The notes beneath the pieces were generated by a model. It was not told the DNA's origin, made no database searches, and saw only the letters and a program-made list of their open reading frames with translations. DNA of 43,840 nt, taken from Pantanalinema sp. Lineage in GTDB: Bacteria > Cyanobacteriota > Sericytochromatia > S15B-MN24 > UBA4093. Within the stretch, counting starts at the first letter, position 1; every line of letters begins with the position of its first letter. Positions 1 to 43,840 of this stretch are shown here, one piece after another. The DNA lies in the NCBI GenBank assembly GCA_036704125.1, contig DATNQI010000067.1, positions 1 to 43,840 on the forward strand, in the 5' to 3' direction. A program made the translations under genes and the position numbers.

Positions 1-295
1 GGCCGCCGCCGACGCCGACCTGGGTGCCCTGGTTGAAGGCCGTCCCGCCGGGAGCGCCAGGCCCGCCGCCGACCACGCCCGCGGTCTGGCCGAGGCCCTG
101 GTTGATGCCGCCGGGGCCGCCGCCGACGCCCACCTGGGTGCCCTGGTTGCCGGCGAATCCGCCTTGCTGGATGCTGCGCGTGGGGGAATTGGCGTTCTGC
201 GCGGGGGTTCCGGGCCGGCTGGGGAGCTCGGCGCATCCGACCGTGGCCGCGAGAAGCGCGCAAACGCTCGCTCCGAAGAGCTTGGTTCCGGACAT
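1..295 (-). CDS. Gly-rich repeat lipoprotein (partial, C-terminus outside window)
   Basis: The reading frame begins at ATG 295 behind a strong AAGGAGG ribosome site (about 303-310) and runs off the left edge without a stop. The N-terminus is a lipoprotein signal (MSGTKLFGASVCALLAATVGC) with cysteine after ATVG. The mature part quickly becomes a low-complexity stretch in which an NQGTQVGVGGGPGG-like unit recurs, with variants such as NQGLGQTAGVVGGGPGAPGG. I recognise no enzyme family. Gly/Asn/Gln repeats on a lipid anchor suggest a surface or structural role, but that is inference. The repeats are visible at DNA level as GC-rich near-copies, so the locus may vary in length between strains. The C-terminal domain, if any, is not visible. 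Confidence 0.7.
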   Translation of the reverse strand, partial: MSGTKLFGASVCALLAATVGCAELPSRPGTPAQNANSPTRSIQQGGFAGNQGTQVGVGGGPGGINQGLGQTAGVVGGGPGAPGGTAFNQGTQVGVGGG

Positions 296-471
296 GGACG
301 ACTACCTCCTTGCGTGGAGTAGCGCTCGACACCTGCCAGTCAGTGAGTGGCTACTCATAGGCGACACCATAAGGGAGGCCCGCAGGGGATGCGTTTGGAC
401 GACCCATCCCAAATAACGCCCGCGAGGGCTCGCTTATCGCAGGGCAAAAGGGAGCCCTCTCCAAGCACGAA

Positions 472-494
472 GCCCCCGCCAGGAAGGCGGGGGC
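472..494 (-). terminator. Hairpin downstream of the HMA protein gene
   Basis: A perfect 9-bp GC-rich stem (gcccccgcc / ggcgggggc) with loop AGGAA lies 24 bases past the stop of the minus-strand HMA gene. The T-tract beyond it on the minus strand is poor (TTCGTGCTT), so termination strength is uncertain. The rest of 296-517 shows no gene; it should hold the promoter of the leftmost lipoprotein, but I see no convincing -10/-35 pair. Confidence 0.5.
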
Positions 495-517
495 CCCGAA
501 ACCGAAAGGTCGGAAGG

Positions 518-964
518 TTAGGGCTGGGGCTTGGCGGGTGCGGCCTTGGCGGGGGCTGCCTTGGGGGAGGCGGCCGCGAGCTTGGCGTCGTAGCCCGCCT
601 TCTCGACGGCCTTGATCAGCGCGGAGGTGTCCTTGAGCTCCATCGAGCAGTAGTCCACCGAGGCGATGCCGCTCTCGAGGTTCACCGAGACGGCCTCGAC
701 GCCCTTGACCCCCTGGAGGCTCTTGGTCACGTGATCGGCGCAGCTGGCGCACTCCATGCCGAGCACCTCGAGCCTGGTCGAGAGCTGGCATGCGTCCTTC
801 TTGACGGCCTTCGCGGGCGCGGCGGCCTTGGGGGCGGTGGCGCCCGCCTTCTTGTCGACGGCGCAGGTCCCGGGGGCGCAGGACGAGCCCTCGCCGCAGG
901 CGATCGCGTTGCCCGCCGTCAAGGTCAGGGCCAGGGCCGCGAGCACGAGGAATCCCTTTTTCAT
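518..964 (-). CDS. Exported heavy-metal-associated (HMA) domain protein
   Basis: I chose ATG 964 because AGGAGA lies just upstream and the product then starts with a clean signal peptide (MKKGFLVLAALALTLTAGNAIA); an upstream in-frame start would add 18 non-signal residues. The 148-residue product has, after the signal, a cysteine cluster (CGEGSSCAPGTC), an Ala/Lys/Pro linker, and an HMA ferredoxin-like domain of about 70 residues. The metal-binding loop GMECASC carries both cysteines of the CxxC motif. The tail is again Ala/Pro/Lys-rich. HMA domains bind Cu(I) or similar soft metals and usually act in the cytosol or in P-type ATPases, so export of a free domain is unusual. No copper ATPase lies nearby. 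Envelope metal handling is inferred; the metal is unknown. Confidence 0.85.
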   Translation of the reverse strand: MKKGFLVLAALALTLTAGNAIACGEGSSCAPGTCAVDKKAGATAPKAAAPAKAVKKDACQLSTRLEVLGMECASCADHVTKSLQGVKGVEAVSVNLESGIASVDYCSMELKDTSALIKAVEKAGYDAKLAAASPKAAPAKAAPAKPQP

Positions 965-1038
965 CCGAACTTCTCCTATACGACGGGGGTGAGAATCGCT
1001 TCCGATTATAGCAGGCATGGAAGTGATCGCGCCCGGCG

Positions 1039-2322
1039 CTACGAAACGCTCTCGGGCAGCGCGGCGGTGAGGGCGGAAGCGAGCGACTCCGCGTCCATGG
1101 CCACGGCGCGGGTGGTGCGCGCGACCAGGTCCTTGAGCTGGACCTCGCCGGCTTCAAGCTCGGTGTCCCCGATGACCGCGACCCACCTGGCGCCCAGCTT
1201 GTCGGCCATCTCGAGCTGCTTCTTGAGCTTGCGATCGCCGAAGCCGACCTCGACGTGCCAGTCGCCCGCCCGGCGCAGGGCGTGGGCCAGCTTGAAGCTC
1301 GCCACCTCGGCGTCGGGCCCCATTGCCGCCACGTAGAGGTCCACGGCGTCCTCGGGGGTCTTGGACTCGAGCAGGATGGCGAGGCGCTCCTCGCCGAAGG
1401 CCCAGCCCACCGCCGGGGTGGGGGGGCCGCCGCACTCCTCGACCAGCTTGTCGTACCGGCCGCCGGCGCAGACCGTGTCCTGGCTGCCCAGCTTCTCCTC
1501 GGCGACGATCTCGAAGACGGTACGGGTGTAGTAGTCGAGCCCGCGCACCAGGCGCGAGTTGAGCTGGTGCTTCACCCCCACCGCGTCCAGGTAGCCGAAA
1601 AGCTTGCCCTGGTGGTCCCGGCAGTCGGCGCACAGCACGTCCTGGAGGCTGGGGGCCTCCCGGTTGATCTCCTTGCAGGAAGGAGTCTTGCAGTCGAGCA
1701 CCCGCAGGGGGTTGGTCTGGCTGCGATCCAGGCAGGTGGTGCAGTAGTCGGCATGGCGCTCGGCGAAGTAGGCGACGAGGCGCTCGCGGTAGGCGGGCCG
1801 GCAGGCCTCGCACCCGAGGCTGTTGAGCTCGACGCGCAGGTTCGGGACCGAAAGGGCCGCGAAGATGTCCAGCGCGAGGGTGATCACCTCGGCGTCGGCC
1901 TTGGGATCACTGGTGCCGAGGAACTCGACGCCCACCTGGTTGAACTGGCGCTGGCGGCCGGCTTGCGGGCGCTCGTAGCGGAACATGGGGCCCGCGTACC
2001 ACAGCTTGACGGGGCTGGGAAGCGTACTTGCCAGCTTGCCCTGCAGGTAGGCCCGCACCACCCCCGCGGTGCCCTCGGGGCGAAGGGTGAGCGAACGATC
2101 GCCCCGGTCGACGAAGGAGTACATCTCCTTGCTCACGATGTCGGTGGCCTCGCCGATGCCCCGGGTGAAGAGCTCGGTGGCCTCGAAGATCGGCGTGCGG
2201 ATCTCGCGCACGTGGTAGCGATCGAAGAATTTCCGGGCCGTCTCCTCGATCTTGTTCCAGAGGAGCGACTCGGGGGGGAGGACGTCGCGCGTCCCCCGCT
2301 GGGCGGTGATCAGGCTTCCCAT
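1039..2322 (-). CDS. hisS: Histidyl-tRNA synthetase
   Basis: A 427-residue class II aminoacyl-tRNA synthetase that charges tRNA-His, of normal bacterial length. It starts SLITAQRGTRDVLPPES, the usual HisRS opening. Motif 2 (MFRYERPQAGRQRQF), the HisRS signatures LVRGLDYYTRTVFEI and GGRYDKL, and a C-terminal anticodon-binding domain (from about residue 330, DLYVAAMG onward) are all present. The ATG lies 6 bases after the stop of the 57-residue miniprotein gene, and its GGAG-type ribosome site lies inside that gene's end, so the two are probably cotranscribed and coupled. The downstream HMA gene starts 74 bases after the hisS stop. Confidence 0.97.
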   Translation of the reverse strand: MGSLITAQRGTRDVLPPESLLWNKIEETARKFFDRYHVREIRTPIFEATELFTRGIGEATDIVSKEMYSFVDRGDRSLTLRPEGTAGVVRAYLQGKLASTLPSPVKLWYAGPMFRYERPQAGRQRQFNQVGVEFLGTSDPKADAEVITLALDIFAALSVPNLRVELNSLGCEACRPAYRERLVAYFAERHADYCTTCLDRSQTNPLRVLDCKTPSCKEINREAPSLQDVLCADCRDHQGKLFGYLDAVGVKHQLNSRLVRGLDYYTRTVFEIVAEEKLGSQDTVCAGGRYDKLVEECGGPPTPAVGWAFGEERLAILLESKTPEDAVDLYVAAMGPDAEVASFKLAHALRRAGDWHVEVGFGDRKLKKQLEMADKLGARWVAVIGDTELEAGEVQLKDLVARTTRAVAMDAESLASALTAALPESVS

Positions 2323-2328
2323 TGGTGT

Positions 2329-2502
2329 TCAGACTCCAAAAGCGCGTTTGAGGACGTAGCCGCCCCAGAAGAACCCGAGCCCCGAGAAGAAGGCGGTCAT
2401 CTCGGGGCCCATCCCCCGGGTCAGCCCCAGGTAGAGGGCGAAGGGCATGTGCAGGATGCCGACGAGCATGAGGCCGTGGGCGATGAGCTTCTTGATGGAC
2501 AT
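2329..2502 (-). CDS. 57-residue membrane miniprotein upstream of hisS
   Basis: This frame translates to a 57-residue hydrophobic protein beginning MSIKKLIAHGLMLVGILHM. It has one membrane segment at about residues 6-25 (LIAHGLMLVGILHMPFALYLG), a short polar loop (LTRGMGPEM) and a second at about 36-50 (AFFSGLGFFWGGYVL), ending KRAFGV. The hydrophobicity pattern and the 6-base gap to hisS support a real gene. The ribosome site is weak (GGGG about 8 bases upstream), and the gene starts just after the terminator of the sdh operon. I do not recognise a family and cannot assign a function. Confidence 0.6.
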   Translation of the reverse strand: MSIKKLIAHGLMLVGILHMPFALYLGLTRGMGPEMTAFFSGLGFFWGGYVLKRAFGV

Positions 2503-2513
2503 GGTAACCCCCG

Positions 2514-2549
2514 AAAAGCGACGGGGGCAACCGCTTCCGGTTGCCCCCG
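2514..2549 (-). terminator. Rho-independent terminator of the sdhCAB operon
   Basis: A perfect 11-bp stem (cgggggcaacc / ggttgcccccg, 2522-2549) with a 6-base loop lies 13 bases past the sdhB stop. On the minus strand it is followed by CGCTTTTCGG, giving a short T-run at 2514-2517. Confidence 0.8.
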
Positions 2550-2562
2550 CCAGGCCTTCGTC

Positions 2563-3324
2563 TTAAGGCAGCTGGAGGAAGCCCAGCAGGCCGTGGACGG
2601 TGGTGTCTCGCTTCATCGCAGCCAGCGACTCCGTCAGGGGGATGCCCTTGGGGCAGGCCCGGACGCAGTTCTGCGAGTTGTTGCAGTCGTTGACGCCGCC
2701 GATGTCGTTGAGCGCGTCGAGGCGCTCGGCCTTGTGCATCTTGCCGGAGGGGTGCAGGTTGAACAGGCGCACCTGGCTGACGGCAGCAGGCCCCATGAAC
2801 GGCGAGCGGTCGTTCACGTTGGGGCAGGCCTCGAGGCAGACGCCGCAGGTCATGCAGCGCGAGAGGGCGTAGGTGACCTCCTGGACCTCGGGGCTCTGGC
2901 GAGGACCGGGGCCCAGGTCGTGGGTGCCGTCGATCTCGATCCAGGCGTTGACCTTCTTGAGGGCATCGAACATCTGCTGGCGGTCGACCACCAGGTCGCG
3001 GACGATCGGGAAGGTGCCCATGGGCTCGAGGGTGATGGTCTCGCCGCTGGGGGAGAGCTTGTCGACCAGCGAGGCGCAGGCCTGCTGTGGCTTGCCGTTG
3101 ATCACCATGGAGCAGGAGCCGCACACCTGCTCGAGGCAGACGGCTTCCCAGATGACCGGGGTGGTCTTCTGGCCCTGGGCGGTCACCGGGTTCCGCTGGA
3201 TCTCCATCAGGCACATGATGATGTTCATGCCCTTGGAGTAGGGGACCTTGAAATCCTCCCACCGGGCGGCCGCGTTCGGGCCGTCCTGGCGCTTGATGCG
3301 AAGGTTGACGGTCGTGGGAGGCAT
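2563..3324 (-). CDS. sdhB: Succinate dehydrogenase / fumarate reductase iron-sulfur subunit
   Basis: This 253-residue subunit carries electrons from the flavoprotein to the membrane cytochrome. The plant-type [2Fe-2S] site has cysteines 63, 68, 71 and 83 (CLEQVCGSCSMV ... QAC). The bacterial ferredoxin part has CMTCGVCLEACP (C157, C160, C163, C167) and CNNSQNCVRACPKGIPL (C214, C220, C224) for the [4Fe-4S] and [3Fe-4S] clusters. The ATG overlaps the sdhA stop (TAATG), so translation is coupled. The length and the C-A-B order match the Bacillus/Bacteroidetes/deltaproteobacterial type (type B, two-heme). Sequence alone does not say whether it runs as a dehydrogenase or a fumarate reductase. Confidence 0.95.
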   Translation of the reverse strand: MPPTTVNLRIKRQDGPNAAARWEDFKVPYSKGMNIIMCLMEIQRNPVTAQGQKTTPVIWEAVCLEQVCGSCSMVINGKPQQACASLVDKLSPSGETITLEPMGTFPIVRDLVVDRQQMFDALKKVNAWIEIDGTHDLGPGPRQSPEVQEVTYALSRCMTCGVCLEACPNVNDRSPFMGPAAVSQVRLFNLHPSGKMHKAERLDALNDIGGVNDCNNSQNCVRACPKGIPLTESLAAMKRDTTVHGLLGFLQLP

Positions 3325-5186
3325 TACTTCGACTCCTCTCTGAACTTACGGTCCTCGGTGTGCATGCCGACCGCCGAGGTGGTCGCCTCGACCGACTTGG
3401 GGGCCGGGGTGGTGGCTGCGGCTTCCTTGTCCACGTCGTACTTGCGGGGCCTGGGCTTGATCAGGCTGGTATCGACTTCCTGGTAGGTGATCTCCGGGCC
3501 GTTGGGGGTCCAGCGGGCCATGGTGGTCTTGAGGAAGTTGACGTCGTCGCGCTCGGGGAAGTCGGGCTTGTAGTGGGCCCCACGGCTCTCGTTGCGCAAG
3601 AGCGCGCCCTTGGTGATGACCTTGGCGACCTCGATCATGTTCCAGAGCTGGCGGGTGAAGGGTACCGCCTGGTTGCTCCAGGGACCGGTGTCGTCGATGT
3701 TGATGTTCTTCCAGCGCTCGGACAGGGTGTCCAGGTGCGAGAGGGTCTTCTCGAGCCGGTCGTTGTAGCGAACGACGGTCACGTTGTTCGTCATCCACTC
3801 GCCCAGCTCCCGGTGGAGGGCGTAGGGGTTCTCGGTGCCCTTCATGGCGAGGATCTGGTTGTAGCGGTCGGTCTCGCGCTTGACGGCGGCCTCCACGACC
3901 GAGGGCTTCACCTCGGCCTTGGCCTGGGCCTTCATGTACTTGACCGAGGAGGGGCCCGCGACCATGCCGGCGTAGACCGTCGAGAGCAGCGAGTTGGCGC
4001 CCAGGCGGTTGGCGCCGTGGTACTGGTACTCGCACTCGCCGACCGCGAACAGGCCGGGGATGTTGGTCATCTGGTCGTAGTCGACCCACAGGCCGCCCAT
4101 GGTGTAGTGCATGCCGGGGAAGATCTTCATCGGGACCTTCTTGGGGTCGTCACCGACGAACATCTCGTAGATCTCGAGCACGCCGCCGAGCTTGCGCTCG
4201 AGCATGTGGGGATCCAGGTGGCTGACGTCCAGGTAGACCTGGTTCTCGCCGTCGACGCCGAGCTTCATGTCGACGCAGACCTGGAAGATGGCGCGGGTCG
4301 CGATGTCGCGGGGCACCAGGTTGCCGTAGGCGGGGTACATGGTCTCGAGGAAGTACCAGGGCTCGCCCTTGGCGGGACGGCCGTCCTTGCCGTCGGAGGG
4401 CACCCACACCCGGCCGCCCTCGCCGCGGATCGACTCGGACATCAGGCGCAGCTTGTCGCCGCCGGGGATCGCGGTCGGGTGGACCTGGATCAGCTCGCCG
4501 TTCGCGTAGAAGGCGCCCTGCTGGTAGACGGCGCCCTGGGCGGTACCGGTGTTGATCAGCGAGTTGGTGCTCTTGCCGAAGATCATGCCGTTGCCGCCCG
4601 TGGCGAGCACGACGGCTCCGGCGGTGAAGGCCTTGATCTCCATGGTCTTGCCGTTCTGGCAGACCACGCCGCGGCAGATGCCCTCGTCGTCGAGGATCGA
4701 CGAGAGGAACTCCCAGCCCTCGTACTTGGTCACCTTGCCCTGGGCCTCCCAGCGGCGGACCTGCTCGTCCAGCGCGTACAGGAGCTGCTGGCCGGTGGTG
4801 GCGCCGGCGAAGGCCGTGCGGTGGTGCTTGGTGCCGCCGAAGCGGCGGAAGTCGAGGAGGCCTTCAGGGGTGCGGTTGAAGGGCACGCCCATGCGATCGA
4901 ACAGGTTGATGACGTGGGGCGCGGCCTCGCACATGGCCTTGACCGGGGGCTGGTTGGCGAGGAAGTCCCCGCCGTAGATGGTGTCGTCGAAGTGGATGGC
5001 GGGGCTGTCGCCCTCGCCCTTGGTGTTGACCGCGCCGTTGATGCCGCCCTGGGCGCACACCGAGTGGGAGCGCTTGACGGGCACCAGCGAGAAGAGGTCC
5101 ACGTGGACGCCGGCTTCGGCGGCCTTGATGACGGTCATCAGGCCGGCGAGACCGCCGCCGACGACGATGATACGATTGGCGTCCAT
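3324..5186 (-). CDS. sdhA: Succinate dehydrogenase / fumarate reductase flavoprotein subunit
   Basis: This 620-residue catalytic subunit interconverts succinate and fumarate. It starts with a dinucleotide-binding motif (IIVVGGGLAGLMTVIKAAEAG). The segment SHSVCAQGGINGA contains the histidine that normally carries covalent FAD. Substrate and proton-transfer regions are recognisable (HHRTAFAGATTGQQLL, RLMSESIRGEGG, HYTMGGLWVDYD, GANRLGANSLLSTVYAG). The C-terminal 40 residues are a Pro/Ala/Lys-rich extension. It lies one base after sdhC and overlaps sdhB, forming a single operon with them. Confidence 0.96.
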   Translation of the reverse strand: MDANRIIVVGGGLAGLMTVIKAAEAGVHVDLFSLVPVKRSHSVCAQGGINGAVNTKGEGDSPAIHFDDTIYGGDFLANQPPVKAMCEAAPHVINLFDRMGVPFNRTPEGLLDFRRFGGTKHHRTAFAGATTGQQLLYALDEQVRRWEAQGKVTKYEGWEFLSSILDDEGICRGVVCQNGKTMEIKAFTAGAVVLATGGNGMIFGKSTNSLINTGTAQGAVYQQGAFYANGELIQVHPTAIPGGDKLRLMSESIRGEGGRVWVPSDGKDGRPAKGEPWYFLETMYPAYGNLVPRDIATRAIFQVCVDMKLGVDGENQVYLDVSHLDPHMLERKLGGVLEIYEMFVGDDPKKVPMKIFPGMHYTMGGLWVDYDQMTNIPGLFAVGECEYQYHGANRLGANSLLSTVYAGMVAGPSSVKYMKAQAKAEVKPSVVEAAVKRETDRYNQILAMKGTENPYALHRELGEWMTNNVTVVRYNDRLEKTLSHLDTLSERWKNINIDDTGPWSNQAVPFTRQLWNMIEVAKVITKGALLRNESRGAHYKPDFPERDDVNFLKTTMARWTPNGPEITYQEVDTSLIKPRPRKYDVDKEAAATTPAPKSVEATTSAVGMHTEDRKFREESK

Positions 5187-5187
5187 A

Positions 5188-5901
5188 TTAGAAAACCTCC
5201 CCGTGGGTGTGCCCCGCCGCGGCGGGCTGGACCTGCTTGGCCTGTTCGACGAGCGCCGGGAGTCTAAAGCCCGTGATCGCGTAGAGGCCGAGGGCCGAGA
5301 TGCCGAGCCACACCACGATCATGACCATCGCCGAGAGCTGCTGGGCCTTCATGCTGATGGTGACGCCCCAGTCGATGCAGAACTCCCACAGGCCGTTGGC
5401 GAAGTGGAAGGCCGTGGCGATCACGCCGAGGGCGTAGAAGACGAGCATCGGGGTGGTCGAGAGGTGCGCGACGACCTTGGCGTAGCCCGAGTCCGCGTAG
5501 CCGACCGAGTTGACCATCTCGCCGATGGGCGTGCCCTGGAAGCGCATGAACCAGGCGTGGTAGCCGAGGAACGCCAGCAGGAAGAAACCGGTCACGCGCT
5601 GGAGGACGAAGTTCCAGTTCCGGGCGTAGGGGAAGCGCAGGGGGTTGTTCTTCGAGATGAAGCCCACCCAGATGCCGAACACCGCGTGGTAGATGAGGGG
5701 CAGGTAGATCAGCCCGATCTCCATGAAGATCAGGATGGGCATCGACTCGAGCAGGTGGACCTTGCTGTCGAACTCGGCGTAACCCTTCATCGAGTAGGAG
5801 TTGATCAGCAGGTGTACGAGCAGGTAAGCGCCCAGCGGGATCGCACCGGTGAACTGGTGCAGCTTCCTCAGCAGGAAGTAGTTCTTGTTGGATACGCCCA
5901 T
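5188..5901 (-). CDS. sdhC: Succinate dehydrogenase cytochrome b subunit (single-chain, b558 type)
   Basis: The 237-residue protein has five predicted membrane helices and spaced histidines (HQFTG near residue 15, LLVHLL, IYHAVFG, GYHAWF, TAFHFANGLW) that fit ligation of two b hemes. This is the one-polypeptide anchor found with C-A-B operons that reduce or oxidise menaquinone-type quinones. The ribosome site (AAAGGAG) is about 14 bases from ATG 5901, an unusually long spacing. The His-rich tail (GHTHGEVF) follows an Ala/Gln stretch. It is the first gene of the operon, with a leader containing phased repeats. Confidence 0.92.
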   Translation of the reverse strand: MGVSNKNYFLLRKLHQFTGAIPLGAYLLVHLLINSYSMKGYAEFDSKVHLLESMPILIFMEIGLIYLPLIYHAVFGIWVGFISKNNPLRFPYARNWNFVLQRVTGFFLLAFLGYHAWFMRFQGTPIGEMVNSVGYADSGYAKVVAHLSTTPMLVFYALGVIATAFHFANGLWEFCIDWGVTISMKAQQLSAMVMIVVWLGISALGLYAITGFRLPALVEQAKQVQPAAAGHTHGEVF

Positions 5902-5940
5902 CGAAGTGTCACAAACTCCTTTCAGGAGCGCTCAGGGCGA

Positions 5941-5990
5941 CTCGGGAGAGCGAAAGGCTGCTCGGGAGACCTCAGAGCCGCTCGGGGCCT
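5941..5990. repeat. Phased direct repeats in the sdh leader
   Basis: CTCGGGAGA begins at 5941 and again at 5961, and a partial copy, CTCGGGGC, begins at 5981. The 20-base spacing is exact, and a weaker CTCAGGGCGA lies at 5931. The copies sit between the predicted sdh promoter and the sdhC start, on the same face of the helix, as expected for a cooperative operator or an RNA leader element. No cognate regulator is identified. Confidence 0.45.
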
Positions 5991-6039
5991 GGGTGGGGGC
6001 TCGGTCCCTATTGCTAAGGGGCCGTAAACGTTGGCTTTA

Positions 6040-6068
6040 ATCCTAGCAAATCGCCGCACGCTCGTCAC
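6040..6068 (-). promoter_or_regulatory. Candidate promoter for sdhCAB
   Basis: On the minus strand a TAGGAT -10 (6045-6040) lies 17 bases from GTGACG (6068-6063, matching TTGACA at TGAC). It would give a leader of about 130 bases before sdhC. The rest of 5902-6169 holds the phased repeats and an imperfect hairpin at 6105-6137 just past the carboxypeptidase stop, which may be that gene's weak terminator. Confidence 0.45.
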
Positions 6069-6169
6069 GCGGCTGTAACAAATTGATGGGCCTCAAGCAA
6101 CAGACGAGCAACGGTAGATCCGATCCACCGCTGCTCGAAAGGGCCAGATGGCACCGTTTTTGGGGCGAC

Positions 6170-7645
6170 TCAGCGGGTCCAGACGGCGGTGTAGGGGCCC
6201 CAGTTGCCCTTCGCGTCCCTGGCGTGGACCAGCGCGAGGCGGCGCGAGCCGGCCTGAGGGGCAGCGAAGCCGTCCGCGGTCCTCGTGAGGGCCGTGCCGG
6301 TGCCGCTCGTGCCGGGGCGAACGAAGAAGGCCTCGGCCGCGGTGGCGCCGGGGGCCGAGAGGGCCGCGCCTTCGGTCAGGGGCTTCTCGACCTCGGGGCC
6401 GTAGACCGCGCTCGGGTCGTCGGCGGTCTTGAGCATGAACATGGCCCCGGGCAGGTTCTCCTTCCAGAACTGGGCGACCTTGGTGAAGGGGGGATCGAAG
6501 CCGTCCTGGTACGAGCCCATCTCGCTGGTGTAGGTGAAGATCCCGAGCTCCCCGTAGGCCCAGTCGTTGGTGGTGCCGCCGTGGACGTAGAGATCGGCGG
6601 ACTGCTCGCCCTTGTAGCCCGCGATCTTCGCGAGCTTGTTGCCGACCGCGGCCAGGCGCTTGTCGGCGGGCGCATCGTGGGTGTAGGCCCACGGCCAGAG
6701 GATCGCGTTGCTGAACGAGTGGTAGCTCATGCAGTAGGTGAACTTGTGGCCGGTGAGCAGGGCCTTCATGGCCTGGGTCTCGGGCTCCGAGAAGGGCGCG
6801 GGGCCGCGGAAGGTCGCATCGGCGGGGTTCTTGGAGCTGCCGGCGGGAGCCTTGTCCCACGAGTAGCCGTAGTTGCGGTTGATGTCGACCCCCGGGCCCT
6901 CGGGGCCGGCGCCGAAAGTGGTCAGGCCGTAGGAGGTGGCGGTGCTCTTGCGCCAGTCCTTGCCCTCTTCGGCCAGCACGTGGCCGTCGGGGTTGACCAT
7001 GGGCACCACCCAGATCTCGCGGTTGTCCACGGCGAAGGTCGCGTCGGGATCCTTGCCGTAGTTCGCCAGCAGGTGCTCGGCGACCATGTAGGTGATCTCG
7101 GAGGTGACGAGCTCGCGGGCGTGGTGCTCGCCGAGGAAGGCCACGCCGGGCTTGGTGTCGGGGGCGCTGGTACCGATCCGCAGGCCCCAGATGTCGCGGT
7201 TGGCCTTGCCCTTGCTCTTCTCCCACGAATCGCCCAGGTCCACCAGCTTGCAGAGCTGGGGGTACCTGGCGGCGAGCGCCTTCATGTCGGCGACCATCTG
7301 CTCGTAGGTGCGGTACTTGGGGTCGTAGGTGTTCTCCAGCCGCACGCTGCTGCGGTAGGTGGGCGAGAGGCCCAGCTTCTTGGCGGTCTCGACGGTGCGC
7401 TTGCTGCCCGTGCCGTAGGCCACCTGGTCGGTGACGCCCCACAGGTCCAGCTCGTTGTTGACCAGCTGGGTCAGCTCTTCCGAGGTCTTGTAGGGGATGG
7501 CGACCGGCACGCGCTCTTTGGCCTCGAGGGCCTGCATCAGGGCGCGCTCGCCCCCGTTGCCCGGGGCCGCCATGGGCATGCTGCAGCCGGTGAGGACGCC
7601 GAGCGCCAGGAGGCTCGACCAGAAGCGAAGGGAGGGGGTGCGCAT
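6170..7645 (-). CDS. Zinc carboxypeptidase lipoprotein (peptidase M14)
   Basis: This 491-residue protein has a lipoprotein signal (lipobox LTGC, C21) and a full M14 metallocarboxypeptidase domain at about residues 100-400. Zinc ligands are H175 and E178 (EHHARE) and H309 (SYHSFSN). The substrate-binding segment is PGVDINRNYGYSWD (about 252-264), and the catalytic glutamate is E375 in TYTSEMGS. The remaining about 90 residues look like a small beta-sandwich (AEAFFVRPGTSGTG ... RRLALVHARDAKGNWGPYTAVW), as in secreted M14 enzymes. It should remove C-terminal residues from peptides at the cell surface; the substrate class is unknown. Its start is preceded by GAAGGAG at a rather long spacing of about 12 bases. 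Confidence 0.93.
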   Translation of the reverse strand: MRTPSLRFWSSLLALGVLTGCSMPMAAPGNGGERALMQALEAKERVPVAIPYKTSEELTQLVNNELDLWGVTDQVAYGTGSKRTVETAKKLGLSPTYRSSVRLENTYDPKYRTYEQMVADMKALAARYPQLCKLVDLGDSWEKSKGKANRDIWGLRIGTSAPDTKPGVAFLGEHHARELVTSEITYMVAEHLLANYGKDPDATFAVDNREIWVVPMVNPDGHVLAEEGKDWRKSTATSYGLTTFGAGPEGPGVDINRNYGYSWDKAPAGSSKNPADATFRGPAPFSEPETQAMKALLTGHKFTYCMSYHSFSNAILWPWAYTHDAPADKRLAAVGNKLAKIAGYKGEQSADLYVHGGTTNDWAYGELGIFTYTSEMGSYQDGFDPPFTKVAQFWKENLPGAMFMLKTADDPSAVYGPEVEKPLTEGAALSAPGATAAEAFFVRPGTSGTGTALTRTADGFAAPQAGSRRLALVHARDAKGNWGPYTAVWTR

Positions 7646-7705
7646 GCGCTTGGACGTCTCCTTCTCGAAAGGGGGATCAAGGATGGGTTATCGGAAGACA
7701 GGATG

Positions 7706-7725
7706 ACAAACTTGCGCGAGTTTGT
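7706..7725. promoter_or_regulatory. 20-bp dyad in a divergent intergenic region
   Basis: ACAAACT-TGCGCG-AGTTTGT is a near-perfect 20-bp palindrome with one mismatched pair. It lies between the divergent carboxypeptidase and lipoprotein genes. Its size and position suit a dimeric repressor site, and nothing in 7646-7844 is coding. No regulator is adjacent. Confidence 0.4.
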
Positions 7726-7844
7726 TCAAGGGGGCGACGGGGCGTCCTGGGGTCATGGCGCAAAACCTCGCCGGATTGGACATTCCCGCGGCGGGGGGCA
7801 TGCGCTTAAGTAGGCGTTGCCGAGCCGTCGGGAGAGGAGGAGCC

Positions 7845-8588
7845 ATGTCCCGAAGTCACCCCTTGCTTGCTGGGATCCTGGCCCTGGGGGCCACGTCCTG
7901 GGTTCTTGTCGCCTGCAGCGCCGGCACGGGTCCCGGCAGCGGCGATCGCGCCTCCAAGAAGCCGGGCGAACGTGCTTCGATCAGCCAGGGGGGCCTGCAG
8001 CCTCGCGACTACTACTTCCCCACCAGCGCCCGGTACCGGGCGACCTATGTCTTCACCTCCGCGAACGATCTGCCCGCTCCCTTCGCCACCGAGAGCAGCC
8101 GCGTCACCGGGACGACGACCTTCGAGACGAGCGCCTACGCGCCGAACGAAGCGACCGTCCGCTCCACCACCCGCGCCACCGACCAGGACGGCCAGACCCA
8201 GACCCAGACCACCGCCTCGACCCTGCGCGTGCAGGCGGACGGCACGGTGGCCTCGAACGAGCAGGGGCTTCAGCTGCGCTACTCGGCGGGCATCTTCACG
8301 CCGGCGGGCGCCGAGGTCGTGCCGGCCTCGGGCTCGGAGATCCCGGCCCTGCGGGTCTTCTGGCTAGGCGATGAGAGCGTCTCGGTCCCGGCCGGCACCT
8401 ACCAGGCCGTTCACCTGGGCCAGCAGGTCGCGGCGGCGGGGGCCCCGATCACCCACTTCTGGCTGGCGCCCGGGGTGGGGCTCGTGCGGCAGATCGATTA
8501 CGCCACCTACTCGATCCCCGTCAGCCAGAACGCGCTCGGGGTGGCGACCACCAGCTTCGAGATGAGGCTCGAGAGCCTCACCCCGTAG
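7845..8588 (+). CDS. Secreted lipoprotein of unknown function
   Basis: I chose ATG 7845 because GGAGAGGAGG lies just upstream and the product then begins with a signal ending in lipobox LVAC (C24). The mature part is about 220 residues with alternating beta-strand character. A Thr/Ser-rich middle is followed by SVSVPAGTYQAVHLGQQV and ITHFWLAPGVGLVRQIDY, a pattern I associate with secreted beta-sandwich proteins of the DUF3108-like kind. No catalytic residues stand out. It converges on the amidase gene with only 6 bases between the stops and no hairpin between them. Confidence 0.75.
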   Translation: MSRSHPLLAGILALGATSWVLVACSAGTGPGSGDRASKKPGERASISQGGLQPRDYYFPTSARYRATYVFTSANDLPAPFATESSRVTGTTTFETSAYAPNEATVRSTTRATDQDGQTQTQTTASTLRVQADGTVASNEQGLQLRYSAGIFTPAGAEVVPASGSEIPALRVFWLGDESVSVPAGTYQAVHLGQQVAAAGAPITHFWLAPGVGLVRQIDYATYSIPVSQNALGVATTSFEMRLESLTP

Positions 8589-8594
8589 GGGGCC

Positions 8595-9287
8595 TCAGCG
8601 CGCCGGGCGCTGCCAGGCGCTCGCCTGCCGTGTCGCCTCGGGCGAGAGCGCGGCGCGCACCCCCTCGAACATCCGCGAGAAGCTGAAGTTGACGGCGGGA
8701 TCCTTCTTGACCTCGGGCTTGAGGGTGATGTCCTTGTGGCCCACGATCCGGTCGAGGGGGATGCCGTGCGTCGCGACCAGGTGCGCGACCAGCTGCACCA
8801 GGGAGCGGTACTGGGCGTTGGTGAAGGGGTCGTCGCCGGTCTGGGCGTTGACCAGCTCGATGCCGATCGATCGATCGTTGAGGTGGTCCTGGCCCCGGTA
8901 GTAGCTCTCGCCCGCGTGCCAGGCGCGCAGCGCGTCGGGGACGCACTGCACGATCGCGCCGTCCTTGCCGATGACGTAGTGGGCGCTGACCTGGCTGCTG
9001 GGGTTGGCGAAGTGGCGCCAGATGGTCCTGGCGTCCCGCACGCCGGGGGTCTCGGTGTCGTGGATGACGATCATGTCGATCGCCGCGCCCTGGGGCCGGG
9101 CGTCGGCGTGCGGGGAGAGCAGCCACTCGACGGAGGGCTTCGGGACCTGGGGGGCGGTCGCGACCGGGGCGTTGGTGTAGTCGTCCCCCTGGGCCCCCGA
9201 GGGGAAGCCCGTCTCGGTGGCGGCCATGACGAGGGCCGCGAGCGAAAGGCCCGCGAGGTACCGGATCGTGCCACGCATGCGTCTCAT
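8595..9287 (-). CDS. Exported N-acetylmuramoyl-L-alanine amidase (Amidase_2)
   Basis: ATG 9287 is preceded by GGAGG at 8 bases; a TTG one codon upstream is less likely. The 230-residue product has a signal peptide and one Amidase_2/PGRP-type domain (about residues 45-200) that cleaves the amide bond between MurNAc and stem peptide. Visible signatures are IDMIVIHDTETPG (zinc His), SAHYVIGKDGAIVQCVPD, WHAGES, NDRSIGIELVN and IVGHKDITLKPEVKKDP (second His and the C-terminal ligand region). It has no cell-wall-binding repeat. It resembles AmpD/AmiD-type enzymes; export suggests action on the sacculus or on released muropeptides in the periplasm. Confidence 0.92.
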   Translation of the reverse strand: MRRMRGTIRYLAGLSLAALVMAATETGFPSGAQGDDYTNAPVATAPQVPKPSVEWLLSPHADARPQGAAIDMIVIHDTETPGVRDARTIWRHFANPSSQVSAHYVIGKDGAIVQCVPDALRAWHAGESYYRGQDHLNDRSIGIELVNAQTGDDPFTNAQYRSLVQLVAHLVATHGIPLDRIVGHKDITLKPEVKKDPAVNFSFSRMFEGVRAALSPEATRQASAWQRPAR

Positions 9288-9358
9288 CAAGACGGCCTCC
9301 GTGCAGGGGGGTGGATCGAGGCCGCGCGGGGAGGAGCCGTCCGTCCGGCCACTGGGGG

Positions 9359-9387
9359 ATTATACCGACGCGAGGCTCCAAACTAAC
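9359..9387 (-). promoter_or_regulatory. Candidate promoter for the amidase gene
   Basis: A perfect TATAAT -10 lies on the minus strand (9364-9359), about 70 bases before the amidase ATG. The -35 is weak (GTTAGT at 9387-9382). Confidence 0.45.
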
Positions 9388-9450
9388 CGACATTCATCAC
9401 AGTCATGTTGCGTTCACATGAACGATCGCTTGCTTTGATCGCCCGCAGGC

Positions 9451-9479
9451 TTGCCGCCAGGGGAGAGGCTCCCTATCAT
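9451..9479 (+). promoter_or_regulatory. Candidate promoter for the 137-residue protein
   Basis: TTGCCG (9451-9456), a 17-base spacer and TATCAT (9474-9479) form a good housekeeping-type promoter about 50 bases before the ATG at 9535. Confidence 0.6.
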
Positions 9480-9534
9480 GGGGGAATGGCCCGCCGGGGC
9501 CCCCCATTCGATTGACCGAGGAGACTCAACCAGC

Positions 9535-9948
9535 ATGACCACCCAGACGACCGAAGGCCGGTACGAAGAAGGCCTCAAGCGCTACGAGGAAGGCGCCCCC
9601 CTCGAGGAGGTGCTCTCCCACTTCCAGGCGCTCTACAAGGACACCCCGAACGACGTGCGGGTCGTGGTCAGCCTGAGCTGGCTGCACATCCTGCTCGGCA
9701 ACAAGGCCGAGGCCCTCGCCTTCTCCAAGGCCGCCAAGGGCACGGCGCAGGGCCGCTACAACCACGCGCTGGCGCTGTTGACCTTCAAGGAGAAGGGCGT
9801 GCGCGAGAAGCTCGACGAGGCGATCCGGATGGGGGGCCACGAGGGCCTGCACGACGCCATGGCCAACCTCGAGGACGCCATCCAGCGCAAGGGGGGGGAC
9901 TACCCCGCCGCCGCCAAGCTGCTCGCCTGGATCAAGGAGATGCACTAG
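9535..9948 (+). CDS. Small helical TPR-like protein of unknown function
   Basis: I chose ATG 9535 (MTTQTTEGRYEEGLKRYEEG) because GAGGAGA lies upstream and a promoter just before it excludes longer starts. The 137-residue soluble protein is almost all helical. Pairs such as YEEGLKRYEEGAPLEEVLSH, VVSLSWLHILLGNKAEALAF and YNHALALLTFKEKGVREKL look like two to three degenerate TPR units. No signal peptide or catalytic motif is visible. It is probably a protein-interaction module. The last codons nearly touch the convergent gene. Confidence 0.75.
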   Translation: MTTQTTEGRYEEGLKRYEEGAPLEEVLSHFQALYKDTPNDVRVVVSLSWLHILLGNKAEALAFSKAAKGTAQGRYNHALALLTFKEKGVREKLDEAIRMGGHEGLHDAMANLEDAIQRKGGDYPAAAKLLAWIKEMH

Positions 9949-9953
9949 GTGCG

Positions 9954-10424
9954 CTAGACCGAGTCGTCCGGCTCGCTTTCAGGGACGGAGGCCTCCACGG
10001 AGGCCTCCGTTTCGCTTGGCCCGTCCTGGGGCTCGAAGGTCTTGCCGGTGAGCAGCCCCCCCTCGAGATCGAGGACCAGGATCCCGCTCACGGGCGATCC
10101 GTCCTCGCCCTCGACGCTCATCGGGTAGTACCAGCGCGCCGTCCCGTCGGAGGGCTCCTCGATCCGGTGCGGGGCCCCGTGCCGTTCCAGGATGTCGGCG
10201 ACGGGGATCCCGAGCGCCAGCTCCTCGAGGGGGCGCGCGAGGGGAGGCCGGCCGGGAGCTGCGCTTGCTTCGAGAAGCGCCTGCTCGGCGGCCTGTGCCT
10301 CGGCGGCCTCCTGGGCCGCTGCGCGCTTCGCGCGCGTCGCCTCGGTGATCGGCTTGCCGACGACGCGCACCAGCCAGTACGTCGAGACTGCCCACAGCAA
10401 TACCCAGAACCAAAGCGACAGCAT
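9954..10424 (-). CDS. Membrane-anchored protein with a small C-terminal domain
   Basis: The 156-residue product has an N-terminal membrane helix (LWFWVLLWAVSTYWLVRVVG), a charged Ala/Glu-rich coiled region (residues 27-55), and a compact domain (about 65-135) with IPVADILERHGAPHRIEEPSDGTARWYYPM. That last pattern resembles the turn-glycine/tryptophan core of SmpA/BamE-like folds, a weak structural guess. The acidic tail (SETEASVEASVPESEPDDSV) is encoded by a 12-bp tandem repeat. A 7-bp dyad (GCGAGGG/CCCTCGC, 10444-10461) lies in its upstream region. Function unknown. Confidence 0.7.
   Translation of the reverse strand: MLSLWFWVLLWAVSTYWLVRVVGKPITEATRAKRAAAQEAAEAQAAEQALLEASAAPGRPPLARPLEELALGIPVADILERHGAPHRIEEPSDGTARWYYPMSVEGEDGSPVSGILVLDLEGGLLTGKTFEPQDGPSETEASVEASVPESEPDDSV
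9985..10010. repeat. 12-bp tandem duplication forming a hairpin
   Basis: ACGGAGGCCTCC occurs twice head to tail and folds into a long hairpin (ACGGAGGCCTCC-AC-GGAGGCCTCCGT type) followed by TTTCG on the plus strand. It encodes EASVEAS in the minus gene, yet it also sits 36 bases past the stop of the convergent plus gene, where it could act as that gene's terminator. Confidence 0.5.
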
Positions 10425-10655
10425 CGTGCGTTTTCCCTCTCATGCGAGGGTATGCCCTCGCTTTCCAGCCTCTAAAGCATCCGTCAAAACCGGGAATGTG
10501 TCGAGATTTGACCACCGCGGGCGCTTGGCGGATCGGTTTTGTCGGACGCTTCACCCTCCTTCGGTCTGCGTTAAATGTCGGTTAAGGTGACAAGCCCTCC
10601 GCCTCCGGGAAGGATAAAGAAACAAGCGATCCCACGCGGGAAAGGAGTCGGTGAC

Positions 10656-12587
10656 ATGGTCAGAGCGGCAGATCAATCGGGCGCAGGGCGGCTAACGGGC
10701 GCCAGCGCGGCTCCGCTGCGGGGCACGTCGCTCGCCAAGCTCCAGCCGGTCGAGCCCGCTCCCGAGAAAGCGGCCGAGCCGACTGCCGCAAAGCCGGCCG
10801 AGCCCGCGAAGCCTCCTGCCTCGGATTCCCGCCAGGCCCTGCCCGAGCAGGTGAGCGTCAAGGCGGGCGAGAGCCTGTCGGTCATCGCCGCACGCAGCGG
10901 GATCGGCCTCGAACAGCTCAAGACCCTCAACCCGGAGCTCTTCAAGGCGGGCAAGGATGCTGCCGGCAAGACCCGCGCCGCCGACGGCCGCCTGATCTAC
11001 CCGGGCGACACGGTGCGCCTGCGCGCCCCCGAGCAGAAGCAGGTCGATCCGGCCAAGACCACCACCGCCTCGAACAAGGTGGTGGCCGCCGCCAAGGACT
11101 ACATCGACCAGGCCACCATCCAGCCGGGCGGCCGCGAGGTGGCGACCAAGACCCTGGACTCCGCGACCAAGATGCTCGCCCTGATCCCCGAGAGCGACGC
11201 CTCCCGAGCGGCCCATGCGAACAAGGTCGCCCAGCTGCTCTCCGACTTCGACGCCCAGTATCCCGACGACGGCACCGAGCGCTCCACGGCCTTCGACGAG
11301 GCGAGCGCCACCTTCAACGGCGCCCTGAAGTCCTTCGACGCCGCCGGCCAGGTGGTGGGCCAGCTGCCCGAGGCGGACATCCGATCCTTCCAGCAGGAGG
11401 CCCTGGGCAAGGCGCGGTCGGCCTTCAAGGCCGCCGAGGCCGCCGTTGCCGCCATGCCCGAGGGCGAGCCCAAGACCCTCGCTGGCCAGCAGCTCGCCAT
11501 GATGCAGATGGCCCTGGAGCAGGCCGCCCCGCCTTCGACCGTCGCCGCGGGCGGCGGCACCGCGCAGACGATCGGGGTCCTGCCGGGCACCGCCCCCGCG
11601 GCGACCGTGCCCACCGGGGGCACCCCGACCCCGCTCGGGGCCCTGCCCGGCACGACTCCGGCCGCCTACAGCGGCACGACCACCGCCACGGGTACCCCCA
11701 CTCCGCTCGGAGGCCTGGGGACCCAGGCGAGCGGTACCGCCACCCCGCTCGGCATCACGGCCCAGGTCCAGCCCCAGGCCGGCATCCCTCAGGCCCCGGT
11801 CTCGAGCGGCGGCGGCATCGTGCCGCGCTTCGCCGAGCCGGTCGTGGCGCGCTACGCCGACCCGGTGCAGTGGGACAAGGCGCAGATGCCGGCCAACTGG
11901 GACACCCCTCAGAGCGGCCAGGTGCCGAACAGCACCTCGGGCAGCATGAGCACCGCGGGCACCAACGGGGCGAACGGCACGAGCGGGACCTCGGGCCCGA
12001 GCAAGAAGGACCCCAACGACCCCAAGGTCAAGCAGCTGGCCGAGATCCTCAAGAACGCCGACCACAAGATGGTGCGCGACATCGTCAACAGCAACTTCGA
12101 CCTCTTCTACGCCTCGCTGCCCGAGCAGAAGGGCCAGATGATCAAGATCCTGCTTGACGGCCGCACCAGCAGCGAGGACCAGGCAGCCATCGTCTCGATC
12201 GCCGACATGGCGCGCCAGCAGGGCGAGCTGGACGGCATGGCCACGGCCCTCGACGGCTACTTCGGCGGGGCCGGCAAGGGCCTCAACCGCATGCTCGAGG
12301 ACCTCACCCGCTCGTTCCGCGACCAGACCCTCTCGGCCATGTTCGGAGAGCCCGCCACCGGCGTCACCCTGGCGCCGTCCTACTACACCAACCTGGTCGG
12401 CGTCCTCAGCAAGGAGGACGTCGAGATGCTCGGCAACTCCATGGGCGCCACGGTCGGGGCGCGCTGGATCCAGCGCATGCCGGATGCGGCCAAGCTGGCC
12501 ATGGCCGACAAGCTCAAGAGCTGGTGGCCATTCGGAGGCAACAAGGACATGCAAGCCGCCTTCACCGCATCCGCGACGGGACGCTAG
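10656..12587 (+). CDS. LysM-domain protein without signal peptide (longer paralog)
   Basis: ATG 10656 has AAAGGAG at the right spacing; a farther upstream ATG (10575) has none. The 643-residue protein has a Pro/Ala/Lys-rich N-terminus, one LysM-like domain at about residues 60-125 (VSVKAGESLSVIAARSGIGLEQLKTLNPEL ... LIYPGDTVRLR), a helical region, and a Thr/Gly/Pro linker with repeated TPLGxLPGT units (about 300-380). It ends in a helical domain (about 455-640) containing MVRDIVNSNFDLFYASLPEQ and DQAAIVSIADMARQQGELDGM. There is no N-terminal signal, so LysM contact with murein would need another export route, or the domain has a different role. The next gene is a shorter paralog. Confidence 0.85.
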   Translation: MVRAADQSGAGRLTGASAAPLRGTSLAKLQPVEPAPEKAAEPTAAKPAEPAKPPASDSRQALPEQVSVKAGESLSVIAARSGIGLEQLKTLNPELFKAGKDAAGKTRAADGRLIYPGDTVRLRAPEQKQVDPAKTTTASNKVVAAAKDYIDQATIQPGGREVATKTLDSATKMLALIPESDASRAAHANKVAQLLSDFDAQYPDDGTERSTAFDEASATFNGALKSFDAAGQVVGQLPEADIRSFQQEALGKARSAFKAAEAAVAAMPEGEPKTLAGQQLAMMQMALEQAAPPSTVAAGGGTAQTIGVLPGTAPAATVPTGGTPTPLGALPGTTPAAYSGTTTATGTPTPLGGLGTQASGTATPLGITAQVQPQAGIPQAPVSSGGGIVPRFAEPVVARYADPVQWDKAQMPANWDTPQSGQVPNSTSGSMSTAGTNGANGTSGTSGPSKKDPNDPKVKQLAEILKNADHKMVRDIVNSNFDLFYASLPEQKGQMIKILLDGRTSSEDQAAIVSIADMARQQGELDGMATALDGYFGGAGKGLNRMLEDLTRSFRDQTLSAMFGEPATGVTLAPSYYTNLVGVLSKEDVEMLGNSMGATVGARWIQRMPDAAKLAMADKLKSWWPFGGNKDMQAAFTASATGR

Positions 12588-12649
12588 CGCAGGCCGCGCA
12601 GCCGGATTTGCGAGGCGCCAGGCGCACCTCGCCGACAGGAGAGAGCACC

Positions 12650-13687
12650 ATGAACATCAACAAACCGAACGCCAACCCCGCTGCTGCGGGGCCGCGCCGC
12701 GCCGCGCCCGCCGAGCAGCCCAAGGCCGCTGATCACGCGAAGCCCGCCAAGCCGGCCCCCGCCATGGACTCCTTCAAGGGGACGCCCGATCAGTACGTGA
12801 TCCGCCCCGGGGACACCCTCGCCAAGATCGCGGGGCGCTTCGGCGTTTCCCAGCAGACCCTGCTCGAGCTCAACCCCGAGCTCACCCGGGGCCGCAAGCG
12901 CACCTCCACGGGCGATCGCATCTTCGCCGGCGAGACCATCCGCCTCAAGCCCGCGCCCTCCGAGGCCGACGGCCTGAAGGACCAGCTCAAGAAGGCCCAG
13001 GAGGCCAGCGAGGCGGCCCAGAAGGCGCACGAAGCGGCCCAGCAAGTCTCCGGGGCCAAGGTGGCCCTGCTCCAGATGCCGCAGCCCAGCGCGTGGCGCA
13101 GCCTCGGCGAGGCCAAGAAGCACGTGGCCGACGCCGATGCGCGCCTGGCGAAGATCCCGGCCGGGGACGCCGAGCGCCCCACCTTCGAGGGTATCGTCAA
13201 GAACGCCCACGAGGCCTTCGAGGGGATGACGGGCCGCCTGAGCGACCTGGCGGCTCGCAACAAGACCAAGGTGGTCCAGGAGACCGGCGAGGACGGCAAG
13301 CCCGTCGAGCGCAAGGTGGACCGGGAGCTGGACGACGAGACCCTGGCCCTCTCCACCTCGGACGTGGCCCTGGCCGATTCCACCCAGAAGGCCAAGCTCA
13401 TCCGCAACCTCTACGACGGCTACACCGGGGGTGACGAGCAGGACAAGATCCTGGCGATCCTGGCGGATGCCAAGGGTCAGGGGCAGCTCGACGAGACGCT
13501 CGGCGCCCTCAAGGCCGAGAAGACCAAGACCCTGTTCATCCCGTCGACGGTCTTCGAGAACCTGCCCGGCCTCTTCACCGATTCGCGGCTCGACAAGCTC
13601 GAGCAGATCGTGAAGGGCAACGCCGAGCTGGAGGGGGCCATCGCCCGCACCCGCGAGCAGCGCGAGCGCCAGAATTCCGGTTACTAA
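12650..13687 (+). CDS. LysM-domain protein without signal peptide (shorter paralog)
   Basis: ATG 12650 follows CAGGAGAG. The 345-residue protein has a LysM domain at about residues 47-102 (QYVIRPGDTLAKIAGRFGVSQQTLLELNPEL ... IFAGETIRLK), then an Ala/Lys/Gln coiled coil (about 108-145). Its C-terminal helical domain (about 235-335) shares the pattern LIRNLYDGYTGGDEQDKILAILADAKGQGQLDE with the equivalent region of the upstream gene. It also lacks a signal peptide. The 62-base gap and shared architecture indicate an operon born by duplication, ended by a strong terminator. Function unknown; a structural or secreted accessory role is only a guess. Confidence 0.85.
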   Translation: MNINKPNANPAAAGPRRAAPAEQPKAADHAKPAKPAPAMDSFKGTPDQYVIRPGDTLAKIAGRFGVSQQTLLELNPELTRGRKRTSTGDRIFAGETIRLKPAPSEADGLKDQLKKAQEASEAAQKAHEAAQQVSGAKVALLQMPQPSAWRSLGEAKKHVADADARLAKIPAGDAERPTFEGIVKNAHEAFEGMTGRLSDLAARNKTKVVQETGEDGKPVERKVDRELDDETLALSTSDVALADSTQKAKLIRNLYDGYTGGDEQDKILAILADAKGQGQLDETLGALKAEKTKTLFIPSTVFENLPGLFTDSRLDKLEQIVKGNAELEGAIARTREQRERQNSGY

Positions 13688-13694
13688 CCAGGTC

Positions 13695-13743
13695 AGCGAG
13701 CAGGCCCCGCGCGTTTCAACGCGTGGGGCCTGCTCGCTTTTTC
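13695..13743 (+). terminator. Strong terminator after the LysM pair
   Basis: A 19-bp stem with one G-T pair (AGCGAGCAGGCCCC ... GGGGCCTGCTCGCT) and a six-base loop is followed by TTTTT. Confidence 0.92.
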
Positions 13744-14099
13744 AGGGCCTGCGGGCGCCCCGCCTGTGCCCGGTCGGTTAACGTTCCGAGAGATTTCTTA
13801 AGGAAGCTTTGGGATGGGCGCTATCGCAAGCGGGGCGCGCCTTACCGAGGGGATATGGTCGTCAATGTGACGGCTGTTGCCCCTTTCTCGCAACGTAAAC
13901 CTCGGATCGGTGAGTTCATCCTCATCGTGGCGGTTCACTTCACATTGTAAGTGATTGTTGCCCTCTTTTTTTGATGAAATATGCGCCTATAATCCAGGTG
14001 TGAGATTCGAGAGGGATATATTTCCCCGCGGTAATGCGAATTTTGCTCGATGCGTGATGCATTCACCGATGGCATCATAAGATAAAGGGAGGAATCGCC
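13744..14099 (+). other. Long intergenic region with an AT-rich island
   Basis: This stretch has no convincing gene. From about 13930 to 14090 base composition turns clearly AT-richer than the surroundings. It includes TCACTT-N8-AAGTGA (13935-13954, a possible operator) and a perfect TATAAT (13988-13993). A 31-codon frame at 13855-13950 (MVVNVTAVAPFSQRK...) has a GAGGGG too close to its ATG and is probably not translated. The island probably holds the promoter and control sites of the following gene. Confidence 0.6.
13988..13993 (+). promoter_or_regulatory. TATAAT -10 element upstream of the small basic protein gene
   Basis: A perfect TATAAT lies about 107 bases before ATG 14100. No good -35 sits at 16-18 bases (TTTTTT-rich there), so use may depend on an activator or another sigma factor. 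Confidence 0.4.
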
Positions 14100-14420
14100 A
14101 TGAACGAACGGAAGCCCGCCAAGACGTCCAGGACACCCAAGGCGGAGGGCGCGACCGCTCCCAAGCGCCGGCGCAAGGCCGTCGTCTCGCTGGACGATCT
14201 CACCCTGCGGCACGGCGAGATCATCCTGGAGCTCAACCCGGGTCAGGCGGATCTGATCCGCGTCCTGAGCCGGGAGTTCGCCGTCGCCTTCCTGCCGAGC
14301 GAGTCGCAGGGCGAGCTGGTGCTCGATCCGGCCAAGTCCGAGCTGGTCAGCTTCATGCTGTTCGAGCTCGAGGCGCTCTCCCGACGCCAGCGGGCCCTCG
14401 CGCTCGCGTTTGCGAGCTAA
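14100..14420 (+). CDS. Small protein with basic N-terminal tail, unknown function
   Basis: The 106-residue product starts at ATG 14100 after GGGAGGA. The first 28 residues are Lys/Arg/Thr-rich (PKRRRKAVV at the end), as in proteins that touch nucleic acids or membranes. The rest (SLDDLTLRHGEIILELNPGQADLIRVLSREF ... LVSFMLFELEALSRRQRALALAF) is a compact alpha/beta piece ending in a helix. I recognise no family. It stands alone behind an AT-rich regulatory region and converges on the YkgJ-type gene, with 32 bases between stops. Confidence 0.65.
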   Translation: MNERKPAKTSRTPKAEGATAPKRRRKAVVSLDDLTLRHGEIILELNPGQADLIRVLSREFAVAFLPSESQGELVLDPAKSELVSFMLFELEALSRRQRALALAFAS

Positions 14421-14452
14421 GCAGCTAGTGGTGAAGCGAAACCACGTTCCGC

Positions 14453-15082
14453 TTAGATCGCCTCGTCGAGGACCAGGCCGACCAGCTCGGGAAGCATCCC
14501 GATCTCGGTCTGGTCCTCGGGGACGGCGTCCTGGGACAGGAAGAAGGCGTCGTCCATGACCGAAAGGAACCCGGCGGCCAGCTCCCCTTCCACCTCGATC
14601 GCCTCCTCCCGGCTGGAGTGGCAGAGCTCGGGCGCGCTCAGAGAGAAGTGGTGGCGGCAGGCCAGGGGCCGGCCTTCGTAGATGGCGCAGGCGCCCGCCT
14701 CGAGGAAGGGGCACGGCACGCGGCGCTGCCAGTAGTCCGAGGCGATCCCCTCCACGAGATCCTCGAGGTCCTCGTCAACGCCGCTCTGCAGGTGCGAGCG
14801 CAGCTCAGCCGTCGCCTCGTGCCAGGCCGCGATTCGTCCGCGAATCGCGGCCTGCGCTTCGGCGGGCCGCCTTTCCACGGCGCGGGCCGCCTCGCGGGCC
14901 TCGGCGACGGTGACCATCACCAGCTGGTGGCAGCAGGCGTCGCAGCCCTTCTGGCAGGTGGGCGCGATGCCCTCGGCGGCGTAGGTGTCGAGCACGACGG
15001 CCAGGTTTCGCTCCACGTCCGCGTAGAGCTCGGCGGTGGTGTCATAGGGGGGGGAAAGCTCGAGTTCGATCTCGTCTGACAA
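14453..15082 (-). CDS. YkgJ-type cysteine-cluster protein
   Basis: I take TTG 15082 as start because AAGGAG lies 6 bases upstream. The 209-residue protein has the CxxxCxxCC cluster (C43, C47, C50, C51) and a second motif, CPFLEAGACAIYEGRPLACR, that define the YkgJ (zinc/iron-chelating, UPF0153) family. These proteins bind a metal or Fe-S centre; their reaction is not established for most members. The middle is a helical insert (residues 55-110). It is the last gene of a likely operon with the J-domain gene, 17 bases downstream of it. Confidence 0.88.
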   Translation of the reverse strand: MSDEIELELSPPYDTTAELYADVERNLAVVLDTYAAEGIAPTCQKGCDACCHQLVMVTVAEAREAARAVERRPAEAQAAIRGRIAAWHEATAELRSHLQSGVDEDLEDLVEGIASDYWQRRVPCPFLEAGACAIYEGRPLACRHHFSLSAPELCHSSREEAIEVEGELAAGFLSVMDDAFFLSQDAVPEDQTEIGMLPELVGLVLDEAI

Positions 15083-15099
15083 GGGGAACTCCTTGATGT

Positions 15100-15744
15100 C
15101 TAGCGCCTCAGGCGCTCGCGGGCCTCGGTCATCAGCTCGGAACCGCCGAGCATGATGCTGCGGCCGTCCACCAGGTGATCCAGGTGGTAGTTGAGGGGGA
15201 AGGTCTCGAACTCCTCGAGGGCATCGCCCACCTGGCGCATGCCTTGCTCGTAGAGGGCGATCGTCGCCTGCCAGTGCCAGGGCACGGCGGAGGCGGCGAG
15301 GCGGCGCCCTCCCTCGTCGAAGCGGCGCCGGGCCTCGGCGACCACGGCCTCGAAGGCCTCCATCAGCACGTCGTCGTAGGGGTCGCCCGAGAGGTCGTCG
15401 AGCTGGTCGAGCAGCCGGCCGATGCTGCCGTCGAGCGCGGCGTCGACGGGGGCGAAGACGGTCTGGTAGAAGACGCGGGGATCGACGAAGGGGGCGTTCG
15501 CGGGCCTGGCCTGGCGCGAGGGCGCCGAGGGCTTGATGGTGGCGTCGTAGCGCGAGCGCTTGCGCGCGTCGCTCAGGGTCTCGTAGGCCTCGTTGAGCTG
15601 CGCCATGCGAAGGGGGTCGCCCCCCGGCCGATCGGGGTGGTGGCGCTTGGCCATGGCGCGGTAGGCCAGGCGGATCTCATCCTCGTCGGCCTCGCGCGCG
15701 ACGCCGAGCCGGTCATAGTAGGTGGGGGCGCCCTTCGGGGCCAT
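15100..15744 (-). CDS. J-domain (DnaJ-like) protein
   Basis: From ATG 15744 (TTG 15747, better spaced from AAAGGA, is an alternative) the product has 214 residues. Residues 8-70 are a J-domain (YYDRLGVAREADEDEIRLAYRAMAKRHHPDRPGGD) with the HPD tripeptide at 36-38 that stimulates DnaK ATPase. There is no Gly/Phe region, zinc finger or standard C-terminal DnaJ domain. The rest is a predicted helical region unlike known cochaperones (PFVDPRVFYQTVFAPVDAALDG). It therefore probably recruits DnaK to a specific client. Confidence 0.88.
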   Translation of the reverse strand: MAPKGAPTYYDRLGVAREADEDEIRLAYRAMAKRHHPDRPGGDPLRMAQLNEAYETLSDARKRSRYDATIKPSAPSRQARPANAPFVDPRVFYQTVFAPVDAALDGSIGRLLDQLDDLSGDPYDDVLMEAFEAVVAEARRRFDEGGRRLAASAVPWHWQATIALYEQGMRQVGDALEEFETFPLNYHLDHLVDGRSIMLGGSELMTEARERLRR

Positions 15745-15814
15745 CAAGAGGCCGTCCTTTCTGCGATCGCTCTCAATTGTAGCGATCGCGCCTCGCCCCT
15801 GCCAAGACTTCCCC

Positions 15815-15976
15815 TCAGGTCAGGGCCCCCGAGAGAAGATAGCAGCACAGCAACAACGTGACTTTCAGTCCGAACATCTCGCGCGGATCCCAGAAGCGAT
15901 CGCCCCAGGATCGCCTGGTGGCGAGGGGCCGCATGCGGGCGAGGGCGGGACGGGGCGGGCGGATCGAGGTGGCCAT
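15815..15976 (-). CDS. 53-residue protein with C-terminal hydrophobic segment
   Basis: The gene starts at ATG 15976 behind CGGAGGT, downstream of a near-consensus promoter. The product is basic (MATSIRPPRPALARMRPLATRR), then SWGDRFWDPREMFGLK, then a hydrophobic end VTLLLCCYLLSGALT that could insert in a membrane. The promoter, ribosome site and position 70 bases ahead of the J-domain gene support a real gene and operon. No family is recognised. Confidence 0.55.
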   Translation of the reverse strand: MATSIRPPRPALARMRPLATRRSWGDRFWDPREMFGLKVTLLLCCYLLSGALT

Positions 15977-16040
15977 GCGGGAGACCTCCGGGAGACGGGA
16001 AGGCGGGAGCGGGGCTAGAAAGTTTGTTCGATTGCTCCGT

Positions 16041-16069
16041 ATCCTAGGCGTGGCCTGCTCGCCTGTCAA
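16041..16069 (-). promoter_or_regulatory. Near-consensus sigma-70 promoter (minus strand)
   Basis: TTGACA (16069-16064), exactly 17 bases, then TAGGAT (16046-16041). It is one of the best promoter matches in the window and reads toward the 53-residue gene, J-domain and YkgJ genes. Confidence 0.75.
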
Positions 16070-16106
16070 TCCCTCCGCACGCAGCCTGTTCGATCACGTT
16101 TCTTCA

Positions 16107-16115
16107 TGCTAGAAT
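16107..16115 (+). promoter_or_regulatory. Extended -10 promoter (plus strand)
   Basis: TGC-TAGAAT is an extended -10. The -35 position carries only TGTTCG (16087-16092). It diverges from the promoter at 16041-16069 and would drive the 60-residue ORF. Confidence 0.45.
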
Positions 16116-16179
16116 CTTAAGAATTGTGAATGCCTGGCATGCCCTGCGGCGGCATGCCGCGCGAAAAGGAGGCTCCCTC

Positions 16180-16362
16180 ATGTCGTACGACCCGTCTAAC
16201 GCGCCGAGGGTTGGGCTGCTCACCCTGTTGCAGGTGACATGCTCGCTGCGCCGGGCGCCAAGGCGTCAGCCCGAGGTGGTGGTTCAGCCCCTTCGCCGGC
16301 ACCACGGCCTGGGCTACGGCTTCAGCCTCGACATCGCCGCCACCGGGGGCCGCAGGCGCTAG
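16180..16362 (+). CDS. Possible 60-residue protein upstream of rnpB
   Basis: ATG 16180 sits 7 bases after AAAAGGAGG, the strongest ribosome site in this part of the window, and an extended -10 lies 65 bases upstream. The product (MSYDPSNAPRVGLLTLLQVT, then an Arg/His-rich middle, ending GYGFSLDIAATGGRRR) matches no family I know. A 12-bp perfect palindrome (GCGGCATGCCGC, 16149-16160) lies in its leader. Initiation signals are better than the protein-like quality of the sequence, so it could also be a leader peptide. Confidence 0.45.
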   Translation: MSYDPSNAPRVGLLTLLQVTCSLRRAPRRQPEVVVQPLRRHHGLGYGFSLDIAATGGRRR

Positions 16363-16377
16363 CCTCGCTCGGCGCGG

Positions 16378-16406
16378 TTGCGCGCGCCTGCGGCGGTTGC
16401 TATACT
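16378..16406 (+). promoter_or_regulatory. rnpB promoter
   Basis: TTGCGC (16378-16383), a 17-base spacer and TATACT (16401-16406) place the transcription start within a few bases of the RNase P RNA 5' end. Confidence 0.7.
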
Positions 16407-16412
16407 GCCCAT

Positions 16413-16886
16413 GGCCAGTGGAACAGGCGATCGCGGGTGCGGGTGCGCCACCCCTTCGGGGAGGGTGCCCCCGGATCTGAGGAAAGTCCGAGCTCCACAG
16501 GGTAGGACGCTGGGTAACGCCCAGTGGGGGTGACCCCGAGGATAGTGCCACAGAAAGATACCGCCCGACATAGTTTTCGCACCTGAAATCGCGGCGTATG
16601 CGACCCTCTCGGAAGTGCTTCTTTCAGAACCATCTGCCGCAACGCTCGGTGCCTACAACTCCCACGTGTCGGGTAAGGGTGCAAAGGTGGGGTAAGAGCC
16701 CACCAGCAGTCGGGTGACCGGCTGGCTAGGTAAACCCCGTCCGGTGCAAGACCAAACAGGGGGAGATGACGCGACCCGCCGATTCCCCGGGTAAGGTCGC
16801 TGGAGGCGGCAGGTAACTGACGCCCAAGAGAGATGATCGCCCTCCCCGCGGGGGGACAGAACTCGGCTTACAGGTCCACTGGCTCG
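16413..16886 (+). ncRNA. rnpB: RNase P RNA, bacterial type A, enlarged P12
   Basis: This is the catalytic RNA of RNase P, which trims tRNA 5' ends. The ends pair as helix P1 (CCAGTGGA 16415-16422 with TCCACTGG 16875-16882). Universally conserved blocks are present in order: GAGGAAAGTCCGAGCTCC, GTGCCACAGAAAGATACCGCC, GGTAAGAGCCCACCAGCAG, AGGTAAACCCC with the CAAGACCAAA segment, and ACAGAACTCGGCTTACAGGTCC at the 3' side. The arm at the P12 position is closed by CCCGACA/TGTCGGG (16564-16570, 16667-16673) and contains about 96 bases, much longer than the E. coli arm. The overall order fits type A. It is followed at once by a terminator and rsmH. Confidence 0.96.
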
Positions 16887-16916
16887 GGGCGAAACCGCGG
16901 TTTCGCCCCATTTTTT
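16886..16916 (+). terminator. rnpB terminator
   Basis: GGGGCGAAACC / GGTTTCGCCCC stem (16886-16909) followed by ATTTTTT. Readthrough may supply the dcw cluster, because I find no clear promoter between here and rsmH. Confidence 0.9.
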
Positions 16917-16971
16917 ACTCCGCGCCCGGTGTGGGCGCGATCACAGACGATGCAGAAAGGCGTGCCCTAGC

Positions 16972-17898
16972 GTGGTGGCGGGCGACTATCATCTTCCGGT
17001 GCTCCCGGGCGAAGTGCTTCAGTGGCTCTCGCCGGCCCCTGGCGCGCGCGTCCTGGACGGGACTCTCGGCGGCGGCGGCCACTCCGCGCTCATCCTCGAG
17101 GCGATTGGGCCCGAGGGGCGCCTCTACGGGATCGACCAGGATCCGGAGGCCATCGAGGCCGCCCGTCGTCGCCTCTCGGTCATCGGATCCAACGTGGAGA
17201 TCCGAGCAGGCAACTTCGCGGACGTCCTGCCGGTCTGGCCCGATGAACCCCTCGACGGCATCCTCCTGGATCTCGGGGTGTCGAGCCACCAGCTGGACAC
17301 GGCCAGCCGCGGATTCTCGTTTATGCGGGAAGGGCCCCTCGACATGCGCATGAATCCCAACCAGGCCACTTCCGCTTCCGACCTCGTCAACGCCTTGGCC
17401 GAGCGCGAGCTCGCCGACGTGATCTGGCGCTACGGCGAGGAGCGCCACTCCCGCTCGGTGGCCCGCGCCATCGTCCAGCGCCGCGCCGAGCGACCCTTTT
17501 CGACGACCCGCGACCTGGTGGAGGTGGTCGAGAGGGTGGTGCCTCGCGCCAAGGACGGGATCCACCCGGCGACCCGAACCTTCCAGGGGCTGCGCATCGC
17601 GGTCAACGACGAGCTGGGGGTGCTCGAGCGCGCCCTGCCCGCCGCCGTCTCGCGCCTCAAGCCCGGCGGACGGCTTGCCGTCATCAGCTTCCACTCGCTC
17701 GAGGACCGCGTCGTCAAGCAGTTCTTCCGGGACGAGGCCAGGGGCTGCACCTGCCCGCCGCGCCTTCCCATGTGCGTCTGCAATCGCAAGCCGACCCTCG
17801 AGGTCCTGACGCCCAAGCCCGTCGTCGCGACCCCCGAAGAGAACGCCCGCAACCCGCGCGCCCGCTCGGCGAAGCTGCGCGTCGCCAGGAGGATCTGA
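16972..17898 (+). CDS. rsmH: 16S rRNA m4C1402 methyltransferase
   Basis: A 308-residue SAM-dependent enzyme that N4-methylates C1402 of 16S rRNA; it is traditionally the first or second gene of dcw clusters (mraW). It starts with GTG (VAGDYHLPVLPGEVLQWL). The SAM-binding motif is VLDGTLGGGGHS, and further signatures are DGILLDLGVSSHQLD, GFSFMREGPLDMRMNP and RLAVISFHSLEDRVVKQFF. A C-terminal cysteine group (CTCPPRLPMCVCNRKP) is typical. Only a weak AAAGG precedes the start. No mraZ lies upstream; rnpB occupies its place. Confidence 0.97.
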   Translation: MVAGDYHLPVLPGEVLQWLSPAPGARVLDGTLGGGGHSALILEAIGPEGRLYGIDQDPEAIEAARRRLSVIGSNVEIRAGNFADVLPVWPDEPLDGILLDLGVSSHQLDTASRGFSFMREGPLDMRMNPNQATSASDLVNALAERELADVIWRYGEERHSRSVARAIVQRRAERPFSTTRDLVEVVERVVPRAKDGIHPATRTFQGLRIAVNDELGVLERALPAAVSRLKPGGRLAVISFHSLEDRVVKQFFRDEARGCTCPPRLPMCVCNRKPTLEVLTPKPVVATPEENARNPRARSAKLRVARRI

Positions 17899-17900
17899 GC

Positions 17901-18305
17901 ATGCCGGCCGCACCCCACGCTCGTCCTCTTCCCGCCCTTCGGACGCCCCTCGCCAGGCGCACCGGCTGGAAGGTGCTGTTCGGCTCGCGTCCGCGCACCT
18001 CGACCCTGACCTTCGCGGTGGCGGCCCTGCTGCTCGCCAATCTCGCGCTCTACGTCCTGACGGTCGTCCAGGAGGCCGGCCTCAACCGGGTCCAGGCGCA
18101 GATCTTCGCCAAGCGCCGGGAGAACGTGCGCCTGCGCGCCGAGCTCGCCAAGGTCGAGGCGCCCGAGCGCATCGAGAACCGGGCCGTCGCGGACCTGAGG
18201 CTGGGGCATGCGCCGGGGGCGCTCTTCGTGCCGGCCCTCCCCTCGCTCGGCGCTCAGGCCGTGAAGGTCGCCCCGCCCACCTTCGGGGTCCCCGAGGCCT
18301 ACTGA
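17901..18305 (+). CDS. ftsL: FtsL-like divisome protein
   Basis: ATG 17901 follows AGGAGG, 2 bases after the rsmH stop. The 134-residue product is a bitopic membrane protein: a basic cytoplasmic N-terminus (to about residue 33), one membrane helix (TLTFAVAALLLANLALYVLTVV), then a coiled coil (AGLNRVQAQIFAKRRENVRLRAELAKVEAPERI) and a short tail. Sequence conservation in FtsL is low, so the call rests on architecture and on its place between rsmH and ftsI, where FtsL bridges FtsQ/FtsB to the FtsWI synthase. Confidence 0.85.
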   Translation: MPAAPHARPLPALRTPLARRTGWKVLFGSRPRTSTLTFAVAALLLANLALYVLTVVQEAGLNRVQAQIFAKRRENVRLRAELAKVEAPERIENRAVADLRLGHAPGALFVPALPSLGAQAVKVAPPTFGVPEAY

Positions 18306-18307
18306 CC

Positions 18308-20044
18308 ATGCCCCGCGCCCAAGTCGTCCGGGCCCGCAGCCGCTGGATCTACGGGGGGCTCGCCCTCTTCGCTCTCTTCCTGGTGGGACGCATGGTCTTC
18401 CTGCAGGTCTTCCAGGCGCCCTACCTGACCGATCTCGCCCGCAAGCAGCGCACGCGCGAGATCGACCTGGCCTCGGTCCGCGGCGAGATCGTCGATCGCA
18501 ACGACAAGGAGCTCGCCGTCTCGGTCGAGGCGAGCTCGATCTACGCTCAGCCGGTCGATTTCGAGGAGCCCCCCGAGCAGATCGCCCAGCGCCTCGCCCC
18601 CGTCCTCGGCCTCGCCGAGGCCGAGCTGCGCGACTCCCTGAAGGGCACCCACTGGCGCTGGCTCGCCCGGCAGCAGGACCAGGCGACGGGCAAGGCCGTC
18701 AAGGCCCTCAAGATCCCGGGGATCGGCGTCATCCGCGAGAGCAAGCGCCTCTACCCCAAGGACACCCTGGCGGCTACCTTGCTCGGCTTCGTGGGCATCG
18801 ACAACCAGGGCCTCGCCGGGATCGAGCACGACTTCGACAAGGTGCTGCGCGGCTCGGACCAGACGCTGCACGTGCAGGTGGACGCGCGGGGCCGCGAGAT
18901 CCTGCGCGAGAACGCGGGCGACCCGCTGCGCACCCTTCAGACCGACGGGGCGCGGGTGGTGCTCACCATCGACGAGACGATCCAGCACATCGCCCAGCGG
19001 GAGCTCTCCAAGGCCATCGCCCAGCACCACGCCAAGCGCGGCGCGGTCCTGGTCATGGACCCCAGGACCGGCAACCTCCTGGCCTTCGCGGTCCTGCCCA
19101 CCTACAACCCCAACCGGTACAAGGGGACCAAGTGGGAGCTGATCAAGAACTGGGCCGCCAACGACGTGTACGAGCCCGGCTCTACCATCAAGATCTTCAC
19201 CGTCGCCGCGGCTCTCGAGGGGGAGCGGATCACGCCGCGGACGGTCTTCCCGTGCGGGCCGACCATCAAGGTGGCGGGCCACACCATCTCGGACCACGAC
19301 GCGGGCCCGGGCATCCGGCAGCTGACGCCCGAGGGGATCCTCGAGGTCTCGTCCAACGTGGGCTCGCTGCTCATCGGTCAGCGCATGGCGGGCTCCTTCC
19401 ACCGCGGCATGCTCGAGAAGTTCGGCTTCGGGGCGAGCACGAGTTCGGGGATCAGGGGCGAGAGCAAGGGCCTCCTGCCCAGGCTGCCCTGGCCGGTGGG
19501 CCGCCAGAGCTCCATCTCCTACGGCTACGGCCTCTCGGTGACTCCGCTCCAGATCCTGACGGCGGCGAGCGCCATCGCCGACGAGGGCCGGTTGCATCGG
19601 CCTCGCCTGATCGACAAGGTGGTCTCGCCCGAGGGCCAGCTGATCCAGTCCTTCCCGCTCGCGACGCCGAGCCAGGTGGTCTCGCCCCGGGTCGCCAAGG
19701 AAGTCCTGACCATGCTCCGCACCGTGGTCGAGAGCGGCACCGGAAAAACCGCGCGGATCCCGGGGTATAATGTGGCGGGCAAGACGGGCACCGCCAACAA
19801 GTCGCGCGACTCGGGGGGCGGCTACACCTCCGACGTGGTGGCCTCGTTCCTGGGCTTCGTTCCTGCCGAAAAGCCGCAGCTGGTGGTGCTTGCCCTGCTC
19901 GACAGCCCGCAGAAGTCGCACTTCGCGGCCCAGACCGCGTCGCCCCTCTTCCAGGCAGTGACGAGCGAGACCCTGCGCTACCTGGGCGTGCAGCCGTACG
20001 TCCCCATCCCTTCCGACTCGGAGAACCTCCATGCTCCTCGCTGA
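18308..20044 (+). CDS. ftsI: Division transpeptidase, class B PBP (PBP3 type)
   Basis: A 578-residue class B penicillin-binding protein that cross-links septal murein with FtsW. It has an N-terminal membrane helix (about residues 13-34) and a dimerisation domain starting SVRGEIVDRNDKELAVS. The transpeptidase domain has S292-TIK295 (nucleophile Ser), S348-S-N350 and K492-T-G494. The chain ends soon after the domain, with no PASTA repeats, unlike many Gram-positive homologs. The end overlaps murE by 14 bases. Confidence 0.95.
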   Translation: MPRAQVVRARSRWIYGGLALFALFLVGRMVFLQVFQAPYLTDLARKQRTREIDLASVRGEIVDRNDKELAVSVEASSIYAQPVDFEEPPEQIAQRLAPVLGLAEAELRDSLKGTHWRWLARQQDQATGKAVKALKIPGIGVIRESKRLYPKDTLAATLLGFVGIDNQGLAGIEHDFDKVLRGSDQTLHVQVDARGREILRENAGDPLRTLQTDGARVVLTIDETIQHIAQRELSKAIAQHHAKRGAVLVMDPRTGNLLAFAVLPTYNPNRYKGTKWELIKNWAANDVYEPGSTIKIFTVAAALEGERITPRTVFPCGPTIKVAGHTISDHDAGPGIRQLTPEGILEVSSNVGSLLIGQRMAGSFHRGMLEKFGFGASTSSGIRGESKGLLPRLPWPVGRQSSISYGYGLSVTPLQILTAASAIADEGRLHRPRLIDKVVSPEGQLIQSFPLATPSQVVSPRVAKEVLTMLRTVVESGTGKTARIPGYNVAGKTGTANKSRDSGGGYTSDVVASFLGFVPAEKPQLVVLALLDSPQKSHFAAQTASPLFQAVTSETLRYLGVQPYVPIPSDSENLHAPR

Positions 20045-21524
20045 TCTCCTCGCAGGCCACCACGACGACACGGGACGCGCGCTCGCGCTCGAGGCCACCG
20101 GGGTGGCCTACGACTCGCGCCGGGTCCAGCCCGGCGACGTCTTCGTCGCCCTCAAGGGCGCCCGGGTGGACGCCCACGATCGCCTCGCCGACGCCGTGAG
20201 GCAGGGGGCCGTGGCCGTGGTGGTCTCGGCCGAGTGGCGCGCCGAGCATCCCGAGGATCTGGGGGTGCCGACCGTGCCGGTCGAGGCCCCGCGCTTTGTC
20301 CTCTCGGAGCTCGCGGATCGCTTCTACGGCCACCCGAGCCGCGCCTTCTCGGTGGTGGGGGTGACGGGCACCAACGGCAAGACGACCACCACCCACCTGA
20401 TCGAGGCCATCCTTCACGAGGCGGGCAAGACCACGGGGCTCATCGGCACGCTCGGCAGCCGCTTCGCCGGCGGGAGCGCCGGCGGCTCGAAGGTCAGCAT
20501 CGAGACCGGCCACACGACCCCCCAGGCCCTCGAGCTGCAGGGCCTCTTCGCCCAGATGCGCCGCTCGGGGGTGGACGCGGTGGTGATGGAGGTGTCGAGC
20601 CATGCCCTCGAGCAGGCCCGCGTGGCGCACGCGGCCTTCGACGTGGGGGTCTTCACCAACCTGACGGTCGATCACCTGGACTACCACGGCACCATGGAAG
20701 CCTACGGGGCGGCCAAGGCCCTGCTGTTCGAGGGCCTGAGCGAAACCGGGCGCGCGGTGATCAACCGGGACGATCCGGCCGCTGAGCGCTTCGCGGCGGC
20801 GAGTGCGGCCCCAGTGCTGACCTACTCGGCCCAGGGCGCCGCGGCGGACCTGATGGCCGAGGACCTCTCCCTGCACGCGGGCGGCTCGCGCTGGACGCTG
20901 GTGACGCCTGAAGGGCGCGCCCAGGTCTCGCTGCGGCTGCCCGGCCTCTTCAACGTGTCGAACGCCCTGGCGGCCGCCGGGGCCGCCCTCGCCTCGGGGG
21001 TCGACCTCGAGGCGATCGCCCGGGGCCTCTGCCAGGTCGGCGGCGTGCCGGGCCGGGTCGAGGTGGTCACGGCCGCGGACCACCCCTACGCGGTCCTGGT
21101 GGACTACGCCCACACCCCCGACGGTCTCGAGAACGTCCTGAGGACCGCCCGGGCCTTCACGCGCGGCAGGCTGATGGTGGTCTTCGGCTGCGGCGGCGAT
21201 CGCGACGCCACCAAGCGCCCCATGATGGGCCGGGTGGCCTCGCAGGGGGCCGACCGGGTCTACTTGACCTCGGACAACCCGCGCTCGGAGGATCCGCAGG
21301 CCATCATCGCCCAGGTGGCCGAGGGGCTCGACGGTTCCTACGAGGCCTTCGCCGATCGCCGCGAGGCCATCCGCGCGGCCGTCCAGGCGGCCCGGCCCGG
21401 CGACGTGGTCGTGATCGCGGGCAAGGGCCACGAGACCTACCAGATCATCGGCGATAAGACCCTGCCCTTCGACGACCGCGAGGTCGCGCGCGAGGCGATC
21501 GCCGAGCGGGCGGTGGCGCGATGA
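20031..21524 (+). CDS. murE: UDP-MurNAc-tripeptide synthetase (meso-DAP adding)
   Basis: A 497-residue ATP-dependent ligase that adds the third residue to UDP-MurNAc-L-Ala-D-Glu. The P-loop is VTGTNGKTTTTHL. Central-domain signatures are EVSSHALEQARV, FTNLTVDHLDYHG and LVDYAHTPDGLENVL. The C-terminal substrate loop reads DNPRSEDP, the DNPR form that selects meso-diaminopimelate rather than lysine. The start lies within the ftsI end and the stop overlaps murF (ATGA), so translation is coupled. Confidence 0.96.
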   Translation: MLLADLLAGHHDDTGRALALEATGVAYDSRRVQPGDVFVALKGARVDAHDRLADAVRQGAVAVVVSAEWRAEHPEDLGVPTVPVEAPRFVLSELADRFYGHPSRAFSVVGVTGTNGKTTTTHLIEAILHEAGKTTGLIGTLGSRFAGGSAGGSKVSIETGHTTPQALELQGLFAQMRRSGVDAVVMEVSSHALEQARVAHAAFDVGVFTNLTVDHLDYHGTMEAYGAAKALLFEGLSETGRAVINRDDPAAERFAAASAAPVLTYSAQGAAADLMAEDLSLHAGGSRWTLVTPEGRAQVSLRLPGLFNVSNALAAAGAALASGVDLEAIARGLCQVGGVPGRVEVVTAADHPYAVLVDYAHTPDGLENVLRTARAFTRGRLMVVFGCGGDRDATKRPMMGRVASQGADRVYLTSDNPRSEDPQAIIAQVAEGLDGSYEAFADRREAIRAAVQAARPGDVVVIAGKGHETYQIIGDKTLPFDDREVAREAIAERAVAR

Positions 21525-22894
21525 ACCTGTCCCTCGACGACGTTCTGAAGGCCACCGGCGGCCGGCTCGTCGCGGGCGAGGCCCGCGCGGCCTTCACCGG
21601 GGTCACCACCGACACCCGGGACCTCCGGGCGGGCTCGCTCTACGTCCCGCTCAAGGGCGAGCGCTTCGACGGTCACGACTTTCTGGATCGGGCGAAAGCG
21701 GCCGGCGCATCGGGGGTGCTGGTCTCGCGCGACGATGCGAGCCTGCCCGAAGGGCTCAGCGCGGTGCGGGTCGAGGACACGCTCGCGGCCTACGGCGACA
21801 TCGCCCGCCACCACCGGGAGCAGCTGGGCCTGACGGTCGTCGCGGTCACGGGCTCGTCCGGCAAGACCTCGACCAAGGAGGCGGTCGCCGCTTTCCTGGG
21901 CCGCTTCATGCGGGTGGGCAAGACCCACGCCAACTTCAACAACGAGATCGGCGTGCCCAAGACCCTGCTGTCGATGACCCCCTCGGACGAGGCGGTGGTC
22001 GTCGAGATGGGCATGCGCGGCCCCGGCGAGATCGCCTATCTCGCGAGCGTGGCGCGCCCCGACGTGGGGATCATCACCAACGTCGGCACCGCCCACATCG
22101 GCCGCCTCGGCACCCAGGAGGCGATCGCCCGGGCCAAGGGCGAGCTCTTGCGCGTGGGCGGGCCTGCGATGGCCGCGGTGCTCAACGCCGACGATCCGCT
22201 GGTCATGGCCCAGGCCGAGGGCCACGCCGGAGCGCTCGTGACCTACGGCCTGCGCCCGGGCACTGCCACCGTCTGGGCCGAGGGCGATGGCCTCACCTTC
22301 GACGCCTGCTATCAGGCGGGCCCCAGGCAACGCGAGGGCCGCATGCGCCTGAGCTTGCCGATGGCCGGCGCCCACCACCGCTCGAACGCCCTTGCTGCGG
22401 TCGCTGTTGCCTGGCACCTCGGCCTTGCCTTGCCCGAGGCCTTCTGCTTCGCCCCGAGCGACCTGCCCGGTCGCGCGCATGTGCTGCGCCTCGGCGATGT
22501 CGAGGTGGTGGACGAGACCTACAACGCCAATCCCGAGTCGGTGCGCTCGGCGCTTGCGGGCTTCTGCGCCGAGCCGTGCGCCGGCCGGCGCATCGCGGTG
22601 CTCGGCGAGATGGGCGAGCTCGGCACCTACGCCGAGGTCGGGCACCGGGCGGTGGGTGACGCGGTCCGGGACCTGCCCATCGATCGGGCCTTCACCGTGG
22701 GCGAGATGGGCCGCTGGATCGCGGACCAGGCCCCCGGCAAGACCCTCCACTTCCCGGACAAGCCCGCCCTGATCGCGGCCCTCCTCGAGGCCGTCGAGGG
22801 AGGCGATCGCGTCTTCGTGAAGGGCTCTCGCTCCACCCGCATGGAAGAGATCGTCCAGGCTCTTTCCCACCACCTCGGAGGCCATCCGGCATGA
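21521..22894 (+). CDS. murF: UDP-MurNAc-pentapeptide synthetase
   Basis: A 457-residue ligase that adds D-Ala-D-Ala to the UDP-MurNAc tripeptide. The P-loop is VTGSSGKTSTKEAVAAF. Also visible are THANFNNEIGVPKTLL, VVEMGMRGPGEIAYL, NVGTAHIGRLGTQEAIA and VVDETYNANPESVRSAL. It overlaps both neighbours by 4 bases (ATGA). Confidence 0.96.
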   Translation: MNLSLDDVLKATGGRLVAGEARAAFTGVTTDTRDLRAGSLYVPLKGERFDGHDFLDRAKAAGASGVLVSRDDASLPEGLSAVRVEDTLAAYGDIARHHREQLGLTVVAVTGSSGKTSTKEAVAAFLGRFMRVGKTHANFNNEIGVPKTLLSMTPSDEAVVVEMGMRGPGEIAYLASVARPDVGIITNVGTAHIGRLGTQEAIARAKGELLRVGGPAMAAVLNADDPLVMAQAEGHAGALVTYGLRPGTATVWAEGDGLTFDACYQAGPRQREGRMRLSLPMAGAHHRSNALAAVAVAWHLGLALPEAFCFAPSDLPGRAHVLRLGDVEVVDETYNANPESVRSALAGFCAEPCAGRRIAVLGEMGELGTYAEVGHRAVGDAVRDLPIDRAFTVGEMGRWIADQAPGKTLHFPDKPALIAALLEAVEGGDRVFVKGSRSTRMEEIVQALSHHLGGHPA

Positions 22895-23874
22895 CCCTGT
22901 CCTTTCCCGTTGCCCTGACGCCGCTCTTGAGCATGCTGCTTGCGATCGCGGTGGGCGGCCCGTTCATCGCCTACCTCCAGCGCTGGAAGATGGGCCAGAG
23001 CATCCGCCAGGAAGGCCCCCAGTCCCACCACGCCAAGGCCGGCACCCCCACCATGGGCGGCTGGCTGATCGTGGGGCCGGCCCTCGTGGTCGCCACGGTG
23101 GGGGCCGCCGTCTCGGGGGCCCTGCACCGGGACGTGGTCGCCGCCATGGCGGTGGTGCTCGCCTACGCCCTCATCGGCTGGCTCGACGACTACCTGATCA
23201 TCAAGAAGCGCCAGAACAAGGGCCTCTCGGCCCGCCAGAAGCTAGCAGCCCAGATCGGCTCGGGGGCCCTCTTCGCGGCGTATCTGGCCTGGTCGGGGCA
23301 CGGCACGACCGTCATGCTGCCCGTCTCGCACGCCCTCTGGGACCTGGGCTGGGCCTACTATCCGCTCCTGGTGCTGGTCATGACCAGCACCACCAATGCA
23401 GTGAACCTGACGGACGGCCTCGACGGACTGGCCGCCGGGACCATGGCGATCGCCTTCGGGGGACTCGCGTGGCTGGTCCTGCACCTCGGCGGGGCCTTCC
23501 CCGCGCAGCCGGGCGCCGTCGTGCTGCTGCTCTCCCTGGTGGGGGCGTGCCTGGGCTTCTTGTGGTTCAACAGCCACCCGGCACAGGTCTTCATGGGGGA
23601 CACGGGCTCGCTCGCGCTGGGGGCTGCGATCGCGGCCTGCGCGGTGCTCGCTCGCCTCGAGCTCTTCCTGATCCCCCTGGGGGCGGTCTTCGTGGCCGAG
23701 ACCCTGTCGGTGATCGCTCAGGTCGCCTCCTTCAAGACCACGGGCAAGCGCATCTTCAAGATGAGCCCCCTGCATCACCACTTCGAGCTTTCCGGCTGGG
23801 CGGAGACCAAGGTCGTCCAGCGCTTCTACCTGGTGGGCGCCCTGATGGCGATCGTCACCGTCGCCCTGCTCTAA
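22891..23874 (+). CDS. mraY: Phospho-N-acetylmuramoyl-pentapeptide transferase
   Basis: A 327-residue polytopic membrane enzyme (about ten helices) that transfers phospho-MurNAc-pentapeptide to undecaprenyl phosphate to make lipid I. Signatures are HHAKAGTPTMGG, the Asp pair LDDYLIIKK, NAVNLTDGLDGLA, VFMGDTGSLALG and the MraY His motif SPLHHHFELSGW. The ATG overlaps the murF stop. The length is a little under the E. coli protein (360 residues). Confidence 0.96.
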   Translation: MTLSFPVALTPLLSMLLAIAVGGPFIAYLQRWKMGQSIRQEGPQSHHAKAGTPTMGGWLIVGPALVVATVGAAVSGALHRDVVAAMAVVLAYALIGWLDDYLIIKKRQNKGLSARQKLAAQIGSGALFAAYLAWSGHGTTVMLPVSHALWDLGWAYYPLLVLVMTSTTNAVNLTDGLDGLAAGTMAIAFGGLAWLVLHLGGAFPAQPGAVVLLLSLVGACLGFLWFNSHPAQVFMGDTGSLALGAAIAACAVLARLELFLIPLGAVFVAETLSVIAQVASFKTTGKRIFKMSPLHHHFELSGWAETKVVQRFYLVGALMAIVTVALL

Positions 23875-23896
23875 TCACGCATCAAAGGACCATTCC

Positions 23897-25285
23897 ATGA
23901 CCGACTGGCAGGACAAGAGAATCGCCGTCTTGGGCATCGCCCGCTCCGGCATCGCCGTGGCCGACGCGCTCGCGGCCAAGGGCGCCCAGGTGATCCTGAG
24001 CGACGTGCGCGCCGCCTCGGAGCTTTCGGAGGTGCTCGCCCAGGTCCCCGAGGGGGTGAAGGTGGAGACGGGGGGGCACTCGAGCGCCTGTCTCGACGCC
24101 GACCTCATCATCGTGAGCCCGGGGGTCCCCCGCAACCTCTCGATCCTCCAGGCGGCCGAGGCCGACGGGGTGGAGGTGATCGGCGAGATCGAGCTCGCGT
24201 ACCGCCTCTCCCGCGCGCCCATGATCGCCATCACCGGCACCAACGGCAAGACCACCACCACCAGCCTGGTGGGCGAGATCCTGAAGGCCGCGGGCCTTCG
24301 CGCCCCGGTGGGCGGAAACATCGGCCAGCCGCTCGTCGCCCTGGCCGAGGGCGACGCGGATTACCTGGTGGCCGAGATCTCGAGCTACCAGCTCGAGACG
24401 GTGCGCGACCTGAAGCCGCACGTGGCGGTCTGGATCAACTTCTCGGACGATCACCTCACGCGCCACGGCTCGCGCGAGGGCTACTGGGAGGCCAAGAAGC
24501 GCCTCTTCTCGAACCAGGGCCCCGAGGACTGGGCCGTCTTGAACGCCGACGATGCGGCGATCGCCCCCTTGATCGGGGCCCTCGGCGCCCGCACCCTCGC
24601 CTTCTCCCGTACCCGGCCTCTCGAGTCGGGCGTGATCGTCAGCGACGGCTGGATCGTCTACCGCGACAACGGCGTCGAGACGCCGATCCTGCCGGTGGCG
24701 GACATTTCCCTTCGCGGAGCCCACAACCTCGAGAACTGCCTGGCGGCGAGCGCGGTCGGCGTCGCCCTGGGGCTCGACCCCGGCGTCATCAACGAGGCCA
24801 TCCGGGCCTTCAAAGGGGTCGAGCATCGCATCGAGCCGGTCCTGACCCTGGACGGCGTGGCGTACTTCAACGACTCCAAGGGCACCAACTACGACTCGAC
24901 GGTCAAGGCCATCGACTCCTTCTGCGAGCCGCTGGTGCTGATCGCGGGCGGCCGGGACAAGGGCGGGGCGATCGCGCCGATGGTCGAGGCCATCTGCGCC
25001 CGGGTCTTGCACGTGGTGCTCCTGGGCGAGGCGGCCCCCACCTTCGAGCGGGTGCTGCGCGCCGGCGGCTACGAGGCCATCACCATGGCAGGCGACCTGG
25101 AAGGGGCGATCCGCGAGGCCCGCGCTCACGCGGTGCCGGGCGGGGTGGTGCTGTTCTCTCCCGCGTGCGCGAGCTTCGACATGTTCGCCAACTACGAGGA
25201 GCGGGGCCGGGCCTTCAAGGCCCAGGTGCGCCGCCTGGCTGAGACCGGCAAGCCCGAGGCGCGCGATGCGCATGCGAACCCCTAG
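23897..25285 (+). CDS. murD: UDP-MurNAc-L-alanine--D-glutamate ligase
   Basis: A 462-residue ligase that adds D-Glu. It has an N-terminal nucleotide-like domain (IAVLGIARSGIAVADAL), P-loop ITGTNGKTTTTSLV, GNIGQPL, AEISSYQLETV, NFSDDHLTRHGS and FNDSKGTNYDSTVKAI. It lies 22 bases after mraY with AAAGGAC before the ATG, and its 3' end overlaps ftsW by 20 bases. Confidence 0.96.
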   Translation: MTDWQDKRIAVLGIARSGIAVADALAAKGAQVILSDVRAASELSEVLAQVPEGVKVETGGHSSACLDADLIIVSPGVPRNLSILQAAEADGVEVIGEIELAYRLSRAPMIAITGTNGKTTTTSLVGEILKAAGLRAPVGGNIGQPLVALAEGDADYLVAEISSYQLETVRDLKPHVAVWINFSDDHLTRHGSREGYWEAKKRLFSNQGPEDWAVLNADDAAIAPLIGALGARTLAFSRTRPLESGVIVSDGWIVYRDNGVETPILPVADISLRGAHNLENCLAASAVGVALGLDPGVINEAIRAFKGVEHRIEPVLTLDGVAYFNDSKGTNYDSTVKAIDSFCEPLVLIAGGRDKGGAIAPMVEAICARVLHVVLLGEAAPTFERVLRAGGYEAITMAGDLEGAIREARAHAVPGGVVLFSPACASFDMFANYEERGRAFKAQVRRLAETGKPEARDAHANP

Positions 25286-26420
25286 CCAGACGGGCTGGCG
25301 CGCCAGGCCCGACGTCTCGCTGCTCATCATCACGGCGCTGCTGACGGTCATCGGCTTTCTGATGATCCTCTCGGCCAGCGCGCCCGCGGCCCAGGTCCAG
25401 CTCGCCGACAGCATGTTCTTCTTCAAGAAGCAGGTGATCTGGGGAGCGCTCGGCATCGTGGCCCTCGCGGTGGGGATGGCCCTGCCGCTCGATCGCATCC
25501 GCTCCTACTCCAAGCCCGCCCTCCTCGTCACGGGCGTTCTCATGCTCAGCGTCCACCTTCCGCACGTGGGCATGACCGTGTACGGGGCGACCCGCTGGAT
25601 CAAGCTGGGTCCCATCACCCTGCAGCCCTCCGAGCTCGCCAAGCTCGCCCTGGTGCTGTTCGTGTCGGACTTCCTGGCCAGGCACCCCGAACGGGGCTGG
25701 AAGCTCGTGCGGGAGCACCGCCAGATCCTCCTGCCGGTGGCGGGCACCCTCGGCCTGGTCCTCTTCCAGCCGGATCTCGGCACCACCCTGGTCTGCGCGC
25801 TGGTCTGCTATGTCCTCTTCTGGCTCAACGGCACCGCGCTCTGGCGCATGGGCCTGATCACGGTCGTGGGGGTCACGGCGGTCCTGGCCCACTCCCTGAC
25901 CACCCCGTACCAGCGCCTGCGCTGGCTCGCCTTCATGGATCCGTGGAAGTACCCCAAGGACATCGGTTTCCAGCTCATCCAGTCGCTGCTTGCGATCGGA
26001 TCCGGGGGCGTGTTCGGCACCGGCTGGGGGCAGGGCAAGCAGAAGCTCTTCTACCTGCCCATCCAGCACGCGGACTTCATCTTCGCGGTGCTGGCCGAGG
26101 AGCTCGGGCTTCTGGGCAGCGTCGCCTTGATCGCGCTGTTCCTGCTCTTCGCCCAGCGCGGCTTCGCGATCGCCAAGCGCAGCCAGAACCCCTTCCACCA
26201 GATGCTCGTCATCGGCCTCACGACCATCATCTGCGCCCAGGCCTTCGTCAACATCGGGGTGGTCTCGGCGGCCCTGCCCACCACGGGCATCCCGCTTCCC
26301 TTCCTCTCGGCGGGGGGCACCAGCCTGTGCATCACCCTCTTCTCGGTGGGAATCATCCTCAACGTCTCGCGCCAGTCCCAGGTCCGGCTGAGGCTGCTCA
26401 AGCAAGGAGAATCCGCATGA
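25266..26420 (+). CDS. ftsW: Lipid II glycosyltransferase of the divisome (SEDS)
   Basis: A 384-residue SEDS-family membrane protein with about ten helices. SEDS enzymes polymerise lipid II glycan chains together with a class B PBP, here FtsI. Hallmarks are ATRWIKLGPITLQPSELAKLALVLF, LFQPDLGTTLV, the large loop ending GTGWGQGKQKLFYLPIQHADFIFAVLAEELG, and the C-terminal TGIPLPFLSAGGTSL. ATG 25266 or 25272 are both possible. Its place between murD and murG supports ftsW rather than rodA. Confidence 0.95.
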   Translation: MRMRTPSQTGWRARPDVSLLIITALLTVIGFLMILSASAPAAQVQLADSMFFFKKQVIWGALGIVALAVGMALPLDRIRSYSKPALLVTGVLMLSVHLPHVGMTVYGATRWIKLGPITLQPSELAKLALVLFVSDFLARHPERGWKLVREHRQILLPVAGTLGLVLFQPDLGTTLVCALVCYVLFWLNGTALWRMGLITVVGVTAVLAHSLTTPYQRLRWLAFMDPWKYPKDIGFQLIQSLLAIGSGGVFGTGWGQGKQKLFYLPIQHADFIFAVLAEELGLLGSVALIALFLLFAQRGFAIAKRSQNPFHQMLVIGLTTIICAQAFVNIGVVSAALPTTGIPLPFLSAGGTSLCITLFSVGIILNVSRQSQVRLRLLKQGESA

Positions 26421-27535
26421 AGACGGGCAAGGTCGTCCTCTTCGCCGGCGGCGGGACGGGGGGCCACCTCTACCCGGCCCTGGCGCTCGCCGACGAGCTG
26501 AAGCGGATGGCCCCCGGGGCAAAGGTGGCCTTCATGGGCACCCCCCACCGCATCGAGGCGACCCTCGTGCCACAGGCGGGCCATCTATTCTACCCGGTCG
26601 AGGTGAGGGGCATGCCGCGCCGGCTGGGCCCCGAGCTGATTACCTTCGCCAGGGCGCTTGCGGGCTCTTTGGTCGAGGCGCGCAGGGTGCTGCGCGAGCT
26701 TCGGCCCGACGTGGTGGTGGGCACCGGCGGCTACGTCAGCGCGCCTGCGATCATAGCGGCGGCCCTCGAGGGGGTCCCCGCGATGATCTGCGAGCAGAAC
26801 GTCTTCCCCGGGATCGCCAACCGTCTGTTGTCGCGCCTGGTGCGCGAGGTTGCGACCACCTTCCCCGAGAGCGACGCCTACTTTCCGGGCAAGGCCCGTT
26901 GCCTGGGGAACCCCATCCGCAGCGAGGTTTACTCCCTGAGCAAAGAGGAGGCCCGCGAGCGCCTGGGCTTCGTCTCGACCCCGCACCTCCTGGTCGTGAC
27001 GGGTGGCAGCCTGGGGGCCCGATCGATCAACCGCGCGCTGACGGGGGCCCTTCCCGACCTGTTGCGTCACGAGGACTGGTCGATCCTTCACGTGTCGGGA
27101 TCGACCGACCACGCCGAGGTGGCCGAGGCCACGCGAGGGCTTGGCGATCGCTACCGCCTGGTGCCCTACATGGAGGCGCTGCCGGTGGCGCTGGCCGCGA
27201 GCGACCTGGTGCTCTCGCGCGCCGGGGCGACCACGGTCGCCGAGCTGACGGCGGCGGGCAAGCCCATGGTGCTGGTGCCCTTCCAGCACGGGGGCAAGGA
27301 TCAGCCGGCCAACGCCCGGGCCCTGATGGAGGCGGGGGCCGCGCTCGCCCTCGACGACGGCGACCTCTCGGGCCTCGGCGGGACCCTGTCGGGGCTCATG
27401 GACGATCCCGAATGCCGGGCGCGCATGGGCCAGGCGAGCCGCCGGTTCGGCCGGCCGGAGGCGGCCAGGGCCATCGCCGAGCGGATCCTCGCACTTTCCG
27501 CTTCTTCACGATTCCCCCCGGGCGTTGTAAGCTAG
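26417..27535 (+). CDS. murG: Lipid II synthase (UDP-GlcNAc transferase)
   Basis: A 372-residue peripheral membrane glycosyltransferase that adds GlcNAc to lipid I. Its ATG 26417 overlaps the ftsW stop (ATGA) and follows AAGGAGA. Signatures are the N-terminal GGGTGGHLYPALALADEL, GTGGYVSAPAIIAA, CEQNVFPGIANRLLSR, TGGSLGARSINRAL, and the UDP-GlcNAc site SRAGATTVAELTAAGKPMVLVPF. Normal length. Confidence 0.96.
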   Translation: MKTGKVVLFAGGGTGGHLYPALALADELKRMAPGAKVAFMGTPHRIEATLVPQAGHLFYPVEVRGMPRRLGPELITFARALAGSLVEARRVLRELRPDVVVGTGGYVSAPAIIAAALEGVPAMICEQNVFPGIANRLLSRLVREVATTFPESDAYFPGKARCLGNPIRSEVYSLSKEEARERLGFVSTPHLLVVTGGSLGARSINRALTGALPDLLRHEDWSILHVSGSTDHAEVAEATRGLGDRYRLVPYMEALPVALAASDLVLSRAGATTVAELTAAGKPMVLVPFQHGGKDQPANARALMEAGAALALDDGDLSGLGGTLSGLMDDPECRARMGQASRRFGRPEAARAIAERILALSASSRFPPGVVS

Positions 27536-27568
27536 ACTCGTCAGCTCGGTCAATCAAAGAGGTCCCCA

Positions 27569-28951
27569 TTGAAGATTTCCCCCGCCCATCACTTCATCGG
27601 CATCGGCGGCGTCGGCATGAGCGCGATCGCCCAGATCCTGCACGAGCGGGGCGGCCGCGTCAGCGGCTCCGACCAGGCCGCCTCGGCGACCTCCGAGCGC
27701 CTCGCGGGCCTGGGAATCCGGGTCCACGTCGGCCACCACGCCGACAACGTCGAGGGCGCCGAGGTGGTGGTGGTCTCGACCGCGGTGGGCGACGCCAACC
27801 CCGAGCTCTGCGCGGCCCGTTCGCTGGGCCTGAGCATCCGGCACCGCTCCGAGCTGCTCGCCGACCTCATGGCCAGCCACCGCACCGTCGCGGTGGCGGG
27901 CACCCACGGCAAGACCACCACGACCGGCATGGTCGCCTCGATCCTGCTCGGAGCCGAGCTCGACCCCACGGTCCTGGTCGGCGGCCACCTCCCTGCCATC
28001 GGCGGCACGGCCCGCACCGGCCATGGCCCCTTCCTCGTGGCCGAGGCCGACGAGTCCGACAAGTCGATCAGCCGGCTCAGCGCCGAGATCGCCATCCTGA
28101 CCAACCTCGAGGGTGATCACCTCGAGCACTACTCGGGCCTCGACGAGATCTACGAGGTCATGGTCGGCTTCCTCAACCGCCTGCCCGCGGGCTCGAGCGT
28201 GGTGGCCTGCGTCGACGACCCCGGGGTGCGCGCCGTCCTGCCGCGCCTGACGGGCACCGTCCACACCTACGGCTTCTCCGAGGACGCCATGCACCGCATC
28301 GAGGGCGAGGTCCTCGAGGGCACCGGCGCGACATTCGCCCTCGATTCGGTGCCCTACCGGGTGAAGGTGCCGGGGCGCCACAACGTCCTCAACGCGGCGG
28401 GCGCCATCGTGGCCTCCACCCTCCTGGGCGTGACCCCCGACGCCATCCGGCCGGGGCTCGAGGCCTTCGACGGCGTGGGGCGCCGCTTCCAGACCAAGGG
28501 CACCTCGGACGGCGTGACCGTGGTGGACGACTACGCCCACCACCCCTCCGAGATCCGGGCGACCCTCGGGGCCGCTGCCCTGCTCGGTCGCCGCACCTGG
28601 GTCGTCTTCCAGCCCCACCGCTACACCCGAACGGCGGCGCTCTTCGAGGACTTCGCCCGCGCCTTCGAGGGCGCGCACGGGGTCGTGGTCATGGACGTCT
28701 ACGGCGCGGGAGAGGCCCCGAACGGCATTACCAGCGACAAGCTGGTCGCCCGGATGCAGGCCGAGGCGCTCAGCGCGGGGGTCCGGCACTGCCCCGACCA
28801 CGCCTCGGCCGTCGAGGCCCTCGTCCCGATGCTCGCGCCGGGGGACCTGGTCCTGCTGATGGGGGCGGGCAACGTGTACCAGCTCGCCGAGCCCCTGCTG
28901 AGCGCCCTGGCCGAGCGCCAGCCCCTGACCCCGCCCGTGAGCCCGGCCTAG
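27569..28951 (+). CDS. murC: UDP-N-acetylmuramate--L-alanine ligase
   Basis: A 460-residue ligase that adds the first residue (L-Ala) to UDP-MurNAc. The start is TTG 27569 after AAAGAGGT; the protein begins KISPAHHFIGIGGVGMSAIAQIL, matching the family start. P-loop AGTHGKTTTTGMVA, EADESDKSISRL, NLEGDHLEHY and DDYAHHPSEIRATL are present. It has a 33-base gap after murG, one of the larger gaps in the cluster. Confidence 0.96.
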   Translation: MKISPAHHFIGIGGVGMSAIAQILHERGGRVSGSDQAASATSERLAGLGIRVHVGHHADNVEGAEVVVVSTAVGDANPELCAARSLGLSIRHRSELLADLMASHRTVAVAGTHGKTTTTGMVASILLGAELDPTVLVGGHLPAIGGTARTGHGPFLVAEADESDKSISRLSAEIAILTNLEGDHLEHYSGLDEIYEVMVGFLNRLPAGSSVVACVDDPGVRAVLPRLTGTVHTYGFSEDAMHRIEGEVLEGTGATFALDSVPYRVKVPGRHNVLNAAGAIVASTLLGVTPDAIRPGLEAFDGVGRRFQTKGTSDGVTVVDDYAHHPSEIRATLGAAALLGRRTWVVFQPHRYTRTAALFEDFARAFEGAHGVVVMDVYGAGEAPNGITSDKLVARMQAEALSAGVRHCPDHASAVEALVPMLAPGDLVLLMGAGNVYQLAEPLLSALAERQPLTPPVSPA

Positions 28952-28954
28952 CCC

Positions 28955-29854
28955 ATGATGACCTCGCTGGCCATTCGCGAGAACGTTCCGCTCGCCCCGT
29001 TCACCTCGTGGCGGGTCGGCGGCCCCGCGCGCTACTTCTTCGAGCCCGACTCGGTGGGTGCCCTAAGCGAGGCGCTCGATTGGGCGCACGCCAAGGGCCA
29101 TGCGGTCTTCGTCCTGGGCAAGGGCAGCAACTTGCTGATCGCCGACGAGGGCTTCGACGGCCTGGTGATCCGCCTGGGCGGCGGCATGGGGGCGGTCTCG
29201 GTCGAGGACGATAAGGTCCGGGCCCAGGCCGGCTGCGCCACCAGCGCCCTGGTCCGGGCCGCCGCCGAGCACGACCGCGGCGGCTTCGAGTTCCTCACGA
29301 CCATCCCGGGCACGGTGGGCGGGGTGGTCTTCATGAACGGTGGGGCCCACGGGGCGTGCGTCGCGGATTTCCTGGTCGAGGCCACGGTCCTTGCTCCCGA
29401 CGGCACGATCCGCGTGCTCTCCAACGCCCAGATGGGCTATTCCTACCGCCACTCGCTGCTGCAGGACGAGGGCGGGTTGGTCCTCGAGGCGGTGCTCAGG
29501 ACCGAGCCCAAGCCCAAGGCCGAGATCCAGCAGGCGGTCTCGGAGCTGGCAAAGTGGCGCCGCGCTCGTCAGCCCCAGGGCCTCTCGGCCGGCTCGGTCT
29601 TCACCAACCCCCCCGGCACCTCCGCCGGGCGCCTCATCGAGGAGGCGGGCTGCAAGGGCCTCACGGTCGGCCGCGCCCAGGTCTCCGAGGTGCACGCCAA
29701 CTTCATCGTCAACCTGGGCGGGGCCAAGGCCAGCGACCTGCTCTCGCTCATCGCCCAGGTGCAGGAGCGGGTCCACGCCAAGCACGCTCTCTGGCTCCAC
29801 CCCGAGGTGCGCGGCGTCGGCTGCACGGTCGGGCGCTCGGGGGAGAGAGCTTGA
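28955..29854 (+). CDS. murB: UDP-N-acetylenolpyruvoylglucosamine reductase
   Basis: A 299-residue FAD enzyme that reduces enolpyruvyl-UDP-GlcNAc to UDP-MurNAc. FAD-binding signatures are FTSWRVGGPARYFFEP, VLGKGSNLLIADEGFDGLVIRL and TIPGTVGGVVFMNGGAHG. The catalytic serine region SAGSVFTNP and the C-terminal glutamate region (HPEVRGVG) fit the shorter type II (Bacillus-like) MurB. The start is ATG 28955 or the adjacent ATG 28958. Confidence 0.95.
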   Translation: MMTSLAIRENVPLAPFTSWRVGGPARYFFEPDSVGALSEALDWAHAKGHAVFVLGKGSNLLIADEGFDGLVIRLGGGMGAVSVEDDKVRAQAGCATSALVRAAAEHDRGGFEFLTTIPGTVGGVVFMNGGAHGACVADFLVEATVLAPDGTIRVLSNAQMGYSYRHSLLQDEGGLVLEAVLRTEPKPKAEIQQAVSELAKWRRARQPQGLSAGSVFTNPPGTSAGRLIEEAGCKGLTVGRAQVSEVHANFIVNLGGAKASDLLSLIAQVQERVHAKHALWLHPEVRGVGCTVGRSGERA

Positions 29855-30567
29855 GCGATCGCTCCCCCTTCTCGGGCCGCGGGCCGTGGGGCTTCATCCA
29901 GGCCTTCGTCCTGGGCGGGGCGCTGCTTGCCCTGTGGCGGATGCCCCAGTGGCTGTGGACCGGCGAGGTCCGGATCGAGGGGGCCAGGCGAATCGATCCC
30001 CAGTACGCGCGCCGCGTGGCGCTGGGGGACAAGGGCCTGCCTCTTTTCAGGATAGACCCCCAGCTGATCCGCGCGCGCCTGATGGAGCTAGAGGCGGTCG
30101 AGGACGTGAAGGTCCGCCGCTGGCTCTTCCCCGCCCGGGTCGAGATCGTCCTCCAGGAGCGGGTGCCGGTCGTGCGGGTCGAGGGGAAGGCGCTGCCGAC
30201 CTACCTGGACTCGGCGGGCACCACCTTCACCCTGCCGCCCGGCGCCAAGCCCGAGAAGGCGGTCGCCCTGGGCGTCCAGGTCGCGAGTTCGTCCCTGGTC
30301 CCTTCGGAGCGAGCGGCCCTGCGCCACCTGCTGGACACCTGGCCCAAGGGCAGCACCGGGGTCGTGGACATGCGCGATCCCGCCTCGTGGTCGGCGAGGA
30401 TCGACGGGGTCCAGGTCCTGTTGGGCACCTCCGAGGCCCTGGACGAGAAATTCCGCGTGTTCGAGCACCTCATGCCCCTAGCGCGCCGGGGGGGGAAGAG
30501 GCTAGAATATATCGACCTTCGATTCCCTGAGGCGCCCACCATCCGAGCCTTCGAGGCCACCCATTAG
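29851..30567 (+). CDS. ftsQ: Division protein FtsQ/DivIB
   Basis: The start is TTG 29851, which overlaps the murB TGA (TTGA) and follows GGGAGAG. The 238-residue bitopic protein has a short cytosolic tail, one membrane helix (about residues 14-30, WGFIQAFVLGGALLALW), a POTRA domain (VRIEGARRIDPQYARRV ... VEDVKVRRWLFPARVEIVLQERVPVVRV) and an FtsQ-type beta domain. It links FtsL/FtsB-type proteins in the divisome. The call rests on POTRA architecture and position. Confidence 0.93.
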   Translation: MSDRSPFSGRGPWGFIQAFVLGGALLALWRMPQWLWTGEVRIEGARRIDPQYARRVALGDKGLPLFRIDPQLIRARLMELEAVEDVKVRRWLFPARVEIVLQERVPVVRVEGKALPTYLDSAGTTFTLPPGAKPEKAVALGVQVASSSLVPSERAALRHLLDTWPKGSTGVVDMRDPASWSARIDGVQVLLGTSEALDEKFRVFEHLMPLARRGGKRLEYIDLRFPEAPTIRAFEATH

Positions 30568-30568
30568 C

Positions 30569-31261
30569 ATGAAGAACAACTGGCAGTTGCCCGTCGCCCT
30601 CGTATCGGTGGTCATGGGATTCCTGCTCTCCACCCAGATCAAGAACCAGCGCGACTACCGCGAGGCGCCGCCCAGCCGGCGCGCCGAGGACCTGGTGGTC
30701 ATGCTCCGCAACGCCGAGTCGGCCAAGGCCGACCTCGAGAAGGAGCTCAAGGGCCTTCGCGCCGAGCGCGAGGGGGTGGGCCCGAGTCCCCGGGCCGCGG
30801 CGGGCGAGCTCGCGGCCGGCATGGTCGCCCTCGAGGGCCAGGGCCTGGAGGTCAGCGTCTCGGATTCGGCCAAGCCCCTCCAGAAGGGCGAGGATCCGAA
30901 CATCGCCATCGTCCACAACGACGATCTGCTGCGCCTGGTGAACGAGCTGCGCGCCGGCGGGGCCGAGGCGGTCTCGATCAACGACCAGCGCCTGGTGGAC
31001 ACCAGCGAGATCACCTGCGCCGGCTCCACCATCCTGGTCAACCAGTCGCGCATCACGCCGCCCTTTGTCATCAAAGCGATCGGAAATCCTGATACCATGA
31101 GCGCCGCCCTGGGCTTGAGGGGCGGGATTATCGAGTACTTGCAATTCTATGGAATCCAAGTTAGTATTTCTAAGAAATCTGAGGTTTTGATCCCCATGTA
31201 CAGCGGCGGAAGCCACTATCGGTACGCCAAACCCGTGCCGGCCCGGGAAGTCCAGTCATGA
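30569..31261 (+). CDS. DUF881 family membrane protein
   Basis: This 230-residue protein has an N-terminal membrane helix (LPVALVSVVMGFLLSTQI), an extracytoplasmic coiled coil (LRNAESAKADLEKELKGLRAE), and the DUF881 domain with GQGLEVSVSDS, VHNDDLLRLVNELRAGGAEAVSINDQRL and GSTILVNQSRITPPFVIKAIGNP. DUF881 genes are typical between ftsQ/divIB and ftsZ in Firmicutes and some other phyla; their role in division is not established. The last about 60 codons (31130-31200) use unusually AT-rich codons and contain a candidate promoter. The stop overlaps the next start (ATGA). Confidence 0.9.
   Translation: MKNNWQLPVALVSVVMGFLLSTQIKNQRDYREAPPSRRAEDLVVMLRNAESAKADLEKELKGLRAEREGVGPSPRAAAGELAAGMVALEGQGLEVSVSDSAKPLQKGEDPNIAIVHNDDLLRLVNELRAGGAEAVSINDQRLVDTSEITCAGSTILVNQSRITPPFVIKAIGNPDTMSAALGLRGGIIEYLQFYGIQVSISKKSEVLIPMYSGGSHYRYAKPVPAREVQS
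31139..31167 (+). promoter_or_regulatory. Candidate internal promoter for sbp-ftsZ
   Basis: TTGCAA (31139-31144), a 17-base spacer and TAGTAT (31162-31167) sit in a local AT-rich patch inside the DUF881 coding region, about 90 bases before sbp and about 460 before ftsZ. Confidence 0.5.
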
Positions 31262-31608
31262 TCGGGGCACTCGTCACGCTGGGGGGGCTGATCGTCGGCC
31301 TTCTGCTGGGGGCGATCGCGCCTCTTAGCATCCCCCAGGTCTACTCCAAGTACTTCGCGGTGGCCATCCTCGCGGCCTTGGATACCGGGTTCGGGGGCGT
31401 CCGATCCGGTCTCGAGGGGCGCTTCGGGCTGGCGGTGTTCATCAGCGGGTTCACGGCGAACACGCTGATCGCCGCAGGGCTCACCTATCTCGGGGACCAG
31501 CTCGGCATCGATCTGTACCTCGCGGCCATCGTGGTCTTCGGGGTGCGGATTTTCGAAAACCTCGCCAAGATTCGGCGGCTCATCCTCGGTCGCTTTTGGA
31601 CATTTTAG
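31258..31608 (+). CDS. sbp: Small basic protein, DUF1290
   Basis: A 116-residue integral membrane protein with about three hydrophobic segments (LVTLGGLIVGLLLGAIAPL, SKYFAVAILAALDTGFGGVRSGL, FISGFTANTLIAAGLTYLGDQLG). The DUF1290/Sbp signature lies around YSKYFAVAILAALDTGFGG. In Bacillus the homolog lies just upstream of ftsA-ftsZ; its function is unknown. Here it overlaps DUF881 by 4 bases and lies 21 bases before ftsZ. Confidence 0.92.
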   Translation: MIGALVTLGGLIVGLLLGAIAPLSIPQVYSKYFAVAILAALDTGFGGVRSGLEGRFGLAVFISGFTANTLIAAGLTYLGDQLGIDLYLAAIVVFGVRIFENLAKIRRLILGRFWTF

Positions 31609-31629
31609 GAAGGTTACAGGAAAACCACC

Positions 31630-32796
31630 GTGTTCGATATCACTGATAAGGCTGGTTTGAGCGCCGACATCAAGGTCGTTGGCGTGGGCGGGGGCGGCTC
31701 GAACGCGATCAACCGCATGATCGCAAGCTCCCTGACCGGGGTCGAGTTCTGGACCCTCAACACCGACGCCCAGGCCCTGGCTCTCGCCCAGTCGGAGCGC
31801 CGGCTCCAGATCGGCGCCAAGCTGACCCGTGGTCTCGGAGCGGGGGGCAACCCTTCCATCGGCCAGAAGGCCGCCGAGGAGAGCCGCGATGACCTGATCG
31901 CCGCCCTCGACGGCGCGGACATGGTCTTCATCACCGCCGGCATGGGCGGCGGCACGGGCACCGGCGCGGCCGCGGTCGTGGCCGAGGTGGCCCGCGAGGT
32001 CGGCGCCCTCACCGTCGGCGTCGTGACCCGCCCCTTCATGTTCGAGGGCCGTCGCCGCGCCCAGCAGGCCGAGGCCGGCATCGCCGCGCTGCGCGAGAAG
32101 GTCGACACCCTCATCATCATCCCGAACGACAAGATCCTCCAGGTCATCGAGAAGCGCACCTCCATGCAGGAGGCCTTCCACATCGCCGACGACGTGCTGC
32201 GCCAGGGCGTCCAGGGCATCTCGGACATCCTGACCATCCCGGGGCTGATCAACGTGGACTTCGCCGACGTGAAGTCGGTCATGTCCAACGCCGGCTCGTC
32301 CTTGATGGGCATCGGCTTCGGCGCCGGCGAGGGCCGCGCGGTCGAGGCGGCCAAGATGGCCGTCAGCAGCCCCCTGCTCGAGACCTCGGTCCACGGCGCC
32401 TCGGGCGTGATCTTCAACGTCACCGGCGGCAACGACCTGACCCTGTACGAGGTCAACGAGGCGGCCGAGGTCATCTACGCCGCGGTCGACTCGGAGGCCA
32501 ACATCATCTTCGGCTCGGTGATCGACGAGCGCCTGCAGGGCGAGATCCGCATCACCGTCATCGCCACCGGCTTCGACGGCCGCGCGCCCCAGCCCATCGT
32601 CGTCCCCAGCCAGGAGCCGGCCCAGCAGGCCGTGGTGGCCCCCGCGACCAGCGCGGCCCCCGTCGCGCCGGCGGCCGCCCCCGAGACGGTCCACGCCGCT
32701 CCGGTGGCCCCCGCCCAGCCCGAGACGCCCGCCGGCAACCAGCAGCCGGACATCCCCGAGTTCCTGCGCGGCGGCGGTTTCCGCCGGCCCTTCTAG
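31630..32796 (+). CDS. ftsZ: Cell division tubulin homolog
   Basis: A 388-residue GTPase that forms the division ring. It starts at GTG 31630 ([29 protein letters not shown]); AGGA lies a suitable distance upstream. The tubulin signature GGGTGTG is at residues 106-112, and the T7 synergy region reads [14 protein letters not shown]. After the globular core (to about residue 318) comes a Pro/Ala/Val linker, then the conserved C-terminal peptide [15 protein letters not shown]. ftsA does not lie upstream, so another anchor (for example SepF or ZipN type, elsewhere) is expected. Confidence 0.97.
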
Positions 32797-32812
32797 GGCC
32801 TTCTCGCCTCGT

Positions 32813-32840
32813 CGGCCCCCGCTTCGGCGGGGGCCGTTTT
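32813..32840 (+). terminator. Terminator of the dcw cluster
   Basis: A 10-bp stem (CGGCCCCCGC / GCGGGGGCCG) with a TTCG tetraloop is followed by TTTT, 16 bases past the ftsZ stop. Confidence 0.9.
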
Positions 32841-32862
32841 GCTGCCGGGGCGGGGTTCGCCT

Positions 32863-32890
32863 TTGCTTCGCACGGGGGATGCCGTAGAAT
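32863..32890 (+). promoter_or_regulatory. ileS promoter
   Basis: TTGCTT (32863-32868), a 16-base spacer and TAGAAT (32885-32890). A start near 32897 supports TTG 32950 as the ileS start rather than any farther upstream codon. Confidence 0.65.
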
Positions 32891-32949
32891 GGGAGCGATG
32901 CCTTGCCGTGCCGGTGGTCGGTGCGGGTCCCTTTTTGGAGCGGTTCACC

Positions 32950-35760
32950 TTGGAATACAAGCAGACAGTCAATCTCCCGTCGACGGATTTCCCCATGCGC
33001 GCCAACTCCGCGGCGCGCGAGCCCGAGATCCAGGCCCTCTGGCAAGAGCAGCGCGTCTACGAGCGCATCCAGGAGCGTCGCGCCGAGGCGCCCAGCTACA
33101 TCCTCCACGACGGCCCTCCCTATTCCAGCTCCGGGGCGATCCACATCGGCCACGCGATGAACAAGACCCTCAAGGACATCGTGGTCAAGTACAAGAACCT
33201 CGCGGGCTTCCGCGCCCCCTTCGTGCCGGGCTACGACACCCACGGCCTTCCCACGGAGCTTGCGGCCCTCAAGGAGCTCAAGGCCAAGCACCAGGACCTC
33301 GCCCCGCTCGAGGTGCGCCGGCTGAGCCGCCAGTTCGCCCTCAAGTCCATCGAGAGCCAGAAGGGCCACTTCATGCGCCTGGGCGGCTTCGGGGACTGGG
33401 AAAACCCCTACGTGACGATGGACCCCGCCTTCGAGGCGCAGCAGATCCGCGTCTTCGGCCAGATGGCCCACAAGGGCTACATCTACAAGGGCCTCAAGCC
33501 GGTCTACTGGTGCTCGTTCGACACCACCGCCCTGGCCGAGGCCGAGGTGGAGTACGCCGACCACGTCAGCCCCTCGATCTTCGTCCGATTCGCGCTCAAG
33601 TCGGCCCCGGCTTCCGCGACCCTCGTCGGCGAGCTGCTGGCCAAGGGCGATCGCCCGGTCAGCATGGCCATCTGGACCACCACTCCCTGGACCCTGCCCG
33701 CGAACCTCGCGATCGCGGTGGGCCCCGAGATCGACTACGTCGTGCTCGACTCCGCCGAGCACGGCTACCTGGTGGTGGCCGAGGACCTGGTCGACGCCTT
33801 CTTGGCAGACACCGCCCTGAGCGCGACCCGCGTGGGCGAGAGCTTCAAGGGGGCCCTGCTCGAGGGCGCCCGCTACCGCCACGTCTTCCTGGACCGGGAG
33901 AGCCCGGTCATCCTGGGGGACCACGTCACGACCGAGACGGGCTCGGGGGCGGTCCACACCGCGCCCGGCCACGGCGTCGAGGACTACGAGGTCGGCCAGA
34001 AGTACGGCCTGGACGTGCTCGCTCCGCTCAACGACCGGGGCATCTTCCTCGAGGAGGCGGGCCCCCTGGTCGCGGGCCAGCACTACTCCAAGGCCAACGC
34101 GGTGATCATCGAGGAGCTCGGCAGGCTCGGCGTGCTCCTGGGCCACAAGGACCTGGGCCACTCCTATCCCCACTGCTGGCGCTGCAAGCACCCGGTCATC
34201 TTCCGGGCGACCGAGCAGTGGTTCGCCTCGATCGACGGCTTCCGCCAGGCCGCCCTCGACGCCATCAAGGGCGTTCAGTGGGTGCCGAGCTTCGGCGAGG
34301 TCCGCATCTCGAACATGATCGCCGATCGCTCCGACTGGTGCATCTCGCGCCAGCGCTCGTGGGGCGTCCCCATCCCGGTCTTCTACTGCCAGGCCGACAA
34401 CGAGCCCCTCTTGACCCCCGAGTCGATCGAGGCGGTGGCCTCGCGGTTCGCCGTCGAGGGGGCCGATGCCTGGTGGGTCCACGACGCCAAGGCCCTCTTG
34501 CCCGAAGGCACGGCCTGCGCCAGGTGCGGCGGCCATGACTTCCGCAAGGAAACCGACATCATGGACGTGTGGTTCGATTCGGGCTCGAGCTGGTCGGCGG
34601 TCCTCGAGGCCCGCCCCGAGCTCAACTTCCCGGCGGACCTGTACCTGGAGGGCGCCGACCAGTACCGCGGCTGGTTCCAGTCGTCGCTCTTGACGGCCAT
34701 CGCCACCCGGGGCGTCGCCCCCTACAAGACCGTGCTGACCCACGGCTTCACCATGGACGGCCAGGGCCGCAAGATGTCCAAGTCGCTCGGCAACATGGTC
34801 GAGCCGATCGAGGTCATCAAGCACTACGGCGCCGACGTGCTGCGCCTGTACGTGTCGAGCGTGGACTACACCGGCGACGTGCGCATCTCGGAGCTCATCC
34901 TCAAGCAGCTCTCGGAGGTGTACCGCAAGATCCGCAACACCGCCCGCTACCTGATCAGCAACCTCTCCGACTTCGACCCCGCGCGCCACGCGGTGCCGGT
35001 CGATCAGCTCACCGAGCTCGACCGCTACGCCCTGCACCGCCTGCAGGAGGTCATCGCCGAGGTCACCCAGGCCTTCGACCGCTTCGAGTTCTACCGCTTC
35101 TACCAGGTCATCCAGAACTACTGCGTGGTGGACCTGTCGAGCTTCTACCTGGACGTGGTCAAGGACAGGCTCTACGCCTCGGCGCCCAGCGCCCACGACC
35201 GCCGCAGCACCCAGACGGTCCTCTGCGAGATCCTGAAGGCCCTGACCCTGATGATCTCGCCGGTGCTGTCGCACCTGGCCGAGGACATCCACCAGAACCT
35301 GAGCCCCGCCATCAAGGGCGACGCGCCGAGCGTCTTCTTGCTCGACTGGCCCAAGGCGGAGGCGGCCAAGATGGACGAGGCGCTCGCCAAGCGCTACGGC
35401 GCCCTCATCCCCCTGCGAGAGGCCGTCAACAAGGCGCTCGAGGAGGCCCGCAAGGAGAAGCTGATCGGCACGAGCCTGGCGGCCTCGGTGACGCTCGTTC
35501 CTCGCACCGAGCAGGTCCACGACCTGCTCGTGGGCCTGGGCGAGAGCCTTCCCAAGCTGCTCATCGTCTCGCACGTCACGGTGGCGCCTGCGAGCGACCA
35601 GCTCGAGGCCGAGGGCGACCTGGGGGTGACGGTCCAGGCTGCCCCAGGCGCCAAGTGCGAGCGGTGCTGGACCTTCTCGCTCACGGTGGGCGAGAGCCCG
35701 GCGCACCCGACGCTCTGCTCACGCTGCGTCGGGGTGATGAACGACCTGGTCGGCGTATAA
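32950..35760 (+). CDS. ileS: Isoleucyl-tRNA synthetase
   Basis: I take TTG 32950 as start: the product begins EYKQTVNLPSTDFPMRAN, the family's usual N-terminus, TGGAG precedes it, and a promoter lies after the longer alternative start. The 936-residue class I enzyme charges tRNA-Ile and edits Val-tRNA-Ile. HIGH is at 65-68, the editing domain (CP1) includes WTTTPWTLPANLAIAVGPE, and KMSKS is at 608-612. The C-terminal zinc finger has C903, C906, C923 and C926 (CERCWTF ... LCSRC), as in the typical bacterial form. A purine-rich 50-base gap leads to the acetyltransferase gene. Confidence 0.96.
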   Translation: MEYKQTVNLPSTDFPMRANSAAREPEIQALWQEQRVYERIQERRAEAPSYILHDGPPYSSSGAIHIGHAMNKTLKDIVVKYKNLAGFRAPFVPGYDTHGLPTELAALKELKAKHQDLAPLEVRRLSRQFALKSIESQKGHFMRLGGFGDWENPYVTMDPAFEAQQIRVFGQMAHKGYIYKGLKPVYWCSFDTTALAEAEVEYADHVSPSIFVRFALKSAPASATLVGELLAKGDRPVSMAIWTTTPWTLPANLAIAVGPEIDYVVLDSAEHGYLVVAEDLVDAFLADTALSATRVGESFKGALLEGARYRHVFLDRESPVILGDHVTTETGSGAVHTAPGHGVEDYEVGQKYGLDVLAPLNDRGIFLEEAGPLVAGQHYSKANAVIIEELGRLGVLLGHKDLGHSYPHCWRCKHPVIFRATEQWFASIDGFRQAALDAIKGVQWVPSFGEVRISNMIADRSDWCISRQRSWGVPIPVFYCQADNEPLLTPESIEAVASRFAVEGADAWWVHDAKALLPEGTACARCGGHDFRKETDIMDVWFDSGSSWSAVLEARPELNFPADLYLEGADQYRGWFQSSLLTAIATRGVAPYKTVLTHGFTMDGQGRKMSKSLGNMVEPIEVIKHYGADVLRLYVSSVDYTGDVRISELILKQLSEVYRKIRNTARYLISNLSDFDPARHAVPVDQLTELDRYALHRLQEVIAEVTQAFDRFEFYRFYQVIQNYCVVDLSSFYLDVVKDRLYASAPSAHDRRSTQTVLCEILKALTLMISPVLSHLAEDIHQNLSPAIKGDAPSVFLLDWPKAEAAKMDEALAKRYGALIPLREAVNKALEEARKEKLIGTSLAASVTLVPRTEQVHDLLVGLGESLPKLLIVSHVTVAPASDQLEAEGDLGVTVQAAPGAKCERCWTFSLTVGESPAHPTLCSRCVGVMNDLVGV

Positions 35761-35810
35761 CAAAGGTGAGGCGGGGGACGACGGCGTTCCCCCAGCGCGA
35801 AGGAGGATCG

Positions 35811-36770
35811 ATGGAGACCCTGACCCAGCACACCGGCGACATCCGGATCCGCAAGTTCGAGATCAGCGATCTGCCCCGGGTGGCCGAGATCCGCAACGCC
35901 TCGATCGCGATCTCGCCCGACTTCTACTCGATGACCGTCGATAGGGTGCGCCCGCCCTCGGACGCGACCGACCTCCAGCTGACCAGCGAGATCCTGGTGG
36001 CCGAGCTGGACGGGGACGTGCGCGGCTACGTCCACATCTACACCGACCCCTCGCTCCTGACCCAGGGCCGCATCAACATCGACGCGCTGCACGTGCACCC
36101 CGACGAGCAGCGCAGCGGGGTGGGCACCCTCCTCATCAAGGCCGCGATCCAGAAGGGGCAGGAGTGGGGCGGCCGCTACCTGAGCATCTCCATCCCGGCG
36201 GGCGTCGTCAGCTCCCAGACCTTCCTGCTCAAGCACGAGTTCCAGCTGGTGCGCTACTTCTGGAAGCTGCGCCACGCGAGCCTCGCCGACCTGCCCGATC
36301 CCGTGCTTCCCGAGGGCTTCGCCTTCCGCCCCTTCCGCCAGGGCATCGACGAGGATGCCTTCCTGTGCCTCCTCAACGCCTCCTTCGCGGAGCACTGGGA
36401 CTTCGCCCCGGTCAACCGCGGCGAGCTGGAGCGCTGGAAGCAGCGCCCCGACTTCAACCCCCGCGGCTCGTTCTTCGTGACCCACGGCGGCCGGGACGTG
36501 GCGGTGGCCACCGTGCTGATCGATCGCCAGATGGACGAGGAGACCCGGGAGGGGGCCGCGCGCATCTTCGAGTTCGGCGTGCTGCCCGAGTTCCGCGGCA
36601 AGGGGCTCGGCTACAACATCCTGCTGAAGGCCGCCCAGTTCGCCCGCGCCGAGGAGCTGCCCGCTCTCGAGCTCATCGTGGACGGTCTCAACGATCAGGC
36701 CAAGGCCATGTACGAGCGGGTCGGCTTCCAGCAGAAGCGGGCGATCCTGGTCTTCCACAAGGCGATTTAG
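35811..36770 (+). CDS. Tandem GNAT acetyltransferase
   Basis: ATG 35811 follows AAGGAGGA. The 319-residue protein contains two GNAT N-acyltransferase domains. The first (about residues 8-150) has acetyl-CoA motif LHVHPDEQRSGVGTLLIKAA; the second (about 165-318) has EFGVLPEFRGKGLGYNILLKAA and ends YERVGFQQKRAILVF. Both pyrophosphate-binding loops (Q/R-x-x-G-x-G) look intact. The substrate cannot be told. Two-domain GNATs include MshD, but nothing else here suggests mycothiol. It lies between ileS and pgeF, one base before the latter. Confidence 0.88.
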   Translation: METLTQHTGDIRIRKFEISDLPRVAEIRNASIAISPDFYSMTVDRVRPPSDATDLQLTSEILVAELDGDVRGYVHIYTDPSLLTQGRINIDALHVHPDEQRSGVGTLLIKAAIQKGQEWGGRYLSISIPAGVVSSQTFLLKHEFQLVRYFWKLRHASLADLPDPVLPEGFAFRPFRQGIDEDAFLCLLNASFAEHWDFAPVNRGELERWKQRPDFNPRGSFFVTHGGRDVAVATVLIDRQMDEETREGAARIFEFGVLPEFRGKGLGYNILLKAAQFARAEELPALELIVDGLNDQAKAMYERVGFQQKRAILVFHKAI

Positions 36771-36771
36771 C

Positions 36772-37527
36772 ATGGCCTTCGAGGTCGCCCAGGCGCTCGG
36801 GGTCGTCCTGGTCCGCTGCACCGACCTTTCGAGCCGCCACGCCTTCTCCACCCGGCTGGGCGGCACCAGCGAGGCGCCCTTCGCCGGGCTCAACCTCGGT
36901 CTCTCGGCGGGCGACGCCCGCGACCGGGTCCTTTCCAACCGGGAGCGTTTCGTGGCGGCCGCAGGCTTCTCGGGGCCGATCCAGGTGGCGCACCAGGTCC
37001 ACGGGGCCGAGGTTCACGCCGCCCCGGTCCCTCAAGGGGCCAAGGGCGACGTGGTGATCACCGACCGGCCGGCCACCCCGGTGGGGGTCTTCGTCGCCGA
37101 CTGCGTGCCGATCCTCATGGAAGACGCGCGCACCGGAGCGGTGGCGGCCGTGCATGCCGGGTGGCGCGGGACGGCCCAGAAGGCCGTGATGGCCGCCGTC
37201 GAGGCCATGGAGGCGCGCTTCGGCACGCGCCCCGAGGACCTGCGCGCGGCGATCGGGCCCTCGATCAAGGGGTGCTGCTACCGGGTGGGGCCTGAGGTCG
37301 TCGCGGCCCTCGCGCACCTGAGCGCGCCCGGGGCGGTCGTCCGGCGCGAGGGGGAGGCGACCTTCGTGGACCTCCAGGAGGCCAACCGCCAGCTGCTGGT
37401 GAGCGCCGGGGTGGCCGAGGTCCACGTGAGCGGCATGTGCACCCACTGCGCGAGCGACCTGTTCTTCTCGTATCGCCGGGACGGCGAGCGCTCGGGCCGC
37501 ATGCTCGCGGTCATCGAGCGCGCTTGA
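36772..37527 (+). CDS. pgeF: Peptidoglycan-editing / multicopper-oxidase-like protein (PgeF, YfiH)
   Basis: A 251-residue laccase-domain protein. Signatures are HQVHGAEVHAAPV, VFVADCVPILMEDARTGAVAAVHAGWRGTAQKAV, IGPSIKGCCYRVG and MCTHCASDLFFSYRRDG, which supply the His/Cys site of the family. E. coli YfiH (PgeF) is reported to keep L-Ala at the first stem-peptide position by removing misincorporated L-Ser from precursors; other members are described as purine nucleoside phosphorylases/oxidases. Proximity to dcw genes fits the murein role. Start ATG 36772 directly follows the acetyltransferase stop. Confidence 0.92.
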   Translation: MAFEVAQALGVVLVRCTDLSSRHAFSTRLGGTSEAPFAGLNLGLSAGDARDRVLSNRERFVAAAGFSGPIQVAHQVHGAEVHAAPVPQGAKGDVVITDRPATPVGVFVADCVPILMEDARTGAVAAVHAGWRGTAQKAVMAAVEAMEARFGTRPEDLRAAIGPSIKGCCYRVGPEVVAALAHLSAPGAVVRREGEATFVDLQEANRQLLVSAGVAEVHVSGMCTHCASDLFFSYRRDGERSGRMLAVIERA

Positions 37528-37634
37528 TTACTTTTCGTCTGTGATCGCTGCGCTGGGCGCGTCGACTCAAGTATGCTTTAATGCAGCAGCAATTTTGAAT
37601 GCACCCTCTCGACATAGCAAAGGAGATAGTCCGC

Positions 37635-38423
37635 ATGCGTTATCTGAACGCCCTTGCGATCGCCGCGATCGCGACCGCCGTCGCCACCCCCGCCTTCGCC
37701 CAGATGAAGACCAGCGCCCCCAAGTCGTCGGCCCCCGCCGCCAAGGCCGCTGCGGCCGCCGGTAACGGCGTCGCCTCGGGCGACGATCAGTTCCGCCGCA
37801 CCAACATCGGCGGCGTCGAGCGCGCCCAGGTCCAGGGCGATGGCAACGCCGTCATGGGCTTCACCAGCCTCTCGCTCGGCATGGGCAACAACCTCGAAGT
37901 CGGCCTGACCGGCCCCTTCGGCGTCTCGCTGAACCCCGGCTTCGGCTTCAACACCCCGGGCTTCTACGGCAAGATGCTCCTGGTGGACGCGGGTGCTCTC
38001 TCGGTGGCCGTCGGCGGCAACGTGGGCCTCAACTTCAACTCGGCGGGTAACACCTTCGGCCTGCCCCTGGGCGTGTCCCTGCCGGTGTCGTTCTGGGCCC
38101 TCGGCCCCGGCAACCTGCACGTCGTCCCGGGCGTCGGCCTGGCCATCGGCAATGCCGGCAACACCGTCACTCCGAACCTGAACGTGGCCTACGAGCTGCC
38201 CATGATGTCGCGCTGGACGCTCGTCATCAGCGACACGGCCAACTTCGCCGGCGCGACCGCCAACTCCCTCAACGTCGGCTCGCGCGTGGCCCTCTCGCCC
38301 AACCTGACGGCTGACGTCGGCGGCGTCTCCTTCAACGGCACCACCCTCACCCTCACCGCCCTCAGCGTCGGCGGCACCTTCGGTGGCAAGGTCGGCGACC
38401 TCCAGAAGATGTGGGGGCTCTAA
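37635..38423 (+). CDS. Exported beta-barrel-like protein
   Basis: ATG 37635 has AAAGGAG upstream and opens a signal peptide (MRYLNALAIAAIATAVATPAFA, cut before QMKTS). After an Ala/Lys/Ser linker, the rest of the 262-residue protein is alternating Gly/Asn-rich strands (GFTSLSLGMGNNLEVGLTG, LSVAVGGNVGLNFNS, LGVSLPVSFWALG, LNVAYELPMMSRWTLVISD, LNVGSRVALSPNLTADVGGVS, LTLTALSVGGTFGGKV). That is the pattern of an 8-12 strand outer-membrane barrel. It ends in Leu rather than Phe. No specific porin family is recognised. It has its own terminator. Confidence 0.75.
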   Translation: MRYLNALAIAAIATAVATPAFAQMKTSAPKSSAPAAKAAAAAGNGVASGDDQFRRTNIGGVERAQVQGDGNAVMGFTSLSLGMGNNLEVGLTGPFGVSLNPGFGFNTPGFYGKMLLVDAGALSVAVGGNVGLNFNSAGNTFGLPLGVSLPVSFWALGPGNLHVVPGVGLAIGNAGNTVTPNLNVAYELPMMSRWTLVISDTANFAGATANSLNVGSRVALSPNLTADVGGVSFNGTTLTLTALSVGGTFGGKVGDLQKMWGL

Positions 38424-38446
38424 CCCGTCTCGTAGACGAAACAAGC

Positions 38447-38482
38447 GGGGGCCACGCTCGATCGAGCGCGGCCCCCATTTTT
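38447..38482 (+). terminator. Terminator between convergent genes
   Basis: GGGGGCC-A-CGCTCGA / TCGAGCG-C-GGCCCCC stem (38447-38476) followed by ATTTTT. It can serve the barrel gene and perhaps also the convergent GGDEF/HD-GYP gene. Confidence 0.9.
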
Positions 38483-38495
38483 GCGCGCCGTCCCG

Positions 38496-40157
38496 CTACA
38501 GCATCCCGACGAAGAGCTCGACCAGCTCGGGATTGAACTGGGTGCCCGCGCAGCGGCGGATCTCCGCGATCGCCTCCGCCTGCTCCATGCTCGGCCCGAA
38601 GGCGTACCCTTGGCGCGTGAGCGCGTCGTAGGTGTCGCACAGAGCGAGGATCTGGGCGCCGAGGGGGATGTCGCCGGCGCTGAGGCCCTCGGGGTAGCCC
38701 CTGCCGTCCCAGCGCTCGTGGTGGTAGAGCACCGCCTCGCGCAGCCCGGCGAAGGTGCTGAAGCGCGAGAGGATGGTGACGCCGGCCTGGGAGTGGGACT
38801 TCATCTGCTCCCACTCGTGGTCGTCGAGGCCCGAGGTCTTGAGCAGCACCGAGTCGGGGAGCGCGAGCATCCCCACGTCGTGCAGCATCCCCGCGATCAT
38901 CAGAGCCTCTTGCTTGTCCGCGGCCAGCCCCAGGGCCTTGCCCATGCGCAGCGCAAGGTCCCCCACCGCCTCCGAGTGGCCGTGCAGCATGGGGCTGCGC
39001 AGCTCGATGGCCGCCGAGAGGGCGCGGGCGAGCGCCAGGAACATCTCCTGCGAGCCCTTGCGCGGTGCGCCGATGGCGTTCACCGCCTCGGCCGCCGGTC
39101 CCGTGGCGCGCACGACGCGGTTGCGGCCGGCGTTCTTCGCGGCGTAGAGGGCCGCGTCCGCCCGATTGATGAGCTCCTTGGGGGTGGTGACGTCGGGGGT
39201 CAGCGAGGCGAGGCCGATGGAGGCCGTGACCTTGAGGCTGCGCGCGGGGGAGATCGGGATCTCCTTGTCGGCGAGGGTCAGCCGGAGGCGCTCGGCGATC
39301 GCGAAGGCCTCGTCCTCGGCCGTCTGGGGCAGGATGATGGTGAACTCCTCGCCGCCGTAGCGCGCGGCGAGGTCCGTGGGCTTCAGGCTCTCCTTGAGCA
39401 TGGCGGCGGCTTCCTTGAGCACCATGTCACCCGCCTGGTGGCCGTGGTTGTCGTTGATCGACTTGAAGTGGTCCAGGTCGACCATCAAGAGGCTCAGGGG
39501 CGATGGGGTCTCGAGGCTCTCGCTGAGGTCGTCGGCCAGCCGCTCCTGGAAGTAGGCATGGGTCGCCAGGCCCGTGAGGCCGTCGGTGATGGCCTGGTGC
39601 TGCGCCGCCTCGTAGAGGTCGTAGAGGTTCAGGGCCATCTCCATCTGGCGCTCGTGCGCGTCGTTGGCCCGGGACTTCGCCTCCTCCGCCTCGCGCCGGG
39701 CCGCGAGGTAGCCGGCGCGATCGCGGGCGAAGCGCGCGAGCAGCAGGAGGCGAGCGTCGAGTTCGGTCTGGTCGGACGGCCGCGCGGCCAGGCGCAGGGC
39801 CAGGGTGATTTGGGCTTCCTCGTGCACGCACAGGCGCAGGAAGATCCACGCGCCATGCGGTGCCAGCGGGATCAGGCAGGCGGTGTCGAGCGGGATGTCG
39901 AGCGGCACCGCCGGCAGGTCCCCCGAACCCTCCGGGCTCACGGCGAGCGGCTCGCCGGCCACGTCGAACACGGCCCCCGCGTCGGATCCCGAGGCCCTCA
40001 TGGCCTGCTCGAGCAGCACGGAAGGCAGTTTGCTCAAGGAGGTCGCGTGGGTGAAGGCTTCATGGGCATCCGCCAGGGCCCTGAACGGTCCGACGCCGTG
40101 GTTCTGGCTGGAGGGGCCGGCGCCCAGCTCGCTGGGGCCGTGAGTGTTCGCGTTCAT
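38496..40157 (-). CDS. GGDEF + HD-GYP cyclic-di-GMP signalling protein
   Basis: A 553-residue cytosolic protein; ATG 40157 follows AGAGGG. Residues about 25-150 look like a GAF-type sensor. A helix (about 150-188) ends with HERQMEMALNLYDLYEAAQHQ, a motif shared with the divergent gene. The GGDEF domain (189-350) starts ITDGLTGL and has active-site GGEEF at 268-272, so diguanylate cyclase activity is plausible. Its inhibitory-site position reads KPTD instead of RxxD. The HD-GYP domain (about 370-553) has HGH (392-394), HD (426-427) and HHERWDGRGYP (479-489), so phosphodiesterase activity is also plausible. It may therefore both make and break c-di-GMP under sensor control. Confidence 0.93.
   Translation of the reverse strand: MNANTHGPSELGAGPSSQNHGVGPFRALADAHEAFTHATSLSKLPSVLLEQAMRASGSDAGAVFDVAGEPLAVSPEGSGDLPAVPLDIPLDTACLIPLAPHGAWIFLRLCVHEEAQITLALRLAARPSDQTELDARLLLLARFARDRAGYLAARREAEEAKSRANDAHERQMEMALNLYDLYEAAQHQAITDGLTGLATHAYFQERLADDLSESLETPSPLSLLMVDLDHFKSINDNHGHQAGDMVLKEAAAMLKESLKPTDLAARYGGEEFTIILPQTAEDEAFAIAERLRLTLADKEIPISPARSLKVTASIGLASLTPDVTTPKELINRADAALYAAKNAGRNRVVRATGPAAEAVNAIGAPRKGSQEMFLALARALSAAIELRSPMLHGHSEAVGDLALRMGKALGLAADKQEALMIAGMLHDVGMLALPDSVLLKTSGLDDHEWEQMKSHSQAGVTILSRFSTFAGLREAVLYHHERWDGRGYPEGLSAGDIPLGAQILALCDTYDALTRQGYAFGPSMEQAEAIAEIRRCAGTQFNPELVELFVGML
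39594..39635 (-). repeat. Single LYDLYE motif in the GGDEF/HD-GYP gene
   Basis: Codons 175-188 encode ALNLYDLYEAAQHQ, matching the repeat unit of the divergent gene at 40750-41037. It lies exactly at the helix leading into the GGDEF domain. Confidence 0.85.
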
Positions 40158-40293
40158 GTCGACCCTCTCGATGTTCGCTCGCTTGATTTTCTTACCCGGT
40201 GATCGGCCAAATTACCGTCCGCGCCTCGCCCCGGGATCCTCGGGAGCGCGTCAGAGCCCGCAGGCGAGCCGTTTTTGTCGCTCGCTTCGGGGG

Positions 40294-40299
40294 TATAAC
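40294..40299 (+). promoter_or_regulatory. -10 element for the signalling operon
   Basis: TATAAC with a T-rich but poor -35 region (40271-40277). It lies 31 bases before ATG 40330 in the 172-base divergent gap; only the -10 is convincing. Confidence 0.4.
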
Positions 40300-40329
40300 C
40301 ACCCTCGTTGCCGAAGGAGTGTCTAACGC

Positions 40330-41052
40330 ATGCAATGGGCCGTCTACACCACGTTCGCGCGTCGCCTGGCCGATGATGTCTCCCGGGAGACGCTGTCGGC
40401 CTTGATCGTCGCCACAGCCGTCGAGGTGGCGGATGCGGATGACGGTTGCCTGCACGCGCCGGGCCTGCGGGTTCCGATCCTGGCGATGGACCGCAAGGGG
40501 GCCTCCTGCGAGCCCTTCGGTCTCGAGGAAGCCTCCGGGACGGTCGTGCCGCTCGCCGCCCACCAGGATGCGACCGGCCTCTGGGTGCAGATCCTTCCCT
40601 TGCGGGGCTTCTCCGGGATCCTCGGCGTGCTCGCGCTGCGGCGCAGGGAGCCGTTCGCTCCCGAGGCGGCCGAAGCCCTCGAGCTGCTCGTCGCCATGGC
40701 CGCGATGGCCTGCGACTTTCGCCGCACCCAGGATCGGCACGAGCGTCAGCTGGACGCCGCGCTGGGTCTCTACGACGTGTACGCGCAGACCCAGCACCAG
40801 CTGGTCGCCGAGGAGCAGAAGGTGGAGGCGGCCCTTGGCCTCTACGACCTCTACGAGCAGGCCCAGCTTCAGCTGAGGGCAGAGGAGCAGAAGGTGGAGG
40901 CGGCCCTCGGCCTCTACGACCTCTACGAGGAATCGCAGAACCAGCTGAGGGCCGAGCAGGCCAAGCTCGAGGCGGCGCTCGGCCTCTACGACCTCTACGA
41001 GGCAGCCCAGAACCAGCTCATCGAACAGGAGAAGGACAAGCAGGGGCTCTGA
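40330..41052 (+). CDS. GAF-like sensor with four 24-residue LYDLYE repeats
   Basis: A 240-residue soluble protein; ATG 40330 follows AAGGAG. Residues 1-128 resemble a divergent GAF-type domain (LPLRGFSGILGVLALRRREPF, then a long helix). HERQ leads into four consecutive 24-residue repeats: 141-164, 165-188, 189-212 and 213-236. The core of each is AALGLYD-[LV]-Y-x3-Q-x-QL followed by an acidic/basic linker such as AEEQK. The unit is not a multiple of seven, so it is not a simple canonical coiled coil. The same core occurs once in the divergent GGDEF/HD-GYP protein, whose sensor half is also similar. No enzymatic domain follows, so I infer a scaffold, partner or antagonist role. First gene of a three-gene operon. 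Confidence 0.85.
   Translation: MQWAVYTTFARRLADDVSRETLSALIVATAVEVADADDGCLHAPGLRVPILAMDRKGASCEPFGLEEASGTVVPLAAHQDATGLWVQILPLRGFSGILGVLALRRREPFAPEAAEALELLVAMAAMACDFRRTQDRHERQLDAALGLYDVYAQTQHQLVAEEQKVEAALGLYDLYEQAQLQLRAEEQKVEAALGLYDLYEESQNQLRAEQAKLEAALGLYDLYEAAQNQLIEQEKDKQGL
40750..41037 (+). repeat. Four 72-bp tandem repeats (LYDLYE units)
   Basis: The units start at 40750, 40822, 40894 and 40966, each exactly 72 bases. Units 2 and 3 share long identical stretches, with AAGGTGGAGGCGGCCCT occurring in both, differing there by third-position changes. This implies recent duplication in frame. Confidence 0.92.
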
Positions 41053-41091
41053 GCCCCGCCGCGTCACCCCCCCCGGCACAAGGAGAACCCC

Positions 41092-41589
41092 ATGGCCATG
41101 ACCGCGACAGAAATCGGGGCGTCGATCACCTTCAGTCCGCGCTGGTGGAACATGATCTCGAGCACGCGGATCTTCATGGCCAGCTTCTGCGGCCATTCCT
41201 TCGGGGACGAGGACCTCTCCGACAAGATCGCCATGTCGGCGCACGAGTTGCTGGAAAATGCCGTCAAGTACTCGGTCTCGCCGGACGCGCCGGTGAACTG
41301 CACCATGCGCGTGCAGGAGGATCGGGTGATCGTTTCGGTCCAGAACGAGGCGGATTCCGCCCATTCCCGGGTGCTCCAGGAGGAGTTCGCCATCGTCCTC
41401 AAGGGCGATCCCATGGAGATGTACATCGCGAAGATGCAGGACAGCCTCATGAGCGAGAAGAATCAGCTGGGGCTCGCGCGAATCCGCGCCGAGGGCGACG
41501 CCGAGCTCAGGCTCATTACGAATGGCAACAGTGTTATCATCGAGGCAAGCTTCAGGTTGCCGGAGTCAGCGAAAGGATTGGTAGCGTAA
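41092..41589 (+). CDS. Bergerat-fold ATP-binding regulator (anti-sigma-like; Slr1658-type)
   Basis: A 165-residue protein. The start is ATG 41092 or 41098, with AAGGAG about 7 bases before the first. The N-box SAHELLENAVKYS is characteristic of HATPase_c / anti-sigma kinase folds. The G1 box is not canonical: the expected DxGxG region reads VQNEADSAH. A G2-like NQLGLARI is near residue 128. Such small ATPases pair with STAS antagonists in partner switches. The next gene overlaps its stop (TAATG). It resembles the Slr1658 regulator family of cyanobacteria as I remember it. Whether it binds ATP or phosphorylates its partner is open. Confidence 0.75.
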   Translation: MAMTATEIGASITFSPRWWNMISSTRIFMASFCGHSFGDEDLSDKIAMSAHELLENAVKYSVSPDAPVNCTMRVQEDRVIVSVQNEADSAHSRVLQEEFAIVLKGDPMEMYIAKMQDSLMSEKNQLGLARIRAEGDAELRLITNGNSVIIEASFRLPESAKGLVA

Positions 41590-41975
41590 TGCCCGTGAGC
41601 ATCGAGCCGTATACCACGGACAAGACCACCATCAGGGTCGTGAACGGTGAAGACGGCGGTGTCGTTCTCAAGTTTGCTGGTACCATCGACCACATGAACC
41701 CCGGCGAGTTCCTGGACCCCTTCCTGGACAACGTCCATACCCAGGTCATCGCGCACGGCATTCCCAGGGTCGAGGCGGACTTCACCGAGCTCGGCTTCCT
41801 CAACTCCAGCGGCATCAAGTCGCTGCTCAAGTGGATCATGAAGCAGATGGAGCTCGCCGAGGACAAGCGCTACCCCATCAAGATCCTCTACTCGCGCAAG
41901 ATCACCTGGCAGCAGACCAGCCTCAAGGCCATCACCTACCTCTCGAAGGGCTCGGTGGTCGCCGAGTCGCGCTAA
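41589..41975 (+). CDS. STAS-like antagonist (Slr1659-type)
   Basis: A 128-residue protein whose ATG overlaps the stop of the ATPase gene. The fold pattern is that of anti-sigma factor antagonists: strands around VVLKFAGTIDHMNPGEF and RVEADFTELGFLNSSGIKSLLKWIM. The LNSSGIKSL segment sits where SpoIIAA-type proteins carry the phosphorylatable serine (S-G). The C-terminus ends YPIKILYSRKITWQQTSLKAI and TYLSKGSVVAE. It should be the partner of the ATPase. The name Slr1659-type is from recall, not a search. Confidence 0.8.
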   Translation: MPVSIEPYTTDKTTIRVVNGEDGGVVLKFAGTIDHMNPGEFLDPFLDNVHTQVIAHGIPRVEADFTELGFLNSSGIKSLLKWIMKQMELAEDKRYPIKILYSRKITWQQTSLKAITYLSKGSVVAESR

Positions 41976-41988
41976 GACGCCTCGAACG

Positions 41989-42028
41989 CGCAAGGGCCGC
42001 GGGCAATCGCCCGCGGCCCTTGCGTTTT
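41989..42028 (+). terminator. Terminator of the signalling operon
   Basis: A perfect 16-bp stem (CGCAAGGGCCGCGGGC / GCCCGCGGCCCTTGCG) with loop AATC and TTTT, 14 bases past the STAS-like gene stop. It ends on the stop codon of the convergent lipoprotein gene. Confidence 0.92.
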
Positions 42029-43050
42029 CACTCGGTGACGGTGACGCTCGCGGTCGCGAGCAGCCTGCCCGAGAGGATGGCGACCTCGAAGGTCCCCGTG
42101 GCCCCGTCGGCGGTGAAGACCCCCCATGGGTCGATGTGGCCGGGGTTGGGCAGCGGCGCGGGCGTCGGGTCCTCCTGGATGAAGCCTGCGACCCGGTAGC
42201 CTGCCGCGGCCGGTACGAACGGAGCGTAGACGTTCCACTGCACCGCGGGGGAGCCCGCGAAGGGGACCCCCGCCGAGGTGGTCGCGATCGCCTCGAAGGA
42301 GGCGGTGCCGTTCAGGGTCACGGTCTGCGCCTGTGGCCGGATGGCGATCGCCTTGAGCACCGTGAAGGTCCCAAATCCGTCGCCCTGCACCCCGTCCACG
42401 ACCGGGGCGATCGCGCCGTTCACGGCCGACAGCGGCACGACGGCCGAGGCGGTTCCGTCCTGCGGGGGATAGTGCTCGGTCGTCGGGACGCCGCCGAACA
42501 GGAAGCCAGGCAGCAGGCCACGCTCGGCCCCGAGGTACTGGCCGTAGATTTCCACGCTCGCCCCGGGGCCGCCGTTGTCGGGGGAAAAACCCGTGATCAC
42601 CGGCTTTATGGCCCCCTCGAGCCTGACGCGGACCGAGGAGATCTCGTTCGGCTTCACCGAGAAGGGATCGCTCTGGCCCGTGGCGACCAGGCGACCTTCG
42701 AACTGATGGTCGTACGCTTGCACCGAGAGGCGGTAGCCCGTTCCCACCTCCACGCTCAGGGTGGCGACGCTGGTGGGCGCGGGGCCGAAGGGCCGAAGCA
42801 CGTCGAGCGACTGGGGATGGGGGCCCGAGAGCGAGATGGCCAGACGCTCGGTGCTGGTGGGGATGGCCTGGGGGCGGTAGGGCCAGTGAATGGTGAGGGC
42901 GAGCGCGCCGGGGGACACCCGGCCAGCGACCTCTTCGGGGTACGAGGCGCTCGAAGGGTCCGCCAGCGTGGCGGGGCGCATCACGGCCCCCTGGCAGCCG
43001 GCAAGCAGCAGGCCGAGGCCGAGGCAGACACCGGCGCGTGTCGTGATCAT
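42028..43050 (-). CDS. Lipoprotein with TIG/IPT and Ig-like domains
   Basis: From ATG 43050 (GTG 43053 is an alternative; GGAGGG lies upstream) the product has 340 residues. A lipoprotein signal ends LLLAGC. Residues about 50-145 form a beta-rich region (ALALTIHWPYRPQAIPTS ... SVRVRLEGA), followed by an IPT/TIG domain (IKPVITGFSPDNGGPGASVEIYGQYLG). A further Ig-like/Big domain (VTLNGTASFEAIATTSAGVPFAG) ends VTVTE. Such proteins are surface adhesion or structural modules; no enzymatic site is seen. The ATG overlaps the stop of the upstream partial gene (TGATG), so the two are translationally coupled. Confidence 0.85.
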   Translation of the reverse strand: MITTRAGVCLGLGLLLAGCQGAVMRPATLADPSSASYPEEVAGRVSPGALALTIHWPYRPQAIPTSTERLAISLSGPHPQSLDVLRPFGPAPTSVATLSVEVGTGYRLSVQAYDHQFEGRLVATGQSDPFSVKPNEISSVRVRLEGAIKPVITGFSPDNGGPGASVEIYGQYLGAERGLLPGFLFGGVPTTEHYPPQDGTASAVVPLSAVNGAIAPVVDGVQGDGFGTFTVLKAIAIRPQAQTVTLNGTASFEAIATTSAGVPFAGSPAVQWNVYAPFVPAAAGYRVAGFIQEDPTPAPLPNPGHIDPWGVFTADGATGTFEVAILSGRLLATASVTVTE

Positions 43051-43840
43051 CACAGGGTACCCTCCGATCCCAAAGCGACGGCAGGCTCGGGTGAGACGTA
43101 GGAGCGAATGCTCATGTCGTCCCAGACCGCGAGGCTGCTCCAGGGGGCTGCGCCGCTGCCGCTGCGCAGGAAGATGCAGGAGAAAGGCCGCGCATCGGCC
43201 GCGGTGGCGACCTGGACGCCGTCGATCAGGTACGCCATGGTCCCGTTGTAGCGTCGGAACTCGTAGCGGTGCCAGGTATTGGTGCGGTTGATGGCGGAAG
43301 CGGTCCAGGCGCCGCCCGCTGGAAAGAAGTGGTAGTGGGTGGTGTTCGTCCCGGTGTACACGCCCATCACCCCCCCGCCGATGTCATCGCCGACCTGCGG
43401 GGCGATCCAGTCGTTGCGGCTGGTGTCGAGGTCGTCGTAGAACCAGGCCTGCATGGCGAAGTTCGCCGGGAAGGCGTAGTTGAAGGTGAGGTCACGGCGC
43501 AAGTCCCCCTGGGCGGTGTCGAGCTTGAGGCTCTGTGCGCCGCTGCGAACCGTGCCGGCAGAAGCGGTCGCAGGAGCGGTTCCCCGGATGGTGTTCCAGC
43601 CGCGGGCTTCGAGCTTGGCGCTGCCGTGCTCGAAGGATTCGTACCAGTCGTAGACCTGGCCCGGGTCGTCGGGGGCCTGCCCTGCGAGGTTGTTGCCGCA
43701 GGCGAGGCGGTAGCCGGCGTCGGTGCCGGCTGCTGCTATCGCCTTCTGGGTGCGGAAGCGGATCGCCGTGGTGGCCGTGTTGGGGCTTTCGATCGCGCGG
43801 GTGAGCTCCACGTACCGGCTGCCGTCCCAGTAGAGGACGT
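43050..43840 (-). CDS. Concanavalin-A-like / LamG-type secreted protein (partial, N-terminus outside window)
   Basis: The frame is open to the right edge (the last visible residues there read VLYWDGSRYVELTRAI), so the N-terminus is missing. The visible part has an about 190-residue jelly-roll-like domain: VYDWYESFEHGSAKLEARGW, FAMQAWFYDDLDTSRND, TWHRYEFRRYNGTMAYLIDGVQVATA and SSLAVWDDMSIRSYVSPE. The pattern of a damaged/irregular sandwich with a DGVQV hairpin fits LamG/laminin-like carbohydrate- or protein-binding modules. It is the first gene of a coupled pair with the TIG lipoprotein, probably both at the cell surface. Confidence 0.75.
   Translation of the reverse strand, partial: VLYWDGSRYVELTRAIESPNTATTAIRFRTQKAIAAAGTDAGYRLACGNNLAGQAPDDPGQVYDWYESFEHGSAKLEARGWNTIRGTAPATASAGTVRSGAQSLKLDTAQGDLRRDLTFNYAFPANFAMQAWFYDDLDTSRNDWIAPQVGDDIGGGVMGVYTGTNTTHYHFFPAGGAWTASAINRTNTWHRYEFRRYNGTMAYLIDGVQVATAADARPFSCIFLRSGSGAAPWSSLAVWDDMSIRSYVSPEPAVALGSEGTL

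Follow-up and report, generated by a model that had tools for sequence, protein, structure and literature searches.

Architecture of the locus

The window, by which we mean the whole stretch of 43,840 nucleotides analysed, carries a codirectional set of genes on the plus strand facing away from a cyclase gene on the opposite strand. P0001 (40330–41052, +), a repeat protein of 240 amino acids, is followed after a gap of 39 bases by P0002 (41092–41589, +), whose stop codon overlaps the start codon of P0004 (41589–41975, +) in the sequence TAATG. The divergent gene encodes P0003 (38496–40157, −), a GGDEF/HD-GYP protein recognized by Pfam with E-values of 5e-48 for GGDEF and 3e-34 for HD_5.

Neither Pfam nor NCBIfam recognizes an output domain in P0001, and the protein ends six residues past its last repeat unit, in agreement with an earlier note on this DNA that had described an output-less protein stopping after its repeats. 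Structure prediction of the repeat protein alone, which the same note had proposed as a check, yielded a GAF-like fold in residues 1–110 (40330–40659, +) and one unbroken helix of 127 residues, 111–237 (40660–41040, +), with a pLDDT mostly between 85 and 94 in the AF2 model. The GAF-like domain claimed to precede the repeats is backed by its fold, as the best Foldseek matches of the model are the GAF domains of DevS/DosT (E 1e-4), while the Pfam GAF match (E 0.023) stays under the cut-off. Weak matches of the helix to DUF6272 and SiaB were put down to coiled-coil noise.

The helix contains four units of 24 codons: RQLDAALGLYDVYAQTQHQLVAEE (40744–40815, +, starting at residue 139), QKVEAALGLYDLYEQAQLQLRAEE (40816–40887, +, residue 163), QKVEAALGLYDLYEESQNQLRAEQ (40888–40959, +, residue 187) and AKLEAALGLYDLYEAAQNQLIEQE (40960–41031, +, residue 211). 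The array was thus correctly recognized before, in a frame two codons off from the units at 40744–41031 given here. Tandem Repeats Finder reports it at 40768–41018 with a period of 72 and a score of 318, and the self-identity of P0001 at an offset of 24 residues is 71%, compared to a maximum of 34% reached over all offsets in 5000 shuffles. Units 2–4 share AALGLYDLYE, and unit 1 is divergent (GLYDVYA). Elsewhere in the window, two further short tandem repeats occur, one with a 21-base unit at 12994–13042 and one with a 15-base unit at 530–575.

It had also been argued that such a repeat is not an ordinary coiled coil. Indeed, 24 is not a multiple of the heptad, and the array lacks the 3.5-residue hydrophobic period of a heptad coiled coil. 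Its hydrophobicity period peaks at 3.43 residues per turn, which equals 24/7, and a coiled coil accommodates this value as three heptads plus three residues; the array can therefore form an overwound coiled coil, presumably as a dimer. Over residues 28–162, P0001 resembles the N-terminal part and the stalk of a GGDEF/HD-GYP protein from a related genome, G002 (32% identity, E 1.5e-13), so that it probably originated from a cyclase of this type.

A stalk motif shared with the cyclase

A single copy of the LYDLYE motif occurs in P0003 (ALNLYDLYEAAQHQ, from residue 175; 39579–39650, −; profile E 5.9e-15). It lies on the N-terminal side of the catalytic domain, with 12 residues from the Asp of LYDLYE to the Asp of DGLTGL, the start of GGDEF, just where the earlier note had placed it. 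A profile built from the 24-residue unit (A4) and run against 386 genomes of the phylum had no matches other than P0001 and four cyclase stalks, except for a single 10-residue match at chance level (E 0.014). Five of the profile copies belong to the window (P0001 and P0003) and three to the cyclases of genomes G005, G001 and G002. As the profile finds no unrelated protein bar that 10-residue match, LYDLYE is a specific motif, as had been proposed, and a common helical linker is excluded among these 386 genomes.

A strict-pattern search of 84,980 species genomes, a set that possibly leaves out the window's own genome and a pattern that degenerate arrays would escape, returned 19 loci, none of them a true tandem array; apart from a few matches due to chance, they are LYELYEL runs encoded by microsatellites. 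No tandem LYDLYE array was found in a viral collection, a protein search of genome contigs with P0001 gave no match, and a PDB sequence search with it gave nothing useful. Within the genomes searched we found neither a related strain carrying P0001 nor a relative of it with tandem units, and a decoy role for such an array, as proposed below, thus rests on one protein.

A predicted partner-switching set next to the repeat protein

P0002 is an HATPase of the slr1658 superfamily (NF047703, E 1.5e-17) and a predicted STAS kinase. It also matches HATPase_c_2 (E 0.0014), does not match DUF6272, and carries the N-box HELLENAVKY, whose E52-L-L-E-N56 is invariant in the kinase alignment A2. P0004 is a STAS protein of the slr1659 superfamily (NF047705, E 1.1e-11). 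With 63.6 and 45 bits, respectively, neither protein reaches the curated cut-off of 100; at the level of sequence comparison, the E-values show relatedness to the two superfamilies despite these scores.

The AF2 model of P0004 (pLDDT 90) provides a further view on its affiliation. Among solved folds, SiaC chains come closest to it (Z 12.6–12.9), in a near tie with the STAS protein RsfB (11.8). The segment FLNSSGIK takes the position of N67-T68-S69-x-I71 in SiaC (SiaC residues from PMC8457831), and its N72-S73-S74 (41802–41810, +) contains the predicted phosphosite S73. P0004 has no match to the SiaC family PF09345 at E ≤ 1, and just one of its seven relatives matches that family, at E 0.066 only. 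Searching with a profile of the STAS set returned weak STAS matches only, and a PDB sequence search with P0004 nothing useful.

The hallmarks of partner switching are recognizable in the sequences, namely a predicted GHKL-type kinase with an N-box adjoining a STAS protein with a predicted phospho-acceptor, S73. P0002, P0004 and the divergent P0003 form a predicted partner-switching set of kinase, STAS messenger and target enzyme, and it is because of these gene surroundings that we read P0001 as part of a STAS circuit. A membrane PP2C of the SiaA type is absent from the window operon. The closest one is encoded at an unlinked position (G000:C70, L096 3789–5357) and is a candidate phosphatase for the circuit; its PP2C domain is 70% identical to the PP2C in the kinase–STAS operon of genome G010.

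Variation among relatives of the class

Eighteen genomes of the class allow the circuit to be followed in relatives. Five of them encode STAS proteins with a conserved NSSG, and the kinase is found in exactly these five. In G005 the genes are ordered kinase, STAS and then a GGDEF/HD-GYP cyclase with one ALRLYDLYEEAQNQ motif. In G001 the order is cyclase–STAS; the cyclase is a GAF-GGDEF protein bearing ALGLYDLYHAAVGE, and the two genes overlap. The GAF-GGDEF-HD-GYP protein of G002 carries ALGLYDLFEETINQ, and next to it the contig end truncates a SiaA-like membrane protein of which only the first part is present; the homologue of this membrane protein in G010 has PP2C at its C-terminal end, and kinase and STAS genes come next.

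The STAS protein of G001 (L021 6380–6745, G001:C58) has lost the NSS phosphosite, and no slr1658-like kinase was found in this 97% complete genome, so that kinase and phosphosite are missing together. The neighbouring cyclase retains its stalk motif, and this single case fits a STAS–cyclase contact that no longer needs control by phosphorylation. G003 (L017 5571–7274, G003:C84) has an intact kinase–STAS–cyclase operon and a STAS protein very like that of G005, and the stalk motif of its GGDEF/HD-GYP protein is decayed (MELSGLTLENLGSEAQ); in this kept operon the motif is therefore either not strictly needed or has diverged. Finally, neither STAS nor kinase was found in the motif-bearing G002, whose contig ends inside the gene adjoining the cyclase. 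Across the 18 genomes, co-occurrence of motif and STAS is too sparse for significance alone. A different arrangement is seen at G007:C92 (L019), where one slr1659-like STAS gene is flanked by two slr1658-like kinases.

Tandem stalk motifs in Cyanobacteria

A similar gene neighbourhood exists in Cyanobacteria, where a stalk motif, DLEILLETxTEHSDxVExEL, was initially spotted beside slr1659 genes. An artificial tandem of this motif, searched in 117 genomes, matched in four (G115, G024, G059 and G077), and in all four slr1658–slr1659 lies directly upstream of a protein with two or three stalk motifs (loci L061, L066, L069 and L071). Only G059 and G077 count as independent, because G024 and G115 supplied the search motif. 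Representative proteins of these loci pass the slr1658 and slr1659 cut-offs, and the tandem-motif proteins end in GGDEF, class III cyclase or PAS domains. Tandem stalk motifs beside the slr1659 STAS family are thus a recurring pattern.

The motifs are spaced by 25 or 53 residues. These spacings and the 32 residues of SiaD all correspond to 7n+4, and the 24 residues of the window correspond to 7n+3. When LYDLYE was aligned against the cyanobacterial motif, no signal emerged. The second stalk-motif protein of G024 has one motif. On contig G024:C1 (L066 184–1371; L072), two PAS proteins with stalk motifs and no evident catalytic output are encoded near slr1658/slr1659, and they are possible further examples of output-less docking proteins.

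A repeat array as a probable sink for the STAS messenger

The gene neighbours suggest that P0001 sequesters the small protein by which the cyclase would be activated. The earlier note, which does not mention the two genes downstream of P0001, had proposed that P0001 pairs with or titrates the cyclase through matching helices. We keep the idea of titration, and the motif does link P0001 to the cyclase; on our analysis the likely partner of LYDLYE, and hence the protein being titrated, would be the STAS protein P0004 and not the cyclase helix. In our main reading, to which we assign a probability of about 0.55, P0004 would dock on the motif and P0001 would compete for it with four sites.

The window would accordingly contain a SiaABCD-like partner-switching circuit for c-di-GMP. 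P0004 would be the messenger, P0002 its likely kinase acting on S73, and the unlinked PP2C a candidate phosphatase. Unphosphorylated P0004 would dock on the LYDLYE helix of dimeric P0003 and set its activity. P0001 would have descended from such a cyclase, with the GAF-like domain and the stalk kept and GGDEF absent; as it carries the docking unit four times, each chain may provide as many as four sites, and its most likely function would be to compete for free P0004 as a sink. The sink would set the level of P0004 needed for engaging the cyclase, and the GAF domain of P0001 could gate it. If true, a partner-switching messenger titrated by a repeat array built from its own target would be a simple genetic way of setting a threshold. 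A broader principle, put forward tentatively, is that partner-switching STAS messengers dock on a short helical motif that can be multiplied in tandem, here copied onto an output-less sink, with the repeat number tuning the threshold of the c-di-GMP switch.

Direct pairing of the P0001 stalk with P0003, in which a heterodimeric coiled coil would lead to cyclase dimers unable to work, appears unlikely to us. It would build on the GAF–stalk layout common to both proteins, on stalk sequences that are close ahead of GGDEF (AHERQMEMALNLYDLYEAAQHQ versus RHERQLDAALGLYDVYAQTQHQ), and on diguanylate cyclases acting as dimers. One unit would suffice for such pairing, however, and not four; outside the repeats P0001 and P0003 are just 27% identical, with the G002 cyclase closer to P0001; and the codirectional STAS and kinase genes are left unexplained.

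Somewhat less probable still is that P0001 serves as a scaffold or sensor gathering P0004 by the kinase or cyclase, such that a signal at the GAF domain controls phosphorylation or delivery of P0004. P0001 keeps its GAF domain and shares an operon with the kinase, and cyanobacterial multi-site stalks are joined to sensors, for example in PAS proteins, but a kinase-binding part is not seen in P0001. The observations made here are compatible with sink and scaffold alike.

The codon usage of the units informs us on whether the array matters at all. Among the six unit pairs of P0001, the codon differences at the nine positions of the core AALGLYD(L/V)Y number 15 synonymous and 3 nonsynonymous, compared to 6 and 47 at the other fifteen positions; purifying selection acts on the core. 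Although the same array occurs in no relative among the genomes searched and the GGDEF part is gone, this core conservation, together with an open reading frame, a ribosome-binding-like AGGAG ahead of it and the position of P0001 as first in a compact gene set, makes a role-less decaying cyclase fragment with repeats grown by slippage quite improbable.

Comparison with known systems

Our search of the open-access literature, which covers few subscription journals, turned up no functional study of slr1658/slr1659, nor any publication that deals with the stalk motif or with partner-switching decoys. The best-studied relative of the window circuit is the SiaC–SiaD pair, part of the SiaABCD system of Pseudomonas aeruginosa, which consists of the PP2C SiaA, the kinase SiaB, SiaC of the family DUF1987 and the diguanylate cyclase SiaD. 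As described in PMC8457831, SiaC activates SiaD via two repeated stalk motifs, each motif of the dimeric enzyme binding two SiaC molecules, and phosphorylation of SiaC at T68 by SiaB abolishes binding to SiaD. The window likewise has a predicted kinase, a putative messenger of STAS fold and, in P0003, a helical stalk motif on a GGDEF protein; the fold of P0004 is nearest to SiaC (Z 12.9, with RsfB about 1 lower), and its N-[ST]-S site is at the same place. The two systems differ in that P0002 is an slr1658-type HATPase whereas SiaB belongs to DUF6272, and in that P0004 lacks a match to the SiaC Pfam model. Moreover, P0003 contains GAF-like and HD-GYP domains, its stalk bears a single motif where SiaD has two, and the window adds the output-less P0001 with four motifs at a spacing of 24 residues, in contrast to 32 in SiaD.

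The resemblance of the LYDLYE motif to that of SiaD is not significant by itself. The SiaD motif RLEKVARISDRYQQMMRDL, whose second copy lies 32 residues upstream, aligns without gaps with KVEAALGLYDLYEQAQLQL at the best register, and 60 of 500 column shuffles score equally well; sequence likeness between LYDLYE and the SiaD motif therefore proves nothing alone.

A partner-switching STAS protein acting on a diguanylate cyclase is also found in HsbA–HsbD and BgrV–BgrR, both named in the excerpt of PMC8457831, whose description of them contains no multi-site decoy. The slr1658/slr1659 regulators of Cyanobacteria (NF047703, NF047705) share with the window the adjacent HATPase and STAS genes and, in the cases seen, a following protein with tandem stalk motifs. 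They differ in their motif, which is not LYDLYE, and the window proteins score under the curated cut-offs of these families. If the proposed docking is true, the slr1658/slr1659 proteins of Cyanobacteria gain a concrete job, namely docking on the tandem stalk motifs encoded by the neighbouring gene.
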